Assembly (NCBI RefSeq): GCF_007860075.1
Contig: NZ_SJPP01000001.1
Location: 1,448,501-1,512,500 of the forward strand
DNA: 64,000 nt
DNA from: Symmachiella macrocystis
Lineage (GTDB): Bacteria; Planctomycetota; Planctomycetia; Planctomycetales; Planctomycetaceae
Reading direction: 5' to 3'
The notes below the pieces were generated by a model that was not told the origin of the DNA, searched no databases, and was given only the letters and a program-made list of their open reading frames with translations. Below, piece by piece: positions 1-64,000 of the stretch. A program made the position numbers and the translations under genes. Position 1 is the first letter of the stretch; every line of letters begins with the position of its first letter.

Positions 1-387
1 CAGGTCCATGACGAAGCCGAGCGGATGGAACATGCCGTGAGCGACGAATTGATTGATCGTATCGACGAATACTTGGAGAGACCGCAGGTCGACCCGCACG
101 GCGATCCGATTCCCTCTGCCGATGGGACTTTGACCGGGGAGGACTGCGGTCTGCCGTTGTCTGATAGCGACACGGGTGACACAGTTCGTATTATCCGTGT
201 CCGTAACCAGCAACCGGAGTTTCTCAGGTACCTCGCCGATAACGGAATGGCACTGGGCGCTGTTGGCACGGTGCAGGAAAACAGCGACGCGGGTGACATT
301 GTCGCAGTACAAATGCAGGAAAAACTGGTCACATTGGGCCAAGCGGCCGCCGAGATGTTATATGTGGAACGCGTGAGCGACGAATGA
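1..387 (+). CDS. DtxR/MntR-family metal-dependent transcriptional regulator, C-terminal part (5' truncated by window edge)
   Basis: The reading frame is open from base 1 and ends at a TGA at 385-387, so the N-terminal DNA-binding wing lies outside the window. What remains starts with the dimerisation and metal-binding segment typical of DtxR/MntR/IdeR proteins: 'EAERMEHAVSDELIDRID' followed by 'DPHGDPIP', where the His and Glu/Asp residues are metal ligands in the family. The rest resembles a FeoA/SH3-like domain (about the last 75 residues). The family represses or activates metal uptake genes in response to Fe2+ or Mn2+. The NRAMP-like transporter at 2244 is a possible but unproven target. 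An in-frame ATG at 25 is internal, because conserved sequence continues upstream of it. Confidence 0.85.
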   Translation, partial: QVHDEAERMEHAVSDELIDRIDEYLERPQVDPHGDPIPSADGTLTGEDCGLPLSDSDTGDTVRIIRVRNQQPEFLRYLADNGMALGAVGTVQENSDAGDIVAVQMQEKLVTLGQAAAEMLYVERVSDE

Positions 388-425
388 TCGTGGGCCGTAT
401 TAAAAAGCGTTCACAAACCCGCACC

Positions 426-513
426 GAGAACCAGTTCAAAACCCGCTTACACTTATTCCGGAAACTTGCAGATCAGTGTCAACGGGATGCGTCCAACGGT
501 TTTTGAAACGACG
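426..513 (+). repeat. Dispersed inverted-repeat element, copy A (leader of hom)
   Basis: An 88-bp segment that aligns nearly end to end with 39264-39351. It starts GAGAACC, carries TTCAAAACCCG near its left end and GGTTTTTGAAACGACG at its right end, so the ends are imperfect inverted repeats. It lies 60 bp before the hom start codon. Its internal GATCAGTGTC is shared with the other full copy (GATCAGTCTC). Confidence 0.6.
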
Positions 514-572
514 ACTCAACAGAAAATCACAATCGAAATCGAGCGGCTGACGGATTCGACAGAAAGCAACGT

Positions 573-1877
573 ATGACTCCTTTGAAAATTGGCATGATTG
601 GATTGGGCACCGTGGGCGGGGGCGTCGCCAAGATCCTCACCCAGCACCCCGACCGCATTGAACGCCGCGCGCAACGTCCGATTGTTCTACAGCGGGTCGC
701 GGTCCGCGATCTGACGAAAAAACGCGACGTGGATTTGCCCGCCGAAATCTTGACCGATCGAGTTCAGGATGTCATTGACGATCCGGAAATCGACGTGGCT
801 GTGCAATTGATTGGGGGAACCGGAGAGGCACGTGAAATCATGTTGGCCCTGCTCACCGCAGGAAAAGACGTCGTCACCGCCAACAAGGCGCTGTTGTGCG
901 AACATGGCGACGAGTTGTTCACCCGCGCCCGGGAATTAGGACGGTCGATCGCCTTCGAGGCTTCCGTCGCTGGTGGCATCCCGATTATTGCCGCGTTTGG
1001 CAGCGCGCTGGCCGGGAATCAAATCACCTCGCTCTCGGGCATCCTCAATGGGACGAGTAATTTCATCCTCACCGAGATGGCCGATAAGAATCAGACCTAT
1101 GAACAGGCTTTGCGACGGGCGCAAGAATTGGGCTACGCCGAAGCGGACCCTGCGATGGATGTCGACGGTACCGATGCCGCACAAAAACTCGTGCTCCTTA
1201 GCCAATTGGCCTTTGGTGTCCGTGCCGCCGTCGCAGAGTTTCCTTGCAGCGGAATCGATACACTGACGTTGGAAGATTTGAAATGCGCCGCCGAACTTGG
1301 CTACATGGTGAAGCTACTCGCGGTCGCGCGGCTGGTGGATAACCTACTGGAGATGCATGTCTCGCCGACGTTGGTCCGTAATAATTTGCCGATGGCAGAT
1401 GTGCAAGGCGTCTTTAACGCTGTGAAAGTCACCGGCGATGTCGTCGGGGAAACTTGGTTCTCCGGGCAAGGCGCCGGGCAGCTTCCCACCGCCTCCGCGG
1501 TTCTAGCCGATATTGTCGACATGGCAGTCGGCCGGTCACAACTGACCTTTCCCACGCTGGACCTCTTCGGCGGGCGGACGACGTTTCGTGTCCAACCGAC
1601 GGACAAAATCCTCAGCAAGTTTTATCTACGCTTTAACGCTCTGGATCGTCCCCACGTGTTGGCAGACATCACCGATATTCTGGGCCGTCACGAAATCAGC
1701 ATCGCTTCGGTAGTCCAGCATGAGAGCCCGGAAGTGGAATCCAGTAAGAACTCCGTTGTCCCGGTATTCATCATGACACACCGCGCAACCGAGGGCCAAA
1801 TGCGCGCCGCTGAAGCGGAGTTGAACCAACTCAAGTCGCTACTATCCCCCTGCATACGCATGCGCGTCGCCGAATAG
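573..1877 (+). CDS. hom: Homoserine dehydrogenase
   Basis: This 434-residue enzyme reduces aspartate semialdehyde to homoserine with NAD(P)H, the branch point to threonine and methionine. The N-terminal Rossmann motif is GLGTVGGGV (about residues 11-19). The family signature follows with 'TANKALL', 'EASVAGGIPII' and 'GILNGTSNFILTEM', and the substrate-binding 'GYAEADPAMDVDGTDAAQKL'. A C-terminal ACT domain (about residues 350-434, 'DRPHVLADITDILGRHEISI') is the usual site of threonine feedback control. Length is normal for the ACT-bearing form. No other threonine-pathway gene is adjacent, and the leader contains a dispersed repeat. Confidence 0.96.
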   Translation: MTPLKIGMIGLGTVGGGVAKILTQHPDRIERRAQRPIVLQRVAVRDLTKKRDVDLPAEILTDRVQDVIDDPEIDVAVQLIGGTGEAREIMLALLTAGKDVVTANKALLCEHGDELFTRARELGRSIAFEASVAGGIPIIAAFGSALAGNQITSLSGILNGTSNFILTEMADKNQTYEQALRRAQELGYAEADPAMDVDGTDAAQKLVLLSQLAFGVRAAVAEFPCSGIDTLTLEDLKCAAELGYMVKLLAVARLVDNLLEMHVSPTLVRNNLPMADVQGVFNAVKVTGDVVGETWFSGQGAGQLPTASAVLADIVDMAVGRSQLTFPTLDLFGGRTTFRVQPTDKILSKFYLRFNALDRPHVLADITDILGRHEISIASVVQHESPEVESSKNSVVPVFIMTHRATEGQMRAAEAELNQLKSLLSPCIRMRVAE

Positions 1878-2243
1878 CGGAGAACGTTCAGCGCAGGGCC
1901 GCCCCCCTTCTAGGCAACAAAAACAGCGGGCGGCGCGATGGCCACCCGCTGTTCACACACACACAACACAACACTTGTCTCGTACCGGGCTTTGGGCAGG
2001 GATGGGTGGGCGGTTTTGTGCTCGTTATTTCTCTCGACACTCTTGCCAGCGTAACCCACCGCGATTTGTTACAAAGAAATCGGAAAACTTTTTCAAAATC
2101 CGCTAAAAACGTGACTCGCGGCATCACAAATCCAGCGGCAGCGTGTTCTGGGACATTTCTTGAATTGCCGACCGCGGCGGTTTAGGGTGGTTCTCTGCAC
2201 CACCCAACATGCCATTTACTGCTGGATGAGAAACGAGCAACCC
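1878..2243. other. Intergenic region with a strong hairpin after hom
   Basis: No gene seen. A hairpin with arms AACAGCGGG (1922-1930) and CCCGCTGTT (1945-1953) follows the hom stop by about 45 bp and probably ends transcription. On the plus strand it is followed by CA repeats rather than a T run. The T run is on the minus-strand side, so strict Rho-independent termination of hom is uncertain. Confidence 0.45.
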
Positions 2244-3800
2244 ATGTCCGAAGCTCTCAACGTCACGCCTGGTCCGCCACAATCGGCTCCGCCCATGTTG
2301 TTGTCCGGCAATCCGTTATCGTGGATCAAGGTTTTTGGACCGGGCGCGATCATTGCCTCGTTGACCATTGGAACTGGCGAGCTGATTTTCTCCACCCGCG
2401 GCGGCGCGCTGTTCGGCTACAACATCCTGTTTCTGTTCGTGGTGATTTCCATTCTCAAGTGGGGACTCGTGCTCGGAACAGCCCGGCACATGGTACTCAC
2501 CGGTGTGCATCCCTTTCAGCGGATGATGGACCTTCCCGGTCCCCGCGGTTGGGCACCGATGGCTTTCTTTATTTTGGCTGCCGTCTGCATTCCCATCTGG
2601 GTCAGCTTTCATAGCGGCGTGTTGGGCAACTTGACCTCTTGGGTTTCAGGAACCGAAGCGATGTTTAACGGCGGCGCCGATTTCGTTTGGGGAGCGGCCA
2701 TTCTCTCCGGACTGTTGCTGTTGTCCGCCACTGAGGGATATACGGTGCTCGAACGCGTGCAATTGGCGATCGTCGCCGCCTTGATCATCTGTGCTGGGAT
2801 CTCCTTAGTCCTCTACAGCCCCGACTGGTGGGCGCTGCTCAAAGGGGCGGTCATTCCGTCGGCTTACGAATATCCCAACTGGATTGGTGAGTACCCCAAA
2901 ATCGCCACGCAACCTGTCTGGGTCGAGACGACGCGCTATGTCGGCGTCATCGGCGGAGCGGGCTATGACTATCTAGCCTATACTTCGTTTCTACGAGAAA
3001 AACGGTGGGGCAACGCCGGGACTGCTCCCGCTACGCGGCAGAGGTTGGAAACAATCGCCGCCGATCCCAACCACGCCGTCCGCCGCTGGTTGCGGGCGCC
3101 GTATATCGACTGTTCGATCAGTTTCATCATCGTGATTGCATTCAGCGCGGTGTTCGTGGCTTCGGGCACAATTATCCTCGCTCCCGAACACAAGATCCCC
3201 GACGAAAAGAACTTGCTGAACCTGCAGGCGGAATTCGTCGTCGGCCTCAGTCCTGTCCTTTTACCGTTGTACGTGGCCGGGGCGTTTTTGACGATGCTCG
3301 GTACGCTGTACGGTACATTGGAAGTCGCCCATACGGTCCTCAACGAGATGGCTCGTAGCGTCAACGATGCTTGGGCAGTGCAGCATCAGCGGCGATTGAA
3401 ATCCTACACGGTGGCTTGGTGCGCTCTGATTGCCTATGGCGTGTTGACATGGCAATATTTTTATACCACCAGCGGCGGAGCCGATAAACCGCGGGCATTG
3501 TTGGTGGTGATGACACCAGCCAACCTCTTTACCGGTGTGTTGCTGTGCGGACTGTTGTGCCTACTTAATCCCTGGATGGACCACCGCTTTTTGCCGCGCA
3601 TGCTACGGATGCCAACCTGGCTGTGGCTGTTGAATCTGTTTGCGGCGGTGGTGTTTTTGGCGCTGGGAGTCAAAGGGTACTGGGACCACGATTCTCGCTG
3701 GATTGCGCTGGGCGGGTTGTGCTTGGTGGTCGTGGTGGCCTGGGGATTGGCGTTTATGCTACGGGGACGGCTGCGCGGGACTAGGGCGGATGGAGACTAG
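2244..3800 (+). CDS. NRAMP-like divalent metal transporter with non-canonical metal-site motifs
   Basis: A 518-residue membrane protein with about 11 hydrophobic segments. The first helix aligns with NRAMP/MntH: 'GPGAIIASLTIGTGE' is spaced exactly like the MntH 'GP(x9)DPGN' motif and is followed by the shared 'GG-LFGY'. The canonical DPGN is replaced by GTGE (residues 43-46), and the helix-6 MPH motif by a YDY-containing segment ('GGAGYDYLAYTSFL'). It is therefore in the NRAMP fold superfamily, but Mn2+/Fe2+ specificity cannot be assumed. I chose ATG 2244 because the preceding in-frame residues do not look like family sequence. ATG 2226 is the alternative. Confidence 0.8.
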   Translation: MSEALNVTPGPPQSAPPMLLSGNPLSWIKVFGPGAIIASLTIGTGELIFSTRGGALFGYNILFLFVVISILKWGLVLGTARHMVLTGVHPFQRMMDLPGPRGWAPMAFFILAAVCIPIWVSFHSGVLGNLTSWVSGTEAMFNGGADFVWGAAILSGLLLLSATEGYTVLERVQLAIVAALIICAGISLVLYSPDWWALLKGAVIPSAYEYPNWIGEYPKIATQPVWVETTRYVGVIGGAGYDYLAYTSFLREKRWGNAGTAPATRQRLETIAADPNHAVRRWLRAPYIDCSISFIIVIAFSAVFVASGTIILAPEHKIPDEKNLLNLQAEFVVGLSPVLLPLYVAGAFLTMLGTLYGTLEVAHTVLNEMARSVNDAWAVQHQRRLKSYTVAWCALIAYGVLTWQYFYTTSGGADKPRALLVVMTPANLFTGVLLCGLLCLLNPWMDHRFLPRMLRMPTWLWLLNLFAAVVFLALGVKGYWDHDSRWIALGGLCLVVVVAWGLAFMLRGRLRGTRADGD

Positions 3801-3855
3801 ATCAGGAATCCTGTTCAACAAAACTCAGACTCGGCGAGTCGTTCTTTGTGTCTAG

Positions 3856-3903
3856 CGAAGCGGAGCTTCGTGAAGGGGCGTTCCCAAATGGAGTTTGGGA
3901 ACG
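3856..3903. repeat. Two adjacent palindromic hairpins downstream of the NRAMP-like gene
   Basis: CGAAG(CGGAG)CTTCG at 3856-3870 and a perfect 10-bp inverted repeat CGTTCCCAAA(TGGAG)TTTGGGAACG at 3879-3903. No T run follows. They are probably intergenic palindromes, or a structure at the 3' end of the transporter transcript. The remaining 3904-4118 shows no gene. Confidence 0.6.
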
Positions 3904-4118
3904 AGAATGACACGATTCCACACTCGCTCCCGAATTTAACATCTGGAATTCCTACGACTGGCCAGGTATAATGTCCGATGCGGCTGGGTAAGAAACTCCT
4001 GGCGACCGACTGATGATTGGCCCGCTTTTCTCTCGCCTTCGGCAATCACCGCACGATCAAATTCTTTGACCGCTGCGTTTTTAAGTCGTCGCTATCCCCA
4101 TCGTCAGGAGCAAAGACC

Positions 4119-4571
4119 ATGAGAATCGATGAAATGCTCTCCAGCCGTCATGTTCACTTCGAATCCCTGCAGCACCGGCCTACTTTTACAGCCAATCGCA
4201 TGGCACAGGTGCTGCACATTCCCGGCAAAGAGGTCGCCAAGTCTGTGCTGTTGCGTAGTGGAGGCGATTATGTGCTGGTCGTATTGCCGGCCACCCACTA
4301 TGTCGACATGGAACGCATTCGCCGCCGTCTGGGTGAAGAGAATGTGGAAATGGCGAGCGAAGATGAAATCGCCCACATGTTTCCCGATTGTGAACCAGGA
4401 GCCATGCCCCCCTTCGGCAGTCTCTATGACGTTCCCACGTTGATGGACAGTTCGTTGGCGGAGGATGAAGAGATCGTCTTTGAAAACCAATCCCACGCAG
4501 AGGCGATCCGCATGCGCTTCGAGGATTACGACACCTTAGAACACCCGATCAAAGGCCGGTTTTCTTATTGA
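4119..4571 (+). CDS. YbaK/EbsC-family aminoacyl-tRNA deacylase-like protein
   Basis: A 150-residue single-domain protein of the YbaK/ProX type, which hydrolyses mischarged aminoacyl-tRNAs. Visible family features are the N-terminal 'MLSSRHVHFESLQHRP', the 'VAKSVLLRSGGDYVLVVLPA' strand region with the catalytic-site lysine (K of 'VAKSV'), and the C-terminal 'GAMPPFGSLYDVPTLMD' that closes the pocket. ATG 4119 is preceded by AGGAG 8 bp upstream, which decides the start over an upstream in-frame ATG at 4017. It stands alone, unfused to ProRS, so it would act in trans. Which aminoacyl-tRNA it edits cannot be read from the sequence. Confidence 0.88.
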   Translation: MRIDEMLSSRHVHFESLQHRPTFTANRMAQVLHIPGKEVAKSVLLRSGGDYVLVVLPATHYVDMERIRRRLGEENVEMASEDEIAHMFPDCEPGAMPPFGSLYDVPTLMDSSLAEDEEIVFENQSHAEAIRMRFEDYDTLEHPIKGRFSY

Positions 4572-4599
4572 GCACTCGTTGCCTAGCGCGGGGGCGGGG

Positions 4600-5172
4600 T
4601 TACTTGCGATTGATCAGCGCCATCGCCTCCGCCCGGCTGGGAGGATTGGACTTAAACAGCCCGCGGACGGCGCTGGTGACAGTCAATGCGCCCGGCTTGC
4701 GGATGCCGCGGATCGACATACAGGTATGCTCCGCTTCCAAGACCACGACCACCCCTTTGGCGTCGAGCTCGTTGTTGAGCAAATCGGCGATTTGATGCGT
4801 CATCCGTTCTTGCACCTGCGGTTTTCGGGAAATCTCGTCCACCACACGGGCTAACTTGCTCAGCCCGGCGACACGGCCGTTGGGTAGATAGCCAACGTGG
4901 GCGACTCCCAAAAATGGCAGCAGATGATGTTCGCAGGTGCTGTTGAAAGTAATGTCGCGAACCAGCACGAGTTCGTCGTACTTTTCCTCGAAGACCTTCT
5001 CCAGATGCCGCCCCGGTTCGGAATGCAGACCGGAAAACAGCTCCTTATACATGCGTGCCACACGGGCGGGCGTTTCGAGTAGCCCGTCCCGGTCGGGATC
5101 TTCTCCGACTGCGAGTAAAATTTCGCGCACCGCGCGCTCAATACGAGGCAAATCAACAGGTCCGTGTTCCAT
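4600..5172 (-). CDS. folE: GTP cyclohydrolase I
   Basis: This 190-residue enzyme converts GTP to 7,8-dihydroneopterin triphosphate, the first step to folate and tetrahydrobiopterin (and the first step to queuosine). The zinc site is intact: 'CEHHLLPF' gives Cys and His, and '[10 protein letters not shown]' gives the second Cys. '[20 protein letters not shown]' and 'TSAVRGLF' are family signatures. Length matches the bacterial homodecameric type I. It is convergent with the YbaK gene (28 bp between the stops) and transcribed away from the LON-domain gene region. Confidence 0.96.
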
Positions 5173-5311
5173 GAATCGACCGTCTGGGAGGCAAAAATGT
5201 GTGAGAGAAAAGCAACGGGATTCTACGTGTTGCCCCAGCGACGGTCAATCATCGGCGATTGAAACCTCAAACCTCAATGACGTCACAGTGGACCATCCCT
5301 AGCCAAACCGA

Positions 5312-5974
5312 TCAATTCACGCTGAATTGTGGATTCGCTGACTGCTCGATCGTGGCTTCCCTTTGTCCGCGGAGCAATTCGCGCAATTGGGCGAGCAACA
5401 AATCGCTGCGCAGGTCGACATTCGGTTCTGCCAACATTGATTGTTTGTGGGAAGGTGCAAGGGGTAATTGGTCGGCAAGCTGGTCACACAACTCACCCAA
5501 GGTAAGCTGGTCGCCTGCCCACAGTTGGAACAGATCGTTGCGCAGGATGTGCGGAAACAACTCGCGAAATGCAGCCAACAATTCCTCATGGCGACGGTGA
5601 CGATCGATGACGGGTGTCATGGCGTAGTGATCGGGCCGCGCGGTGATCGTCGCCCGCTGAGACAAGTCGTCCGCCGGATGCCGAGAATTGATCTGTGCGC
5701 GACAGACGCCCTGAATGTGAATGCAGTTCGCCGCCGGCGAAAAAAACATGGGAGTGACAATCCGCGCCACACAGACAAAATCGTCAACCGCCGAGCACAG
5801 CGAAACGGCCAACAGTCCTTGATCGCGAAGCACATCAGCCACCAGTTGCCGGAGCGGTTCTGTGGTGACGGCAATGATCTGCGACGTCCCGGGGAATAGC
5901 ACGAAGTGGGGTTGCGCGAAAATCGGTAGTGTGCCGCCCATCTTGTCCACGTCATTATCCGTCGTATGCGTCAT
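5312..5974 (-). CDS. LON-type substrate-binding domain protein (no protease domain)
   Basis: This 220-residue protein resembles the N-terminal (PUA-like) domain of Lon protease: 'GTLPIFAQPHFVLFPGT' near the start corresponds to Lon 'LP-FPL-NVVLFPG', and 'QLVADVLRDQGLLAVSL' follows. No AAA+ or protease domain is present. Stand-alone LON domains are common, and their role in bacteria is poorly defined; they may bind unfolded or partner proteins. The start codon overlaps the stop of the DUF309 gene by ATGA, so the two are translationally coupled (DUF309 first). The C-terminal 80 residues are helical and unassigned. Confidence 0.75.
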   Translation of the reverse strand: MTHTTDNDVDKMGGTLPIFAQPHFVLFPGTSQIIAVTTEPLRQLVADVLRDQGLLAVSLCSAVDDFVCVARIVTPMFFSPAANCIHIQGVCRAQINSRHPADDLSQRATITARPDHYAMTPVIDRHRRHEELLAAFRELFPHILRNDLFQLWAGDQLTLGELCDQLADQLPLAPSHKQSMLAEPNVDLRSDLLLAQLRELLRGQREATIEQSANPQFSVN

Positions 5975-6369
5975 AATTCTTCAATCGATGTTGGAATCAG
6001 TATCTTCGGAATCAAAGTCCGATCGAGTTGCAAATCCGCCGAGGGATCCGTGGCTGCGCGAAGTTCCTGAAAGCAAAACCACAATTGGGCCGCCAAGGTT
6101 TCGACGTCGATGCCTTGATAATGTTTGCCGTATGGTTCGAGGTAGTTCAACGACGACCGGTGCATTTTTCGCGCGCCGCCCAGATTGCCGTTTTCGAAAT
6201 GAAACAGCGACACAGCGGCATGAATCAGTCCCTGGTAGAACTGTTTCTCCGCACCGACCGTCTCAGTCCAGATTTCCTCGAGGGCATCGTGGCAGGCGAA
6301 AAACTCTTCGTCATTGAAAAGCCGTAACCCTTCCAGGTATTTTGGGGGATATTCGTGCGGCCCGTCCAT
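5971..6369 (-). CDS. DUF309-family protein
   Basis: About 132 residues. The defining DUF309 motif is present: 'GLRLFNDEEFFACHDALEEIW' (F-N-x3-F-F-x-x-H-x-x-L-E-x-x-W), followed by 'FYQGLIHAAVSLFHFENGN' and 'GARKMHRSSLNYLEPYG'. The fold is a small helical bundle of unknown biochemical function. I chose the start at 6369, with GGAG 9 bp and GAGG 2 bp upstream. In-frame starts at 6435 and further upstream would add residues encoded by an intergenic CTCACCCC-type repeat. It overlaps the LON-domain gene by 4 bp and is divergent from nth. Confidence 0.8.
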   Translation of the reverse strand: MDGPHEYPPKYLEGLRLFNDEEFFACHDALEEIWTETVGAEKQFYQGLIHAAVSLFHFENGNLGGARKMHRSSLNYLEPYGKHYQGIDVETLAAQLWFCFQELRAATDPSADLQLDRTLIPKILIPTSIEEL

Positions 6370-6519
6370 AGCCTCGTGCTCCGATATGCTCAGGGGTGAG
6401 GGCTGAGGGGTTGTGCGCCGACCGGTCATTTCCATAATCCAGTCACTTCCAAATATCGAGTCTAAACGCGTTCCCCTGGCATTGTCCATGGCCGTTGTGA
6501 GGACAAGCCCGGAGAAATT

Positions 6520-7194
6520 ATGCCCAAGTCCGAATCTACCGGCAGCGATGTTGCCCGGAAGCAACAAGGCCGCAAAATCCTGCGTGCCTTGAAGAAGAAA
6601 TATCCCGTGGCTGAGTGCAGCCTGAAGCACGACAACTCCTTTCAATTGCTGGTGGCGGTGATTCTCTCAGCCCAGTGCACCGATGCACGGGTGAACATGG
6701 TCGTGCCGAAGTTGTTCGACAAGTTCCCCACCCCTGAAGCCCTGGCCGGCGCGTCGCAGAAACAGGTGGAGAAGATCATCCATTCACTGGGCTTCTTTCG
6801 CGCCAAAGCCACCAACCTGCGAGGCATGGCCAAGGCGCTTGTAGAAGAACATGACGGCGAAGTTCCTCAGACATTGGAGGAATTGACGGCATTGCCGGGT
6901 GTCGGTCGTAAAACGGCCAACGTGGTTTTGGGAAATGCATTTGACATCCCCAGCGGATTTGTCGTCGACACGCACGTCAAACGCATCAGCCGTCTGTTGG
7001 GGCTGACCAAAAAAACGAATCCCGATCAGATCGAACGGGACCTGACGCGGTTGTTGCCCAAATCGAGTTGGATCGAAACGCCGCACCGGTTGATTTTTCT
7101 GGGACGCGAAATCTGCATCGCCCGCCGTCCACAATGCCCGGAATGCCCCCTGCTCAAGTGCTGCGACCGCACCGGCTTGCCGCCGCTCAATTAA
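6520..7194 (+). CDS. nth: Endonuclease III (DNA glycosylase/AP lyase)
   Basis: A 224-residue base-excision repair enzyme that removes oxidised pyrimidines. The helix-hairpin-helix '[14 protein letters not shown]' contains the catalytic lysine, and the catalytic aspartate is in '[10 protein letters not shown]'. The C-terminal [4Fe-4S] ligands are 'C-x6-C-x2-C-x5-C' in '[17 protein letters not shown]'. '[17 protein letters not shown]' is the family N-terminal signature. Start ATG 6520 gives a normal length with a short basic tail before the domain. It is transcribed divergently from the DUF309/LON pair. Confidence 0.96.
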
Positions 7195-7405
7195 AACTGT
7201 GCGAATTCGGATCGGTCAAGACTTGGAAATCACCACCTACCTTTCGCCCATCGCTCCGTCCCACGTTTAACCCGCAACGGCGGAGCACGTCAAAATCATC
7301 TGGCGAAATTCAGGCGAATCGGATAGTTTGTAATCTCATGAAGAGCGTCATTGGAATCAACACGCTCTTGTCTGATGAAATGCACCGCCGGGGGGAGAGC
7401 GGGTA

Positions 7406-7813
7406 ATGGATGAGACAACAGAAGAACAAGACGACAACACCTTGTCGCCCACGAAACGGTTGTTGGGAAGTCAAATTCCGCTGGAGCGAGAAACGTTACT
7501 GTTTGTAGTCGCCAGCGCGCTGGATGTGGTGATGACTTGGATATTGTTGAATAAGTACCACGCCGACGGCTTTGTCGAATCGAATCCGATCGCTAGATTT
7601 TTTCTCGATCATTGGGGCCCGCGGGGCTTAGTCTATTTCAAATTTGTGATGGTGGCCTTTGTGGCGGTTCTGTGTCAGATCATCGCGCTCAAACGCGAAG
7701 ACATCGCCCGCCGCATCCTCTATTTTGCCACCGCCTTGGTCGCATGCGTCGTGATTTATAGCTTTACGTTGCTGGTCCGGTATTCCTCAGCCGTGCCGAA
7801 TCCCTTTGGATAA
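7406..7813 (+). CDS. Small membrane protein, DUF5658-like
   Basis: A 135-residue protein with a polar N-terminus (about 30 residues) and three or four hydrophobic helices ('LLFVVASALDVVMTWILL', 'VYFKFVMVAFVAVLCQIIAL', 'ILYFATALVACVVIYSFTLLV'). The 'ALDVVMTWILL...ESNPIARFFL' layout, with a conserved Asp in helix 1 and an 'E-x-NP' after it, matches small membrane proteins annotated DUF5658. The function is unknown. A GGGGAG sequence about 9 bp upstream supports ATG 7406. It stands alone between nth and the pyrophosphorylase. Confidence 0.65.
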   Translation: MDETTEEQDDNTLSPTKRLLGSQIPLERETLLFVVASALDVVMTWILLNKYHADGFVESNPIARFFLDHWGPRGLVYFKFVMVAFVAVLCQIIALKREDIARRILYFATALVACVVIYSFTLLVRYSSAVPNPFG

Positions 7814-8010
7814 GTCGGCGGTTTCCGACTGTAATCGGGAACACAAGGTGAGAGAGCCGCCTTCCAATTTTCGCGAACCAAGAATCACCTGCTCAACGAT
7901 GCAAACAGCCTGCCCACGAACTCCATGGGCCGCTATACTTGCACCGGTCGCTTGGCCCCAATTGACCTCGCTGATATTTGAATCAATCGCATTTAGAAAG
8001 ACACGTAGCC

Positions 8011-9090
8011 GTGCTACATTCAGTCGTGATGGCCGGTGGGAGCGGGACTCGTTTTTGGCCCCAAAGCCGCAAGACGCTGCCGAAACAACTTCTGCCATTG
8101 GCAGGTGAGACAACGATGTTGCAACAGACCAGCGCCCGCAACGCCCCGCTCATTTCGCCTGAGCAAACGTGGGTTGTTACCAACGCGGTGCAAGCTGACG
8201 CGACCGCGGCGCAATTGCCCGACGTCCCGCGTGGGAACATCCTCGTCGAACCATGCGGGCGGAATACCGCACCCTGCATCGGCTTGGCCGCTATTCACCT
8301 GTTGCGGCAAGACCCCGATGCGGTGATGTTGGTCGTGCCGGCCGATCATGTCATTCGCCCCACGGAGACCTTTCAAAAAGCGGTCCAACGCGCGACCGAC
8401 GTCGTCGCGAATTCTCCCGACACCTTTGTGCTGTTTGGCGTCCCCCCCACGTTTCCGTCGACCGGATTCGGTTACATCGAACGTGGTGGATCCTTCACCG
8501 ACGATGCGGACGATGCCTATCAGGTTGCTTCGTTTCGTGAAAAGCCGGACCGTGAGACAGCAACGGGATTTCTGGACGCCGGCTGCTATTACTGGAATTG
8601 TGGAATTTTCGTCTGGCGCGCCGACGCCATCTTGCGAGCCTTGGAGGCTCAACAACCCAATATCTCGCGGCGTTTGGCGACGTTGCGAGAATCGCTGGGA
8701 ACGCCCGATGAAGATGCGGCACTGCACCGTGAGTTCCCGCAGATGACATCCATTTCTATCGATCATGCGGTGTTGGAACATGCCGAGAACGTAGCGGTTT
8801 TGGAAGCGCCGTTTGAATGGGATGATGTCGGGAGTTGGCACGCCTTGGAGCGGTTGCTGGGGGCTGACGAGAACCGAAACGTAATTGATGCTCCGCATTG
8901 CGGCGTCGACACAACCGGTTGCATCATTCGCTCAACGGAACAAGAACATCTGATTGGCACGATCGGCATGGAGGACTGTGTGATCGTACACACCCCCGAT
9001 GCCACGTTAGTCGCCCGCAAAGATGACGAAAATGCAATCAAACAATTGGTGGCCTTGATCGAGGAACGGGGCTATGACCGCTTCCTCTGA
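8011..9090 (+). CDS. manC: Mannose-1-phosphate guanylyltransferase
   Basis: About 359 residues. The enzyme makes GDP-mannose from mannose-1-phosphate and GTP. The nucleotidyltransferase signature is at the N-terminus: '[22 protein letters not shown]' (given here only as a motif, GGSGTRFWP-x-SR-x4-KQ). '[15 protein letters not shown]', 'VVPADHVI' and '[10 protein letters not shown]' follow. The family's C-terminal isomerase domain is absent, so this is the monofunctional form. GTG 8011 puts the start directly before the signature, with AGAAAG about 10 bp upstream. A TTG at 7978 is an alternative start. The 3' end overlaps ruvX by 17 bp. The GDP-mannose could feed the dehydrogenase at 26160-27488. 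Confidence 0.9.
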
Positions 9091-9556
9091 TCCCCCCACG
9101 GCAGGCACGTATCCCGTTGAGGGGCGTTTGTTGGGCATCGATTTTGGGACCAAGCGGATCGGCGTCGCTATTTCGACGCCGGAACAAACGATCGCCAGTC
9201 CGCTGGAGAATTACAACCGGCGGACAAAACCGTTGGACGGCGAGTTCCTATCAAAAATCGCCAACGAATACCGCGTGGTAGGACTTGTTATTGGCTTGCC
9301 GGTGCACATGAGCGGCGACGAAAGCGAAAAATCGCGGCAGGCCCGCAACTTCGGCAAGTGGCTGAGCCATTTAACCAAACTGCCGGTGCGCTACTGGGAT
9401 GAACGGCATACGTCGTTGATCGCCGAGTTGTATCTGCACGAAGCGGATCTGTCGAACAAAAAACGCAAAGCGCGGATGGACATGGTCGCTGCCCAAATCA
9501 TGCTGCAAAATTATCTCGATAGCGACGACCGCACGGCCGCCCCACAAAGTTTGTAA
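9074..9556 (+). CDS. ruvX: Putative pre-16S rRNA nuclease / Holliday junction resolvase RuvX (YqgF)
   Basis: This 160-residue RNase H-fold nuclease has the family motifs '[16 protein letters not shown]' (first catalytic Asp), '[17 protein letters not shown]' and '[14 protein letters not shown]' (catalytic DER). YqgF proteins process the 5' end of 16S rRNA and have also been reported as junction resolvases. The start lies within the last 17 bp of the pyrophosphorylase gene, so the two are probably co-translated. Confidence 0.92.
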
Positions 9557-9614
9557 ACCAGCGGAACTGAATCCTTGACCCCGGGAACGCGATCAAAACG
9601 ATCCGCGGACAGCC

Positions 9615-9830
9615 ATGACAGACACTGATGATAATACGATCCGCCTGGACCAATTTTTAAAATTATCCGGTGCTGCCGGAACGGGGGGACAGGCCAAGGT
9701 ATTGATTCAAGCCGGACAAATCACCGTCAATGGCGAAGTCGAAACACGTCGCCGTCGCAAACTCCGCCCCGGCGACCGCGTGATTGCCGAGGGGGAAGAA
9801 TACGTCATTACCTCCGACGACGAAGAATAG
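9615..9830 (+). CDS. Small S4-domain RNA-binding protein
   Basis: A 71-residue protein made almost entirely of one S4 domain of the YbcJ/YaaA type: 'IRLDQFLKLSGAAGTGGQAKVLIQAG', then 'ITVNGEVETRRRRKLRPGDRV'. The S4 domain binds structured RNA; related stand-alone proteins associate with ribosome assembly or heat-shock recycling. It follows ruvX by 58 bp on the same strand, which fits a small RNA-metabolism operon. Confidence 0.88.
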   Translation: MTDTDDNTIRLDQFLKLSGAAGTGGQAKVLIQAGQITVNGEVETRRRRKLRPGDRVIAEGEEYVITSDDEE

Positions 9831-9845
9831 CGGCGCGTGACAACG

Positions 9846-10313
9846 CTACTGGCAAGTCTGTGACGCTTCATCGGCCGAGAGAGGTCCGCCCACCACGCCG
9901 AATTCTCGGCGCGCTTTTGGTGTTAACAGCAATCCCAACGGCATACCAACTAGGAGGAGAACTGGCATTGCGACTGTGGCAACTTGACCAATCGAAGGGT
10001 TCTCGATGATTCGACCGTCGAGAGTGACACTCATGCCTTCTGTACCGACGAGCGACGCAAAAAGCAGCGTCAAGATGATTAAAGCGACATAGAAACCCGT
10101 GATGCCGATCGTCCAATTACGGGCGGTAGCATTGTGCCGGATGAGGTGATGAGCCGCCCAGAAGAGCAGGATGAATATGAACGTGAACCTGAGGTCGAAT
10201 TCGAAGACGAAGTAGTCAAAGAAAATCAGCGAGACGATCATCGAGATGATCGACAGCCAGGCAAGAACCTGGAAATAGCGACCAACGAATTTGCCGATGT
10301 CGTTGAAAGGCAT
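9846..10313 (-). CDS. Unrecognised membrane protein with four predicted helices
   Basis: About 155 residues from ATG 10313; a TTG at 10346 would add 11. Hydrophobic segments are 'VLAWLSIISMIVSLIFFDYF', 'FTFIFILLFWAAHHLI', 'IGITGFYVALIILTLLFASLV' and 'VATVAMPVLLLVGMPLGLLL'. The C-terminus is polar. I do not recognise a family. It converges on the S4-protein gene (15 bp between stops) and lies downstream of mgtE on the same strand, 220 bp away. Confidence 0.6.
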   Translation of the reverse strand: MPFNDIGKFVGRYFQVLAWLSIISMIVSLIFFDYFVFEFDLRFTFIFILLFWAAHHLIRHNATARNWTIGITGFYVALIILTLLFASLVGTEGMSVTLDGRIIENPSIGQVATVAMPVLLLVGMPLGLLLTPKARREFGVVGGPLSADEASQTCQ

Positions 10314-10536
10314 AACGATCGAAATATCGGGGCAACGGAACGTCAAGACGATGCTTGGGTTTCGGACAACTTATAATTTCAAACGATATCGGATTCTAAG
10401 AGAGCAGGCTAGCCCGGTTTACCCCAAAGTGGCCCGGCCATGATTGGCTGGGGCGCGCCGCGAGAAGCACGGGTACCATGTGCGGCCGATTTGACGAATG
10501 GCACACGGCGCGGCAAACTGAATCGGTTCGAAATAA

Positions 10537-11901
10537 TCAGTGCGGGAGTGTTTCGACGACCGGTGTGAGCCAAAATTGGGCGAATTCGTAGTACACCAAG
10601 ATGCCGGTGAAATCGACAATCGCGGCCACGAGTGGGTTGGAAATGAGGGCCGGGTCCATGCCGATTTTCTTAAACACAATCGGCAGCATGGCGCCGATCA
10701 TCGAGCCCCACATCACCATAATGGCCACGGTTGCCGAGACGATGATCGCCGCATCCCAGCCTTGTAGTCCCCAGGCAGGGAAAAATCCGAGCGTGGATAA
10801 CACGACTGCAAACATGAGCCCCATTGCTGCTTCGCGGGCTGCGATGCGCAACCAATCCGACGGCCCCGCCTCGCCTAATGCCAGCGTACGAATGACCAGC
10901 GCCGCCGATTGCGAACCGGCGTTCCCTCCGGTGGCAATCACCAGCGCAATGAAGGTTCCCATCCATTCCACGTGTTCAGAAATCTCTTTATAACTGTCCA
11001 CGACCACGGAAATTCCTTGGGCGACCGTGAACAAAAACAACAACCAAATGCCGCGTTTCCAAGTGATGGTCAAAATCGGCGTGGAGAGGTAGCTGTCCTC
11101 CAACGGTTCCACAGCACCAGCACGATGCGCGTCTTCGGTTGCCTCTTCTTGAATAACGTCGATCACGTCGTCGTGCGTGATGATGCCCACGAGGCAATTG
11201 TGGTCATCAACAACGGGGATCGCCAACAGGTCATAGCGCCCCAACATGCTGGCGACATCTTCTTGGTCATCGCTGACGTTCACCGAGATCACGTCGTGAT
11301 CCATGATGTCCGCCACGATCGCTTCGGGTTTCGCGAGAATCAATTGTCGCAATGAAACAAACCCATGCAAATGCCGTTGGTCATCGAGTACGTAGACGTA
11401 ATAGATCGTCTCTCGATCCGGCGCGATGCGCCGCAGCCGCCGCAAGGATTCTTCAACCGTGATTTCCTGAGGCAGCGACGCATATTCGGTCGTCATGATC
11501 GAACCGGCGCTGTTTTCCGGATACGACAGCAGCTTGCGAATGTCGCTACGCTCCGCTTGTGCGATGAGCGGCAATAACAAATCCACGTGCTTGGGATCGA
11601 GGCGTTCCAGCAGGTCAACGCGGTCGTCGGGAGCCATTTCTTCCAGCAGCGCCGACACCCGTTTGCGGTCCGTCGTGGTTACGAGGTCTTCTTGCTTAGG
11701 CAAATCGAAGAAGGTGAAAATCTGGACGCGGCTATTCACGTCGCAATGCGACAACACGCGCCAGATGTCTTCGTTACTCAGCCCTTCAATGACCTCGGCC
11801 ACCACGCCCGGGTGCAAGGCGGTGCAGAATTCAATCAGGCCGGCATCGTCACCGGAATCCAACATCTCCCGCACTTCGGGCAACAGCAGTGGATTGTACA
11901 T
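10537..11901 (-). CDS. mgtE: Magnesium transporter MgtE
   Basis: A 454-residue Mg2+ channel/transporter. The cytoplasmic half has the helical N-domain (about residues 20-125, with the 'EEMAPDDRVDLLERL' helix repeats) and two CBS domains (about 135-255, 'SAGSIMTTEYASLP' and 'VADIMDHDVISVNVSDDQED') that sense Mg2+. The membrane half carries 'ATGGNAGSQSAALVIRTLALG' (cited as GGNAGSQ) and the last-helix 'AIVDFTGILVYY' with the pore aspartate. GGAGG 7 bp before ATG 11901 fixes the start. I looked for an M-box-like leader in the 460 bp upstream and did not recognise one. Confidence 0.95.
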   Translation of the reverse strand: MYNPLLLPEVREMLDSGDDAGLIEFCTALHPGVVAEVIEGLSNEDIWRVLSHCDVNSRVQIFTFFDLPKQEDLVTTTDRKRVSALLEEMAPDDRVDLLERLDPKHVDLLLPLIAQAERSDIRKLLSYPENSAGSIMTTEYASLPQEITVEESLRRLRRIAPDRETIYYVYVLDDQRHLHGFVSLRQLILAKPEAIVADIMDHDVISVNVSDDQEDVASMLGRYDLLAIPVVDDHNCLVGIITHDDVIDVIQEEATEDAHRAGAVEPLEDSYLSTPILTITWKRGIWLLFLFTVAQGISVVVDSYKEISEHVEWMGTFIALVIATGGNAGSQSAALVIRTLALGEAGPSDWLRIAAREAAMGLMFAVVLSTLGFFPAWGLQGWDAAIIVSATVAIMVMWGSMIGAMLPIVFKKIGMDPALISNPLVAAIVDFTGILVYYEFAQFWLTPVVETLPH

Positions 11902-12202
11902 AACAAGCCTCCTCAACCCCGGTCATTGATGCCGACGGTAGAACCGTGTGCTGGCAATAGGGTGTCTCTCTACACGTTTACTCGGGAATGAACGCCGCCA
12001 AAAACCGCGACGCCCCATTCCAATCTGCTCGCAAACCAAACGGCCATCGAATCCAGCAACCTCATTCCCACCACCATACCAGCGCATTCTTTCTCGACCG
12101 GCGAGTCGTGGGGCTGGTCGATATTCACTCGCGCAGTACGAACGAAACCACATCAGTTCGGCAGCTGCCATGCACAATGGCAAGTCAGAACTGTTTGCAA
12201 AA
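11902..12202. other. Intergenic region upstream of mgtE
   Basis: No gene or recognisable riboswitch seen in these 300 bp. It must hold the mgtE promoter on the minus strand, but no convincing -35/-10 pair stands out. Confidence 0.4.
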
Positions 12203-12235
12203 AACCCCCCGGCGGAGTAAATCCAACGGGGGGTT
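12203..12235 (-). terminator. Rho-independent terminator of the rplM-rpsI operon
   Basis: On the minus strand the arms AACCCCCCG and CGGGGGGTT enclose a 15-nt loop and are followed directly by TTTTTTGC. The hairpin lies about 135 bp past the rpsI stop, leaving a fairly long 3' untranslated region (12236-12368) with no gene seen. Confidence 0.75.
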
Positions 12236-12368
12236 CGGTGATTTCTTGTTCCTGATCGTCGCCGCTCTGCTGCACGCCCCAGTAATTCTGATCAGGGGAC
12301 CAAGCAAGCAGAATGGCATTCTGGTTAGACACAGCCCTGTGCGAATGACCAGAAGGCAATATGGCTGA

Positions 12369-13001
12369 TCAACGTTTGGAGAACTGAAAGCTTTTGCGGG
12401 CTTTTTTGTATCCGTATTTTTTGCGTTCCACCATCCGGCTATCACGTGTCAGGTAGTGTCCGGCACTCAATGTCTCGTGGAGTTCAGGATTCATCACCTG
12501 CAGGGCACGTGCCACTCCCAACATGATGGCCCCAGCTTGACCGGTCGTCCCGCCCCCTTTAACGTTGACGATCACATCGACGGAATCGGTCATGTTCGTT
12601 GCATCCAGCGGAGCACCCACTGTGTGACGATCACGTTCGACATGGAAATACTCATCCAGCGGACGGCCGTTGATGGTCACTTTTCCGTTGCCTTCACGGA
12701 CCCGGACGCGGGCGACCGATGACTTCCGGCGACCTGTTCCCCAGGCCACGCCGAACTTGTCGAGGTGTCCGCGAATCACGACGGGAGCCGCAATCACTTC
12801 GGCTTCCTCACCCGCTTCGTCCGCTTCGCCTCCCAAGTTCAACCCTGCAGCTAAGGATTCAGTTTCCGTCGCCGGTTCTTCAGCGGCCGGAGTCGGCAAA
12901 CCGCCACTCGGCTGGGGCGCCATTTCCTCGGTCGGCTGGGGAACCAGTCCCTCAGTCGGTTGCGGAGTCATTTCCGGAGTTTCGTTGACTTCGTCTGCCA
13001 T
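12369..13001 (-). CDS. rpsI: 30S ribosomal protein S9 with an 80-residue N-terminal extension
   Basis: This 210-residue protein is an S9 (about 130 residues) with an extra N-terminal region. The S9 core starts near residue 86 ('WGTGRRKSSVARVRV'), continues through 'GTTGQAGAIMLGVARAL', and ends with the basic 'KKYGYKKARKSFQFSKR' tail that reaches the P-site tRNA. The extension is acidic and proline-rich and contains imperfect repeats (PQPTEGLV, PQPTEEMA, PQPSGGLP). It is the second gene of the usual rplM-rpsI operon, 58 bp after rplM. The long start is kept because the ATG is in a plausible intergenic position and no alternative start is close to the core. Confidence 0.93.
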   Translation of the reverse strand: MADEVNETPEMTPQPTEGLVPQPTEEMAPQPSGGLPTPAAEEPATETESLAAGLNLGGEADEAGEEAEVIAAPVVIRGHLDKFGVAWGTGRRKSSVARVRVREGNGKVTINGRPLDEYFHVERDRHTVGAPLDATNMTDSVDVIVNVKGGGTTGQAGAIMLGVARALQVMNPELHETLSAGHYLTRDSRMVERKKYGYKKARKSFQFSKR

Positions 13002-13059
13002 AACAGTCTAATCGTTTATTGAGAATTGAAAGATTCAAACTTTAAACAACGAGCAAAAC

Positions 13060-13527
13060 CTACAGGTCCAAAGGCTGTGGGTCTTGGGCTTGATGCGGGT
13101 GACTTTCACCCACATACAATTTGAGTTTGTCCAGCATACCACGACCCAATTTTGATTTGGGCAGCATGCGTCGAACCGCTTCGCGAAGAATAAATTCCGG
13201 TTTGGTTTCCAGCAACTTGGCTGCCGTTGTCACGCGGCGACCACCGGGATAACCTGAGTAGCGGTCGTACTCTTTATTCAGCATTTTATCCGTAAAGTAC
13301 GGATGGGTTTCATGTGCGATGGATTGACCCGAAAAACGGACCTTTTCGGCGTTCACAACCACGACATAATCGCCGCAATCGACGTGCGGAGTGTACGTCG
13401 GCTTGTGTTTGCCCATCAAAATCGTTGCCAATTTGGACGCCAAACGCCCGACGACTTGATTGTCCGCATCAACGACGTGCCAATCTTGCTGCACGTCGAT
13501 ATCTTTTGCCATGTAGGTCTTTGCCAC
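13060..13527 (-). CDS. rplM: 50S ribosomal protein L13
   Basis: A 155-residue protein with L13 signatures 'WHVVDADNQVVGRLAS', 'MGKHKPTYTPHVDCGD' and 'AVRRMLPKSKLGR'. The start is GTG at 13527, preceded by GGGAAG 7 bp upstream. It encodes '(M)AKTYMAKD', matching the N-terminus of related L13 proteins; an in-frame upstream extension to 13572 has no family similarity. First gene of the rplM-rpsI operon. Confidence 0.94.
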   Translation of the reverse strand: MAKTYMAKDIDVQQDWHVVDADNQVVGRLASKLATILMGKHKPTYTPHVDCGDYVVVVNAEKVRFSGQSIAHETHPYFTDKMLNKEYDRYSGYPGGRRVTTAAKLLETKPEFILREAVRRMLPKSKLGRGMLDKLKLYVGESHPHQAQDPQPLDL

Positions 13528-13962
13528 GTGTCTACTTCCCAACAACAATTTGCACCGCCATCCAAAAAACACGGTGCGAGTGACACTAATAAAGTCCGGT
13601 TGTCGACGCGTGAAACGGATTCTCGACGCCGACAGGACACGGAGCGGGGATTAAACATAACCCCCGTATTCACAATAGGTTAACACGCTGGGCAAGTGCT
13701 ACAGCTGCGTCAAAAAGAACAGCAACTGGGCCGCTTGCCAGCCGTTGAGAATCGAAAGCCGCCTCAACGCCTTTCCGCGCAGCACATTAGTGACTGGCAC
13801 GGAAACGTGCAAGATTAGCGACTTTCGACACTTGATTCAACGTTGAGGAGCCAAAATTCCCCGGTTCCCGACGAATCAATCCCTCAGAGCTACCCCTGGC
13901 GCGGTCCCCGTGGGAATTGCCCGACTCCCAGAGGCGGAGCGAAACTGGTTACCCGCAGCCCA
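13528..13962. other. Intergenic region upstream of rplM-rpsI
   Basis: About 435 bp without a gene. It should hold the ribosomal operon promoter on the minus strand. A TTGCCC...TGAATA pair (17-bp spacing) near 13665-13695 on that strand is possible but weak. Confidence 0.35.
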
Positions 13963-14313
13963 CTATTTCTTTGGGGCACCGCCGGACACGACTCGCTTGT
14001 TCACGTCGGTTTCCAGCACGCCGAAGGCCTGTTCGTGCCGTTGCACCGCCATCTGCAAGGCTCCCAGGAACCGTTTGGCCGTGTAGTAATTCATCACGAT
14101 CCTTTGCGAAATCGGGACCGCTTCGGTCTGTCCGCCGAAAGGCTGCGGATTTAAACCGAAATCGATGATCAACTCTTCCGGCGACCCAGTCACTCGGGCG
14201 AAATTGCTGTATAGTGCGGCGATTCGTTCGGAATCGAAGCTGATTTGCGGCGCCGGCTGGCCTTTAGCATCTGTCGGATTCGCTGGGGCGCTGGCGGATT
14301 GGTCTTTGGCCAT
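13963..14313 (-). CDS. DUF3467-family protein
   Basis: A 116-residue soluble protein. The core 'ERIAALYSNFARVTGSPEELIIDFGLN' followed by 'RIVMNYYTAKRFLGALQMAVQRHE' matches DUF3467, a small domain frequent in planctomycetes and of unknown function. The first 25 residues are low-complexity (Ala/Pro/Lys) and the last 10 are basic. GAGGAG 6 bp upstream of ATG 14313 supports the start. It is a single-gene unit. Confidence 0.85.
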   Translation of the reverse strand: MAKDQSASAPANPTDAKGQPAPQISFDSERIAALYSNFARVTGSPEELIIDFGLNPQPFGGQTEAVPISQRIVMNYYTAKRFLGALQMAVQRHEQAFGVLETDVNKRVVSGGAPKK

Positions 14314-14867
14314 GTCTGACTCCTCAGGGGATGTTTAGGGGATAGCGCGTTACTTACTGATCGTTTTAAAACCCTCGAACGCATCACGCGGAGAATAACG
14401 AAGTCTCACCTCGAAATCAGGCGTAATCGGGCTTTGAAATGGGTTGGAAACAAGCCAAGGTAATGTGCGGCGCGGTAAGTAAATAGACAGGAGAATCCAC
14501 AAGGTTGCCATTCACAGCAGCGAAGTCGCGGGCAAACCGCAAAATCGACGCTAAGGTGATTTTCAATTTCTCCAGCGGAATTCCATATTCTCGTCTCGCC
14601 ATACTTTATCTCTGCCCCGCAAAACAACACAATGCCCCTAGCCGCAATTCCGACAGAAATCCGGGCAATTTCACGGCCTCCGCCTTTTTCTTCGCCCAAT
14701 TTCCCACTCCGGACTTCGTGCCGCGTAGCGCTACCCCCATCGCAGCCGGGACAGGGGAGAATCTGCGGCGATTTGGCCTTAAAAACGGACGTACCCACGA
14801 CAAAACAGTTTAAAAAAACCACTGACGCATCCCGCTGACATGGATCTGTAAGTTCCCAGAACACGCC
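14314..14867. other. Gene-poor interval bordered by inverted repeats
   Basis: About 550 bp with no convincing gene. Short open frames on both strands lack family similarity and ribosome-binding sites. The left edge has CGTTTTAAAACCCTCG (14363-14378) and the right edge CGAGCGGGTTTTGAAA (about 14868-14883), which are partly complementary and resemble the ends of the repeat elements at 426 and 39264. Confidence 0.4.
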
Positions 14868-14890
14868 CGAGCGGGTTTTGAAACTGGTTT
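14868..14890 (+). repeat. Partial copy C of the TTTCAAAACCC element (leader of pyrF)
   Basis: GCGGGTTTTGAAACTGGTTT matches the right end of copies at 426 and 39264. GATCTGTAAG at about 14844 parallels the internal GATCAGT. It lies about 25 bp before the pyrF start. Confidence 0.45.
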
Positions 14891-14913
14891 CAGCACAAGG
14901 ACGACAATCAGCC

Positions 14914-15858
14914 ATGGCCTCCTATATCGAACGACTCAACTCGGCCATTATCGCCAAACGGGCCCCGGTGGTTGTCGGTTTGGACCCCCGCAAGGAACAA
15001 TTGCCGCCGGGGTTGATGGAGTCTGCGAAGAGCGGGCACTCGCATTATTCCGATGCGACAGCCACGGCGTATGAACGGTTTTGTTTTCAGATCATCGACA
15101 TTGTTGCCCCCCTGGTCCCGGCGGTAAAACCGCAAGCTGCGTTTTTCGAAGAATTGGGGCCGAGCGGTTCACTCGTGCTCGCGTCAGTCATTCGCCGCGC
15201 GCGAGAAGCAGGGCTGATAGTCATTTGCGACGCAAAGCGGGGCGACATCGGCAGTACGGCCGAAGCCTATGCCCGCGGCTATCTTGCCGGCTCGGACCGC
15301 AACGCCGCTCCCTGGTCGGCCGATTCGCTGACGGTCAATCCGTATCTCGGTCCCGACACGCTGCAGCCGTTTGTCGATGTGGCTGTTCAACGCGAAGCGG
15401 GATTGTATGTGTTGGTCCGCACTAGCAATCCCGGCGCTGCTGGATTCCAGGACTTAATCGCCGACGGACAAACGCACTATCGCCACGTGGCAGCGGCGGT
15501 TGAACAATTGGCACAAGAGACGCGCGGTGAGCAAACCTATGGCGCCGTCGGCGCCGTTGTGGGAGCCACCTATCCCCAAGAGTTGGCAGAGCTGCGGGCC
15601 GCGATGCCGCATACGCATTTCCTCATCCCCGGTTACGGCAGCCAAGGCGGGACCGCCCAAGACATTGCCGCCGCCTTCGACGCGGACGGACTCGGCGCCA
15701 TCGTCAACAGCAGCCGCGGCATTATCTTTGCCTACAACAACGCGAAGTACAAAGACCAATTCGCCCCAGAGCAATGGGAGTCCGCCGTCGAAGCGGCAAC
15801 ACGGGACATGATCGCTGACTTAGCGGAACACACGCCGGCAGGGGCGCTGGGCGGCTGA
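14914..15858 (+). CDS. pyrF: Orotidine 5'-phosphate decarboxylase (type 2)
   Basis: This 314-residue enzyme makes UMP from OMP. The type 2 family signature is '[14 protein letters not shown]' near the N-terminus. The catalytic segment is '[17 protein letters not shown]' (Asp-x-Lys-x-x-Asp), followed by '[17 protein letters not shown]', and '[14 protein letters not shown]' near the C-terminal phosphate-binding loop. ATG 14914 is preceded by AAGGA 13 bp upstream. The in-frame ATG at 14878 falls inside the repeat element and is unlikely. Confidence 0.95.
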
Positions 15859-16078
15859 TCGGACACATTTTGCTGACAACTACGAAGAGAATGCCTAACA
15901 ACTGTGGTTACTCCTAGCCTTGCGAAAGGTCACCGCAGCGAGGATACTCGAATCATCGTTCAACGGCGTAATTCCTGTCAGTCCATCTCATGGACAACGA
16001 ACCACAGTCGTGCTTGTCTCTTCCCATCAAGCCGTCGCAGGATGCAATACGGTACAAGGTAGAAAGCGATCTCCTACC

Positions 16079-16636
16079 ATGTCACTATTTAATTTCGGCA
16101 AGCGTAAGCAGCCTGAAGCGCCTCCTCCTCAACCTAGCAGCTCAAGTCCACGTGATCATCATTATGCCTTCGCCCACGTAGTGTTTCGCACTATCGCTTT
16201 AGAAAATCCTTTGGCGTGTTTAAGCACTCTCGCGTCAGAGCGGTCTCAGGAGTTTTTGCAATTCGCTTATGACGCGACGTGCGAAACATGTCAAGAGCAC
16301 GGTAAGCCGGACTTTAGTGTCAATGAATTGGAAGTTCACTTGGGACGAGCAGGGAAGTACCCCTGTGCAGTCATCCAAATGCCCCCGCCGGTCGACGTGA
16401 CCGAAGCGTATTTCGTGGCATTAGTCGCATTATTGGATACGACTGAGGAGACTCCTACAGAATTGGATAATGTCGAGGCGAGGTATTTCACCTTGGAAAA
16501 GGGGATGTCATTTGACGATTCTGAGCAAACCGTGTTATGTGAATGGTCAGACTCAACGCATAGTAATTACGGAAGCGGTCCTGAACCGACAGTCCCTGCA
16601 TTTATCCAACAGATTATGTCGTTCATTGATCGCTAG
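16079..16636 (+). CDS. Unrecognised soluble protein
   Basis: About 185 residues with no membrane segment. The N-terminus is 'MSLFNFGKRKQPEAPPPQ', a basic then proline-rich linker, followed by an acidic globular part that includes 'VNELEVHLGRAGKYPCAVIQMPPP' and 'YFVALVALLDTT'. I do not recognise a family. The domain might be a small alpha/beta fold. The start at 16079 is favoured because the linker-like start is typical and upstream in-frame sequence looks non-coding, but its ribosome-binding site is weak. Confidence 0.6.
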   Translation: MSLFNFGKRKQPEAPPPQPSSSSPRDHHYAFAHVVFRTIALENPLACLSTLASERSQEFLQFAYDATCETCQEHGKPDFSVNELEVHLGRAGKYPCAVIQMPPPVDVTEAYFVALVALLDTTEETPTELDNVEARYFTLEKGMSFDDSEQTVLCEWSDSTHSNYGSGPEPTVPAFIQQIMSFIDR

Positions 16637-16748
16637 AATCGATCTGTCACGCTGCCCGATGCGCGTAATGCGAGACTAGCGAAACAAATCTCGTAACAAC
16701 GTCGCACAAGAATTTCCATGGTAAAACGACGACCTGCGGCGGACTCAC

Positions 16749-17708
16749 ATGACCACATCGACTAAGCGGTTGGGTTGGATCGTGGCGATTGCCGCTGGTG
16801 TGATTGCCTCGCTGATCACGTTTCCCGCTGCTGTGCCTTGGATGATTGCGGGGTGGTTGCTGTACTCGACCGTGTTGATCGCGAGTGGCCGTCCGGGTTG
16901 GCTTCCGTTACTGGTATGCGCGAGCATTGTGCTGGTTAAAAACGTGGACTGGCCGTCGGCCATTTATTTGTTGGCCAGCGTGATGTTGGCTGTGGGGATT
17001 TGGCGCGGCGCTGATTCCCGAAAACAGCCGCCTGTCGCGAGCAACCGCGTGGGCATTGCCGTCAGCATGATCGCCCTCTGGGGGGCCTGGCTGGCATTAT
17101 CGTGGATGTGGTGGACGTCCGCACGGAGTAGCGAGATGGCACACTTGCAGGGCGAGCGTCCGGTTGTCTGCGTTGGAGATAGTCTCACCTCGTTTGGCTA
17201 TCCCGACGAATTGGCTAAGTTGCTCACCATTCCGGTGATCAATCAAGGAACCGACGGTATCACCACCAGCGATGCCTTGAAGGCCTTGCCCGATTTGATC
17301 GCGGCGAATCCGCAGATTGTTGTTATCGAACTGGGCGGCCACGATTTCCTCAAAGGCAAAACGCGGGCAGCCACGAAAGCGAACCTGCAAAAAATCGTCG
17401 ATGCCTGTCACGACATCGGTGCGGTAGTGATCGTGATGGAAGTCCCGCGTGGATTTATCATCGATCCGTTCGGCGGCCTGGAACGCGAGTTCACTCGGGA
17501 GAACGATCTGGAGTTGGTCTCCGACGGCGCGATTCGCAACCTTGTGCTATGGAGCCCCTACGCACCGCCCGGTCTATGGCTCGACGCGGCACGGCATTTG
17601 AGCGATGATGGATTGCATCCCAATGCGCGAGGGAATCGGTATATGGCCGCATGTGTCGCCACGGCGTTGACGCGGCTGTATGGTAAAAAGATCCGGACGA
17701 CACCGTAA
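16749..17708 (+). CDS. Membrane-anchored SGNH/GDSL hydrolase
   Basis: A 319-residue protein. The first 125 residues carry four hydrophobic segments, and the remainder is an SGNH hydrolase domain. Block I is 'CVGDSLTSFG' with the nucleophilic serine. Block III is 'IELGGHDFL', where the usual Asn of GxND is replaced by His. Block V is 'DDGLHPNARG' with the catalytic Asp-x-x-His. The family includes lipases, thioesterases and acetylesterases; the substrate is unknown. The GGND to GGHD change may alter oxyanion-hole geometry. Confidence 0.83.
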   Translation: MTTSTKRLGWIVAIAAGVIASLITFPAAVPWMIAGWLLYSTVLIASGRPGWLPLLVCASIVLVKNVDWPSAIYLLASVMLAVGIWRGADSRKQPPVASNRVGIAVSMIALWGAWLALSWMWWTSARSSEMAHLQGERPVVCVGDSLTSFGYPDELAKLLTIPVINQGTDGITTSDALKALPDLIAANPQIVVIELGGHDFLKGKTRAATKANLQKIVDACHDIGAVVIVMEVPRGFIIDPFGGLEREFTRENDLELVSDGAIRNLVLWSPYAPPGLWLDAARHLSDDGLHPNARGNRYMAACVATALTRLYGKKIRTTP

Positions 17709-17740
17709 AAAGCACGCTGTGCGAAAGCCCTCACCCCCGA

Positions 17741-17763
17741 CCCCTCTCCTAGGGGGAGAGGGG
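17741..17763. repeat. Palindromic hairpin CCCCTCTCC/GGAGAGGGG
   Basis: A perfect 9-bp stem with a TAGGG loop, 33 bp after the GDSL stop. It belongs to the CCCTCTCCC-type intergenic palindromes also seen at 23751, 24023 and 59998. Confidence 0.6.
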
Positions 17764-17807
17764 AGAAGTTGTTCACATGCTATTCGATAAAACTGAGGTT
17801 ACGATTG

Positions 17808-19172
17808 ATGATGTACCCCCGATTTTTAATTCTCGTCATGCTGCTCGCCTTCTCCGCGGTCCCCTCATTGGCCGACGACACGCCGCTCAAAGTCGCGCCG
17901 TTTACGGTCGATGTTACGCCGCCGATCGGTGCTCCCTTGGCGTACAATCCCATGGAACGGGCGGGGAATTCGTTGTGGCTGAAGGGGATGGTGTTTGTCA
18001 CCGATGAAAAACCGGTCGTGGTGGTCGCCGTGGATTGGATTGGGATTGGGGGCGAAGGGAACACACGCTTTCGCGAAGCGATCGCTCGCGCCGTCGGCAC
18101 GACGACTGAGCGGGTCACCGTGCATGCGTTGCATCAACATGATGCGCCACGTTTGGATTGGGGCACCGAAGAGATTCTGGCTGAGCAGGGACTCTCCGGC
18201 AAGATGTTCGACGTCGCCTTTGCTCGCGAAGTCATGCAAAAAACCGCAGCGGCGGCAAAAGCAGCTGTCGACAAAGCCCAACCGGTGACGCACATCGGAC
18301 TGGGACAAGCCAAGGTGGAGAAGGTCGCTTCCAATCGGCGGATTTTGGGACCCGATGGCAAGGTGAAGCACATGCGGTTCACAGCTACGAAGGATCCGAA
18401 AATCCGCGCCTTTCCCGATGGGACCATCGATCCGCTTTTGAAATCGATCAGCTTTTATAACGGCGATCAATTGCTGTCCGTGATCACATATTATGCGACG
18501 CATCCGCAAAGCTATTATCGCACCGGAGCGGCCGACACCGATTTCCCCGGTATGGCGCGGATTCTACGCGAAGACGCACTGGAGGTTCCGCACATTCATT
18601 TCAATGGCGCGGGTGGGAATATCGGAGCGGGCAAATACAACGACGGCGCGCACGACAACCGCTTGCGTTTGGCGGGACGACTCGCCACCGGTATGCAGCG
18701 TGCCTTTGAAGCGACGGAAAAATTTCCCGTCACGGACGAAACTTTCGGTTGGGAGACGGTCCCGGTCTCATTGCCGCTAGCTGATCACTTGGACGAAGAG
18801 AAATTGCGAGCCACCGTCACTGATGAATCGGCAAAGCCTGCTGCGCGCGTGGCCGCCGCCCACGACCTCTCGATGCTACAGCGGACCCGCGCCGGAGCAA
18901 CGATCGACATTGCCTGCCTGACCCTCGGCAAAGCCCGCGTGCTGCACATGCCGGGCGAACTGTTTGTCGAGTATCAACTCAACGCCGCCAAACTACGGCC
19001 GGACTTGTTCGTCGCCATGGCGGCCTACGGCGATTACTCGCCCGGCTACATCGGCACCGAGGAGGCTTACGGCCAAGGGGGTTACGAAACCAGCCCACGG
19101 GCGTCGAACACGGCCCCGGAGGTGGAGGGGGTATTGATGGGGGCGGTGCGGAAGTTGTTGGGGGTGGAATGA
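17808..19172 (+). CDS. Secreted neutral/alkaline ceramidase-like protein
   Basis: About 454 residues with a clear signal peptide ('MMYPRFLILVMLLAFSAVPSLA', cleaved after ALA-type sequence near residue 22). The body follows the N-terminal domain of neutral ceramidases: 'VDVTPPIGAPLAY' at the start, 'GIGGEGNTRFREAIA', 'VTVHALHQHDAP' with metal-binding histidines, and 'THPQSYYRTG'. The nucleophile region reads 'FNGAGGNIGAGKYND' instead of the ceramidase GDVSPN-type motif, so hydrolysis of ceramides by the usual serine mechanism is doubtful. The C-terminal immunoglobulin-like domain is missing. GAGG 7 bp before ATG 17808 sets the start. Confidence 0.78.
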   Translation: MMYPRFLILVMLLAFSAVPSLADDTPLKVAPFTVDVTPPIGAPLAYNPMERAGNSLWLKGMVFVTDEKPVVVVAVDWIGIGGEGNTRFREAIARAVGTTTERVTVHALHQHDAPRLDWGTEEILAEQGLSGKMFDVAFAREVMQKTAAAAKAAVDKAQPVTHIGLGQAKVEKVASNRRILGPDGKVKHMRFTATKDPKIRAFPDGTIDPLLKSISFYNGDQLLSVITYYATHPQSYYRTGAADTDFPGMARILREDALEVPHIHFNGAGGNIGAGKYNDGAHDNRLRLAGRLATGMQRAFEATEKFPVTDETFGWETVPVSLPLADHLDEEKLRATVTDESAKPAARVAAAHDLSMLQRTRAGATIDIACLTLGKARVLHMPGELFVEYQLNAAKLRPDLFVAMAAYGDYSPGYIGTEEAYGQGGYETSPRASNTAPEVEGVLMGAVRKLLGVE

Positions 19173-19173
19173 G

Positions 19174-19899
19174 ATGGTGCTGCACAGCCAGTCGAGTCAT
19201 GGGTGTGGTTTGCGTTTTTACGGTATCGAACCGGAACCGGATAATCATGTTGTCGTTACGCAATGGCTAACCGTGCTGTATGTCCCGCTGCTCCCTTTGC
19301 GCCGGGCACGATGCCTCTATCTTGGCGGAGCAGACGCGCACGATGAAGACAATAGTAGCTACCAACTCATCGTCGCAGAAAAACTCCCACTGTCGATTTC
19401 GTCGATCGTTTCGACATATCTCTGGAGTTTCCTGACGCTCATTGTCGCCGTTGGACCTGTTGCGTACATGATCCATTTGGGATTCGCAAATAGGGCGCCA
19501 AACCCATTAGATTCCGCGATTACTCTCGGTTGCACCATATGGATGTTAGTAGTCATTGGGTTCTCTGTTTTCCGACAATGGCAGTTACTGGATTCAGCGC
19601 TAACACCTGAAAGGGCTGATATGATCGAACAACAGTCCAAAGAGGAGACCGAACACCGAAATGCGATATGGCGAGAATCTCATGTCCTGCCAGAATCTGT
19701 TTATTGGTGCACTGCCGCAATCGGAGGATTAGGAGGCGGTGTCATAGTGGATTTGCTTGGAGGCAATAAGCGTAATTTGTTTATAAAAATAACAGACTTC
19801 CTGTTCGTTTGCATTTTCACGTGCACTTTACTCGCCAGTGTATGGAGCATCGATCGGGTTTTGATAAAAAAACGCCAACGAAACCGCATGGATGAATAA
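19174..19899 (+). CDS. Unrecognised membrane protein
   Basis: This 241-residue protein begins one base after the preceding stop, so it is probably co-translated with the ceramidase-like protein. The N-terminal 75 residues ('HGCGLRFYGIEPEPDNHVVVTQWLTVLYVPLLPLRRAR', a shape seen in small planctomycete membrane proteins) precede hydrophobic helices near residues 82-105, 118-135, 178-195 and 208-228. No family is recognised. Codon use is more AT-rich than its neighbours. Confidence 0.6.
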   Translation: MVLHSQSSHGCGLRFYGIEPEPDNHVVVTQWLTVLYVPLLPLRRARCLYLGGADAHDEDNSSYQLIVAEKLPLSISSIVSTYLWSFLTLIVAVGPVAYMIHLGFANRAPNPLDSAITLGCTIWMLVVIGFSVFRQWQLLDSALTPERADMIEQQSKEETEHRNAIWRESHVLPESVYWCTAAIGGLGGGVIVDLLGGNKRNLFIKITDFLFVCIFTCTLLASVWSIDRVLIKKRQRNRMDE

Positions 19900-19943
19900 C
19901 CGGGGCCGCGGTGTGAGTGACGTGCAAACAACAAAGAAACAAA

Positions 19944-19977
19944 AAGAGCGTTCGCGGATTTCCCCGCGAACGCTCTT
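19944..19977. terminator. Bidirectional-type terminator hairpin
   Basis: A perfect 14-bp stem, AAGAGCGTTCGCGG / CCGCGAACGCTCTT with a 6-nt loop, lies between two convergent genes. The minus-strand exit reads TTTTTGTTTCTTTG, a good U-rich tail for the gene at 20004-20759. The plus-strand tail is only GTTTAC. Confidence 0.8.
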
Positions 19978-20003
19978 GTTTACATGCCGACAGAATCACC
20001 CGA

Positions 20004-20759
20004 TTATTTCTTGGGGGGGAATTCCGCTTCGTAGGCCAAGCTTTTGATGAAGTGCTCGGCGGCGACGTAGGTCATCGGTTGCAAGGATTTGATCATGCCC
20101 CGCAATGTCGCATGCATTTCTTTGCAAGCGTTTTGGATTTCGCCATAGCTGTCGGAATCGACACCCGAATTTCCCGGAGTGCGCTCATCGAACAGGTGAT
20201 CGATTTTGTTCCGCGACTTGGTGAAGGCTTTGTCCCTCAACAGCGGCGGCCAATGGATCAAGCTGTTGGACGGGTTGTACTGTGCTGGATCCAGACGTCC
20301 TGGTTGGGCGTCTTTGGCGAGCTTATCAATCTCTTCCTGAGTGATTTGCGGTCCTTCGTGTTCCTTCATGTACTTATCGTGGACATCCTTGTTGGCGTAG
20401 TAGCTGTTGACCGCATAGTTGTGGTTTTGCATGGACTGATGGGCCGTTTTAGCGTAGATCTGCGCTGATTGAGCGGTATCGAGCCGGGCTTGGCCGAGTC
20501 CCTGTGCCGCTTGGCCGATCCCATAACCGGTCGAACCGCCGGCGGTCATTCCCCCATATCCACCGTACCCGCCATAGCCCAAGCCATACCCCCCGCCATA
20601 GTAATGGTGGCCGTAGTTGAAGTGGTTATGGATGGTGGAAGCTCCCCCAACGCCGCGCTCCCCATCAACACGGACTTGCCCGGTCGCATAGGTTCCGAAG
20701 GCAATCACAGCGATGGCGGCTAACATGAACGAAGATTTTTTGTGTCGAATGGGATTCAT
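20004..20759 (-). CDS. Secreted Gly/Tyr/His-rich protein of unknown function
   Basis: About 251 residues. 'MNPIRHKKSSFMLAAIAVIAFGTYATG' is a signal peptide. Next comes a low-complexity stretch rich in Gly, Tyr and His ('HNHFNYGHHYYGGGYG...GYGGYGGYGGM', about residues 45-75), then a helical acidic/basic C-terminal region with 'EGPQITQEEIDKLAKDA'. This composition fits a surface or matrix protein. AGGAA 7 bp upstream of ATG 20759 decides the start. No enzymatic motif is seen. Confidence 0.7.
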   Translation of the reverse strand: MNPIRHKKSSFMLAAIAVIAFGTYATGQVRVDGERGVGGASTIHNHFNYGHHYYGGGYGLGYGGYGGYGGMTAGGSTGYGIGQAAQGLGQARLDTAQSAQIYAKTAHQSMQNHNYAVNSYYANKDVHDKYMKEHEGPQITQEEIDKLAKDAQPGRLDPAQYNPSNSLIHWPPLLRDKAFTKSRNKIDHLFDERTPGNSGVDSDSYGEIQNACKEMHATLRGMIKSLQPMTYVAAEHFIKSLAYEAEFPPKK

Positions 20760-21114
20760 CAAAGTGTTCCTGATCAAGGTGTCCGAAATTGAGCCGCAAG
20801 CGAGCGTCTCAGGCCTCACTGAAAAAATTGACGCAAAACGGCGTTGTGTCTTGTGGATACCACTCGTGAAGTTGATGGTATTCGAAGCATCCGTGCTGCC
20901 CTGAAGTTGCCGACCCTGGAGCATTGCCCACGCAATCCGCCCCGGTCCATAGCGACTTTCCATATCAATTGGAACAAATACGCTTAGCACACGCAAGGAT
21001 TTTTTGAATCAACCGTCCCGAATTCCCCCAGTCCAGCGGCATATCCGGCACCAGACTGATGATCACCGCAAGGTCGGTGGCTGTTTGGTCTTGGGGTGGG
21101 AAAGTGCATGTGAT
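20760..21114. other. Intergenic region
   Basis: About 355 bp upstream of the Gly/Tyr-rich gene. I see no gene, repeat or strong hairpin in it. Confidence 0.4.
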
Positions 21115-21489
21115 TCACCGAACAGCGACGAGGCGCTCATCGGACATTAAGAAGAACAAGCTGCTCAGGTGGCATCCCACGACGGCATAAAAAGTGAGAC
21201 GTAACCAAAGGGCATCCAAATCTGCGAATTCGGCCGAAATTGATGCGAGCACAGCGATCAAAATTGAGTTCACGTGCAACACACTCCCTGACATTGGGAA
21301 ATGTTCGAACAGAAAATTCCGGATCAAGAAACCGAGCAAAACGGCCCCTAAAAGGACTGGTAAGGTGTAAACCCAACCACCAGTTTGGATTTCGCCCCAC
21401 ATTGTTATGACGATTAGCGAACTAATCAAAGTCGTAACGAGCCCGCCCAAAATCCCAACATTTCGCCAGAAGCGAATAATTCGTTGCAT
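21115..21489 (-). CDS. Small unrecognised membrane protein
   Basis: About 124 residues from ATG 21489 (a TTG at 21534 would add 15). Four hydrophobic segments: 'VGILGGLVTTLISSLIVITMW', 'VYTLPVLLGAVLLGFLI', 'VNSILIAVLASISAEFA' and 'LRLTFYAVVGCHLSSLFFL'. AT-rich compared with its neighbours. No family is recognised. Confidence 0.5.
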   Translation of the reverse strand: MQRIIRFWRNVGILGGLVTTLISSLIVITMWGEIQTGGWVYTLPVLLGAVLLGFLIRNFLFEHFPMSGSVLHVNSILIAVLASISAEFADLDALWLRLTFYAVVGCHLSSLFFLMSDERLVAVR

Positions 21490-21566
21490 CGAAGAAAGTT
21501 TTCCAACAAATGGGAGGAATTGATTCTCAACCAATTAACCTAACCAACGATGCGCCAATCGCACTC

Positions 21567-23195
21567 TCAACCCGCACGCTCCGCATCATACCGTGGAAAT
21601 AGCGCCGCCCCTTTTTCGATTGGCGTGCCTGGTTGCAATTGGCCCCAGGTGGTGAGTTGTTCCCAATGGCCGCTACCGTTGTCGGCTAGCATGTCAGCAT
21701 ACGCCCCGCAGCCGATGCGCTGCCAGAAGATTTCGCACGCATCCGGGAGAAAGGGCCACAATAAGACCGAGGCGATGCGCAGGGCTTCGGTGCATTGATA
21801 GAGTACCGTGCCGACGGCCGGTCGTTGTGTTTCGTCTTTGGCCATGCGGAAGGGCTGTGTTTGTTCGATGAAGCTGTCGACGTCGCGCACCGGTTGCAGG
21901 GCAGCGTCACCGGCGCGGGTCAGGTCCAGGACTTCAAAATGCCGCATGTATTCGCCGGCCCAGTCGGATTGCTTGAGTGGCAGGTACGCTGGATCGTCGG
22001 CAGGCAGTGGTGCGGGGAGTTGTCCGTCGAAATACTTGCCAATCATGTTGGCGACCCGCGAGCAACTGTTGCCGAAGGTATTGGCTAGATCGCTGTTGTA
22101 GACTTCAATAAACAACTCAGGACTGAACGCGCTGTCGGAAACGCCCAACGGTCCGCGGGTACTCAGGAAATAACGCAAGGCATCCAGGCCGAATGTTTCG
22201 ACGTAATTATCGATGGCTGCGGGGTCGAGAAAGTTGCCGAGCGATTTGCTCATCTTCTGGCCCGAGTCGCTGACCCAATAGCTGTGGGAGTAGACCTGTC
22301 GCGGCAGGTTGACCCATTCGAATCCAGGACATTTTTGCAGCGCCAACAGCAGTGCCGGCCAAATGGCTGCGTGAAACCAGAGGATGTCCTTGGCGATGAA
22401 ATGCACCGCTCCGGCTTGCCAGAATTTGCGGCGGTCCCCCATGGGGCTGTCGGCATCGGTATCGACAAACGTGAGGTAATTGAACAGCGCATCAATCCAG
22501 ACGTAGATCGTTTGCTCTGCTTCGCCGGGGACGGGAATGCCCCAACCGCCCGAACCGCTGCGGCTGATGGGAACGTCATCCATCTCTTTGATGCGGTTGA
22601 CGATTTCGTTCCGGCGGGCATCGGGTTGCACGAACGGCACACCGTCCGCGTCGCGCTGTGCGTAGAACGCTAGGAGCGGTTCGCGATAAGATTCGAGCTT
22701 AAAGAAATAATTCTTTTCCGACTTGCGAATCAGCGGCTTGCCGTTGACCTCGGACTTGTAGTCGTTTTGCAGCGCCTTGTTGTCGGGGACATATTCTTCT
22801 TGGCCTGCGTCGTACCAGCCGACGTAGTCCCCTTGGTAGACGTCGCCCGAATCGAGCAGCGCTTGCACATAGCGCGAGACGGCCGCCTTGTGATGCTCGG
22901 AACTGGTGCGGACGAAATCGTTATTGGTGATTTCCAACCGCTCAAAGACTTCGCGAAAGGCGGCCGCGTTTTGATCGGCCCAGGCTTGCGGGGTCATCCC
23001 CATCTCGGCCGCTTTCTCCGAGACCTTGGCCGCATGTTCGTCGACGCCGGTGAGAAAGAAAGTCTCGTCACCAATCAGCCGGTGATACCGCGCGACGACG
23101 TCGGCGACCATCGTCGTATAGACGTGGCCCAAGTGCGGCCGATCATTGACGTAATAGATCGGCGTTGTGACGTAAAACCGCGATCGGTCGGGCAT
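21567..23195 (-). CDS. metG: Methionyl-tRNA synthetase
   Basis: A 542-residue class I synthetase. The HIGH motif appears as HLGH in 'NDRPHLGHVYTTMVAD', and KMSKS is intact in 'SDSGQKMSKSLGNFLDP'. The connective-peptide region lacks the paired CxxC zinc knuckles ('GWYDAGQEEYVPD' at that place), so this is the zinc-free form. There is no C-terminal tRNA-binding (EMAP/Arc1p-like) domain; the protein stops after the anticodon-binding helices. Translation starts 9 bp after the TPR gene stop, so the two form an operon. Confidence 0.95.
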   Translation of the reverse strand: MPDRSRFYVTTPIYYVNDRPHLGHVYTTMVADVVARYHRLIGDETFFLTGVDEHAAKVSEKAAEMGMTPQAWADQNAAAFREVFERLEITNNDFVRTSSEHHKAAVSRYVQALLDSGDVYQGDYVGWYDAGQEEYVPDNKALQNDYKSEVNGKPLIRKSEKNYFFKLESYREPLLAFYAQRDADGVPFVQPDARRNEIVNRIKEMDDVPISRSGSGGWGIPVPGEAEQTIYVWIDALFNYLTFVDTDADSPMGDRRKFWQAGAVHFIAKDILWFHAAIWPALLLALQKCPGFEWVNLPRQVYSHSYWVSDSGQKMSKSLGNFLDPAAIDNYVETFGLDALRYFLSTRGPLGVSDSAFSPELFIEVYNSDLANTFGNSCSRVANMIGKYFDGQLPAPLPADDPAYLPLKQSDWAGEYMRHFEVLDLTRAGDAALQPVRDVDSFIEQTQPFRMAKDETQRPAVGTVLYQCTEALRIASVLLWPFLPDACEIFWQRIGCGAYADMLADNGSGHWEQLTTWGQLQPGTPIEKGAALFPRYDAERAG

Positions 23196-23204
23196 GCGCG
23201 TTCA

Positions 23205-23522
23205 TCATCCGCCGGCTTGGAGTTGATGGGCGCGGGCCATGGCATCTTCGGCCTCTTGAATCTTGCCGCACCGCTGATAAATGACTGACAACTGCGTGTA
23301 GTTAAACGAATCTTTGGGATCCAACTCCACAACCTTCAGGGCGTGCGCGATGGATTCATCATTGCGGCCCAACCGCTGCAAATGGACTGCCAAGGCGGAG
23401 TGTGCCAACAGGTGCCCTTCGTCCTCTTTCAGGATTTCTTCCAGCTTGGCAACGGCGCCTTCCAGGTCGCCTGCTTCTTTAAGAGCGGTCGCTTCGTCGT
23501 ACATTTCGTCCGGGGTAGCCAT
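23205..23522 (-). CDS. Small TPR protein
   Basis: A 105-residue protein consisting of about three tetratricopeptide repeats: 'YDEATALKEAGDLEGAVAKLEEIL', 'HLLAHSALAVHLQRLGRNDESIAHALKVVEL' and 'NYTQLSVIYQRCGKIQEAEDAMARA' (motifs only). TPRs mediate protein contacts; the partner is unknown. GAGGAAATT before ATG 23522 supports the start. It is upstream of and likely co-transcribed with metG. Confidence 0.85.
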   Translation of the reverse strand: MATPDEMYDEATALKEAGDLEGAVAKLEEILKEDEGHLLAHSALAVHLQRLGRNDESIAHALKVVELDPKDSFNYTQLSVIYQRCGKIQEAEDAMARAHQLQAGG

Positions 23523-23703
23523 AATTTCCTCGTCGCTATGCGTTAAGTGCGCGGATGGAGGCAATCCGCAGGGAGATGTTATTGCGATGTATTATAGGGA
23601 GAACGGCCCGTTTTCCTACCGCTAGCGACCCGCGCAATCCGGATGCCAAGAATTTGCCTGTCAAATTCTTCACTTGAAGGTCAACAATTGTGGCCGCATG
23701 AAA

Positions 23704-23848
23704 CGTATTGTGGACGACTCAGAACGTAACAACACCCCCAATAACAACCTCCCTCTCCCTCTGGGAGAGGGCCGGGGTGAGGGTTTTCGCATAACAGTTG
23801 TCGGACACCAACGTTTTTCGTTGGAGTGATCTGTTGTTCTATGTAAAA
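23704..23848 (+). repeat. Intergenic direct repeat, copy 1
   Basis: About 145 bp that aligns with 23976-24121 at roughly 80% identity. It contains CCCTCTCCC/GGGAGAGGG (23751-23771), the conserved AACAGTTGTCGG and a small hairpin CCAACG-TTTTT-CGTTGG. Confidence 0.75.
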
Positions 23849-23850
23849 AT

Positions 23851-23963
23851 TCGGGGCGGACGCAGCCCGCAGGAGGCCGCAATTTCCGCACTCATAAATG
23901 AGCAGAGTCTCGGTGGCAGGGCGAGCGGAAATTGCTGCGTCTTGTGCCTACGGCACACCGATT
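23851..23963 (+). repeat. 112-nt hairpin-bearing element, copy 1
   Basis: Aligns end to end with 48323-48434 at about 80% identity. Starts TCGGGGCGG and ends CACACCGATT. It contains a long-range stem GCAATTTCCGC / GCGGAAATTGC and a terminal hairpin GTGCC-TAC-GGCAC. It sits between the two copies of the 145-bp repeat. Confidence 0.7.
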
Positions 23964-23975
23964 ATTGTTCTCACA

Positions 23976-24121
23976 CGCATTGAGGACGACTGAATACATA
24001 ACAAAGCCCCCGAAAAGCACCTCCCTCTCCCTCTGGGAGAGGGCCGGGGTGAGGGTTTTCACACAACAGTTGTCGGTCACCAACGTTTTTCGTTGGGGGA
24101 ATCTGCCGTCCTATGCGAGAA
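23976..24121 (+). repeat. Intergenic direct repeat, copy 2
   Basis: Second copy of the 23704-23848 unit, including CCCTCTCCC/GGGAGAGGG at 24023-24043. A degenerate third copy of its second half lies at 59990-60090. Confidence 0.75.
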
Positions 24122-24122
24122 A

Positions 24123-24140
24123 GGTGCGTCGCGACGCACC
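24123..24140. repeat. 18-bp palindrome GGTGCGTCGCGACGCACC
   Basis: A perfect palindrome followed by CTAC. The same sequence is at 32311-32328, and a one-mismatch copy at 60097-60114. It is attached to the end of repeat copy 2 here and to the degenerate copy at 59990. Confidence 0.75.
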
Positions 24141-24159
24141 CTACGGTGTGGGAAGGAAC

Positions 24160-26040
24160 CTAGGGGGTGGCGTCCCACCACCAGTGCTGGGAGTCGGCTG
24201 CGTCGAGCGTGGCCAATTCACGGGGGCGGACCAAGTCCACCGATTCGACTTGTCGTGACCGATCGTTGACGACCTTCCGCACATTGCCAACGACCCCGCC
24301 GGCAACTTGCACGACGATGTCGCGGCCGCCGTAGACTCGATGGTTGATGACCGATTCGATTTCAGTCGGTGTCTCGACCTGTGCGACCTGATGCGCTCCG
24401 TCGGGGGCGAAGCTGCCCATGTCCCAGCCGACGGATTCATACAGACCGTCGCGTTGGCAAATCGCAGCCGCCATCGCCATATCGAATAGGTTTTTCAATT
24501 CAGTGAAGACCTTGTATTGCTCGGCGATCTCGGCGTAGTGCTTCGTAAAGTTCTCAGCGAATTCGCGGTTGATTGGTTCCGCTTTGCCGGTCTGGATCCG
24601 CCGGCCCTGTGCGGTCACGAATTGGTTTTCGGACTGGACCAAGACGGACGAACCACGGATTTCGAATGCGTCGCGCTGCGGGCTGTGCAGCACGGCTTCG
24701 TATTTCATCGTCAGCCACCAACGGAGCGCCGCCAGGGGAACGCCTTGAATATCATCGTTGCGGCGCAACAGCGAGAAGATGCTGGGGACGTTCGGCCCGC
24801 CATCTAGTTTGCCGATGCCGATCAATTTCATGCGGTAATCGGCGTCGAAGATCACTTGCGCGACGTGAGACGCGCGGGGCACGCCGTAGATTTGCACATC
24901 CTGCAGGCCCATGTGATCGCGCAATTCGCGGAGCCAACCATTCCGCGCACCGGGGCGCAACGGACCGTTCGCCTGTGAGGTTTCGACGAATTGTTTCAAC
25001 TGTTTCAGGTTCGCTTCGCGGGGATTGATCGAACAGCCGAAACTACCATTTCCCGACGGAGCAAAGACGCGGAGCAGTGTGACCAGATCATCGAGTTGTA
25101 ACACCGGCCGTCCGGAATCGACGCCCAGCGCGCGGCCTTCGTCGTCCAGTTGCCACAATTCAGCGGGGCCGGCGATCATCACGTCGCCCTGTTCGGGATA
25201 AACAAAGACATACTGCACAGCCGTCAAACCGGCCAAGTACCGCACATCGTCCGGCAGCGGCGCGTCGGCTTCGCGATAGCGGGCGACAATGCGTTCCAGT
25301 CTCGGCAATGAGACGATCCGCAATGAACTTCCACCAGTGACTTCCACAGGTGCGGCGGCCGGCGCGGATTGCGCAGCCAAGTTTTGCAAACTGGGGTCGT
25401 GATCCACGCGGGCTATTTGGTCGAATTGTCCGTGCGGATCAGCGCGGACGCCGGTCTCGAAGGAGGAAACTGTGCCGGGGCCGCCGACGTCTTCCCAGCC
25501 ATCCGGCTCGACTGTGGTGGTGATCAAATCGATCAGCGAATCAAAATCCGCTCCCGATCCCCCGGCGGGTGGTGCCGGTGGTCCGTACTCTCGCGTCGCA
25601 ACGGGCGGAGCCGCTGTTGCTGCTGCCACCGGTGCGACCAAATCAGGGAAGACCGGTTGATAGGCCGGGGCGACGGCGGCCACAGCGGTGGGAGTTTCTT
25701 CGGCCTCAGCATCCGGACTCGCAATCGCAACAGGTGTGACTGCGGGAAGGTCCGCCGGTTGCGGAGTTTGCACATCCGCTGGAACAATTATTGGAACTGC
25801 TGCAGCCGCCGTGGGGTTTCCCGTGGCAGTAACTGTCGTCGGGCGGTTCATCCAGCGTGATGCGATTCCAATCGATGTGACAACGAACACCAACGTCAAC
25901 GTGCACGCCGCGATCAAGGAGCCGCGGTTGCGTCTACGCGATTTCCGCGCATACGAAGCTTGGGTGTCGAGTCGAGGGAAAGATCCGCTCGACGTCCGGG
26001 GTTGCTGCGCTGTGCGCGCACGGTGCATGCGATCGCTCAT
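24160..26040 (-). CDS. DUF1598-type planctomycete protein with N-terminal membrane anchor
   Basis: A 626-residue protein. The basic N-terminus is followed by one membrane helix (about residues 41-62, 'LIAACTLTLVFVVTSIGIAS') and a 100-residue Ala/Pro/Val-rich linker. The 'FDSLIDLITTTVEPDGWEDVGG' segment (cited as LITTTVxPxxW) and the following 'IVSLPRLERIVARYREADAPLPDD' are features I associate with planctomycete DUF1598 proteins. The C-terminal 350 residues form the DUF1598 region. It is probably located on the periplasmic face of the inner membrane. Function is unknown. Confidence 0.75.
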   Translation of the reverse strand: MSDRMHRARTAQQPRTSSGSFPRLDTQASYARKSRRRNRGSLIAACTLTLVFVVTSIGIASRWMNRPTTVTATGNPTAAAAVPIIVPADVQTPQPADLPAVTPVAIASPDAEAEETPTAVAAVAPAYQPVFPDLVAPVAAATAAPPVATREYGPPAPPAGGSGADFDSLIDLITTTVEPDGWEDVGGPGTVSSFETGVRADPHGQFDQIARVDHDPSLQNLAAQSAPAAAPVEVTGGSSLRIVSLPRLERIVARYREADAPLPDDVRYLAGLTAVQYVFVYPEQGDVMIAGPAELWQLDDEGRALGVDSGRPVLQLDDLVTLLRVFAPSGNGSFGCSINPREANLKQLKQFVETSQANGPLRPGARNGWLRELRDHMGLQDVQIYGVPRASHVAQVIFDADYRMKLIGIGKLDGGPNVPSIFSLLRRNDDIQGVPLAALRWWLTMKYEAVLHSPQRDAFEIRGSSVLVQSENQFVTAQGRRIQTGKAEPINREFAENFTKHYAEIAEQYKVFTELKNLFDMAMAAAICQRDGLYESVGWDMGSFAPDGAHQVAQVETPTEIESVINHRVYGGRDIVVQVAGGVVGNVRKVVNDRSRQVESVDLVRPRELATLDAADSQHWWWDATP

Positions 26041-26159
26041 GGCCCGCCTTTCGGTGATAAAGGAGAAACGCTTTTACCAACGAATGTGAGCTTCGCACTT
26101 TGAAATCGACCGGTCAAGCACAATCCGGCGTATTTCGCAGCAAACCGGAGAGTTCGGGA

Positions 26160-27488
26160 TTACCAGGAAAGACCGTGGTAACCGTCCGCAGAGGTCCGCT
26201 CCTTATCGATCCGCACCAAATCGATCACGATCTGATCCTCGCGGACACGATCTAAAATGCCTTCGTAATGGGCGTCTTTATTCCCGATGACGATGCATTC
26301 GCTGCTCTCGATCACCTCATCGAGGCTGCCGACCATCAGTTCCGAAACATGGCTGATCTTCTCATCAATAAATTTACGGTTCGATCCCATCAGCCGTGAT
26401 GTCTGGATATGGGGATCAAAAATCATCACCTTTTTACCGCGACCAATCAACGCTTCAGCCAAGGCAACGTGCGGGCTTTCGCGGAGGTCGTCGGTATCGG
26501 GTTTGAAGCTGAATCCCAACATGCCAATTTTTTGTTTGCCGGTGGCAAGCACCGTTTTGATCGCCAACTCGACTTGTTGACGATTCGATTCCAGAATCCG
26601 CTCCAACATCGGCAGCGCGACATGATGTTCGCGGGAGAGCGCCATGATGGCTCGTAGGTCTTTGGGCAAACAGGAACCGCCGAACGCATAACCCGGTTTT
26701 AGGTAATACGGCGAGAGGTTCAATTTGTCGTCTGCGCAAAAGATCTCCATCACCGCATGGCTGTCGACTTCCAGTGATTTGCAGATGCGGCCAATCTCGT
26801 TGGCGAAACAGACCTTTGTGGCGTGGAACAAGTTGCAGGCGTATTTGATCGTCTCGGCTGTGCGCAGATCGGTGAGGAACAGCGGCGCGTCGATGTGGGC
26901 ATACAGGTCGCCCACGATTTGTGCGTCTTCGGGACGCGATGCGCCGACAACTGTAAAGGGGGGATGTTCGTAATCCTTCAGCGCCGTTCCTTCTCGCAAA
27001 AATTCGGGATTGCTCACCACGGCGAAATCTTCAGGACAACTTTTGCCGCTGGCTTCGGCGATGACTTCAACACAGCGATCACAAGTGCCGGGCAGAACAG
27101 TTGAGCGGATGATCACCACGTGCCGCGTCTCTTTTTGCGCGATGGCTTTTCCAATATCACGGCAGACCGCTTCGATGGCGGAGAGGTCAATTTTCTCGCT
27201 CGGCAAACTGGGCGTGCCAACGCAGACGAACGAAATATCGGTCGCCAAAATTCCCGCCGTCGTGTCGGCGGTCGCGCTGAGACGTTTTTCTTCAACCTGC
27301 AAGGCGGCCAACTCCGCCAAGCCGGGTTCAAACAACGGTACGCTGCCGGAGTTGATCGCATCCACTTTTTCCGGCACCAACTCGACACCGATCACGGTGT
27401 TGCCCGCAGCTGCTAAATTCGTGGCTGAGACACACCCGACATAACCGAGTCCAAAAATGCTGATCCGCGCTGGGGTGCTGCTGGTCAT
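26160..27488 (-). CDS. GDP-mannose 6-dehydrogenase / UDP-glucose dehydrogenase family
   Basis: A 442-residue NAD-dependent dehydrogenase that oxidises the C6 hydroxyl of a nucleotide sugar to the uronate in two steps. The Rossmann motif is 'ISIFGLGYVGCVSATNLA', and the catalytic cysteine is in 'GYAFGGSCLPKDLRA'. 'IIRSTVLPGT' and 'NPEFLREGTA' are family signatures. The N-terminus and the GG-SCLPKD form are closer to AlgD (GDP-mannose) than to typical Ugd, which would pair with the pyrophosphorylase at 8011. This remains an inference. GGAG 5 bp upstream of ATG 27488 sets the start. Confidence 0.88.
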   Translation of the reverse strand: MTSSTPARISIFGLGYVGCVSATNLAAAGNTVIGVELVPEKVDAINSGSVPLFEPGLAELAALQVEEKRLSATADTTAGILATDISFVCVGTPSLPSEKIDLSAIEAVCRDIGKAIAQKETRHVVIIRSTVLPGTCDRCVEVIAEASGKSCPEDFAVVSNPEFLREGTALKDYEHPPFTVVGASRPEDAQIVGDLYAHIDAPLFLTDLRTAETIKYACNLFHATKVCFANEIGRICKSLEVDSHAVMEIFCADDKLNLSPYYLKPGYAFGGSCLPKDLRAIMALSREHHVALPMLERILESNRQQVELAIKTVLATGKQKIGMLGFSFKPDTDDLRESPHVALAEALIGRGKKVMIFDPHIQTSRLMGSNRKFIDEKISHVSELMVGSLDEVIESSECIVIGNKDAHYEGILDRVREDQIVIDLVRIDKERTSADGYHGLSW

Positions 27489-27673
27489 CAAATCTCCAAT
27501 AGTCTGCATCGCTAAGGCCGGCTGGGGTTCTGGCGCCGGTTGAGCTGGAATGGTCTGTGTTCGAGGGTTTGCCTGCGATCGGCCGCAAGTTCAGGCCGGT
27601 GTTGCTGATAGCATAGCATCCCAAACCCGCCGTTCCGACGTTTTCGCCGAAAATCCGAGCAGAGTTACGACGT

Positions 27674-28069
27674 TCATAGCGACCGTAACAATTCCAGCAG
27701 CGGAGCGTTCGCCTCGGGAAAGTGCAACGTCGCCAATTCGTCCGCTGTGACCCATCGAAAACCGTTTTCGGGAGCCGCATCGCCCGTTGTATCGACCGGC
27801 CGGCAGCGCCAGAAATGCAAGTCGACCGTCGCATGTGCGTAGGCAAATTCCCGCCGCAACAACAATTCCACCGCCTCAACAGCCAGCCCAGTTTCCTCGC
27901 CACATTCCCGCACGGCGCAAGCAGCTGGCGATTCATCCGCACGACACTTCCCACCGGGAAATTCATCATAACCAGCCAACGGCCCGTCCGAACCGCGACA
28001 CCCGACCAGAAACCGTCCACCTGATTCCAAGACGGCAATGCCGATGACCTGCGGTGAGTGAGTTTTCAT
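27674..28069 (-). CDS. Nudix hydrolase (MutT-like)
   Basis: About 131 residues. The Nudix box is complete: G-x5-E-x7-RE-x2-EE-x-G in 'GKCRADESPAACAVRECGEETG'-type sequence (motif only). 'PLAGYDEFPGGKC' precedes it, as in MutT/8-oxo-dGTPases. The family cleaves nucleoside diphosphates linked to another group; the substrate is not determined. ATG 28069 matches the usual family start. A longer in-frame start at 28144 is possible. Confidence 0.88.
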   Translation of the reverse strand: MKTHSPQVIGIAVLESGGRFLVGCRGSDGPLAGYDEFPGGKCRADESPAACAVRECGEETGLAVEAVELLLRREFAYAHATVDLHFWRCRPVDTTGDAAPENGFRWVTADELATLHFPEANAPLLELLRSL

Positions 28070-28199
28070 CGCGAAAACCGTTGGATAAGTCCATCGAAGA
28101 ATGGCCGCCGCGCACGACGACAAAGTCGTCGGTTTGGGGAGCACTAGGGATCGCGAAACAGGTGAATCACCGAACTATTTCTGGGCACTTCGTTAGGCC

Positions 28200-28320
28200 G
28201 TAGGCTGTAGTAAGTAGGCCATAGGGTTGGCAGGCACACGTCATTCGGCCATCGATAGCCAAATGCCGCCCCCCCACCAGTCCTTCTCTGCCTACTGCCT
28301 ACTTTTCTGGCCACCGGCCA
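28200..28320 (+). repeat. TAGGC/GCCTA intergenic repeat, copy 1
   Basis: 'TAGGCTGTAGTAAGTAGGC...ATAGGGTTGGCAG' on the left and 'CTGCCTACTGCCTAC' on the right, partly complementary, followed by TGGCCACCGGCCAC. It aligns with 41593-41712. Partial pieces occur at 29175-29200 and 48475-48537. Confidence 0.65.
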
Positions 28321-28325
28321 CTCCT

Positions 28326-29135
28326 TTATTTCCCCTGGAGCTCAACCGGCGGACCACCCATAATGTGATAGCCACCGTCGACGTGCAGCGTCTCGCCCGT
28401 CACACCGCTCGCCAAGTCGCTCAACAGATACAGACCCGACTTGCCGACCTCTTCGGGAGTCACGCCGCGTCGCATTGGCGAGAAGTCTTCGTACAATTTG
28501 AGCATCAAATCGAATTCGCCCACTGCTGAGGAACTGAGCGTCTTCAGTGGACCGGCGCTGATGGCATTTACGCGAATTCCCATCGGGCCCATTTCGCTGG
28601 CTAGGTATTCAGTCGTGCTTTCGAGTGCGGCTTTGCAGATGCCCATCATGTTGTAACCGGGGATCACCTTTTCGCCACCCAAGTAGGTCAGCGTCAAAAT
28701 GCTGCCGCCCGGTTTCAACACGTGTTGCGCGCGTTGGGCCAAGGCAATCAGGCTGTAAGCGCTGATGTCCATTGCCAGTTTAAATCCTTCGCGACTGCAA
28801 TTGACCACCAAGCCTTTGAGGTCGTCCATCGGGGCATAGGCGATGCTGTGCAGCACGAAATCCAATTCGCCAAACGTCTCCTTGGCGGCAGCGAAGGCGG
28901 CGTCGATGTCTTCTTCATTTTGCACGTCGCAAGGCATGATGACTTTGGCGCCGATCGGCTCGACAAGTTTGCGCAAACGGCGTTCCATGCGGGGCCGCTC
29001 TGGGTTCTTGTCGGGGATATGCGTAAACCCCATCTCAGCCCCTTCAGCGTGCAATTTTTCGGTAATCGCCCAGGCAATAGAATGATCATTGGCAATGCCA
29101 AACACCATTCCTTTTTTTCCGTCAAACATCCCCAT
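28326..29135 (-). CDS. fabI: Enoyl-[acyl-carrier-protein] reductase (FabI)
   Basis: A 269-residue short-chain dehydrogenase that carries out the last reduction of fatty-acid elongation with NADH. '[18 protein letters not shown]' is the FabI cofactor signature (GxANxxSIAWxIA). The catalytic pair is Tyr-x6-Lys in '[14 protein letters not shown]'. 'VLHSIAYAP' and '[17 protein letters not shown]' are typical. It is the target family of triclosan. The gene is alone, with an intergenic TAGGC repeat immediately downstream. Confidence 0.95.
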
Positions 29136-29308
29136 GGTTGGAGTTTCCTTGATATATGCGGTGTGGTGAAGGTTTTTAGGCTATAAACTTTAGGCTGTAG
29201 GAATTGGGTTCCGGCGTTCCCGGGGCCGTTCCTCGGCGGTCTTGGGAGAGAATACCGGTTTGGTGGGGTTGCTTCAATGGCGGGGGCAGGGTGATAGTTT
29301 GAGGGTGG

Positions 29309-29335
29309 CTGGGGACGGACAAAGTCCGCCCCCAG
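29309..29335. repeat. Hairpin CTGGGGACGGAC/GTCCGCCCCCAG
   Basis: A 12-bp stem with one mismatch and an AAA loop, in the 356-bp gap between fabI and the monoheme gene. The rest of 29136-29491 shows only a piece of the TAGGC repeat near 29175 and no gene. Confidence 0.55.
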
Positions 29336-29491
29336 TGCGTTGGATGGAGGAACTGCTGATGCCGGCCGGATTTTTGATGAATCCAACGACGTATTCGACG
29401 TTTATTCGCAGGGGAAAGCAGCAGGTTGTTACAATACCAGTTGATGTTCGTGCTTCGAAAACCGCAGTCGCAGATTTAAGGAGAGACGCTC

Positions 29492-30814
29492 ATGACTCCT
29501 GTGCTGGCGAGTATCCCGGTGGGGCTCTGTTGGGCCTTGATCTGTTCGGCGCTGTTGCTTGCGTTTTGTATTGCTTCGGCGCGCATTCATTGGGCCGGGG
29601 CGGCCTTTGGATATTTGCTGTTCGGGGGGCTTGTGACGCTCTTTTGGTTCTTCGCCTTCACGATGTCACCAGTGTTGTTGTGGAATTGGGCCCTGTTGCT
29701 GTTGGTTACGATCGTTGCTGCTTCAATGAAGTGGTCCGTGCAGCGAACATTAGTCTGCGGTCTCACTGCGACGGCAGCCGCCTATCTGATCACGGCGGTT
29801 GCGTTCATCCCTGAATACCAGGAACGGCTAGCATTGCGTGAGGAGTATCCGCAAGTGTCGTTGGTCGAACGCTTGGCCTATGAGAATCGGCCTGAGACTT
29901 CCAAAGAAAGCGATGCAACAGGCAACGAGGATCCGCGAACAGGCTATTCCAGTTTGTACCTGGACGAAGTCGAATCCAAATTGGGAAATGAGGATAGACT
30001 TTGGAGTGACGATGTCTTCGCGCGGAGGAAGAGATCTCTCCCCTCTTTGTATCGCCCTGCGTTGAATGATGCCCACAAAGGTTTCGTTCATGAATTTATA
30101 ACGGCAGACGGAGCCGGCGTAATGCGCATGCCCCGCCGCCCCGCACGCAGGGAGTTCATAGAGATCCCTGAAACAAAACCGATTCCGATTCCCAAGCCCT
30201 CACCCCAAGCCGAGCCGACACCCGAACAATTCGTTCGGGAGGATAAAATGGCTCCCGACACTCCGCTCGACAAAATGTACTTGGATCAATTCCACTTAGA
30301 CGGTATGGCCGATTTTGCCGATGCCATCGGGTTCGGGTATGTCGAAGAATCCTGGAATTACAATGAACACAAATTGGAACATCACCTCGACCGCGTAACC
30401 GGGTTTCAACCGCATGCGTTTCGCAAATTTCCCGAGCCGCTCACCAACAGCGACAAGTCGGTGCGGTGGCTGATCGAAAAGCTGGAACTGGTCAGCCTGC
30501 TAAAACACGACACGCCGCGGGTGTACGAGTCGAAAAACCTGCCCCGCATGGATGAATTGAGCACAGCACCGACGCGGCCGCTCGATGAATTCGAGACAGC
30601 TGCACTGGCTCGACTGCGCGCAGGCGAAACGTTGGTCGTGCACCAAGACCACAACGACATCCGCATGCTCGGCCCGATCGTGGCGATCAACCAATGCCTG
30701 GAATGCCACAATGTCTCCCGGGGCGATCTACTGGGCGCCTTCACCTATCGCCTCGTCCGCGACCCACAATTACCGGCATTGGAGGGTAAGGCGGTTTCTT
30801 GGTTGGTGCGGTGA
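29492..30814 (+). CDS. Membrane protein with a C-terminal CxxCH heme-binding motif
   Basis: A 440-residue protein. The first 105 residues hold about four hydrophobic helices, followed by a 290-residue soluble region with a Pro/Lys-rich linker ('ETKPIPIPKPSPQAEPTPE'). 'CLECH' (residues 402-406) is a c-type heme attachment site, set in 'QCLECHNVSRGDLLGAFTYRL', so the C-terminus should be periplasmic. The heme-site context resembles single-heme sensor or redox domains; the partner is unknown. A remnant of the last 23 codons is repeated at 31663-31735. Confidence 0.7.
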   Translation: MTPVLASIPVGLCWALICSALLLAFCIASARIHWAGAAFGYLLFGGLVTLFWFFAFTMSPVLLWNWALLLLVTIVAASMKWSVQRTLVCGLTATAAAYLITAVAFIPEYQERLALREEYPQVSLVERLAYENRPETSKESDATGNEDPRTGYSSLYLDEVESKLGNEDRLWSDDVFARRKRSLPSLYRPALNDAHKGFVHEFITADGAGVMRMPRRPARREFIEIPETKPIPIPKPSPQAEPTPEQFVREDKMAPDTPLDKMYLDQFHLDGMADFADAIGFGYVEESWNYNEHKLEHHLDRVTGFQPHAFRKFPEPLTNSDKSVRWLIEKLELVSLLKHDTPRVYESKNLPRMDELSTAPTRPLDEFETAALARLRAGETLVVHQDHNDIRMLGPIVAINQCLECHNVSRGDLLGAFTYRLVRDPQLPALEGKAVSWLVR

Positions 30815-30822
30815 CGGAGGAG

Positions 30823-31560
30823 TCAGTGACCTTGCGTTTCCATGAACGCGCGAAATGATGTATCTGCATACGGGCCGTAGGCGCGAGCGACATCGAAAAC
30901 GGTCTTTCCCCGGCCGTCTTTAAGATACGGATCGGCGCCCGATTCCAGCAACACAGCGACGGCCGACCAATCAAATGTTGGCTTATTTGTTTGGATTGCC
31001 CCGTCAATGGCGACATCTACGGCTACAAAAAGTGGTGTCGTCCCACGAGCATCCGGCAGGTTCACGTCCGCGCCAGCAGTCACCAACAATCGAATGATTT
31101 CGCCCGTTTCATCTGTTTCAGCCGCGCACGCGATTGCTGACAATGAATAACGCCCCCGCCGATTGAGGTTCACTCCTGAGGCCAAAAGTCGCTTGATGGC
31201 AGAAGTATTCTTACAGCTAACCTCATGGACAAGATTGTCATGAATCAGCGACGATTCATAGCTGTATTCGACGTCCGTACCAGCAAACACGGCCTCAATC
31301 ATCGGCAGAACAACTTCGATCGAAGTAATTTGACCTGTCAACATGATTGGGTTTTCGTCACTTATCAGCAGGTTGGCCCACTGATTGAATACTTCATAAT
31401 TGGGCGGCCACATTGTCAGAGGCTCGACTTGAACAACCTTCCAATCGTGATTGCGAAACAGCTCGGCCAGCTGGGGGTAGCGCAACTGGGTACGTAGCGA
31501 ACCGTAAAAAAACGGACACAACTCATTGAAATTTGGTCGAGCATCCATAGAGGGTCTCAT
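30823..31560 (-). CDS. Ankyrin-repeat protein
   Basis: A 245-residue soluble protein. Ankyrin repeats occupy about residues 105-240: 'IHDNLVHEVSCKNTSAIKRLLASGVNLN', 'LSAIACAAETDETGEIIRLLVTAGADVNLPDARGTTPLFVAV' and 'AVAVLLESGADPYLKDGRGKTVFDVARAYG' (motifs only). The N-terminal 100 residues are not recognised. AT-rich relative to the neighbours. It converges on the monoheme gene with 8 bp between stops and lies between two copies of that gene's 3' tail, suggesting it arrived by insertion or rearrangement. Confidence 0.8.
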   Translation of the reverse strand: MRPSMDARPNFNELCPFFYGSLRTQLRYPQLAELFRNHDWKVVQVEPLTMWPPNYEVFNQWANLLISDENPIMLTGQITSIEVVLPMIEAVFAGTDVEYSYESSLIHDNLVHEVSCKNTSAIKRLLASGVNLNRRGRYSLSAIACAAETDETGEIIRLLVTAGADVNLPDARGTTPLFVAVDVAIDGAIQTNKPTFDWSAVAVLLESGADPYLKDGRGKTVFDVARAYGPYADTSFRAFMETQGH

Positions 31561-31662
31561 GAACGATGCCGCACGTTTTTGCGAGATAGATTTGCGGGAG
31601 GCTGTCGAACACTTTGTGCGTCGTTTATCTCGTGATGAATATTCATAGCTAACAACCGTTTG

Positions 31663-31735
31663 CTATCGCCTCGCCCGCAACCCGCAAATGCCGGCATTGG
31701 AGGGTAAGGCGGTTTCTTGGTTGTCACGGTGACGG
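31663..31735 (+). pseudogene. Remnant of a second copy of the monoheme gene's 3' end
   Basis: These 73 bp match 30745-30817 at about 89% identity, including the stop codon. The encoded tail is 'YRLARNPQMPALEGKAVSWLSR' against 'YRLVRDPQLPALEGKAVSWLVR' in the intact gene (compared piecewise). No coding sequence precedes it. It looks like the leftover of a paralogue or of a duplicated flank. Confidence 0.7.
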
Positions 31736-31808
31736 GATATGACGATAGAAATTGGTACTAAGAGTTGGCAAAGCCCTAGCTTGCCAAGCGACCATCGAAC
31801 GTACTTCG

Positions 31809-32183
31809 CTATTCGTCGATTTTCATTTCCTTCATGAACTCCGACAAGTCCTTGGGATCGGGAGTCGTGATTTCACCATCAACAATCTTTACAAACAACC
31901 TTGTGTAGTCCAATGGGATTCCCGAAAGCTGCGACATCAAACCCATCATTCGCGACTTTTCCGTAATCGGCACGCGATAATATCCAAGTTCACCAACCAG
32001 TAAGTAATGGTGGGCAGCGTCTGATCCGACATACTCAATAAAGGGGAGATCCTTCGTCATTTCCTCAAGTTTCGATGGGGCGATATCCGTCGCCTCATCG
32101 ACAGTGCGACCGCCGTGCGGGACTGCATTCCACCATACCGCCACGACAATCAGCCCGACCAAGATCGGTGGAAGAAGCCGCAT
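31809..32183 (-). CDS. Small membrane-anchored protein of unknown function
   Basis: About 124 residues starting at ATG 32183. One N-terminal hydrophobic helix ('LLPPILVGLIVVAVWWNAV'), then an acidic soluble part with 'KLEEMTKDLPFIEYVGSDAAHHYLL' (cited in part) and a repetitive acidic C-terminus 'DLSEFMKEMKIDE'. No family is recognised. The start follows the visible signal/anchor; upstream in-frame sequence derives from the palindromic repeat at 32311. Confidence 0.55.
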   Translation of the reverse strand: MRLLPPILVGLIVVAVWWNAVPHGGRTVDEATDIAPSKLEEMTKDLPFIEYVGSDAAHHYLLVGELGYYRVPITEKSRMMGLMSQLSGIPLDYTRLFVKIVDGEITTPDPKDLSEFMKEMKIDE

Positions 32184-32310
32184 CGCACGTGATCGCTGGA
32201 CATTAGAAACACTCGCCAACTCGCTGCTCCTTCCCCTGCACGCTATAAATAAACCCAACAAAATGCTACGACTTTCTATTACACCGAAAGCCGTTCGTCC
32301 TACACAGAAA

Positions 32311-32328
32311 GGTGCGTCGCGACGCACC
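32311..32328. repeat. 18-bp palindrome, second copy
   Basis: GGTGCGTCGCGACGCACC, identical to 24123-24140, again preceded by a GTCCTA-x-AGAAA-like sequence and followed by CTAC. Confidence 0.75.
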
Positions 32329-32362
32329 CTACATTTGCCCTCCGTGGCTCCGTGGTGAACCT

Positions 32363-33385
32363 TCACCACTCTAGAATCACCTTCCCCGAACGGCCTTCCT
32401 CCATTGCTTGGAAACCGAGTTCGTAATCGTCGACTTGGAAACAGTGGGTGATTACGCCGGTGATGTCGAGGCCGCTTTGTAGCATGGTGGTCATCTTGTA
32501 CCACGTTTCGTACATCTCGCGGCCATAGATGCCCTTGAGCTTCAGGCCTTTGAAGATGACTTGGCTCCAATCGGTGACGATTGGTTTGGGGAAGATGCCG
32601 AGCAGGGCGACGCTGCCGCCGTGGTTCATGGTTTCTAACATTGATTGAAACGCCGCCGGGCTGCCTGACATTTCTAGGCCGACGTCGAAGCCCTCGTGCA
32701 TGCCCAAGTCCTGCATCGCAGCTTGCAGTGATTTCTCTTGCGGATTGAGTGTGTAGGTTGCGCCGAGCCGTTGGGCTAATTCGAGGCGGTATTCGTTGAT
32801 GTCGGTGACGACTACGTGCCGGGCGCCGACGTGCCGGCAGATGGCAGCGGCCATGACACCAATCGGGCCGGCTCCGGTGATCAACACGTCTTCGCCCACC
32901 ATGTCTTGCGACAGGGCGGTGTGCGTGGCATTGCCGAAGGGGTCGAGAATCGTGGCGATTTCTGAAGGGATGTCGTCGGGGATTTTGAAGCCATTGGTCG
33001 CCGGCAGCGAAAAGAACTCGCCGAAGCTACCGGGTCGATCCACACCGACTCCTTGCGTATTGCGGCACAGATGCCGCCGCCCGGCGCGGCAGTTGCGACA
33101 ATGGCGGCAAGTGATGTGCCCTTCGCCCGAGACGCGGTCCCCCGGTTTGAAGTCGGCAACGAGATCCCCGACCGCTTCGATCACGCCGCAATATTCATGG
33201 CCGGTCACCATCGGCACAGGAACGGTCTTTTGCGCCCAATCGTCCCAATGATAGATATGCAGATCGGTGCCGCAGATGGCGGTGTGCGTGATGCGGATCA
33301 ACAGGTCGTTGGGCCCATATTCGGGAACCGGCACATCCTGCATCCACAGACCCGGTTCCGACTTGGCTTTGACGAGGGCTTTCAT
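32363..33385 (-). CDS. tdh: L-threonine 3-dehydrogenase
   Basis: A 340-residue zinc alcohol-dehydrogenase family enzyme that oxidises threonine to 2-amino-3-ketobutyrate. The catalytic zinc site is in '[18 protein letters not shown]' and 'GHEYCGVIE'; the structural zinc loop is '[15 protein letters not shown]'. The NAD motif is '[12 protein letters not shown]'. The C-terminus '[10 protein letters not shown]' is typical of Tdh. It follows kbl on the minus strand (86 bp between them), the standard threonine-to-glycine pair. Confidence 0.95.
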
Positions 33386-33471
33386 ATGCGAGTTCGCTCC
33401 GAGTTGATCGCCGTGCGCGACCGCAAACGGTCGTCTTGGGAATTGTTAGGAGGTGAAGCATTCAGCTTGCA

Positions 33472-34659
33472 TTATATCACGCCTAATCGTCGGCCGACTT
33501 TTTCGAAGGCGGCGACTGCTTTTTCCAGGTCTTCGCGGGTATGTGCAGCGGACATTTGGGTGCGGATGCGGGCTTTGCCTTGCGGGACGACCGGGAAGGA
33601 AAACCCGATCACGTAAACCCCTTCGTTCATCAACTGCGCCGCCATGTTTTGCGCCAAGACCGCATCGCCCAGCATCACGGGAATGATGGGATGGCTGCCC
33701 GGGACGAGGTCGAAACCGAGTCGCTGCATTTCGTCACGGAAAAATTGGCTGTTCTCGCGCAAGCGCGTCCGCAATTCATCGCCCGACTGCAACAGTTCCA
33801 ACACCTTGAGCGAAGTGGCGACGATCACCGGGGCGACGGAGTTGGAGAACAAATAGGGCCGCGAACGTTGCCGCAGCCAGTCGATGATCTCCTTGCGTCC
33901 CGAGGTGAATCCGCCTGAAGCGCCGCCCAGGGCTTTGCCGAGCGTGCCGGTGATTACGTCGACGCGGTCCATCACGCCGCATGCTTCATGCGTTCCCCGC
34001 CCGCCGTCGCCGACGAAGCCGACGGCGTGAGAATCGTCGACCATCACCAGCGCCTCGGATTGATCGGCCAAGTCGCAGACGGACTTGAGGTCGGCGATTT
34101 TCCCATCCATCGAGAAGACGCCGTCGGTGGCGATCATGCGATACCGCGCGCCGGCAGCGGCATCCAATTGTTGCCGCAGGTCGGCCATGTCGTTGTTTTT
34201 GTAGCGAAACCGGTCCGCCTTGCAGAGCCGGATGCCGTCGATGATGCTGGCATGATTCAGTTCGTCGCTGATGACGGCATCCTCGACACCCAGCAGCGTT
34301 TCAAACAATCCGCCGTTGGCATCGAAGCAGGAAGAATACAGAATCGTCGATTCGGTACCGAGAAACTCGGAGAGTTTTTCCTCCAACTCACGGTGAATCG
34401 ATTGCGTGCCGCAGATGAAGCGAACCGAGGAGAGGCCAAAGCCATATTGAGTGAGCGCCTCACGAGCCGTTTCGACAAGAGCGGGATGATTCGACAGTCC
34501 GAGATAATTGTTGGCGCACAAATTGAGCACCCGGCGGCCGTCGGCTTCGATCCAAGCTTGTTGCGGCGAAGTAATCGTCCGCTCCGCCTTATAAAGCCCC
34601 TGATCACGGAGCATGTCGGTTTGGGTCTGCAGGTCGTCAAGAAATGCGCGGTTGGTCAT
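33472..34659 (-). CDS. kbl: Glycine C-acetyltransferase (2-amino-3-ketobutyrate CoA ligase)
   Basis: A 395-residue PLP enzyme that splits 2-amino-3-ketobutyrate with CoA into glycine and acetyl-CoA. '[14 protein letters not shown]' is at the N-terminus. The PLP-binding lysine is in '[16 protein letters not shown]', and the PLP-ring aspartate in '[13 protein letters not shown]'. AAGGAG before ATG 34659 fixes the start, removing 24 upstream in-frame residues. It lies 96 bp downstream of uvrA and just before tdh. Confidence 0.95.
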
Positions 34660-34755
34660 GGTCTTGTTCTCCTTCCGTTTGTTTCGATACCTGAATTCGG
34701 CGGGAGAATCAACTGGACGGGGACCGTTCATGTTGGCGATATGACGCAGCGTTGA

Positions 34756-37608
34756 TCATTTTGATAAATACCGCCCGGTCAACGACGTCGCAACACCCGC
34801 CACCTCCGCCGGCGGGCCCTTTGCTACCACTTCGCCGCCGCCGTCTCCCGCGTCAGGGCCTAGGTCGATCAGGTGATCGGCGGCGCGGATGACGTCGAGG
34901 TTGTGTTCGACGACGATCAACGAATGACCAGCGTCTAATAAAGCTTCGAAGCAACCGAGCAGTTTGACGATGTCGGCGGCGTGTAGGCCGGTTGTGGGTT
35001 CGTCCAGTAGAAACAGTGTGCGGGTTTTTGTGCCGGAGGACAAATGGGCGGCGAGCTTGAGGCGTTGTGATTCTCCTCCCGAGAGTGTGTTGGCTGGTTG
35101 GCCCAACGGCAGGTAATCGAGTCCGACGTCGCGGAGGAACATCAACTGCTTTTGCAATTTGCGTTTGCCCCGGAAAAATGCGAACGCCTCGCCGACGGTC
35201 ATATTGAGTACCTCGGCGATGGAGCGTCCGCGGTATTTGACGCCTAAGATCTCGCGGCGAAACCGGGTGCCGCGACAATCGGGACAGGTCATGGTTACGT
35301 CGGGAAGGAACTGCATGTCAATCTCGACCGCCCCCGCCCCTTGGCATTTGGGACAGCGGCCCCCTTGGGCGGAATTGAAACTGAAGTGCGACGCCGTAAA
35401 GTTGCGGACCTTGGCCTCAGCCGTGGCGGCAAACGACTTGCGAATCTCATCAAACGCCTTCAAATAGGTCACCGGATTGCTACGTGAAGAACGGCCGACG
35501 GGGTTTTGGTCGACTTGGATGACTTCGTCGATCGCCTCGATGCCGCTGATGTCGTCGCAGCGCGGGACGGTCGCACTGGCTTGTCCCAAGGCGCGACAAA
35601 TCGCCGGATAGAGTGTCTGTTGCACCAATGTACTCTTTCCACTGCCGCTGACACCGGTGACGACGCACAACATTCCGAGCGGGAAGTCGACGTCAATGTG
35701 TTTGAGGTTGTGCAGGTGCGCATTACGGAGGTTGATGGTCCCTTGTGGATGGCGTTTCTGCGAAACGTTGGCGACGGTTTTTCGACCAGAGAGAAATCCG
35801 CCGGTGACGGAATCTTCGACAGCGACGATCTCCTCCGGCGGGCCTTGAAAGACGAGTTGCCCCCCGTTGCGTCCGGCGGCGGGGCCGATGTCGATCAGTT
35901 GTTCGGCGGCGCGCATAAAGGCTTCGTCATGTTCGACCACAACCACCGAATTACCGGCCCGTTGCAATTGCCCGATGGCGTCGATCAAGCGTTCGGTGTC
36001 GCGAGGATGCAGTCCGGCGGTCGGCTCATCCAGCACGTACAAGGCATTCACCAGACTCGACCCCAGCGCAGCGGTCAATGCCACCCGCTGCGCTTCTCCG
36101 CCGGAGAGCGTCCGCATCACACGATTGAGTGTCAGGTAGTGCAAACCGACGTCGTTCAAATACCGCAATCGGGCGCGCAATTGCACAAAAATCGTTTCGG
36201 CGACAGCGGCCCCCGAGGCATCGAATGACGTTTTGCCGGGAACCTCATCGAGCCACTTGCCAGCTTGCCCGACGGTCTGTGCGCAAAACTGAGCGATGTT
36301 TTTTTCACCGATTTGCACCGCCAATGCGGTTGGGTTCAATCGCGCCCCACGGCACGCAGGGCAAGGCTCGTAACTGCGCCAGCGGTTGAGAAAGACCGCC
36401 ACGGATGTCTTGTATTTGCGGCGTTCCAGCCAACGAAAGAACCCGACCATCCCGCCGAAGTTTCGTTCCGGGACGCCGTCGTGAATCCGTTGAACTTGAT
36501 CGTCCGTGAGATCTGCGAAGGGAATATCGACGGGAATATCATAGTCGCTGGCCAAGGCCAACAGTTCGTGCCACTCATGTTCGTACGCCGGTGTCGTCCA
36601 GCAGGCGATGGCGCCTTGCTGCAAAGTGAGCGTTGGATTGGGTACCAGTTTTTCCCAGGAGATCGCCGAGACCGATCCAAACCCCTGGCATTGCGGGCAG
36701 GCGCCCAGTGGTGAATTGAAACTGAAGGTCGAGGGCTGTGGTGACTCGAATTCACGACCACACTCCTCGCAGCGCAAACCGTTGGAAAAGGCGCACCGCT
36801 GCCAATGCTTGCCGTCGACTGCAATCGACGATGTAGAATCCGCATCTGCATCCGCGGCAATCAGCAACACACACTGCCCTGCCCCAAGCTGCATGGCCGT
36901 TTCGATGCTATCCGCCAGCCGCGCGGTGCTGGCGGTCCCCGCCGACAGCCGATCAACCACAATCAGCGCATCGGCGGACGGTTCGGCAAGTCCAACTGGA
37001 TGGTCGCTCAGATTGACTGTTTGTCCCGCAGTGATGCAGCGTGTGAAACCGGCTTCGAGCAATCCGGCGATGGTCGCATCGAACGATTCCGAGCCTTCGG
37101 CAATCACCGGAAAACAGACTTGGAACCGTGTTTTGGGCGGCAGGCTTTCGACCTGTTGGCAAATATAGGCCGTCGAATGCCGTTGGACAGGCACGCTGCA
37201 ATCGGGACAATACAGGCGTCCGATTTTGGCGTATAGCAGCCGCAAAAAATCATAGACTTCCGTTGCAGTGGCGACCGTCGAGCGTCCACTGCGGCTGCGG
37301 CTTGATTGGCGGATGGCGATCGCCGGCGGAATATGATCGATGCGATCGGCATCGGGTTTGTCCAACCGGTCGAGAAACTGCCGGGCATAGGCAGAAAAAC
37401 TTTCAATGTACCGTCGCTGGCCTTCGGCATACAAGGTATCGAACGCGAGGCTGCTTTTGCCCGAACCGCTGACGCCGGTGATCACTACCAACTGCTTGAG
37501 CGGGATATCGATATCGATGCCCCGCAAGTTGTGCACCCGCACGCCGCGCAGTTCGATGGCCCGCGTGGCCTGCGGCGGAGCGGTCGTTGTTGGCGGCTGT
37601 TCGTTCAT
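34756..37608 (-). CDS. uvrA: UvrA-family excinuclease ATPase subunit (divergent paralogue)
   Basis: A 950-residue UvrA-type double ABC ATPase for nucleotide-excision repair. Walker A motifs are 'GVSGSGKSSLAFDT' and 'GVSGSGKSTLVQQT', and signatures 'LSGGEAQRVALTAALGS' and 'LSGGESQRLKLAAHL'. Zinc pairs occur at 'CPDC', 'CEECG/CPQCQGFG' and 'CPKCQGAG/CPDCRG'. The segment after the first zinc pair, where UvrA contacts UvrB, is short and lacks the usual GEHKK-type stretch ('VIAEGSESFDATIAGLLEAG'). It could be the main UvrA, or an accessory paralogue alongside a second uvrA elsewhere. It is upstream of kbl-tdh. Confidence 0.88.
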   Translation of the reverse strand: MNEQPPTTTAPPQATRAIELRGVRVHNLRGIDIDIPLKQLVVITGVSGSGKSSLAFDTLYAEGQRRYIESFSAYARQFLDRLDKPDADRIDHIPPAIAIRQSSRSRSGRSTVATATEVYDFLRLLYAKIGRLYCPDCSVPVQRHSTAYICQQVESLPPKTRFQVCFPVIAEGSESFDATIAGLLEAGFTRCITAGQTVNLSDHPVGLAEPSADALIVVDRLSAGTASTARLADSIETAMQLGAGQCVLLIAADADADSTSSIAVDGKHWQRCAFSNGLRCEECGREFESPQPSTFSFNSPLGACPQCQGFGSVSAISWEKLVPNPTLTLQQGAIACWTTPAYEHEWHELLALASDYDIPVDIPFADLTDDQVQRIHDGVPERNFGGMVGFFRWLERRKYKTSVAVFLNRWRSYEPCPACRGARLNPTALAVQIGEKNIAQFCAQTVGQAGKWLDEVPGKTSFDASGAAVAETIFVQLRARLRYLNDVGLHYLTLNRVMRTLSGGEAQRVALTAALGSSLVNALYVLDEPTAGLHPRDTERLIDAIGQLQRAGNSVVVVEHDEAFMRAAEQLIDIGPAAGRNGGQLVFQGPPEEIVAVEDSVTGGFLSGRKTVANVSQKRHPQGTINLRNAHLHNLKHIDVDFPLGMLCVVTGVSGSGKSTLVQQTLYPAICRALGQASATVPRCDDISGIEAIDEVIQVDQNPVGRSSRSNPVTYLKAFDEIRKSFAATAEAKVRNFTASHFSFNSAQGGRCPKCQGAGAVEIDMQFLPDVTMTCPDCRGTRFRREILGVKYRGRSIAEVLNMTVGEAFAFFRGKRKLQKQLMFLRDVGLDYLPLGQPANTLSGGESQRLKLAAHLSSGTKTRTLFLLDEPTTGLHAADIVKLLGCFEALLDAGHSLIVVEHNLDVIRAADHLIDLGPDAGDGGGEVVAKGPPAEVAGVATSLTGRYLSK

Positions 37609-37676
37609 TCCTCAACAAGTGGCAAAAGACAACAAGCGGGCAAGTGCCACTCAATTCGGAGGGATGACACCCCTCT

Positions 37677-38420
37677 TTATTTGGTGGAGATCGTCGATTT
37701 CAGAGGGTTGAGCACTTCGTCGATCACGAATTTCTTTAAGAGATGGTCGTTCCGTTCGCGGAGCACATCCAACGTGTCGTCGAACGTGGCGCCCGGTTCT
37801 AAGCTGCCATATTTGCGGGTCGTGAAGTAGACGCTGATCTGCTCTTCGGGATAGTCGTCGCGGCGCACGTGATAGGCGCTGGTACGAGTTTCGATCATTA
37901 ATCTCGCCTGCAGGCGGCAACTGTCGTCGAGGCTGATCGTGATGGCTGGTTCGTAATTGATCACGCGGGCATCGGGAAAGTCCACCATCCCGTCCATGGC
38001 TGAACTGGTCCCCAACGCTTCGGCGACCAGCGCGTCGTGGTTGCCTTTGTAATTGAAATCGAAGCCCAGCATGAAATCGAGAGCTTCGCAATCCATCGGG
38101 CTGACCGACAACATGTACGGAATGAGTTCCAACACCAATTTGTGCTGATCCATCGCCAATTCGCGGTTCGGAGGATTCACATAGCCGCTACAGACGCGGC
38201 GCGGCTCGATGGAAATCCAGCGATAACTGTTGTGCTCTTTATCTTCTTCGAGCACAAAATCCCCGGTATCCCGCGTATAAAAATTCCGCATCGTGGGATA
38301 GGTTTTTTGAATCCGCTCGAAAAAGCTGAGGATGGTTTCGCGTTGTTGCGGAAGCGGCATCTCCGTGTTGAGGTTCATGTTGACGTAAAAATCGTCCGCG
38401 AGAGAACTGAATTCGTCCAT
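37677..38420 (-). CDS. Conserved protein of unknown function
   Basis: About 247 residues, soluble and acidic. It starts at ATG 38420 with GAGGACAAC upstream ('MDEFSSLADDFYVNMNLNTEMPLPQ'). Later parts include 'FFERIQKTYPTMRNFYTR', 'VLELIPYMLSVSPMDCEALDFMLGFDF' and 'GTTFDDTLDVLRERND'-like helices. I have seen this type of sequence annotated only as hypothetical in planctomycetes. It lies 68 bp upstream of uvrA on the same strand. Confidence 0.6.
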   Translation of the reverse strand: MDEFSSLADDFYVNMNLNTEMPLPQQRETILSFFERIQKTYPTMRNFYTRDTGDFVLEEDKEHNSYRWISIEPRRVCSGYVNPPNRELAMDQHKLVLELIPYMLSVSPMDCEALDFMLGFDFNYKGNHDALVAEALGTSSAMDGMVDFPDARVINYEPAITISLDDSCRLQARLMIETRTSAYHVRRDDYPEEQISVYFTTRKYGSLEPGATFDDTLDVLRERNDHLLKKFVIDEVLNPLKSTISTK

Positions 38421-38668
38421 TCGGTTGTCCTCGCTGTTAAAGTAAGGTGAATCACTCACTAAAGTGTCGTTGCCCCAGGCAAATGTTTCGTTGAAACTTG
38501 AAAAAAGCTTTTTTAAATATGGTCATCCGCACTTGGTCGCCATCCATTCGGCAGGAACAGTGACAAGTTGTCCCAACAGACCCCCGTCCCGATCCTGTTT
38601 CCTTGGCCGCATTGCGGTATAATGGCAGCGACGGTCTGCCAGAGGTGCATTGTATAAAGGACGCCCAG

Positions 38669-39223
38669 ATGGGTCAAAGAGACAATTCGTCGAATTCGAA
38701 TCAACAGATGTCGATCTTTTTAACGGATCTGGGTTGGATGGGACTCACCGGCAACGGCAACCACGTCTATCGTCTGACTGTAGGACACAGTAGCGACGGC
38801 GAAGTTCGTGAGTCTATCTGCCAAGAACAGGCGACCGACCACAATCCCCCGCCTGCCGATGCGGACTGGTTCCCCAACTTGCGCCGCCGCTTACAGAAAT
38901 ACGGTCAGGGGGAATACGTCGACTTCTCCGACGTGCAGGTCGCATTTTCGAAACTGACCGCTTTCCAAGAATCGGTGATATCTGCCACCCGCGCAATCCA
39001 GTACGGGCAGACGGTCTCCTACGGCGAATTGGCCGAGCTGGCCGGCTACCCCCGCGCCGCCCGTGCCGTCGGCACAGTGATGTCCTCGAATCCTTTTCCC
39101 ATCCTGATCCCCTGCCACCGCGTCGTCGCCTCCGGTGGAAAACTGGGCGGCTACTCCGCCCCGCAAGGCATCAGTTTGAAAGAGAATTTGTTAGCGATGG
39201 AGGCCGAAGCGGTGCGCGGCTAG
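38669..39223 (+). CDS. ogt: Methylated-DNA--[protein]-cysteine S-methyltransferase
   Basis: A 184-residue O6-alkylguanine DNA repair protein. The alkyl-accepting cysteine is in '[11 protein letters not shown]', and '[30 protein letters not shown]' (motif only) supplies the helix-turn-helix and Arg finger. The N-terminal half is less conserved. AAGGA 8 bp before ATG 38669 sets the start. Divergent from the unknown gene at 38420. Confidence 0.94.
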
Positions 39224-39263
39224 TCGCTGCGGTTGTGCGGAGATTAGAATTTCGTTTCATTGC

Positions 39264-39351
39264 GAGAACCCGTTTCAAAACCCGGTTGCGATTGTTCTCG
39301 AAACATTCAGATCAGTCTCAGCGAGACGCGCCAGAGGGTTTTGAAACGACT
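39264..39351 (+). repeat. Dispersed inverted-repeat element, copy B (leader of DnaJ-like gene)
   Basis: Full-length copy with perfect 12-bp ends GTTTCAAAACCC / GGGTTTTGAAAC and an inner hairpin GTCTC-AGC-GAGAC. It lies about 80 bp before the start of the DnaJ-like gene. Aligns with 426-513. Confidence 0.65.
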
Positions 39352-39431
39352 TGTACAGGTAACAGAATCTTGTTCGTAGGCGTTCATCCTGCTGCAAGGC
39401 GTGATTGTTTGGTATGGAGTGAGCGGGAATT

Positions 39432-41555
39432 ATGGGAGAATTCGATCCTTACCATAAGTGGCTGGGCATCTCTCCGAGAGACCAGCCACCGAGCCATTAT
39501 CGCTTGCTTGGAATTGATGAATACGAATCCGATCCAGAGGTCATTGAAGCTGCGGCAGAACGGCGGATGTCGTTTCTGCATCAATATGTCACGGGTGATC
39601 ACATCGCGGACGCCCAAGGTCTGCTCAACGAACTTGCTGCAGCGCGAGTTTGTTTATTAGACCCCAAACGTCGTCGCCTTTACGATCAGCAACTCGCGAG
39701 CCTTGCCAAGACTTCTCCCTTCCCAAGTCACGGGTCGGCAAGATTTCGCATCATTCTCATGAGCGTTGCCCTCTCCGCCATCGCCGTGTTGATCTGTGTG
39801 TTCGTTTTCGTATCGCGCGTGGCAGACACAGATCAACGCGACGACGTCGCCGATCAGACAATCTCGACGCCAAACAGCAACGCCGGTATTCCCCCCAGCC
39901 ATGGCCGTGAACTCGCGGGGGACGATGCGGAGTTACGCCGACCTTCTAATGAATCGGCCGCTGTGAATAACTCGATTGAAGTCGTCAGCGACGCTGATCA
40001 ACAGCTTGTGCTTGAGGACTCTGGTAATCGCAACGAGTCCACAATTGTCGAGCCCCCACCAATAGTGATCGACCCAGGTCCCAATCCCGATCCCAATAAA
40101 CTGGATCCGGCTCAAAACGAAGTTGACGCCCAACCCGATCGCCCACCCACTGTCACGGAACAAGCGACTACGGTTACGCCGAACGAGGATATCACTGATA
40201 AGGCGAAACTTAAAATCCCCGATGAATCCTCCCAAATTGTCGCGCAACGAAAGATTCGCCAGCTGTTCGAAAAAGACTTTCGTTACGCCAGTCGCACAGA
40301 AGCAAAAACGGCCCTGGCAAAAAAACTACTCGAACTCGGGAAACAAAAGGACCTCGATCCCTCCGAAAGGTACGTCAGCCTCACGTTGGCCAAAGAGCTG
40401 GCAGACACAGCTGCGGATGACCAGTTGGCCGAAGAATCAGTGACCGAGCTCGACCGCTGGTACGATGTTGACGTGTTTGCCTTCAAACATGCGATCTTAC
40501 GCCGACAGTTCCGATTAACACGTCAACCGGAAGCCTTCGCAAAACTTGCCGAGAAAGCATTGCAAAATGCCCAAGACGCACTTCGCGCAAGACGCTATGA
40601 ATCGGCATCGAAAATTGCCGCGTTGTCGCAAGCCATCGCCCGAAAGTCCAAGAATCCCAGGCTACTGGTGGAAACACGCGTCGTGCATGATCGAACGCAG
40701 CAACTGCAAGACGAATCGTCCGATGCGATGAACGCGAGAAAACTCTTAGAGACTCAACCGCTCGATGGCCGCGCCAATGATACGTTGGGGCACTTCCTCT
40801 GTTTTGTGGAAAACGATTGGGAACAAGGAACGTTTTATCTCGCACGGTCCGATCACGAGGAAATTAAATTGGCCGCTCAACTTGAGCAGAAACAGAACAC
40901 GACTGACGTCTCCCAGATTGGAGATGCCTGGTGGAAGTTAGCCGAACGAGCCACTGGAGAGAGTCAGCAACGTTACCAGCAACGTGCTCGACATTGGTAT
41001 GAACAGGCGACGACAACACCGGGGACTTTTCAACAGAAATGGATTGCTTCGCGCGTTCAGCAGGCCTTGGAGGCCCCGTTCCCTGACCAAAAATTCTTCC
41101 TGACCGATCTGCCGGAGTTTGACCTAATTCTGGGACCGTGGGGATTTGCCAAGCACGGTAAAAAAGGGGCCTATCATCCGGATCCAATCATGGTCCATGG
41201 AAGTCATGTTGAGAATGGAATCGGCATGCACCCTCCCGGCGGCGGGCACTCGCGTGCGCGATACAACCTGGGAGGAAAATTTGGCACGTTACTCGGAGGA
41301 GCGGTCCTCGCAGCCGCAGCAGGGAGTTCCGGCGAATCGCCGGTAACCTTCAGCATTATCGCAGACAACCGCCTGCTCTGGACATCAAAGCCCCAACAAG
41401 CTGCTCAGCAAGTCGAAGATTTTGCCATCGATATTCGCGACGTCGAAATATTGGAACTGCGAACAACCTGTCCAGGAGGCGCGAACAATTGCCACGCCTG
41501 TTGGGTCGATCCCTACGTGATTCGTGAAGGCGGCCTTGTCCGCCGGAAACGCTAA
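39432..41555 (+). CDS. DnaJ-like N-terminus plus NPCBM-type C-terminal domain, membrane protein
   Basis: A 707-residue protein. The first 80 residues are the planctomycete J-like module ('YHKWLGISPRDQPPSHYRLLGI', with helix 'LLNELAAARVCLLDPKRRRLYD'; no HPD motif, so Hsp70 activation is unlikely). One membrane helix follows (about residues 98-120). Then comes a Pro/Asp/Thr-rich linker, helical TPR-like repeats (about 280-520), and a C-terminal NPCBM/carbohydrate-binding domain with 'VENGIGMHPPGGGHSRARYNLGGKFGTLLGG' (motif only). The C-terminal half is probably periplasmic. A glycan-binding, cell-surface role is an inference. Confidence 0.82.
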   Translation: MGEFDPYHKWLGISPRDQPPSHYRLLGIDEYESDPEVIEAAAERRMSFLHQYVTGDHIADAQGLLNELAAARVCLLDPKRRRLYDQQLASLAKTSPFPSHGSARFRIILMSVALSAIAVLICVFVFVSRVADTDQRDDVADQTISTPNSNAGIPPSHGRELAGDDAELRRPSNESAAVNNSIEVVSDADQQLVLEDSGNRNESTIVEPPPIVIDPGPNPDPNKLDPAQNEVDAQPDRPPTVTEQATTVTPNEDITDKAKLKIPDESSQIVAQRKIRQLFEKDFRYASRTEAKTALAKKLLELGKQKDLDPSERYVSLTLAKELADTAADDQLAEESVTELDRWYDVDVFAFKHAILRRQFRLTRQPEAFAKLAEKALQNAQDALRARRYESASKIAALSQAIARKSKNPRLLVETRVVHDRTQQLQDESSDAMNARKLLETQPLDGRANDTLGHFLCFVENDWEQGTFYLARSDHEEIKLAAQLEQKQNTTDVSQIGDAWWKLAERATGESQQRYQQRARHWYEQATTTPGTFQQKWIASRVQQALEAPFPDQKFFLTDLPEFDLILGPWGFAKHGKKGAYHPDPIMVHGSHVENGIGMHPPGGGHSRARYNLGGKFGTLLGGAVLAAAAGSSGESPVTFSIIADNRLLWTSKPQQAAQQVEDFAIDIRDVEILELRTTCPGGANNCHACWVDPYVIREGGLVRRKR

Positions 41556-41592
41556 TTCGCACAAGTGCGACCGCGCGTTACTTTGCTCGGCT

Positions 41593-41713
<121 letters not shown>

Positions 41714-41716
41714 TAC

Positions 41717-42778
41717 TCACGCCCAAGCCCGCCGGAAGAAATCCACCCAGTTGCGATACATGATGCCCTCAACATCGGCATCGCTGTAGCCGCGGGATTT
41801 GAGGATTTCTCCCAGTTTGTACAGATCGGCGATCGTCTCTAGGTCGTGGGGGGATTGTTCCTTGCCGAACCCGCCGTCCAGGTCCGAGCCGATGCCGCAG
41901 TGGTTGGCGTTGCCGGCGATTTGGCAGATGTGGTCGATGTGGTCCGCTAATGTCGACAACGTACACGCGTCGCTCGGTTGTGTGACGCCGATGACCCAGC
42001 CGGGTTGGATCATCCAGGCATCCATGGCGGCGCCGATGACTGAACCGCGCTCGATCAGGGCTTTGATTTGCTCATCCGTCAATTGCCGGTCGGCGTCGAC
42101 CAGTGCGCGGCAATTGTGGTGGCTGGCCAAGACCGGGCCTTCGAAGATGTCCAGTGCTTCCCAAAAGGATTGATCCGCCAAGTGCGTGGCGTCCAGCAAC
42201 ATGCCGACGGCATCCATCGCTTTGAGCAGCGCCGGTCCGTCTGCTTTCAGGCCTCCTTTACTGCCGGTGCCGAAACAATACGGGTTTTCGCCGTAATGCG
42301 CGGGGCCCAAAATCCGTAGACCCAACTCATACCAGTGGTGAATCTGTTCCGGATTTTGAACCGGCTGGCTCCCCTCCATGCTCAGGATGTAGCCCATCGG
42401 CAGCTCATCCGTGTCGCCGCTTTCCCACTGGGCGACGTGCGCATCGAGAGTCGCTGCGTCGGTGATCGGCCGCAGCACGCCCCGTTCGACCATCGCTTGG
42501 TAATACGCCATTTGGCCGCGAGCAGCTCCATAGTCCGCTTCGCGGGACTGGTAAAACGTTCGCACCGCATCTTTGCGATGCAGCCGGGCGATCAGCGTCG
42601 AGATGGTGAGAAAGACATTGCCTTTCCGTAACTCCGTCCAGGAAACGGTGTTTTCACCCGGTACGATGTCCGTGAATTGACGCTCGAACTTGCGAATCTC
42701 GCTGACCGGCAGCATCAAATCGCGATTGAATTCCAGAGCATTCCAAGCCATATCCAGGTGGGCGTCGAAAATCAACAT
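41717..42778 (-). CDS. Membrane dipeptidase (peptidase family M19)
   Basis: A 353-residue zinc dipeptidase. Metal ligands: 'FDAHLDMAW' (His-x-Asp), the bridging Glu of 'YILSMEGSQPV', and 'LDATHLADQSFW' and 'VLASHHNCRAL' histidines (the usual SHSN is SHHN). 'GIGSDLDGGFG' supplies the last aspartate. M19 enzymes hydrolyse dipeptides, including beta-lactam-like bonds. No signal peptide, so it is probably cytoplasmic in spite of the family name. It is divergent from the sialidase gene. Confidence 0.9.
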   Translation of the reverse strand: MLIFDAHLDMAWNALEFNRDLMLPVSEIRKFERQFTDIVPGENTVSWTELRKGNVFLTISTLIARLHRKDAVRTFYQSREADYGAARGQMAYYQAMVERGVLRPITDAATLDAHVAQWESGDTDELPMGYILSMEGSQPVQNPEQIHHWYELGLRILGPAHYGENPYCFGTGSKGGLKADGPALLKAMDAVGMLLDATHLADQSFWEALDIFEGPVLASHHNCRALVDADRQLTDEQIKALIERGSVIGAAMDAWMIQPGWVIGVTQPSDACTLSTLADHIDHICQIAGNANHCGIGSDLDGGFGKEQSPHDLETIADLYKLGEILKSRGYSDADVEGIMYRNWVDFFRRAWA

Positions 42779-43075
42779 TTTGCTGAGGGCCTTCTATTCG
42801 CTTCGTGGTGGGAATTTTGGTGGAGGTCACCCGGCAACGGCTTTCGCCGGGTGAGATACCACTTTAACGCGCATGCGAAATGGTTGAAATGCAGGCGACC
42901 GACAATCGTAGCGTTTGGCACGCCGTCGGTTTGGGAAATGGCCGGCGACAGTGACGCATCACCGTGCGAATTCTTTACTCCGCTCGCTTTCCTCACCGGT
43001 AGTTCACCGTTTATGCTGATATGGTTATTGGTCTATCCGAACTGGTTATCAATCGAACAACGACGAGGTTACCCC

Positions 43076-44230
43076 ATGCACCGCGCTTTCGTCCCGTTTT
43101 GTACGCTCATTATTTTGACTGTCGTCAGCAGCGCCGTCCTAGGAGACGAAACTGAGAAACCGTTACGGCGGGATTATACGATCCCCGTGGTCGATTTGGC
43201 CGGCGAGACCGAGCGGCAAGTCGTCGTGGACCGTGAGCCGGGGCAATATTTGGGACATCCGACGACGGTGCTGTTGGAAGACAATCAGACCATGATTTGC
43301 GTCTATCCCCAGGGGCATGGCCGTGGCGCGATTGTGATGAAACGCTCGAACGATGGCGGATTGACCTGGTCGGAGCGTCTGCCTGTGCCGGAAAACTGGT
43401 CGACATCAAAAGAAGTTCCCACGATCCATCGCGTGATCGACAAGCAAGGCGTCAAACGGTTGATTATGTTTTCGGGACTACACCCGATTCGCATGGCGGT
43501 CTCTGAAGATGACGGCGCCAGTTGGAGTCCGCTGAGACCGATCGGTGATTTTGGCGGAATCGTCACCATGTCCTGCGTGGGCCGTTTGGCCAATGGCGAC
43601 TACATGGCGCTGTTTCATGACGACGGTCGTTTTCTCCGTAAGGACTCCAAACAAACCAAACCAGTGCAGTTCCATTTGTATAAAACCGTCAGCAGCGACG
43701 GAGGTTTGACTTGGAGCCAACCAGAAGTGATTGCCCAACACCCACAAGCGCATCTGTGCGAACCGGGTTGGATTCGTTCGCCTGATGGGAAACAGATCGC
43801 CGTGTTGCTGCGGGAAAATAGCCGCACACTGAATTCGTTCGTCATCTTCTCCGACGACGAAGGTCAGACTTGGAGCAAGCCGCGACAACTTCCGGCGGCA
43901 TTGACCGGCGACCGGCATACGGGGCGTTATACGCCCGACGGACGGTTGTTCATCTCGTTCCGCGACACCACACACGAGAGTCCCACCAAAGGGGATTGGG
44001 TTGGCTGGGTCGGAACGTACGACGACATCGTCAACGGAACCGAAGGGCAATACCGTGTGCGGTTGATGGACAATCATCGCGGAGCCGACTGTGCCTACCC
44101 CGCCGTTGAATTGCTGCCCGATGGCACGTTTGTCACCACCACGTACGGTCATTGGGAAAAAGGCAAGAAGCCTTATATCGTCAGCGTTCGTTTCACCATG
44201 GACGAACTCGACGCGAAGGCCAAAAAATAA
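43076..44230 (+). CDS. Secreted sialidase-like (BNR/Asp-box) glycoside hydrolase
   Basis: A 384-residue protein with a signal peptide ('FVPFCTLIILTVVSSAVLG'). Four Asp-box repeats of the form S-x-D-x-G-x-x-W are visible: 'SNDGGLTW', 'SEDDGASW', 'SSDGGLTW' and 'SDDEGQTW', giving a six-bladed propeller. The catalytic Arg triad and Tyr cannot be fixed by eye, so sialic-acid specificity is not shown. GAGG 8 bp before ATG 43076 supports the start; an upstream in-frame extension through 42677 overlaps the dipeptidase gene and looks non-coding. Confidence 0.82.
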   Translation: MHRAFVPFCTLIILTVVSSAVLGDETEKPLRRDYTIPVVDLAGETERQVVVDREPGQYLGHPTTVLLEDNQTMICVYPQGHGRGAIVMKRSNDGGLTWSERLPVPENWSTSKEVPTIHRVIDKQGVKRLIMFSGLHPIRMAVSEDDGASWSPLRPIGDFGGIVTMSCVGRLANGDYMALFHDDGRFLRKDSKQTKPVQFHLYKTVSSDGGLTWSQPEVIAQHPQAHLCEPGWIRSPDGKQIAVLLRENSRTLNSFVIFSDDEGQTWSKPRQLPAALTGDRHTGRYTPDGRLFISFRDTTHESPTKGDWVGWVGTYDDIVNGTEGQYRVRLMDNHRGADCAYPAVELLPDGTFVTTTYGHWEKGKKPYIVSVRFTMDELDAKAKK

Positions 44231-44256
44231 TCCGCCCGCGAATTCCGCCAATTCAT

Positions 44257-44330
44257 CCCTCAGCCCCCGGCTTTGCCGGGGGGGAAATGACCCATCCGCG
44301 TTACCCCCCGGCGGAGCCGGGGGCTGAGGG
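44257..44330. terminator. Nested GC-rich inverted repeats between convergent genes
   Basis: An outer perfect 16-bp inverted repeat, CCCTCAGCCCCCGGCT (44257-44272) and AGCCGGGGGCTGAGGG (44315-44330). Each arm also forms its own hairpin (CCCCCGGC-TTT-GCCGGGGG and CCCCCGGC-GGA-GCCGGGGG). Lies between the sialidase (plus) and ligA (minus) stops and probably blocks transcription from both sides, though T runs are absent. Confidence 0.6.
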
Positions 44331-44336
44331 GGGGTG

Positions 44337-46445
<2,109 letters not shown>

Positions 46446-46448
46446 TCA

Positions 46449-46469
46449 GCGGGAGCTTCGCCCTCCCGC
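46449..46469. repeat. Hairpin GCGGGAG-CTTCGCC-CTCCCGC
   Basis: A 7-bp perfect stem just downstream of the cupin gene (minus strand), in the gap before ligA. Probably a palindromic intergenic repeat or weak terminator. Confidence 0.5.
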
Positions 46470-46489
46470 CCAGCGAAATTGCGCGGTGT

Positions 46490-46843
46490 TCAATCGGTGC
46501 ATTTGTTCATGATCGGCACCATGCAGAGAAATTTCATCGGAGCATCGCCCGTATTGCGAAACTGGTGCACCTCGTCAGAGACGACGTAGATGCAGTCGCC
46601 GGCAGCGATCGAATGTTCGGTCTCCCCTTCGTAGACTCGTCCGTTGCCTTCGAGCACATAGACTTCATGTTCGTAGGGATGATTGTGCTTGGGGGTTTCG
46701 CCTCCCGGTTCGAGTTCGAACATTCGCATGGCGAAATTGGGAGCTCCATCGTCTTCGCCGATCAACCACCGCACCTTGGCGCCGACGGCCCCTTCCATCT
46801 CGACCGGGGTTTGTGTGATCGCTTCGTGATTGCGAACTTTCAT
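46490..46843 (-). CDS. Cupin-domain protein
   Basis: A 117-residue single cupin. Metal ligands are in the first motif 'GGETPKHNHPYEHEVYVLEG' (His-x-His-x4-His/Glu) and the second 'SDEVHQFRNTGDAPMKF'. Mononuclear cupins include dioxygenases, isomerases and sensors, so no function can be assigned. It overlaps the preceding gene by ATGA. Confidence 0.85.
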   Translation of the reverse strand: MKVRNHEAITQTPVEMEGAVGAKVRWLIGEDDGAPNFAMRMFELEPGGETPKHNHPYEHEVYVLEGNGRVYEGETEHSIAAGDCIYVVSDEVHQFRNTGDAPMKFLCMVPIMNKCTD

Positions 46844-47136
46844 GATTCGGGCCCTTTCGTGGAGGTTTCCGCTTCAGGCGGGTTGGTGATAGTCATGCGG
46901 TTTTCTCGCAAAGTATGAAGCCGGTCGACGGTCATGGCCAGAAAACCGAGCGTCAAGATGGCTCCCACTTCGACACCGATCAGAATTCCGGCATAGGCAT
47001 TGAGGAATTTCGCCACCGGCGCACGGGGGTCGCTGAGCGTCGCCATCGTAACGGCTAGAATTGTGATCGCAAACAATGTCCCAGCGACGATCGTCAGAGG
47101 GAAAAAAATGTTGTTGCGGGGCGGGGTCTCAGGCAT
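46840..47136 (-). CDS. Small membrane protein upstream of cupin
   Basis: About 98 residues with two hydrophobic helices ('FFPLTIVAGTLFAITILAVTM' and 'LIGVEVGAILTLGFLAMTV') and a polar C-terminus. The stop overlaps the cupin start by ATGA, so the pair is coupled. I do not recognise a family. The start ATG 47136 is chosen over 47283 because the extra upstream 49 residues look non-coding. Confidence 0.55.
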   Translation of the reverse strand: MPETPPRNNIFFPLTIVAGTLFAITILAVTMATLSDPRAPVAKFLNAYAGILIGVEVGAILTLGFLAMTVDRLHTLRENRMTITNPPEAETSTKGPES

Positions 47137-47354
47137 CGTTTTAAACTCGGCCGTGTTGAGAAAACAGGGGATCGCTATAGCGGAATTATAGGTACTCTTG
47201 TGGGTCGCCGCGAGTTCAAGGTCAGGCATTTCGCTTGCGATCATCAGCACAGATCGGTAGGACGGTAGGGAGACCGCTATCAAAAACGACTCCTCGATTC
47301 TCCGATACTGAGTTTCGATACCGCTGATTCTACACCGATTTCACGGATCTGCCC

Positions 47355-48266
47355 ATGTCCCCCCAGGATGCCGCTCTGCACGACCCCACCGCTTTGGCCG
47401 GAATCGGCAATCTGGAGGTCGTGGCCAAACGGATCGTCGAGGGATTCATGATGGGGCAACACCTCAGCCCCCACAAAGGCTCCAGCGTGGAATTTGTGGA
47501 GCATCGGCAATATCACCCCGGCGATGAAGTCCGGCACATTGATTGGCGGGCTTATGGAAAGACCAAGCGGTATTTCGTCAAAGAGTATGAAGACGAAACC
47601 AATCTCCGCTGTCGACTGATCGTCGATTGCTCCGGCAGCATGGCGTATGCGGGCAAGACGCTCAGCAAACTCGCCTATGCTCGACAATTAGCGGCCGCTT
47701 TGGGATATCTGTTGCTGCTACAGCGCGATGCTGTGGGTTGGGTGACGTTCGACACGAAGATTCGGGACAACATCGAACCATCCGCCAAGCCGCAGGCATT
47801 CCCGCAACTCGTACAATCATTGAGTCACGTTGTTCCGGGGGGCGAAACCAGTCTAGGGTCGGTGCTGGAAAGGATCGTCCCGACGCTCAGCCGTCGCAGC
47901 TTGGTGGTCCTACTGAGCGATTGCTTTGACGATCTCGACGCTTTATCCCGCGCGCTGCGACAATTTCGGCACGCGCGGCACGAAGTGCTACTGTTTCATA
48001 TTGTCGCCCCCGAAGAGGAAGATTTCCCCTTCAGCCGCCCCACACAATTCCGCGACTTGGAAGGCACCCATTCACCGCAATTGGTCGACCCCCATCGCCT
48101 GCGTTCGCACTATTTGACCAAGTACCGAGAATTCTGCAACGAGCTGCGAGGTCTCTCGACTGGAATCGGTGTCGATTATTGCCCATTCACCACAGCAATG
48201 CCCTACGCCCGCGCCTTAGGGGCTTATCTGGATGCCCGTGCGCGCGTGACCAAAGGGCGGCGTTAG
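47355..48266 (+). CDS. DUF58-domain protein
   Basis: A 303-residue protein of the DUF58 family. 'RIVEGFMMGQHLSPHKGSSVEFVEHRQYHPGDEVRHIDWRAYGKT' contains the family signature (YxPGDDxRxIDWxxxxR/K). A vWA-like fold follows, with the MIDAS start 'LIVDCSGSMAYAG' and 'VVLLSDCFDD'. DUF58 proteins usually act with MoxR AAA ATPases in chaperone-like complexes, but no moxR is adjacent here. It precedes the complex I-like operon by 325 bp on the same strand. Confidence 0.88.
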   Translation: MSPQDAALHDPTALAGIGNLEVVAKRIVEGFMMGQHLSPHKGSSVEFVEHRQYHPGDEVRHIDWRAYGKTKRYFVKEYEDETNLRCRLIVDCSGSMAYAGKTLSKLAYARQLAAALGYLLLLQRDAVGWVTFDTKIRDNIEPSAKPQAFPQLVQSLSHVVPGGETSLGSVLERIVPTLSRRSLVVLLSDCFDDLDALSRALRQFRHARHEVLLFHIVAPEEEDFPFSRPTQFRDLEGTHSPQLVDPHRLRSHYLTKYREFCNELRGLSTGIGVDYCPFTTAMPYARALGAYLDARARVTKGRR

Positions 48267-48322
48267 AACGGGCGTTGGTCCGGTTAATGAAAAACTCCGG
48301 GGTGGCCGCGATAGCTCTGCTA

Positions 48323-48434
48323 TCGGGGCGGGCGCAGCCCGCAAGAATCCGCAATTTCCGCGATCTTAAACAAGCAGAGTCTGTTGGTAGGGACAGCTGA
48401 AATTGCTGCTTCTTGTGCCTACAGCACACCGATT
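48323..48434 (+). repeat. 112-nt hairpin-bearing element, copy 2
   Basis: Second copy of 23851-23963, with stem GCAATTTCCGC / GCTGAAATTGC and the terminal GTGCC-TAC-AGCAC. A part of the TAGGC family follows (48475-48537). Confidence 0.7.
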
Positions 48435-48591
48435 GCCGTTGGCAATCGCTGCCACCCGATGACTGCCAAACACCCATCCCCAACCAACTCTACTGGCTAC
48501 TAGCTACCGCCAACTCTTCCTGGCCACCGGCCACTAGTCCCCCCCCCGGACTCCTCTTTACCCACTGAGCAATCTGTGCCAACATCCGCCC

Positions 48592-48963
48592 ATGCTTGTC
48601 AATTCCACAAATTTGGTACTGTTGTTCGTCGTCTGCGGCAGTCTCGTTGCAGTGCTGTTGATCAATGCGCTGCGACTGCGGCGGCGGGACGGTGGTGCTT
48701 CGGTTGATTCGAACCTTGAGAATCCAGACACGCAAGTACTCGATATAAAAACACCGGGACCTGCTTTGTGGCGGCGGACAATCTTGATCGCTCTGCTGGG
48801 CACCGGCATGGTATTGCTGCTGCCGATCGCCGCGGCCTTGCATGCTGCAGAACCGGTGGCGGCGAATCGCGTGGAGGCGTTTGTGCGGACGTTGGTTTTT
48901 CTGGCTCCGTTACTGTTGTGCGTTTTCTATGGCTGCCGGTTTGGGCGACCGGATGTGAAGTGA
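48592..48963 (+). CDS. Complex I subunit A-like membrane protein (divergent NuoA)
   Basis: A 123-residue protein with three membrane helices (about residues 6-27, 64-86, 97-117), a long loop after helix 1, and the NuoA length and topology. The third-helix end 'LLCVFYGCRFGRPD' sits where NuoA has 'Y-WRKGALEW'. Recognition rests mainly on topology and on its position as the first gene of an A-H-J-K-L-M-N order. The family's conserved acidic residue in helix 2 (FDVE-type) and the YECG loop are missing. NuoH-like begins 7 bp later. Confidence 0.6.
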   Translation: MLVNSTNLVLLFVVCGSLVAVLLINALRLRRRDGGASVDSNLENPDTQVLDIKTPGPALWRRTILIALLGTGMVLLLPIAAALHAAEPVAANRVEAFVRTLVFLAPLLLCVFYGCRFGRPDVK

Positions 48964-48970
48964 GACGACC

Positions 48971-49981
48971 ATGTGGACAACTTTCTTGATCCTCTGTTGT
49001 GGAATTCCGGCAGCGGTCTGTTGGATGATCGTCGTTGAGGAATACCTCATTACCGGCCGTCGCATCACGCGTGCCCGTTTGGTTCAACGTGGGCGAAAAA
49101 TCTTCGGGGCGGGACTGATCTCCCAGCCTGCATCCCTTGCACACGCATTCGGCGGGGCATTTCGGCTCTTTGCTTGGACGGCGGCGCTGGGGAGTGTGTT
49201 GGCCGAAATGATGTCCGCTTGGCCAGCGTCCCAGGGGATCGCCGTTTGGCTGGTTGTCGCGTGCGGCGGATTGGAAATCGTACGTTACCTTCCGGTGGTG
49301 GGGAGTTGCGGGGAATTCTCAGCGCTGCTCCGCACCATGACCACCTGGTTGACAATGGTCTGCGCACTGGCCGGTCTGGGATTTTTGTTCGGTAGTTATA
49401 ATCTTGCCAATATTGCAAATGTCCAAGCGCAAGCGGGATCCTGGGTGGCAATCGTTCAACCGTTGGGATGTGCGGTGTTTTTGCTTGCGGTAGGAGTTCT
49501 GTGTCTGAGCCGGGCCGATCCTCCGCAGGAGATCGAATTGATTGTGCATCTCCAGTGCATCGTCTTGGCGCTGTTGACGATCGGGCTGTTCGGCGGAGGC
49601 TGGTATTTCTGGGGAATCACGACGTACACTACCGACGACACTTTCACTACGGCCGCCGTGGTTTTGCGGGCGATGGTGGTAGCCGTCAAATTGGCGGCTG
49701 TTTTGTGCGGGTTGGCATGGTTGCGGACAAAATGTGCGGCACGGCAAACGTCTGATGTCGAGAACATCGCCGGAAACTTATTGCTGGCGGTGGCGGGGAC
49801 GAATTTGATGATCGCGTTGACCACCGAAACGTGGTTACGTCCCGATGACTTCATGACGCGCGGGTTGTTGTCATGGATCGTTGCCGGCGGGATGATCACC
49901 TACGGGTTGATGTTTCACCGCACGCACGTAACCGCGCTGTGGAAAGGCATGGTTGTCGACAAAACAGAAACCGGCTGTTAG
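48971..49981 (+). CDS. Complex I subunit H-like membrane protein (divergent NuoH)
   Basis: A 336-residue protein with about eight helices. 'LITGRRITRARLVQRGRKIFGAGLISQP' parallels the NuoH 'R-x-x-LGR-x-Q-x-R-GPNRVGPFGLLQP' start. The central segment 'FLFGSYNLANIANVQA' and 'AIVQPLGCAVFLLAVGV' corresponds to NuoH 'GSLNLxDIVxAQ...QPLGFxIFxIA'. The segment that carries the acidic E-channel and quinone-site loop in NuoH (ExNRxPFDLPEAExELVxG) is reduced to 'LCLSRADPPQEIELIVH', so several carboxylates are gone. A normal NuoH could not function this way. Confidence 0.75.
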   Translation: MWTTFLILCCGIPAAVCWMIVVEEYLITGRRITRARLVQRGRKIFGAGLISQPASLAHAFGGAFRLFAWTAALGSVLAEMMSAWPASQGIAVWLVVACGGLEIVRYLPVVGSCGEFSALLRTMTTWLTMVCALAGLGFLFGSYNLANIANVQAQAGSWVAIVQPLGCAVFLLAVGVLCLSRADPPQEIELIVHLQCIVLALLTIGLFGGGWYFWGITTYTTDDTFTTAAVVLRAMVVAVKLAAVLCGLAWLRTKCAARQTSDVENIAGNLLLAVAGTNLMIALTTETWLRPDDFMTRGLLSWIVAGGMITYGLMFHRTHVTALWKGMVVDKTETGC

Positions 49982-50058
49982 CCCCTGTTTGTTTAAGAGC
50001 GGGACGTGATCGAGCGCCTGTCGCGTCCCCAGGTGAGGATTTTTCCAGGGATTCACGG

Positions 50059-50799
50059 ATGAGCGTGCAAGGACTGCCGATAACGACGTTGATCGTCTGC
50101 GGACTGGGGGCTGGGGGAGTCGCTCTGCTGCTAATACAGCGCAAACCCGCACCGCGCCGCACGGGAACCGCTATCGCCATCATCGCCTTGGCCGTCCTGT
50201 TGAGCCTATTCCCACTCACCAGCGGCGATTCTCTCATCGCGATCTCGTCGTCGTTTATTTCGACGCTCTCCTTTCTGGTTCCAGCCGGTTGTGGATTGGT
50301 GGCTACCATTGCCGTCATTACCAGCCGCAGTCGTCGCCGTGGGCTGGCTTGGTTTGTTGTTGCGGTGTTGGCCAATACAGTACTGCTTTTTGTCGGCGGC
50401 ACGGTGATCGTCGGTGTGATGAACCTCATCGTCAACGTGGGATTCCTCGGAACCTTGCTCCTCTTTGCCGCCGTTTCGGAGACGAACGACGAATCGCCCC
50501 CCGAATCGTCTTGGGGAATCACCGGGCTCGCCTGTGCGGTCTCGGCTTTGTTATTCACAGGACTACTCAGTGCACTGCCACCCGCCGTCTCTACAGAACC
50601 GCCCCGCGCGACAGCTATCGCAGATTCCTCCAGTCGATTTGGCTGGAGTGACTTGGGACGTTCGCTGTTGTTCGATCACGGCATCAGCCTGACCGTTGTC
50701 AGTCTGCTGTTGATGATCGCCATGGTAACCGTGTCGCGTATGATGACGGGCGGACCTTCGGAGCCGACGGCGCAACCTGCGGAGGGCACAGCGGCATGA
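50059..50799 (+). CDS. Complex I subunit J-like membrane protein with N-terminal extension
   Basis: A 246-residue protein. Residues from about 75 on resemble NuoJ: 'FLVPAGCGLVATIAVITSR' as helix 1, then 'VMNLIVNVGFLGTLLLFAAV' corresponding to NuoJ 'ALQILVYVGAIMVLFLFVVM'. About 75 residues with two hydrophobic helices precede this core, which is unusual. ATG 50059 has AGGG 8-12 bp upstream. The stop overlaps the start of the K-like gene by ATGA. Confidence 0.65.
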   Translation: MSVQGLPITTLIVCGLGAGGVALLLIQRKPAPRRTGTAIAIIALAVLLSLFPLTSGDSLIAISSSFISTLSFLVPAGCGLVATIAVITSRSRRRGLAWFVVAVLANTVLLFVGGTVIVGVMNLIVNVGFLGTLLLFAAVSETNDESPPESSWGITGLACAVSALLFTGLLSALPPAVSTEPPRATAIADSSSRFGWSDLGRSLLFDHGISLTVVSLLLMIAMVTVSRMMTGGPSEPTAQPAEGTAA

Positions 50800-51116
50800 C
50801 AATCGATCCGGCGATGTTGCACAATCTGCTCGTGTTCGCGATGTTTCAGTTCGTCGCAGGAACTCTTTGCGTGATCTGTCGGCGGAGTATGTTCCACTTG
50901 CTTTTGGGGGGACAAATCATGCTGCAAGGTACGTGCGTCGCCCTTGCTGCGCTTAGTGCATCGCGGGAAGATGTCAGCGGCGCTGCTTGGTTATTCCTCA
51001 TCGGGGGCCTGGCCACTGCTCAAACCGTCGTGGCAGTGACATTTTTTCGGGTCCTGTCCCGCCGCCGCACAATCGAAACTGTAACCGGGCATCCACAGGA
51101 AGATTGCCGCGCGTGA
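50796..51116 (+). CDS. Complex I subunit K-like membrane protein with both conserved glutamates replaced
   Basis: A 106-residue protein with three helices, the size of NuoK. 'RRSMFHLLLGGQIMLQG' aligns with 'RRNxxxxLMxLEIMLNA', and 'FLIGGLATAQTVVAVTFF' aligns with 'FVLTVAAAEAAIGLAIL'. The two glutamates essential in NuoK (E36, E72 in E. coli) are Gln40 and Gln76. It overlaps J by ATGA and the L-like gene by GTGA. The assignment is strong because length, topology, motif spacing and gene order all agree. Confidence 0.8.
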   Translation: MTIDPAMLHNLLVFAMFQFVAGTLCVICRRSMFHLLLGGQIMLQGTCVALAALSASREDVSGAAWLFLIGGLATAQTVVAVTFFRVLSRRRTIETVTGHPQEDCRA

Positions 51117-52972
51117 TCCACGTTAGTCTCATTTCGACATTTTTTATTCCACTCACGACTTGCGTGGTCGTGTTGCTGGGGGGATTACTGCGCATGCCCC
51201 GCGCCTGCCGGGCGCTCGCCGGTCTCGGTGGACTGGCAACCTCAGCCGCCGGCGCAAGCTTGTTGTATGTCACGTCGCAACAATCGGAACCGTTGCAAGT
51301 GGTCGTGGGCGAATGGTTTTCCCTGCCGGGACAAATCCCGTTCACCGTCTCGCTGTCACTGGTTGCCGACCACACGACCGCATGGCTGATTTTTATCGTC
51401 ACGGTAGTTGGCGGGCTGATTGTTCTGCATGCGGCAATGGGGCCTTCAACGGCAGCCACGGATTGGTGCCGGTTGTGTCTGCTTTCAGGTGCTGTCAGCG
51501 TGACCGTCTTGTTGCTGGCCTCCGAGAATTTTCTGCAATTGATTGTGGCCTGGCAATTGCTGGCCGTCGCTGTGTGCGGCTTAGCGGGTGAAGCAGGGGC
51601 CGATTTGCGGCGTCGCATGGCCGTGCGAAAATCCGCGCTAGTGCTTTCAGTCGGCGGGTGTGGATTGCTGATCGCAGCGTGCATTTTGTGGGGGACGACG
51701 GGAACGTTGGAAAGCGCGCAGCTATTGGCCGCTATTCAAAATCGAGATTTCACCAGTCAGGAGACAATCGCCGGGATCGGCATCTTGGTGGCGGCCATTG
51801 CGGGTTGCGCACAGTTTCCGCTGTGGGTTTGGTTGCCCGATGCGGGTGAAGAATCCCCCATAGTGGCGGCTTGTTTGCAATGTGTGGGCAGCGGCGTCGC
51901 CGGGATTTCTCTGTTGCTACGCTTCGAAACGTTTCTCGCGCACATACCCAACGGATTGTTGGTGGTGGCCGCTATCGGCAGCGGGACGGCACTGGCCGCC
52001 GGGTGGATCGCCGCCACGCTCACGTCACGTGCACGACTTCTCGCCTTTGTTACGATTGCGTACTTGGGATTGATTTGGCTGGCTGTGGGAACCGGCGCGC
52101 CGGATGGTATCGCGGTCGCCGGGATGCAGTTGGCCATCCTCTCGACCGGCATGGCAGTTATTTGTCTGGCGACTGGCCGCTCTCGCATTGAAAAAACAGT
52201 CGCTCTTTGCGCGACCGTCGGGCTGTGTGGAGTTCCCCTGCTGTCGGGTTTTTGGAGCCTGACAGCGATTCTTTCCCTCGTCCGCAATGCGGGTGTTGTC
52301 GCCGACGCAACAACATCAACATGGTGGTCGGTATTTTTCTGGTGTGCGGTGGGGGCGATTTTTTTCACGACGGTCGGCCTGTTCCGATTACTGTGGCCCT
52401 CAGCTGTCCACGACGCAGCCATGCGCGAGAATCATGCAAAGGCAGCGCCCCCGACTTGGCCTCAACACGGCGTGTTGCTGCTGCTCGCCGGGGCGACCTT
52501 GGCCGCGGGTGCGGTGCTTGGTCCGTTGACTGGATGGCTGAACAATTATCTATTGCCCGGCGTCGCGCCGATGAGTGAGGATCGCTTTGTACAAACCATC
52601 CTCACCGCGACTGTTGTGGGCGGCGTCATCACGGCGTGGCTAGCGCGCGTTGCCGATAGTCGTCTTCCCACCCCGGTCGCGCGCCTCTTGCGACCATTCA
52701 CGACTTTGGGAAGCCGCGAATTCTATTTGCGTGACTATTACTTCTTGGGCGTCGCTCTGCCGTTACGCGCCGGGTCGTTGCTCTGCCGGTTTGTGGATTG
52801 GTTTTTTATTGATCGCATACTCATCGGCACATTTGCGAGACTGCCGGTCAGATTCGCGAAGTCCGCGCAGTCGCTGCAAAACGGCTTGATACAGTTTTAT
52901 GCCTTGATGATCGTGGCAGCAGTGGCCATGATTTTCGCGGTCGTTCTCTGGTCCGGCACCGGCGTGCGCTGA
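51113..52972 (+). CDS. Complex I antiporter-like subunit L homologue, charge-depleted
   Basis: A 619-residue protein with about 14-16 helices. Clear NuoL similarity: 'AQFPLWVWLPDAGEESPIVAACL' (NuoL '[24 protein letters not shown]'), 'LLSGFWS' and a C-terminal 'REFYLRDYYFL' lateral-helix region. At the proton-path positions there is Gln148 for E144, Gly231 for K229, Gln256 for H254 and Leu383 for K399 (E. coli numbering, aligned by eye). The start is GTG 51113, overlapping the K-like stop by GTGA, with AGGAAG upstream. Confidence 0.85.
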   Translation: MIHVSLISTFFIPLTTCVVVLLGGLLRMPRACRALAGLGGLATSAAGASLLYVTSQQSEPLQVVVGEWFSLPGQIPFTVSLSLVADHTTAWLIFIVTVVGGLIVLHAAMGPSTAATDWCRLCLLSGAVSVTVLLLASENFLQLIVAWQLLAVAVCGLAGEAGADLRRRMAVRKSALVLSVGGCGLLIAACILWGTTGTLESAQLLAAIQNRDFTSQETIAGIGILVAAIAGCAQFPLWVWLPDAGEESPIVAACLQCVGSGVAGISLLLRFETFLAHIPNGLLVVAAIGSGTALAAGWIAATLTSRARLLAFVTIAYLGLIWLAVGTGAPDGIAVAGMQLAILSTGMAVICLATGRSRIEKTVALCATVGLCGVPLLSGFWSLTAILSLVRNAGVVADATTSTWWSVFFWCAVGAIFFTTVGLFRLLWPSAVHDAAMRENHAKAAPPTWPQHGVLLLLAGATLAAGAVLGPLTGWLNNYLLPGVAPMSEDRFVQTILTATVVGGVITAWLARVADSRLPTPVARLLRPFTTLGSREFYLRDYYFLGVALPLRAGSLLCRFVDWFFIDRILIGTFARLPVRFAKSAQSLQNGLIQFYALMIVAAVAMIFAVVLWSGTGVR

Positions 52973-53004
52973 CCATCCCTTCTGGCGTCGCCTGAAATGA
53001 TTTG

Positions 53005-54594
53005 ATGTCCGACTTAGTCTCTTCACTCGTCCTGCTCCCACTGGCCGGTACCATCGCCGTGCTCGTTGGGGGGCGTGCGCGCCCGCGGGCGGCGCAGGGG
53101 ATAGCGACCGGCTTCACCATAGCAACATTGGCGGCAACGCTCTGGATCGCCGTTACCTATGATCCACTGGCCGTCGACACACATTCGACATCCAGTTCAT
53201 TATTCTTTCCACCCACATGGCACGTCGATGGTATCAACGTTTGGTTGCTGGTCTTAACGGCCTTGCTGACCTATGCCGCTGTATTGATCACCGTCATCCG
53301 CGCCCATCCACGGATTGATTTGTATTTGGCATGCCTGCTCATTCTGGAAGCGGGTCTGCTGGGAGTCTTTGTGACGGACAATCTTCTGTGGTTGTTTCTC
53401 TGTTGGGAAGTGACGCGGGTGTCTCTGTTTTTTTTGATCGGCGGTTGGGGGGGAACCGATCGACGGCCGGCGGCAATCAAGTTCTTTTTGTTTACGCTCG
53501 TCGGCAGCGGTTTGACGTTTGCCGGTTGCGGGCTGCTAGTGCTTTCGCACCACTGGATGTCGGGCAGCGCGGAATTCACGTTGAATCTGCAGCAATTGGT
53601 CACGGAATTGCCACAACTCGCGGCGGCCAGTTCCGAAAACGCTCAGTATTGGGCCGGGATTGAATTGTGGCTGTTTGCGGCGATTGGTTTGGGCTTTGCG
53701 ATTCATGTGCCATTGTTTCCACTGCATATTTGGTTGCAGGATGCCGCAGTCGAAGCGCCGACGGCGGGACTGTTGATGCTATGCGGCGCTTGGATAAAAA
53801 TCGGCCTCTATGGCTGGTTGCGATTGTTATTGCCGCTGTTTCCCGGACTGTGCGGCGACCTCTCCGGATATTTTCTCTGGCCGGCCGCTATTGGTGCGAT
53901 CTATGGCGTGATGCTGGCGCTGGTGCAGGATGACCTCAAGCGCTTAACGGCAAACTTGACGGTGAGTTACGCCAGCTTTTCGGTACTGGGACTGTTTTCA
54001 AGCACCGTGATCGGCATCAACGGCAGCCTGTTGGCACTGTGTAGTCATGGGTTGTCGCTGGGAATCGTGATCTGTGTGACCAGCGCGTTGTTCACGCGGT
54101 ATCGCACGCGAGAAGCCGAGGCGTTTAGCGGATTTGCGAGTCGGTATCCTCGCTTGGCAGGCGTGACGTTCATTGGCGTCGCTTCTCTGATTGCGTTGCC
54201 GTTGACCAGTGGATTTATCGCGACAGCCACAGTCTCCATGGGCGTCGTGGAGATTCATCCGGGGTTTGCGATCACTGGTCTAGTGGCGCTTGTGCTGTGC
54301 ACGTGGTGTTTCTTGCGAGTCATGCAACGCGTGTTTGGGGGAACGTTTCGCGAACCGGTCATCGATCATCCCTCCTGGACGCCGCAAGAGACCATCACCC
54401 AGGCGATTCGCGGAGATTTGAATCTGCGAGAAATGGCGGCTGTGTTGCCGCTGATCATCGCAGTATTGTGCATCGGCGTGGCGCCGCAAATTTTCTTCAG
54501 CCGCACCGATACGGCCGTGTCGCAAATTGTCGCACAGCAACAGTCGCTGCCTGCTGCCGTCGTACGCATTGATGACCGCAACTTAGATCGCTAA
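53005..54594 (+). CDS. Complex I antiporter-like subunit M homologue
   Basis: A 529-residue protein with about 14 helices. 'WEVTRVSLFFLIGGWGG...AAIKFFLFT' and 'PLFPLHIWLQDAAVEAPTAG' align with NuoM. Glu135 (E144 in NuoM) and Lys265 are kept. The central lysine is His234 and the helix-12 glutamate is Thr407. 'VSYASF' replaces the 'VSHMGF' histidine. It is the least charge-stripped of the three antiporter-like subunits. The ATG is at 53005; a TTG codon precedes it directly. Confidence 0.85.
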   Translation: MSDLVSSLVLLPLAGTIAVLVGGRARPRAAQGIATGFTIATLAATLWIAVTYDPLAVDTHSTSSSLFFPPTWHVDGINVWLLVLTALLTYAAVLITVIRAHPRIDLYLACLLILEAGLLGVFVTDNLLWLFLCWEVTRVSLFFLIGGWGGTDRRPAAIKFFLFTLVGSGLTFAGCGLLVLSHHWMSGSAEFTLNLQQLVTELPQLAAASSENAQYWAGIELWLFAAIGLGFAIHVPLFPLHIWLQDAAVEAPTAGLLMLCGAWIKIGLYGWLRLLLPLFPGLCGDLSGYFLWPAAIGAIYGVMLALVQDDLKRLTANLTVSYASFSVLGLFSSTVIGINGSLLALCSHGLSLGIVICVTSALFTRYRTREAEAFSGFASRYPRLAGVTFIGVASLIALPLTSGFIATATVSMGVVEIHPGFAITGLVALVLCTWCFLRVMQRVFGGTFREPVIDHPSWTPQETITQAIRGDLNLREMAAVLPLIIAVLCIGVAPQIFFSRTDTAVSQIVAQQQSLPAAVVRIDDRNLDR

Positions 54595-54610
54595 AGGGGG
54601 GGAGGCAGGT

Positions 54611-56095
54611 ATGACCAATCCGACCCTCGCGATACTTTGTCCCCAGATCATTCTGGTTGCCACAGCCTGCTTGTTGCTGATGGTATTTCAACATCGCCGT
54701 CTCAGCAAAGTATGGGTGGGCGCGATCGGCGTCTGCATATTCATCGCCGCCGGCGCCGCTAAAGCGTGGATTTCCTCCGGCATTGATGCAACAGAGATCG
54801 CCGAGGTTACCGTCGATCCGCATATCGAGACATTGCAGTGGATCATGCTCGGCGTCGGTGGCGTATTCGCCGGCTTACTGTCGCAACGCTCTTGCGGCGA
54901 ACGATCGGCCGTGGAAAGTGTGGCGATGCTATTGTTCAGCACAGCTGGAGGCCTGTTGGCGGCGATGGCTGATGATCTGGTGTTGCTGACCGCTGCGCTG
55001 GCCTTGGCCTACTTGCCACTGGTTTTGGTTCTGTTTGTTAGTGAGCGGACTCCAACGGCAAAAGGAGCGACGCTAAAATTCGCCATCATGGCGGGTTTAT
55101 CGTTGAGTCTGACCGTTTTAGGGTTCGTGTTCCTGTATGCATTGACTGGCACGACGACGCTGTCGGTAATGAATCTCAACGCAACGACCGCAGCGCATCA
55201 TACAGCAATGCCTAGCGCCGCCTTGATCTTGCTGATCACCGGCTTGGCGATTCCACTGGCAGCTGTGCCGTTTCATTTCGCGATGGTCGACGTCGTAAAT
55301 GGCGTCGACGGTTGGACGGCGGGGGTCCTGTTGCTCGTACCGCGTCTGGCTGCGATTTCTGCCTTACTGCGAATTTGCTTGCTGCCTTCCCCTGTAGCGA
55401 CGCACGTCGGAGTTGCTTTGCTGTTGGTTTTGGCGGTGATCACGATGTTGGGAGGGGCGTTGATGGCGCTGACTCAAACTCGTGTTCCACGACTCTTGGC
55501 CAACTTGGCGATGGCCCAGACCGGTTGGTGGCTGTTCGGTTTGGCGGTCATTTGTTGGCGCGTCCAACAAGGAGACAGCCTGGAATTGCAACAAGCACGC
55601 GCCGCTTGGACCGGTCAATTAGGGGCGACATCCCTCGCGCTGGCCGGTTTGTCCGCCGTGTTTTTGTCCTTGGGAGGTGGCGATGAAAAATGCCGGTTCA
55701 CGGATGAACTGACCGGGTTGTCACGGACTGAGCCAACGTTGGCAGCGGCCGTGTTGCTATTTTTATTCAGCCTCGCAGGCCTTCCGCCACTGTTAGGTTT
55801 TTGGAGTCAAGCAGCTCTGTTGTGGACGGCCTTAGCAGCGTATGTGCCGAATCCGCTCGACCTAGTCGCGTTTCACCGCGGTTTCGTCACGGCTGCCGGC
55901 GCGGGCGTCGTCGGCGGGATGGTCATGGCAGCCGTTGCTGTACGCACAATCAGCCTGATGTTCTTCCATCCGCCGTTGAACAAACCCCAGCCGCGACAGG
56001 GTCATATAGCACGTCTCGTTGCCGTCGCACTGGCATTCGCGCTCATCGCCGCGAGCCTCTTTCCGCGGGCTGTGTGGGATTGGCTCATCCGTTAA
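54611..56095 (+). CDS. Complex I antiporter-like subunit N homologue, charge-depleted
   Basis: A 494-residue protein with about 14 helices. 'PLAAVPFHFAMVDVVNG' and 'FSLAGLPPLLGFWSQ' align with NuoN 'KLSLVPFHLWTPDVYQG' and 'LSLAGIPMTLGFIGK'. The conserved charges are lost: Ala131 for E133, Pro215 for K217, Arg245 for K247, Gln303 for the histidine in the SSISH motif and Gln400 for K395 (by-eye alignment). GGAGG lies just before ATG 54611. Last gene of the seven-gene operon. Confidence 0.82.
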   Translation: MTNPTLAILCPQIILVATACLLLMVFQHRRLSKVWVGAIGVCIFIAAGAAKAWISSGIDATEIAEVTVDPHIETLQWIMLGVGGVFAGLLSQRSCGERSAVESVAMLLFSTAGGLLAAMADDLVLLTAALALAYLPLVLVLFVSERTPTAKGATLKFAIMAGLSLSLTVLGFVFLYALTGTTTLSVMNLNATTAAHHTAMPSAALILLITGLAIPLAAVPFHFAMVDVVNGVDGWTAGVLLLVPRLAAISALLRICLLPSPVATHVGVALLLVLAVITMLGGALMALTQTRVPRLLANLAMAQTGWWLFGLAVICWRVQQGDSLELQQARAAWTGQLGATSLALAGLSAVFLSLGGGDEKCRFTDELTGLSRTEPTLAAAVLLFLFSLAGLPPLLGFWSQAALLWTALAAYVPNPLDLVAFHRGFVTAAGAGVVGGMVMAAVAVRTISLMFFHPPLNKPQPRQGHIARLVAVALAFALIAASLFPRAVWDWLIR

Positions 56096-56285
56096 GTGCG
56101 CGGCCGCCGCTGGTAAGAGCGAGATTTCCCAGGCCGGTGCGGTGTTATGAAAATAAACGGCGGTGATTTCGCAGCAGGCATGCCCACGCCAATTCCATCT
56201 CAATTAAACATGGGTCGCAAAACCACCGCCGTCGAGCACATAGGCTGATGAATCTGATTTAGCAGACAGCGGTGACAACACATTG

Positions 56286-56316
56286 GCACAGCTGTTTCAA
56301 GTTGTGCTAATTTTTT
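56286..56316 (+). terminator. Rho-independent terminator of the complex I-like operon
   Basis: GCACAGCT (56286-56293) pairs with AGTTGTGC (56300-56307), with one G-U, and is followed by TAATTTTTT. It lies 190 bp after the last stop. The rest of the 56096-56441 gap shows no gene. Confidence 0.55.
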
Positions 56317-56441
56317 AAATCTCAATCCCATGGCAGCTTCCTGCACCACGTCTGGCGGCCTAAGGATGCATTTCCCGCCGGGGTTGGCTACATTGACTTT
56401 CTGAGTCGACCGCACAACCGCTTTGGGAAATGGGAGTTGCA

Positions 56442-57533
56442 ATGCACGTCGTGACGTTCGGTGAAGTCATGCTTCGTATGGCGCCGGAAGAATTCATGCG
56501 GATTCCGCAAGCTCTGCCTGGGCGGCTGGAGATCACCTTTGGAGGCGGCGAGGTGAATGTGGCTGTCTCAATCGCCCGGCAAGGAGGCTCTGCGTCGTTT
56601 TTAACCAGCCTGCCTGACAATCCACTCACCGACGCCTTTGAGGCGGAACTCCGCAAATTCAATGTCGGAACCGAACTGGTCCAACGAAGCGACGAGGGCC
56701 GCTTTGGCGTCTATTACGTCGAAACCGGCGCCAATCAACGCGCGGGTACGGTGATCTACGACCGCGATTATAGTTCGATTTCCCTCACAGCCGCCGATGC
56801 ATACGACTGGGAAACCGCCTTCGCCGGGGCCAATTGGTTTCACATCACCGGAATCACCCCAGCGATCAGCGCCGCAGCCGCAGAGGCGGGTTTGGCCGCC
56901 ATAAAACAGGCCAAACAGCAGGGGCTGACTGTTTCTTGTGATCTGAACTTTCGCAAGAAACTGTGGAACTGGAAACCGGGAACCGGCACCAAGGATCTCG
57001 CACAGCAGACCATGCGGGAGTTCATGCCTTATGTCGATGTCATCGTCGCCAACGAGGAAGACGCCGACATGATGTTGGGCATTCGCGCCGACGACACCGA
57101 CGTGGAAGCGGGGCAAATCAGCGTCGCCGCCTATGAGACCGTCGCAAGAAAAATCGTGGCCCAGTATCCCAACGTCTCACAAGTCGCCATCACGCTCCGC
57201 GAAAGCCTCTCTGCCAGTCATAATAACTGGGGCGCTTTGTTGTTCGACGTCGCTCATGACCGCAGTTTTGCGGCGCCGCTGGATAAAAATGGAAACTACA
57301 AGCCTTACGAAATCCGCAACATTGTCGACCGGGTCGGTGGCGGCGACTCCTTTGCGGGGGCATTGGTCTTTGCTTTGAACACACCCGAATCGGCCGATCC
57401 AGAAGCAGCCTTGCGTTATGCCGTCGCCGCCAGTTGCTTGAAACACAGCATCAAGGGAGATTTCAATTATGCTACCCGAGCGGAGATTGACGCTCTGGTT
57501 TCCGGCAGCGGTTCTGGGCGTGTGCAGCGTTGA
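56442..57533 (+). CDS. kdgK: PfkB-family sugar kinase, KDG kinase-like
   Basis: A 363-residue ribokinase-fold kinase. 'VVTFGEVMLRMAPE' at the N-terminus, 'TFGGGEVNVAVSIARQGG' (the sugar-binding signature) and 'VDRVGGGDSFAGALVFAL' with the catalytic Asp. The N-terminus and the 'DLNFRKKLW' segment resemble 2-keto-3-deoxygluconate kinases. GGGAG 5 bp before ATG 56442 fixes the start. The role would be in uronate or Entner-Doudoroff sugar use; no partner gene is adjacent. Confidence 0.88.
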   Translation: MHVVTFGEVMLRMAPEEFMRIPQALPGRLEITFGGGEVNVAVSIARQGGSASFLTSLPDNPLTDAFEAELRKFNVGTELVQRSDEGRFGVYYVETGANQRAGTVIYDRDYSSISLTAADAYDWETAFAGANWFHITGITPAISAAAAEAGLAAIKQAKQQGLTVSCDLNFRKKLWNWKPGTGTKDLAQQTMREFMPYVDVIVANEEDADMMLGIRADDTDVEAGQISVAAYETVARKIVAQYPNVSQVAITLRESLSASHNNWGALLFDVAHDRSFAAPLDKNGNYKPYEIRNIVDRVGGGDSFAGALVFALNTPESADPEAALRYAVAASCLKHSIKGDFNYATRAEIDALVSGSGSGRVQR

Positions 57534-57608
57534 TGGCAGGTTAAAGAGTGGCCAGTGAAATTGTTGTTCTCGTCGGTTGGTTTTTGTTGGGCAGCAAGTG
57601 TTGCCCCT

Positions 57609-57668
57609 ACCCCGAAGGGGTAGTTCATCGTAGCCTAGGGTAAGCGGCCAAAGCCGCGCCACCCTAGG
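57609..57668. repeat. Two palindromic hairpins between kdgK and the NtrC-like gene
   Basis: CTACCCC-GAA-GGGGTAG at 57609-57625, and a branched stem CCTAGGGT / ACCCTAGG with inner GCGGC / GCCGC at 57634-57668. No T run follows. Confidence 0.6.
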
Positions 57669-57720
57669 TGGTTAGGATCAGCTGAAATTCTCGTTTGAAC
57701 GAATTGAAACTACGACATTT

Positions 57721-59112
57721 ATGAAACGCCGCCAAACTACGACCGGCAATTTGACGCGGCTACTTGGTGGCGGTTCGACGCCGCTGTTCGTGATGAACGC
57801 ACAGCGGAAGCTGTTGGTGTTTAACCGCGGTTGCGAAGAATTGACCGGCTTTACGGCGGAGGACATTGTTGGTCGGATTAGCCATTACGGCAGCAGCGGC
57901 GAGACTCCGGTAGAGGAACTAACGGCCGGACTTTGCCCCCCGCCCGAGGTATTGGCCGGTGAGCAACGCAGCGCTCCGGCTTATCTCAGCACAGCAACCG
58001 GCGCGTCGTTGCCGCGGATGTTGAATTTCTATCCATTTTGCGATGAGCAGGGACAGGTGATTCATGTGTTGGGCATCGTGTCGGCGATTCCCCAACCACC
58101 GCACGTAGCCGACCCTACGGCAGCTCAAACGGTGCATGCCGAGTTAGCCGCTTTGCGGGGCAATCTACGGCAACGCTTCGGACGGCAAACGCTGGTTTGC
58201 AAAGGCCCGGCGACAACGCGGATGCTAAATCAAATCGATTTGGCGCAGCATTGCCGAGCAGCGGTTTTTCTACAAGGGGAACCCGGAACCGGCAAGCAAC
58301 ATATTGCCCGGGTGGTACACTACGGCGGGGACGCGAAAAACACCGCGTTTGTTGCTGTGGACTGCCGGAAACTAGCCGCCTCAGAGATCGACCGCACCGT
58401 TACGCGTTTTTTAGAAGCTGCAACCGACCCTGCGGCGCGCGGACTGGGCATTTCCGCAGGGTCTCTCTTTCTGGGCCATGTCGAACATTTGCCCCGCGAC
58501 GTGCAGCGCCGCATTGTCAAAGCGCACGATGGGGAAGAACCGCCCGCATTGCGGTTGTTCAGTTCCAGTTGTTTTCCGCTGGCCGAGGCGGTCGAACGCG
58601 AAGATCTGCTGTTTGAATTACAGGCATTACTAACAACCGTCACGATCGAGGTACCGCCGCTACGGGACCGGCCGGAGGACTTGCTACTCCTCGCGCAGCA
58701 CTTTCTTGAGGATTTGAATCGCCGTGGCGAAAAACAGGTTGGTGGTTTCGCGCGCGATGCGGTGAAACTTTTTACCGAATACAATTGGCCGGGTAACTTG
58801 GAAGAACTCTTCAAAGTCGTTGGCGAAACGCATACCGCAGCGACCGGAGAGATGGTCCTGCCGGCGGACCTGCCGTTTCGTTTCCGCACCGGTTTTGATG
58901 CTCAACACCTTCCGCCGGTGGAACAGTTCACCAGCATTCCGCTGGAACAACTGACGTCCGAGTACGAAACTGAATTGATCCAACGGGCATTACGGCAATG
59001 CAAGCAAAACAAAAGCCAAGCAGCCGACCTGTTGCAAATCAATCGCGCGAAACTGTATCGTCGCATGGAAGTATTAGGGATTGATGATGCGGATTCGGGG
59101 GAGGACCAATAG
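57721..59112 (+). CDS. Degenerate NtrC-like protein: PAS, AAA+ and Fis-type HTH
   Basis: A 463-residue protein with the layout of sigma54 activators: a PAS domain (about residues 16-125), an AAA+ domain (about 150-390) with intact Walker A 'GEPGTGKQ' (186-193), and a C-terminal Fis-type HTH ('NKSQAADLLQINRAKLYRRMEVLGI'). The GAFTGA loop that contacts sigma54 is absent. Walker B reads 'GSLFLGHVEHL' instead of 'GTLFLDEIGEL' (Asp to Gly252, Glu to His253), and the sensor-II 'WPGNVREL' is 'WPGNLEEL'. It probably neither hydrolyses ATP normally nor opens sigma54 promoters. It is immediately followed by a deacetylase gene. Confidence 0.82.
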   Translation: MKRRQTTTGNLTRLLGGGSTPLFVMNAQRKLLVFNRGCEELTGFTAEDIVGRISHYGSSGETPVEELTAGLCPPPEVLAGEQRSAPAYLSTATGASLPRMLNFYPFCDEQGQVIHVLGIVSAIPQPPHVADPTAAQTVHAELAALRGNLRQRFGRQTLVCKGPATTRMLNQIDLAQHCRAAVFLQGEPGTGKQHIARVVHYGGDAKNTAFVAVDCRKLAASEIDRTVTRFLEAATDPAARGLGISAGSLFLGHVEHLPRDVQRRIVKAHDGEEPPALRLFSSSCFPLAEAVEREDLLFELQALLTTVTIEVPPLRDRPEDLLLLAQHFLEDLNRRGEKQVGGFARDAVKLFTEYNWPGNLEELFKVVGETHTAATGEMVLPADLPFRFRTGFDAQHLPPVEQFTSIPLEQLTSEYETELIQRALRQCKQNKSQAADLLQINRAKLYRRMEVLGIDDADSGEDQ

Positions 59113-59976
59113 ATGAATGGCAATGACGGAAAATTACACCAGCAGCATTGGATGTTGGCGGTCATGGGAGGCCTGGCGATTGTCTGCGCATTTGCGAATC
59201 AGGCTGCCGCCTTAGAACCGATCCCCGATAAGCTGGTGGTTTTGACATTCGATGATTCGGTGAAATCGCACTTCACCAACGCGCGGCCGATTCTCAAGGA
59301 TTACGGGTTCGGCGCGACCTTCTTCATCACCGAAGGGTTTACGTTTAAGACAAACAAACGGGACTACATGACGTGGGAAGAGATCGCCCAATTGCATCGC
59401 GATGGATTTGAAATCGGCAATCATACCCGCGATCACAAAGGGGTGACTGCTAAGAGTCTGGATCAGGTGCATGAACAACTCGAAGCGATCAACGCCCGCT
59501 GTAAAGAACACGGCATCCCACGCACCGTCAGCTTTGCATATCCCGGCAATGCGTTTGATCCGGACGGCTTTGCGCTGTTGAAAAAGGCGGGGATCAAGTT
59601 CGCACGCCGCGGCGGCGCGCCGGAGTATCCCTATGATCATGGACGGGGCTTTGCCTACGAACCGGGACGCGACCACCCACTGTTGATCCCCTCCGCCGGT
59701 GACGCGCGGCCCGATTGGCAGCTGCCGGATCTGATCCGTGCTGTGGAACAGGCGCGGGACGGCAAGATCGCTGTGTTACAATTTCACGGCGTCCCGGACA
59801 ACGAACATCCCTGGGTGCACACCCCGGAAGAAAACTTCCGCGCATTCATGAAGTATTTGCATCTGCACAAATACAAGGTGATATCACTGGGGGACTTGGC
59901 CAAGTACGTCGACGCGGAGCAAACACCGAGAAGTTACGACACAGTGATCAAAGAACGCAAAGCCGCCATGCCGTAA
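59113..59976 (+). CDS. Secreted polysaccharide deacetylase (NodB-type)
   Basis: A 287-residue protein with a signal peptide ('HWMLAVMGGLAIVCAFANQAAA'). The NodB catalytic motifs are 'VLTFDDSVKSHF' (Asp-Asp), 'EIGNHTRDHKGVT' (metal His-x3-His) and 'VSFAYPGNAFD'. It should remove acetyl groups from N-acetylated glycans outside the cytoplasm. The start ATG directly abuts the previous stop (TAG-ATG), so the gene is co-translated with the NtrC-like protein, which may regulate it. Confidence 0.88.
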   Translation: MNGNDGKLHQQHWMLAVMGGLAIVCAFANQAAALEPIPDKLVVLTFDDSVKSHFTNARPILKDYGFGATFFITEGFTFKTNKRDYMTWEEIAQLHRDGFEIGNHTRDHKGVTAKSLDQVHEQLEAINARCKEHGIPRTVSFAYPGNAFDPDGFALLKKAGIKFARRGGAPEYPYDHGRGFAYEPGRDHPLLIPSAGDARPDWQLPDLIRAVEQARDGKIAVLQFHGVPDNEHPWVHTPEENFRAFMKYLHLHKYKVISLGDLAKYVDAEQTPRSYDTVIKERKAAMP

Positions 59977-59997
59977 GGCGCACGATGAAATTCCTCC

Positions 59998-60114
59998 CCC
60001 TCTCCCGCTGGGAGAGGGCTGGGGTGAGGGTTTCCGCACAACTGTTGTCGATCATCACCACATTTCGATGGGGGAATTCCTTGTCCTACATAGTAAGGTG
60101 CGGTGCGACGCACC
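59998..60114. repeat. Degenerate copy of the composite repeat plus 18-bp palindrome
   Basis: CCCTCTCCC/GGGAGAGGG at 59998-60018, then AACTGTTGTCG, and a one-mismatch copy GGTGCGGTGCGACGCACC at 60097-60114. The same arrangement as at 24023-24140. Confidence 0.65.
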
Positions 60115-60148
60115 CTACACACATTGGGCTACTCACTGGCAAAGAACG

Positions 60149-60182
60149 CCGAAAGCACGAAACCGGAGTTTCGTGCTTTCGG
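60149..60182. repeat. Perfect 15-bp hairpin
   Basis: CCGAAAGCACGAAAC (60149-60163) and GTTTCGTGCTTTCGG (60168-60182) with a CGGA loop, between the deacetylase and the convergent HTH/receiver gene. It could be a terminator for the deacetylase operon, but no T run follows. Confidence 0.65.
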
Positions 60183-60330
60183 ATATGAATAGCGACACGT
60201 TGTCGATTATCGTCGTTTTGGCTCCGGGAGGTCGCGATTGGAAGCACCGTTGGTTGAGAGCCGGCGTTCCGACTTCCGCATTCCCGGTTGTTCCCAGTTT
60301 CCTTGCAACTTTGGAGTCTGGTCGTCGAGC

Positions 60331-60903
60331 CTAAGCAAGTTGCTTGCGACGACCGACCAGCGTGCGGATACGTTCCGCGAGCAGGGCAGCGTCGAAAGGC
60401 TTACGGAAGGTCTCGTTGAAGATCGTTCGGTCGAATCCGGCCGAATTATCTTCGTCGTTGAGTAGACCGATCAAAACTGTTTCGGCGTACTCGTTATTCT
60501 TTTTAAGGTTCTGTGCGATCATGATCGCATCGTTACGTCCCATGACAAAGTCGATAACGACACAGTCAGGGTGCAACGATTCGGCTTGAATGCCCGCTTC
60601 AAAGCCGCTGTTGGCGTATTCAAGTTTAAACACATCAGGGGGCATGTGTTCGGTCAGGTTGTTGCGAATCACCGTGTCAGACCCGACGAGCAAGACTTTG
60701 CCAACGGCTTCGTCTTCTAGCTCGCCCAAGGGCATACCGTGTTCTTTCAGGAACCGAATGAGGTGCTCGCGGGGAATTCGCCGGTCTTGCGATCCGGGAA
60801 TGCGATAACCTCGAAGGCGACCTGAGTCGAACCACTTGCTGACGGTGCGGGGCGCAACTTTACAGATCTTGGCTACCTGTCCAGTAGTGAAGATCGTCTT
60901 CAT
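60331..60903 (-). CDS. HTH (MerR/excisionase-type) plus receiver-domain regulator
   Basis: About 190 residues. The N-terminal 65 residues are a MerR/excisionase-type winged HTH ('IFTTGQVAKICKVAPRTVSKWFDSGRLRGYRIPGS', motif only). The rest is a receiver domain: 'GKVLLVGSD', phosphoacceptor Asp in 'CVVIDFVMGRND', and the lysine in 'FRKPFD'. A domain order of DNA-binding first, receiver last is the reverse of ordinary response regulators. GGAG 8 bp before ATG 60903 sets the start. No histidine kinase is adjacent. Confidence 0.82.
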   Translation of the reverse strand: MKTIFTTGQVAKICKVAPRTVSKWFDSGRLRGYRIPGSQDRRIPREHLIRFLKEHGMPLGELEDEAVGKVLLVGSDTVIRNNLTEHMPPDVFKLEYANSGFEAGIQAESLHPDCVVIDFVMGRNDAIMIAQNLKKNNEYAETVLIGLLNDEDNSAGFDRTIFNETFRKPFDAALLAERIRTLVGRRKQLA

Positions 60904-61168
60904 TGCCGGCTCTCCAATCACTTGTTCAATGTATGCAAACGCAGAGGGTCTTGCGGGCCCTCCAGAATCACACTCCGCCATGACGACCGGCTTTCCTAGC
61001 CCTCGGGTCCTAGTGGCGAACCGTCACGGCTGGGTCGGGGCATGCTTCTTGGTCAAAGACCGGCCTTGAGGTTTCTCGCCAGGCCAATCTTGCGCTTCAA
61101 TGAGGTAAGGAATCAATTGGGAACAAATTACGTAGTCGGAAGGTGACGGGCAGTGCCGTCAGGTGGGA

Positions 61169-61240
61169 TTTCCACACACTACGCACGCTCTACGTGCTGT
61201 AGAACGCAATGTGTTCGTAAAACACGTCGTGTGTTGGAAA
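61169..61240. ncRNA. Possible structured RNA or palindromic element with three stems
   Basis: Closing arms TTTCCACACAC... / ...GTGTGTTGGAAA (one bulge) enclose two perfect 5-bp hairpins, GCACG-CTCTA-CGTGC and GTGTT-CGTAA-AACAC, in 72 nt. It lies in an 857-bp gene-free gap, 265 bp upstream of the HTH/receiver gene. It could be transcribed from either strand and is not a tRNA. Predicted from complementarity only. Confidence 0.4.
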
Positions 61241-61760
61241 TTGAAGGCGGGACCGAATGCCTAAAGGTCTAGGCGCACGGCTGCTGCGGTAGGACTGGTA
61301 TGCCATACTGAAACTTCCCCCCTTCAGACGTCTTGCCTTTCAGACTCTTCGACCTGCATGCCGCCAATCGCGTTCTGGCACTGAGTCGAGGAGTTGAAAA
61401 ACCAAACCGTCTGAGTACTACTTTCGATCCAACAGGGGGTGCGACTTTAGGTTCTTTGAAGACCACACCGAAAGTACCAACGCTTTCCACTGGAACCATC
61501 GACGGGGACCTGTCGATTGACACGGCTTGCCCGAATAACCGCAACGTGTTGTCGGCAACGAGGATAGCGGCGGTTTTCCGACTCGAAACAGGGGCGGTTT
61601 CCCCTACCAAATCGGATAACTCGCATAAAGGTAGAGAGGCCCGGGATTTTGTGCGGATTTTGAGGGACCAATCAATTTCAACGGCCTTAACGGGGCCGAA
61701 TAGTCGTACACAACGTACCGCTGCTCGCCAGACACGCCGACGACGAGCAAGGTTCACACC
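61241..61760. other. Gene-poor region between the HTH gene and smc
   Basis: About 520 bp without a convincing gene. Overlapping open frames occur on both strands, but neither shows family similarity or a plausible ribosome-binding site, and both have composition unlike neighbouring proteins. Confidence 0.35.
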
Positions 61761-64000
61761 TCAAGCGGCATCGCTGCTCGTTTCGGATTCATCGATATCG
61801 CCATGCGGACGAATCTTGAAATGGCCATCGGGGCTGACATCGTCGAAACGAACCGACATCCGTTTGGAGACGCCCGACTCCTCCATCGTCACCCCATACA
61901 ACACATCCGCCCCGACCATGGTCCGTTTGGCATGTGTGATCACAATGAACTGGGTCGTGTCTTGGAATTCTTCGATCACACCCACGTAACGTTCGATGTT
62001 CGCATCGTCCAAAGCCGCGTCGACTTCGTCCAATATACAAAACGGGCTGGGACGGCTTTGGAATAAGGCCATCAACATCGCGACAGCGGTGAGTGTTTTT
62101 TCTCCACCGCTCAACAATGAGATGCTGCGTAACTCCTTACCCGGCGGTCGCGCAACCACATCGATGCCGCATTCTAGAATGTCCTCGGCATCCTCCAAGA
62201 TGATGTCGCCATCGCCGCCGCCGAATAATTTGCGGAATAAGCCTTGGAAATGTCCGCGGATTTCTTCAAACGTCTCCTTAAACAACCGCCGGCTTTCGGA
62301 ATTGATCCGACGGATGATCTCTTCCAACGAACTTTTGGCGTCCGTCAGATCCTGAAGTTGTTCGCTGAGCTTGCCGTGACGCGATTCTAAGTCTTCGAGT
62401 TCCTGCAGGCTGTCGACGCTGACATTGCCGATTGATTTGAGTTTGCGGCGCAGCGTTGAGATTCGAGATTCAATCGCTTTGCGAATTTCGACAATCACTT
62501 CCGGCGGCTGTGCCTCCCACGATTCGCTGGGTTCGCGGATCGTGGCCTCCTCGTTTTGCTCCTGGTCGGCGTCGAGATGCTTCTCTGCTTCATCAAGATG
62601 CTGTTCCGGATCGTCGGCTGAGGCCGTTTCCGTCTCGGTTTCTACCGAATCGACGTCGTTGCCGGCCTCTTCTTCGCTCGAGGCAGCGGTTTCGGGAGTT
62701 TGTTCGTGTCGGGCTTCGTCCACATACAGCTGAATCGCGGAAACGCCCTGTTCGGCAACTTCCACGACGTTGACGCCGAATTCTTCTTGGAGCCGCTCTT
62801 CGACATTTGAGATTTGGTGTCGTAAGTCGCGTCGATTCATTTCCTGTTCATGCGCGCGTTCTTCTAACTCGCGCAGCGCATGCCGATATTTCAGCTCCTC
62901 CGCCGAAAGTTGGCTGCGAATCGCGCGGACCTCTTCCCGCTCACGTTCGCGTTGCGCGAGATCGATGGACAGGCCCTCTTGAATCAACGCGTGCTCCGAC
63001 AAAGCCGCGGTCGAATTGAGCAGTCCTAACGTCAGGTTGTCTCGTTTCTCACGAACGATTTGCAACCGCCGTACCGCTTCCTCACGATGCGCATCGCGTT
63101 GAAATTGCTCTTCCCCCAGGCGGGAACGTGCGGATTGCAGGTTTTCCAACCGTTCTTCCTGCTTGGCCATTTCCAATTTGTCTGAACTGAGTTGCTCGCG
63201 GCGGGCGGTCAACTCCTGTTCCATTTGTTCGACCTTGCGTTCGCCGTTATGAATCAACTGTTGTTCATCGGCGAGTTGCGACTCCACTTTCGCCAGCGCT
63301 TCGGCGGCCGCCATGCGCTCAGCGCGGCATGTTTCGAGTTCGTTGGTTTTCTCCACAACCGACTCGCGGGCATCGGAAACGCTCCGCTCCAGTCGCTCGC
63401 ATTCCATCTGTTGGCTGAGCATAGCGGATTTGGTTTCCGCCAAGGTCTCGGCGTGCGTTTCCTGCTCCGCTTCGAGTGTCCGCAATTCCACGGTGCAGGC
63501 CTCTAATTCGGCCTGTTTTTGTATGAATTCTTGTTCAGCTTCCTCGATACGACTATCGAGCCGTTGCAAATCAGTTTTCAGACGTCGCAATTCGCTGCGC
63601 CGCGAGACCACGGTCGTTTCTCCCTGAAACGTACCTGCATAGACACGTCCATCAGCTTCCAACAATTCGCCCTGCAGCGTGACGAACCGGCAACCGTGAC
63701 CGGCGCCGGCCGCTAATTCCAAAGCTACTTTGAGCGAATTGACGATCCACGTATCTCGCAACAACGCCGCCGGCAAGGTGGGAACCGTTGCGGCGGATTT
63801 GACCAACTGGTCCGCACGCGCAATCACGCCAGGCCGGTCCGACAGATCGACCGTCGCTGAGGGACCGTTTTCGGCAGATTGTCCAGTACTGTCAGTGACC
63901 GCTAAGAATCCGACGCGCCCGGAAATCTGGCATGCCGTGCCTTGCAAGTATTCCAACAAGGGATCCGCATCTTCTAGCACGATTAATTGCGAACGGCTTC
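61761..64000 (-). CDS. smc: Chromosome segregation ATPase SMC, C-terminal part (start outside window)
   Basis: The frame is open to the window edge. The visible 746 or so residues cover part of the hinge, the returning coiled coil and the C-terminal head. '[19 protein letters not shown]' is the ABC signature, '[19 protein letters not shown]' the Walker B/D-loop, and '[23 protein letters not shown]' the SMC H-loop. A strongly acidic, Glu/Asp/Ser/Thr-rich insertion of about 75 residues interrupts the coiled coil (roughly 62500-62725). SMC organises and segregates chromosomes together with ScpA/ScpB. Confidence 0.93.

Follow-up and report, generated by a model that had tools for sequence, protein, structure and literature searches.

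The 64,000-nucleotide window of the Symmachiella macrocystis genome considered here carries, on its forward strand at 57721..59112, the gene for a 463-residue regulator that has some of the features of a sigma54-dependent bEBP (a Walker A P-loop, an AAA+ fold with its lid and a Fis-type HTH) and is missing others (the GAFTGA motif of loop L1, the hhhhDE signature of Walker B, the arginine fingers and the sensor-II arginine). The protein is probably a bEBP derivative that acts as a PAS-gated, DNA-binding regulator at sigma70-type promoters, its AAA+ domain having lost both ATP hydrolysis and contact with sigma54. The grounds for this reading are the residue losses themselves, their class-wide spread, the single clustering of the proteins that bear them, the purifying selection on the gene, the integrity of the predicted fold and the conservation of the HTH. 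A broader proposal is offered more tentatively: an old class-wide regulator may have passed from ring-forming transcription ATPase to hydrolysis-dead, PAS-gated scaffold, with a single origin before the class diversified, its DNA specificity kept, and a conserved regulon at housekeeping promoters that is perhaps linked to uronate and KDG through a neighbouring pfkB-family gene.

Domain architecture and residue losses

Translation gives an uninterrupted frame, in which Pfam places PAS_4 (residues 21-121), Sigma54_activ_2 (160-314), AAA_lid_14 (315-391) and HTH_8 (415-450), all above cut-off. The PAS domain, drawn at residues 15-125 (57763..58095, + strand, as are all features of the gene), scores 24.0 bits against a cut-off of 23.1 and corresponds to strands and helices 22-122 of an AF2 model; a helix seen in the same model at residues 132-153 (58114..58179), with a conserved HAELAALR, connects it to a catalytically degenerate AAA+ core (159-313; 58195..58659), followed by the lid (314-391; 58660..58893) and the Fis-type HTH (406-455; 58936..59085). 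Pfam detected no ACT domain in the protein up to an E-value of 0.1 and a PAS domain is present, so that the layout is not that of TyrR, with its N-terminal ACT and PAS domains.

The losses were located against a canonical reference set of 56 sequences (15 paralogues from the same genome, 34 proteins from named genomes and 7 others). Walker A is intact in the window protein as GEPGTGKQ (186-193; 58276..58299). Loop L1 is replaced by a shortened segment (218-247; 58372..58461), modelled by AF2 with a helix at 220-235 where the loop would protrude, and no GAFTGA-like string occurs in the translation of 57721-59112. The Walker B region reads GSLFLGHVEH where its canonical counterpart reads GGTLFLDEIGD, with D252 (55 of the 56 canonical sequences) replaced by G and E253 (54 of 56) by H in the degenerate GHVEH (252-256; 58474..58488). 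Arginine fingers and sensor II read nucleotide between subunits in canonical proteins. Here both arginines of the finger region (294-304; 58600..58632), R297 and R303, each found in 55 of 56 canonical sequences, are leucine, and the sensor-II residue R361 (again 55 of 56) is glutamate within WPGNLEEL (356-363; 58786..58809). A nearby R293-E-D-L, which by eye resembles the canonical FRxDL R-finger, was rejected as such, the orthologue alignment placing it out of register.

Much of the first-pass annotation of the window is borne out by these observations: translation and Pfam confirm its statement that PAS, Walker A and Fis-type HTH are kept, and translation confirms that GAFTGA is absent and that WPGNVREL has become WPGNLEEL. 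Its conclusion that sigma54 promoters cannot be activated in the usual manner also appears sound, judging from the missing GAFTGA, Walker B acids and sensor-II arginine. The losses lie far beyond chance, since they recur in orthologues.

Distribution and selection

Genome searches, whose E-value thresholds from family to phylum can miss divergent copies, gave a match in 88 of 101 family genomes at E <= 1e-40 (52 of 58 when counted by genus; 13 without a match), in 124 of 150 order genomes at E <= 1e-36, in 153 of 248 sampled class genomes at E <= 1e-38 (57 family members and 96 from outside the family), and in 19 of 199 phylum genomes at E <= 1e-36. Nine of these last belong to other classes, and the five of the nine that were examined (G454, G470, G480 and G483 being left out) all proved to be canonical bEBPs. 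Family copies are mostly full length and number one per genome, except for one split over two contigs. A first scan of named genomes found no orthologues, and a second returned mainly ordinary bEBPs together with one orthologue, L200. No published work on this regulator family was found in a literature search, most subscription journals lying outside its reach.

In-frame stops interrupt 5 of 89 family matches, some of these copies being either decaying or mis-assembled. Taken with the 13 family genomes that lack a match, they are what might suggest a pseudogene on its way out, a reading that was already disfavoured and is scarcely credible given that the other 84 matches are free of internal stops and that dN/dS against the nearest relative, L009 from the same genus, is 0.065 overall and 0.053 in the AAA+ core (synonymous sites are near saturation when a more distant genus member is compared). 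Orthologues and dN/dS rule out chance or the decay of a single gene, and the uninterrupted frame, the orthologues and the low ratio agree with the earlier description of the gene as intact.

Conservation is unevenly shared between domains. Within the clade the HTH ranks first, at 2.58 bits per column against 2.17 in the paralogues, and shows zero amino-acid changes relative to L009; the AAA+ core stands at 1.93 bits per column against 2.86 in the paralogues. This is the pattern that would be expected if DNA binding matters and ATPase activity does not, and it supports the claim, made from the window sequence, that the DNA-binding layout has been retained. It also bears on whether the protein might act as a dominant-negative partner that joins and poisons canonical bEBP rings. 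Candidate partners are at hand, PF00158 giving 14 strong matches of canonical type in the genome besides one more degenerate protein, the AAA+ fold is retained, and rpoN is found in 244 of the 248 class genomes; the HTH, conserved above its level in paralogues, argues instead for sites of the protein's own, and no bEBP gene was observed to recur beside it, so that we regard this role as improbable.

Loss of the ATPase signature across the clade

Family copies were extracted from 70 of the 88 matching genomes, and 68 were aligned after the removal of L034 (in-frame stop) and L063 (truncated by a contig end); of the 96 class matches from beyond the family, 40 entered the class alignment, chosen by similarity to the window protein and not by trait. 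GAFTGA-like strings occur in none of the 68 family or 40 class copies and in 13 of the 15 own-genome paralogues, and the segment spanning 218-249 has a median length of 31 residues in the family and 28 in the class, against 37 in canonical proteins. The Walker B aspartate at 252 is present in 3 of the 68 family copies and none of the 40 class copies, compared with 14 of 15 paralogues and 55 of 56 canonical sequences, and an acid of either kind occupies that position in 7 family and 2 class copies; D or E at 253 is found in 31 of 68, 30 of 40 and 14 of 15 paralogues. Because an acid at 253 often persists, the first Walker B acid is the one lost clade-wide, both being lost in the window protein. 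The first-pass statement that the Walker B acids are gone is thus correct for the window protein itself and too strong for other members; a canonical Walker B in orthologues, which it had named as evidence against its reading, was seen in none of the class copies read. Nine of the 68 family copies and 9 of the 40 class copies still have R303; the sensor-II arginine at 361 survives in 8 of 68 family copies (42 have Asp there), in 17 of 40 class copies and in 14 of 15 paralogues. New clade-specific constraints have arisen relative to canonical sequences, for example at Q171 and A175, and at Q326, E330 and Q339 in the lid. The linker LPFRFRTGxDAQ between lid and HTH (residues 384-395; 58870-58905) is strongly conserved in the family and not in most class homologues.

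The glycines of the P-loop are invariant in a 36-row alignment and the window protein retains the Walker A lysine (192), both of which would suit an ATP-gated, non-hydrolysing regulator in the manner of Rhodobacter capsulatus NtrC, in which ATP binding at the P-loop would lead to assembly and sigma70 activation; that protein is reported to require ATP binding and not hydrolysis (PMC10274813). The lysine, present in all 15 paralogues, is kept in only 45 of 68 family copies (the other 23 having Arg) and 23 of 40 class copies (17 having Arg or another letter), and arginine fingers and sensor II are missing from most copies, all of which makes an ATP-gated regulator the less likely option. Since the lysine drifts in this way among relatives, nucleotide binding, part of what the first-pass annotation had suggested, may be dispensable.

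The AF2 model keeps the AAA+ fold (mean pLDDT 87.4, pTM 0.61), with the caveat that its input of 36 sequences was mostly canonical bEBPs and may have pulled it towards the canonical fold; its AAA+ domain matches LuxO, NtrC1, NtrX and VpsR at Z 23 to 24, as ties or near-ties. One point against a dead ATPase is E/D255, which directly follows the Walker B strand, is conserved in 64 of 68 family copies and might conceivably take over from the missing acids. Its conservation and the near-universal rpoN of the class would also suit a protein that still activates sigma54 through an atypical loop and a reconstructed active site. We consider this very improbable, for the model shows a shortened, helical L1, the R fingers and sensor II have gone, and E/D255 is found in just 18 of 40 class copies. 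A search for rpoN-less genomes in which regulator and sigma54 would be decoupled was uninformative, rpoN being present in 244 of 248.

Phylogeny

Trees were built from the AAA+ core, lid and HTH after removal of the columns for L1, the two Walker motifs, the R fingers and sensor II. The first took in 21 of the 68 family copies; it is unrooted and came from a fast search that used no bootstrap. In it a branch with an SH-aLRT of 99 separates all 61 degenerate rows (21 from the family and 40 from the class) from 49 others, namely 34 proteins of named genomes and 15 paralogues of the Symmachiella genome, one of which, L092, is itself degenerate. The addition of 7 further rows left the single clustering of degenerate proteins unchanged. 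On the canonical side lies L280, a PAS-AAA+-HTH bEBP from a genome of another class (G496), which may illustrate how an undegraded relative would look; the tree does not place it as sister.

The Symmachiella genome encodes a second degenerate bEBP, L092 (G000:C1:2160511-2161467), which lacks GAFTGA, has QN for DE at Walker B and carries KQIA in place of YRLN. Its long branch falls on the side of the canonical rows, and because of that position it looks like a separate loss.

The PAS domain has its own variation. Cysteines at positions 38, 54 and 72 are found in 61, 55 and 44 of the 68 family copies respectively, with all three in 35, and residue 54 is serine in the window protein; the domain may have descended from a metal- or redox-sensing type. 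Two genomes that carry the degenerate protein (G040 and G059) also encode canonical PAS-bEBPs (L284 and L285) with a cysteine-rich PAS, GKPC..GPNC...GICNQEC.

Gene neighbourhood and upstream DNA

Upstream of the regulator lies a pfkB-family sugar kinase gene (56430..57533, +), and downstream a polysaccharide deacetylase gene (59113..59976, +) that abuts its stop codon. The first-pass annotation had coupled the regulator to the deacetylase. The adjacency is real, but just 3 of 84 genomes, each a member of this genus, show it, and the deacetylase was rejected as a general functional partner. In 16 of 84 genomes, spread over several genera, a pfkB gene lies no more than 319 nt 5' of the regulator and on the same strand, and it is the older neighbour of the two. 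This count covered 85 loci, 76 of them with more than 1.5 kb of upstream sequence, and was made by tblastn because the simple ORF caller erred at some loci, calling antisense ORFs at certain GC-rich ones and finding no anchor in 7 of 85. Beyond pfkB, no conserved gene neighbourhood, and no conserved adjacent bEBP gene, was found.

The closest solved relative of the pfkB product is 2-keto-3-deoxygluconate kinase (E 9.1e-85). A link to sugar acids through this gene is a lead and not a result, because the NCBIfam models it matches, for KDPG-aldolase/sugar-kinase and KDG kinase, all fall below their cut-offs.

A dyad scan for an autoregulatory palindrome, run on pfkB-upstream segments and on regulator-upstream segments without a preceding pfkB, yielded no convincing binding motif or target promoter, a point against the favoured reading, the best dyads occurring in 4 to 9 sequences; 100 upstream segments had been collected, 84 from before the regulator and 16 from before pfkB. 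A sigma70 promoter scan of 56200-60300 found 0, against a mean of 2.1 in shuffled sequences. The spacer between pfkB and the regulator (57534-57720) contains strong hairpins (z -3.55) and a 16-base piece present three times in the genome; its like is present in the sister species' spacer and absent from that of the third genus member, and the element is a repeat-like insertion. Further downstream, at 60331-60981 on the reverse strand, lies the gene for a small protein that combines an HTH_17 of the excisionase type with a weak receiver-like domain and is 100% identical over 216 aa in the sister species.

Proposed mode of action and significance

If the protein is the non-hydrolysing, PAS-gated regulator favoured here, its PAS domain would sense a signal and relay it through the helix at 132-153, the AAA+ domain would serve as a scaffold for self-association with nucleotide binding optional, and the Fis-type HTH would bind specific sites. 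By analogy with GAFTGA-less relatives, it might then activate or repress housekeeping sigma70-type promoters, by recruitment or by blocking.

PF00158 proteins are commonly named sigma54 activators, and one recent survey retains only those with GAFTGA (PMC12316311); under such habits this clade ends up mislabelled or excluded. The clade indicates that the AAA+ engine of a transcription factor can be dismantled while the remainder stays under strong selection class-wide. Were its regulon identified, planctomycete research would gain a widely conserved transcription regulator to study, together with a natural series in which to ask which bEBP parts serve roles other than sigma54 activation.

Comparison with known systems

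With the canonical sigma54 activators (NtrC, ZraR, NtrC1 and PspF; PF00158) the window protein shares the fold of AAA+ core and lid (Z up to 24), Walker A, a Fis-type HTH and a WPGN-EL motif, its best sequence match among them being ZraR (1ojl); unlike them, it lacks GAFTGA, the Walker B acids, the R fingers and the sensor-II arginine. L280 has the same PAS-AAA+-HTH layout, a similar PAS (RCRELTGF, LCPSGE) and a linker, ALQDELHTRYGF, that resembles that of the window protein, yet keeps GAFTDA, FLDEIAEM and WPGNIREL. A FleQ-style c-di-GMP site is mostly not conserved: of the FleQ contacts compared, the arginine after Walker A is kept, and LFRS and ExxxR do not hold their register.

VpsR of Vibrio cholerae (7v2b) likewise has the bEBP architecture minus GAFTGA, and its AAA+ domain superimposes on the modelled one with Z 23.1 and an rmsd of 2.1 over 222 residues, a predicted likeness in which it is tied with many bEBPs and not specially close. 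Its N-terminal domain is receiver-like and not PAS. Some bEBPs without GAFTGA control sigma70 promoters without ATP hydrolysis, according to one source, which describes VpsR as acting on such promoters with no requirement for ATP, and the NtrCs of Rhodobacter capsulatus and Caulobacter as regulating them with an L1 deletion around GAFTGA (PMC10274813). Loss of GAFTGA does not by itself mean loss of hydrolysis, because the GAFTGA-less Caulobacter NtrC keeps and needs both the Walker A lysine and the Walker B aspartate (PMC10274813). These NtrCs are response regulators, and the aspartate that Caulobacter's retains is lost in the window protein; the degenerate clade has lost more than Caulobacter NtrC. 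Relatives of the bEBPs without GAFTGA are already known, in VpsR and some NtrCs, and what sets this clade apart is the breadth of its distribution and the degree of its loss.
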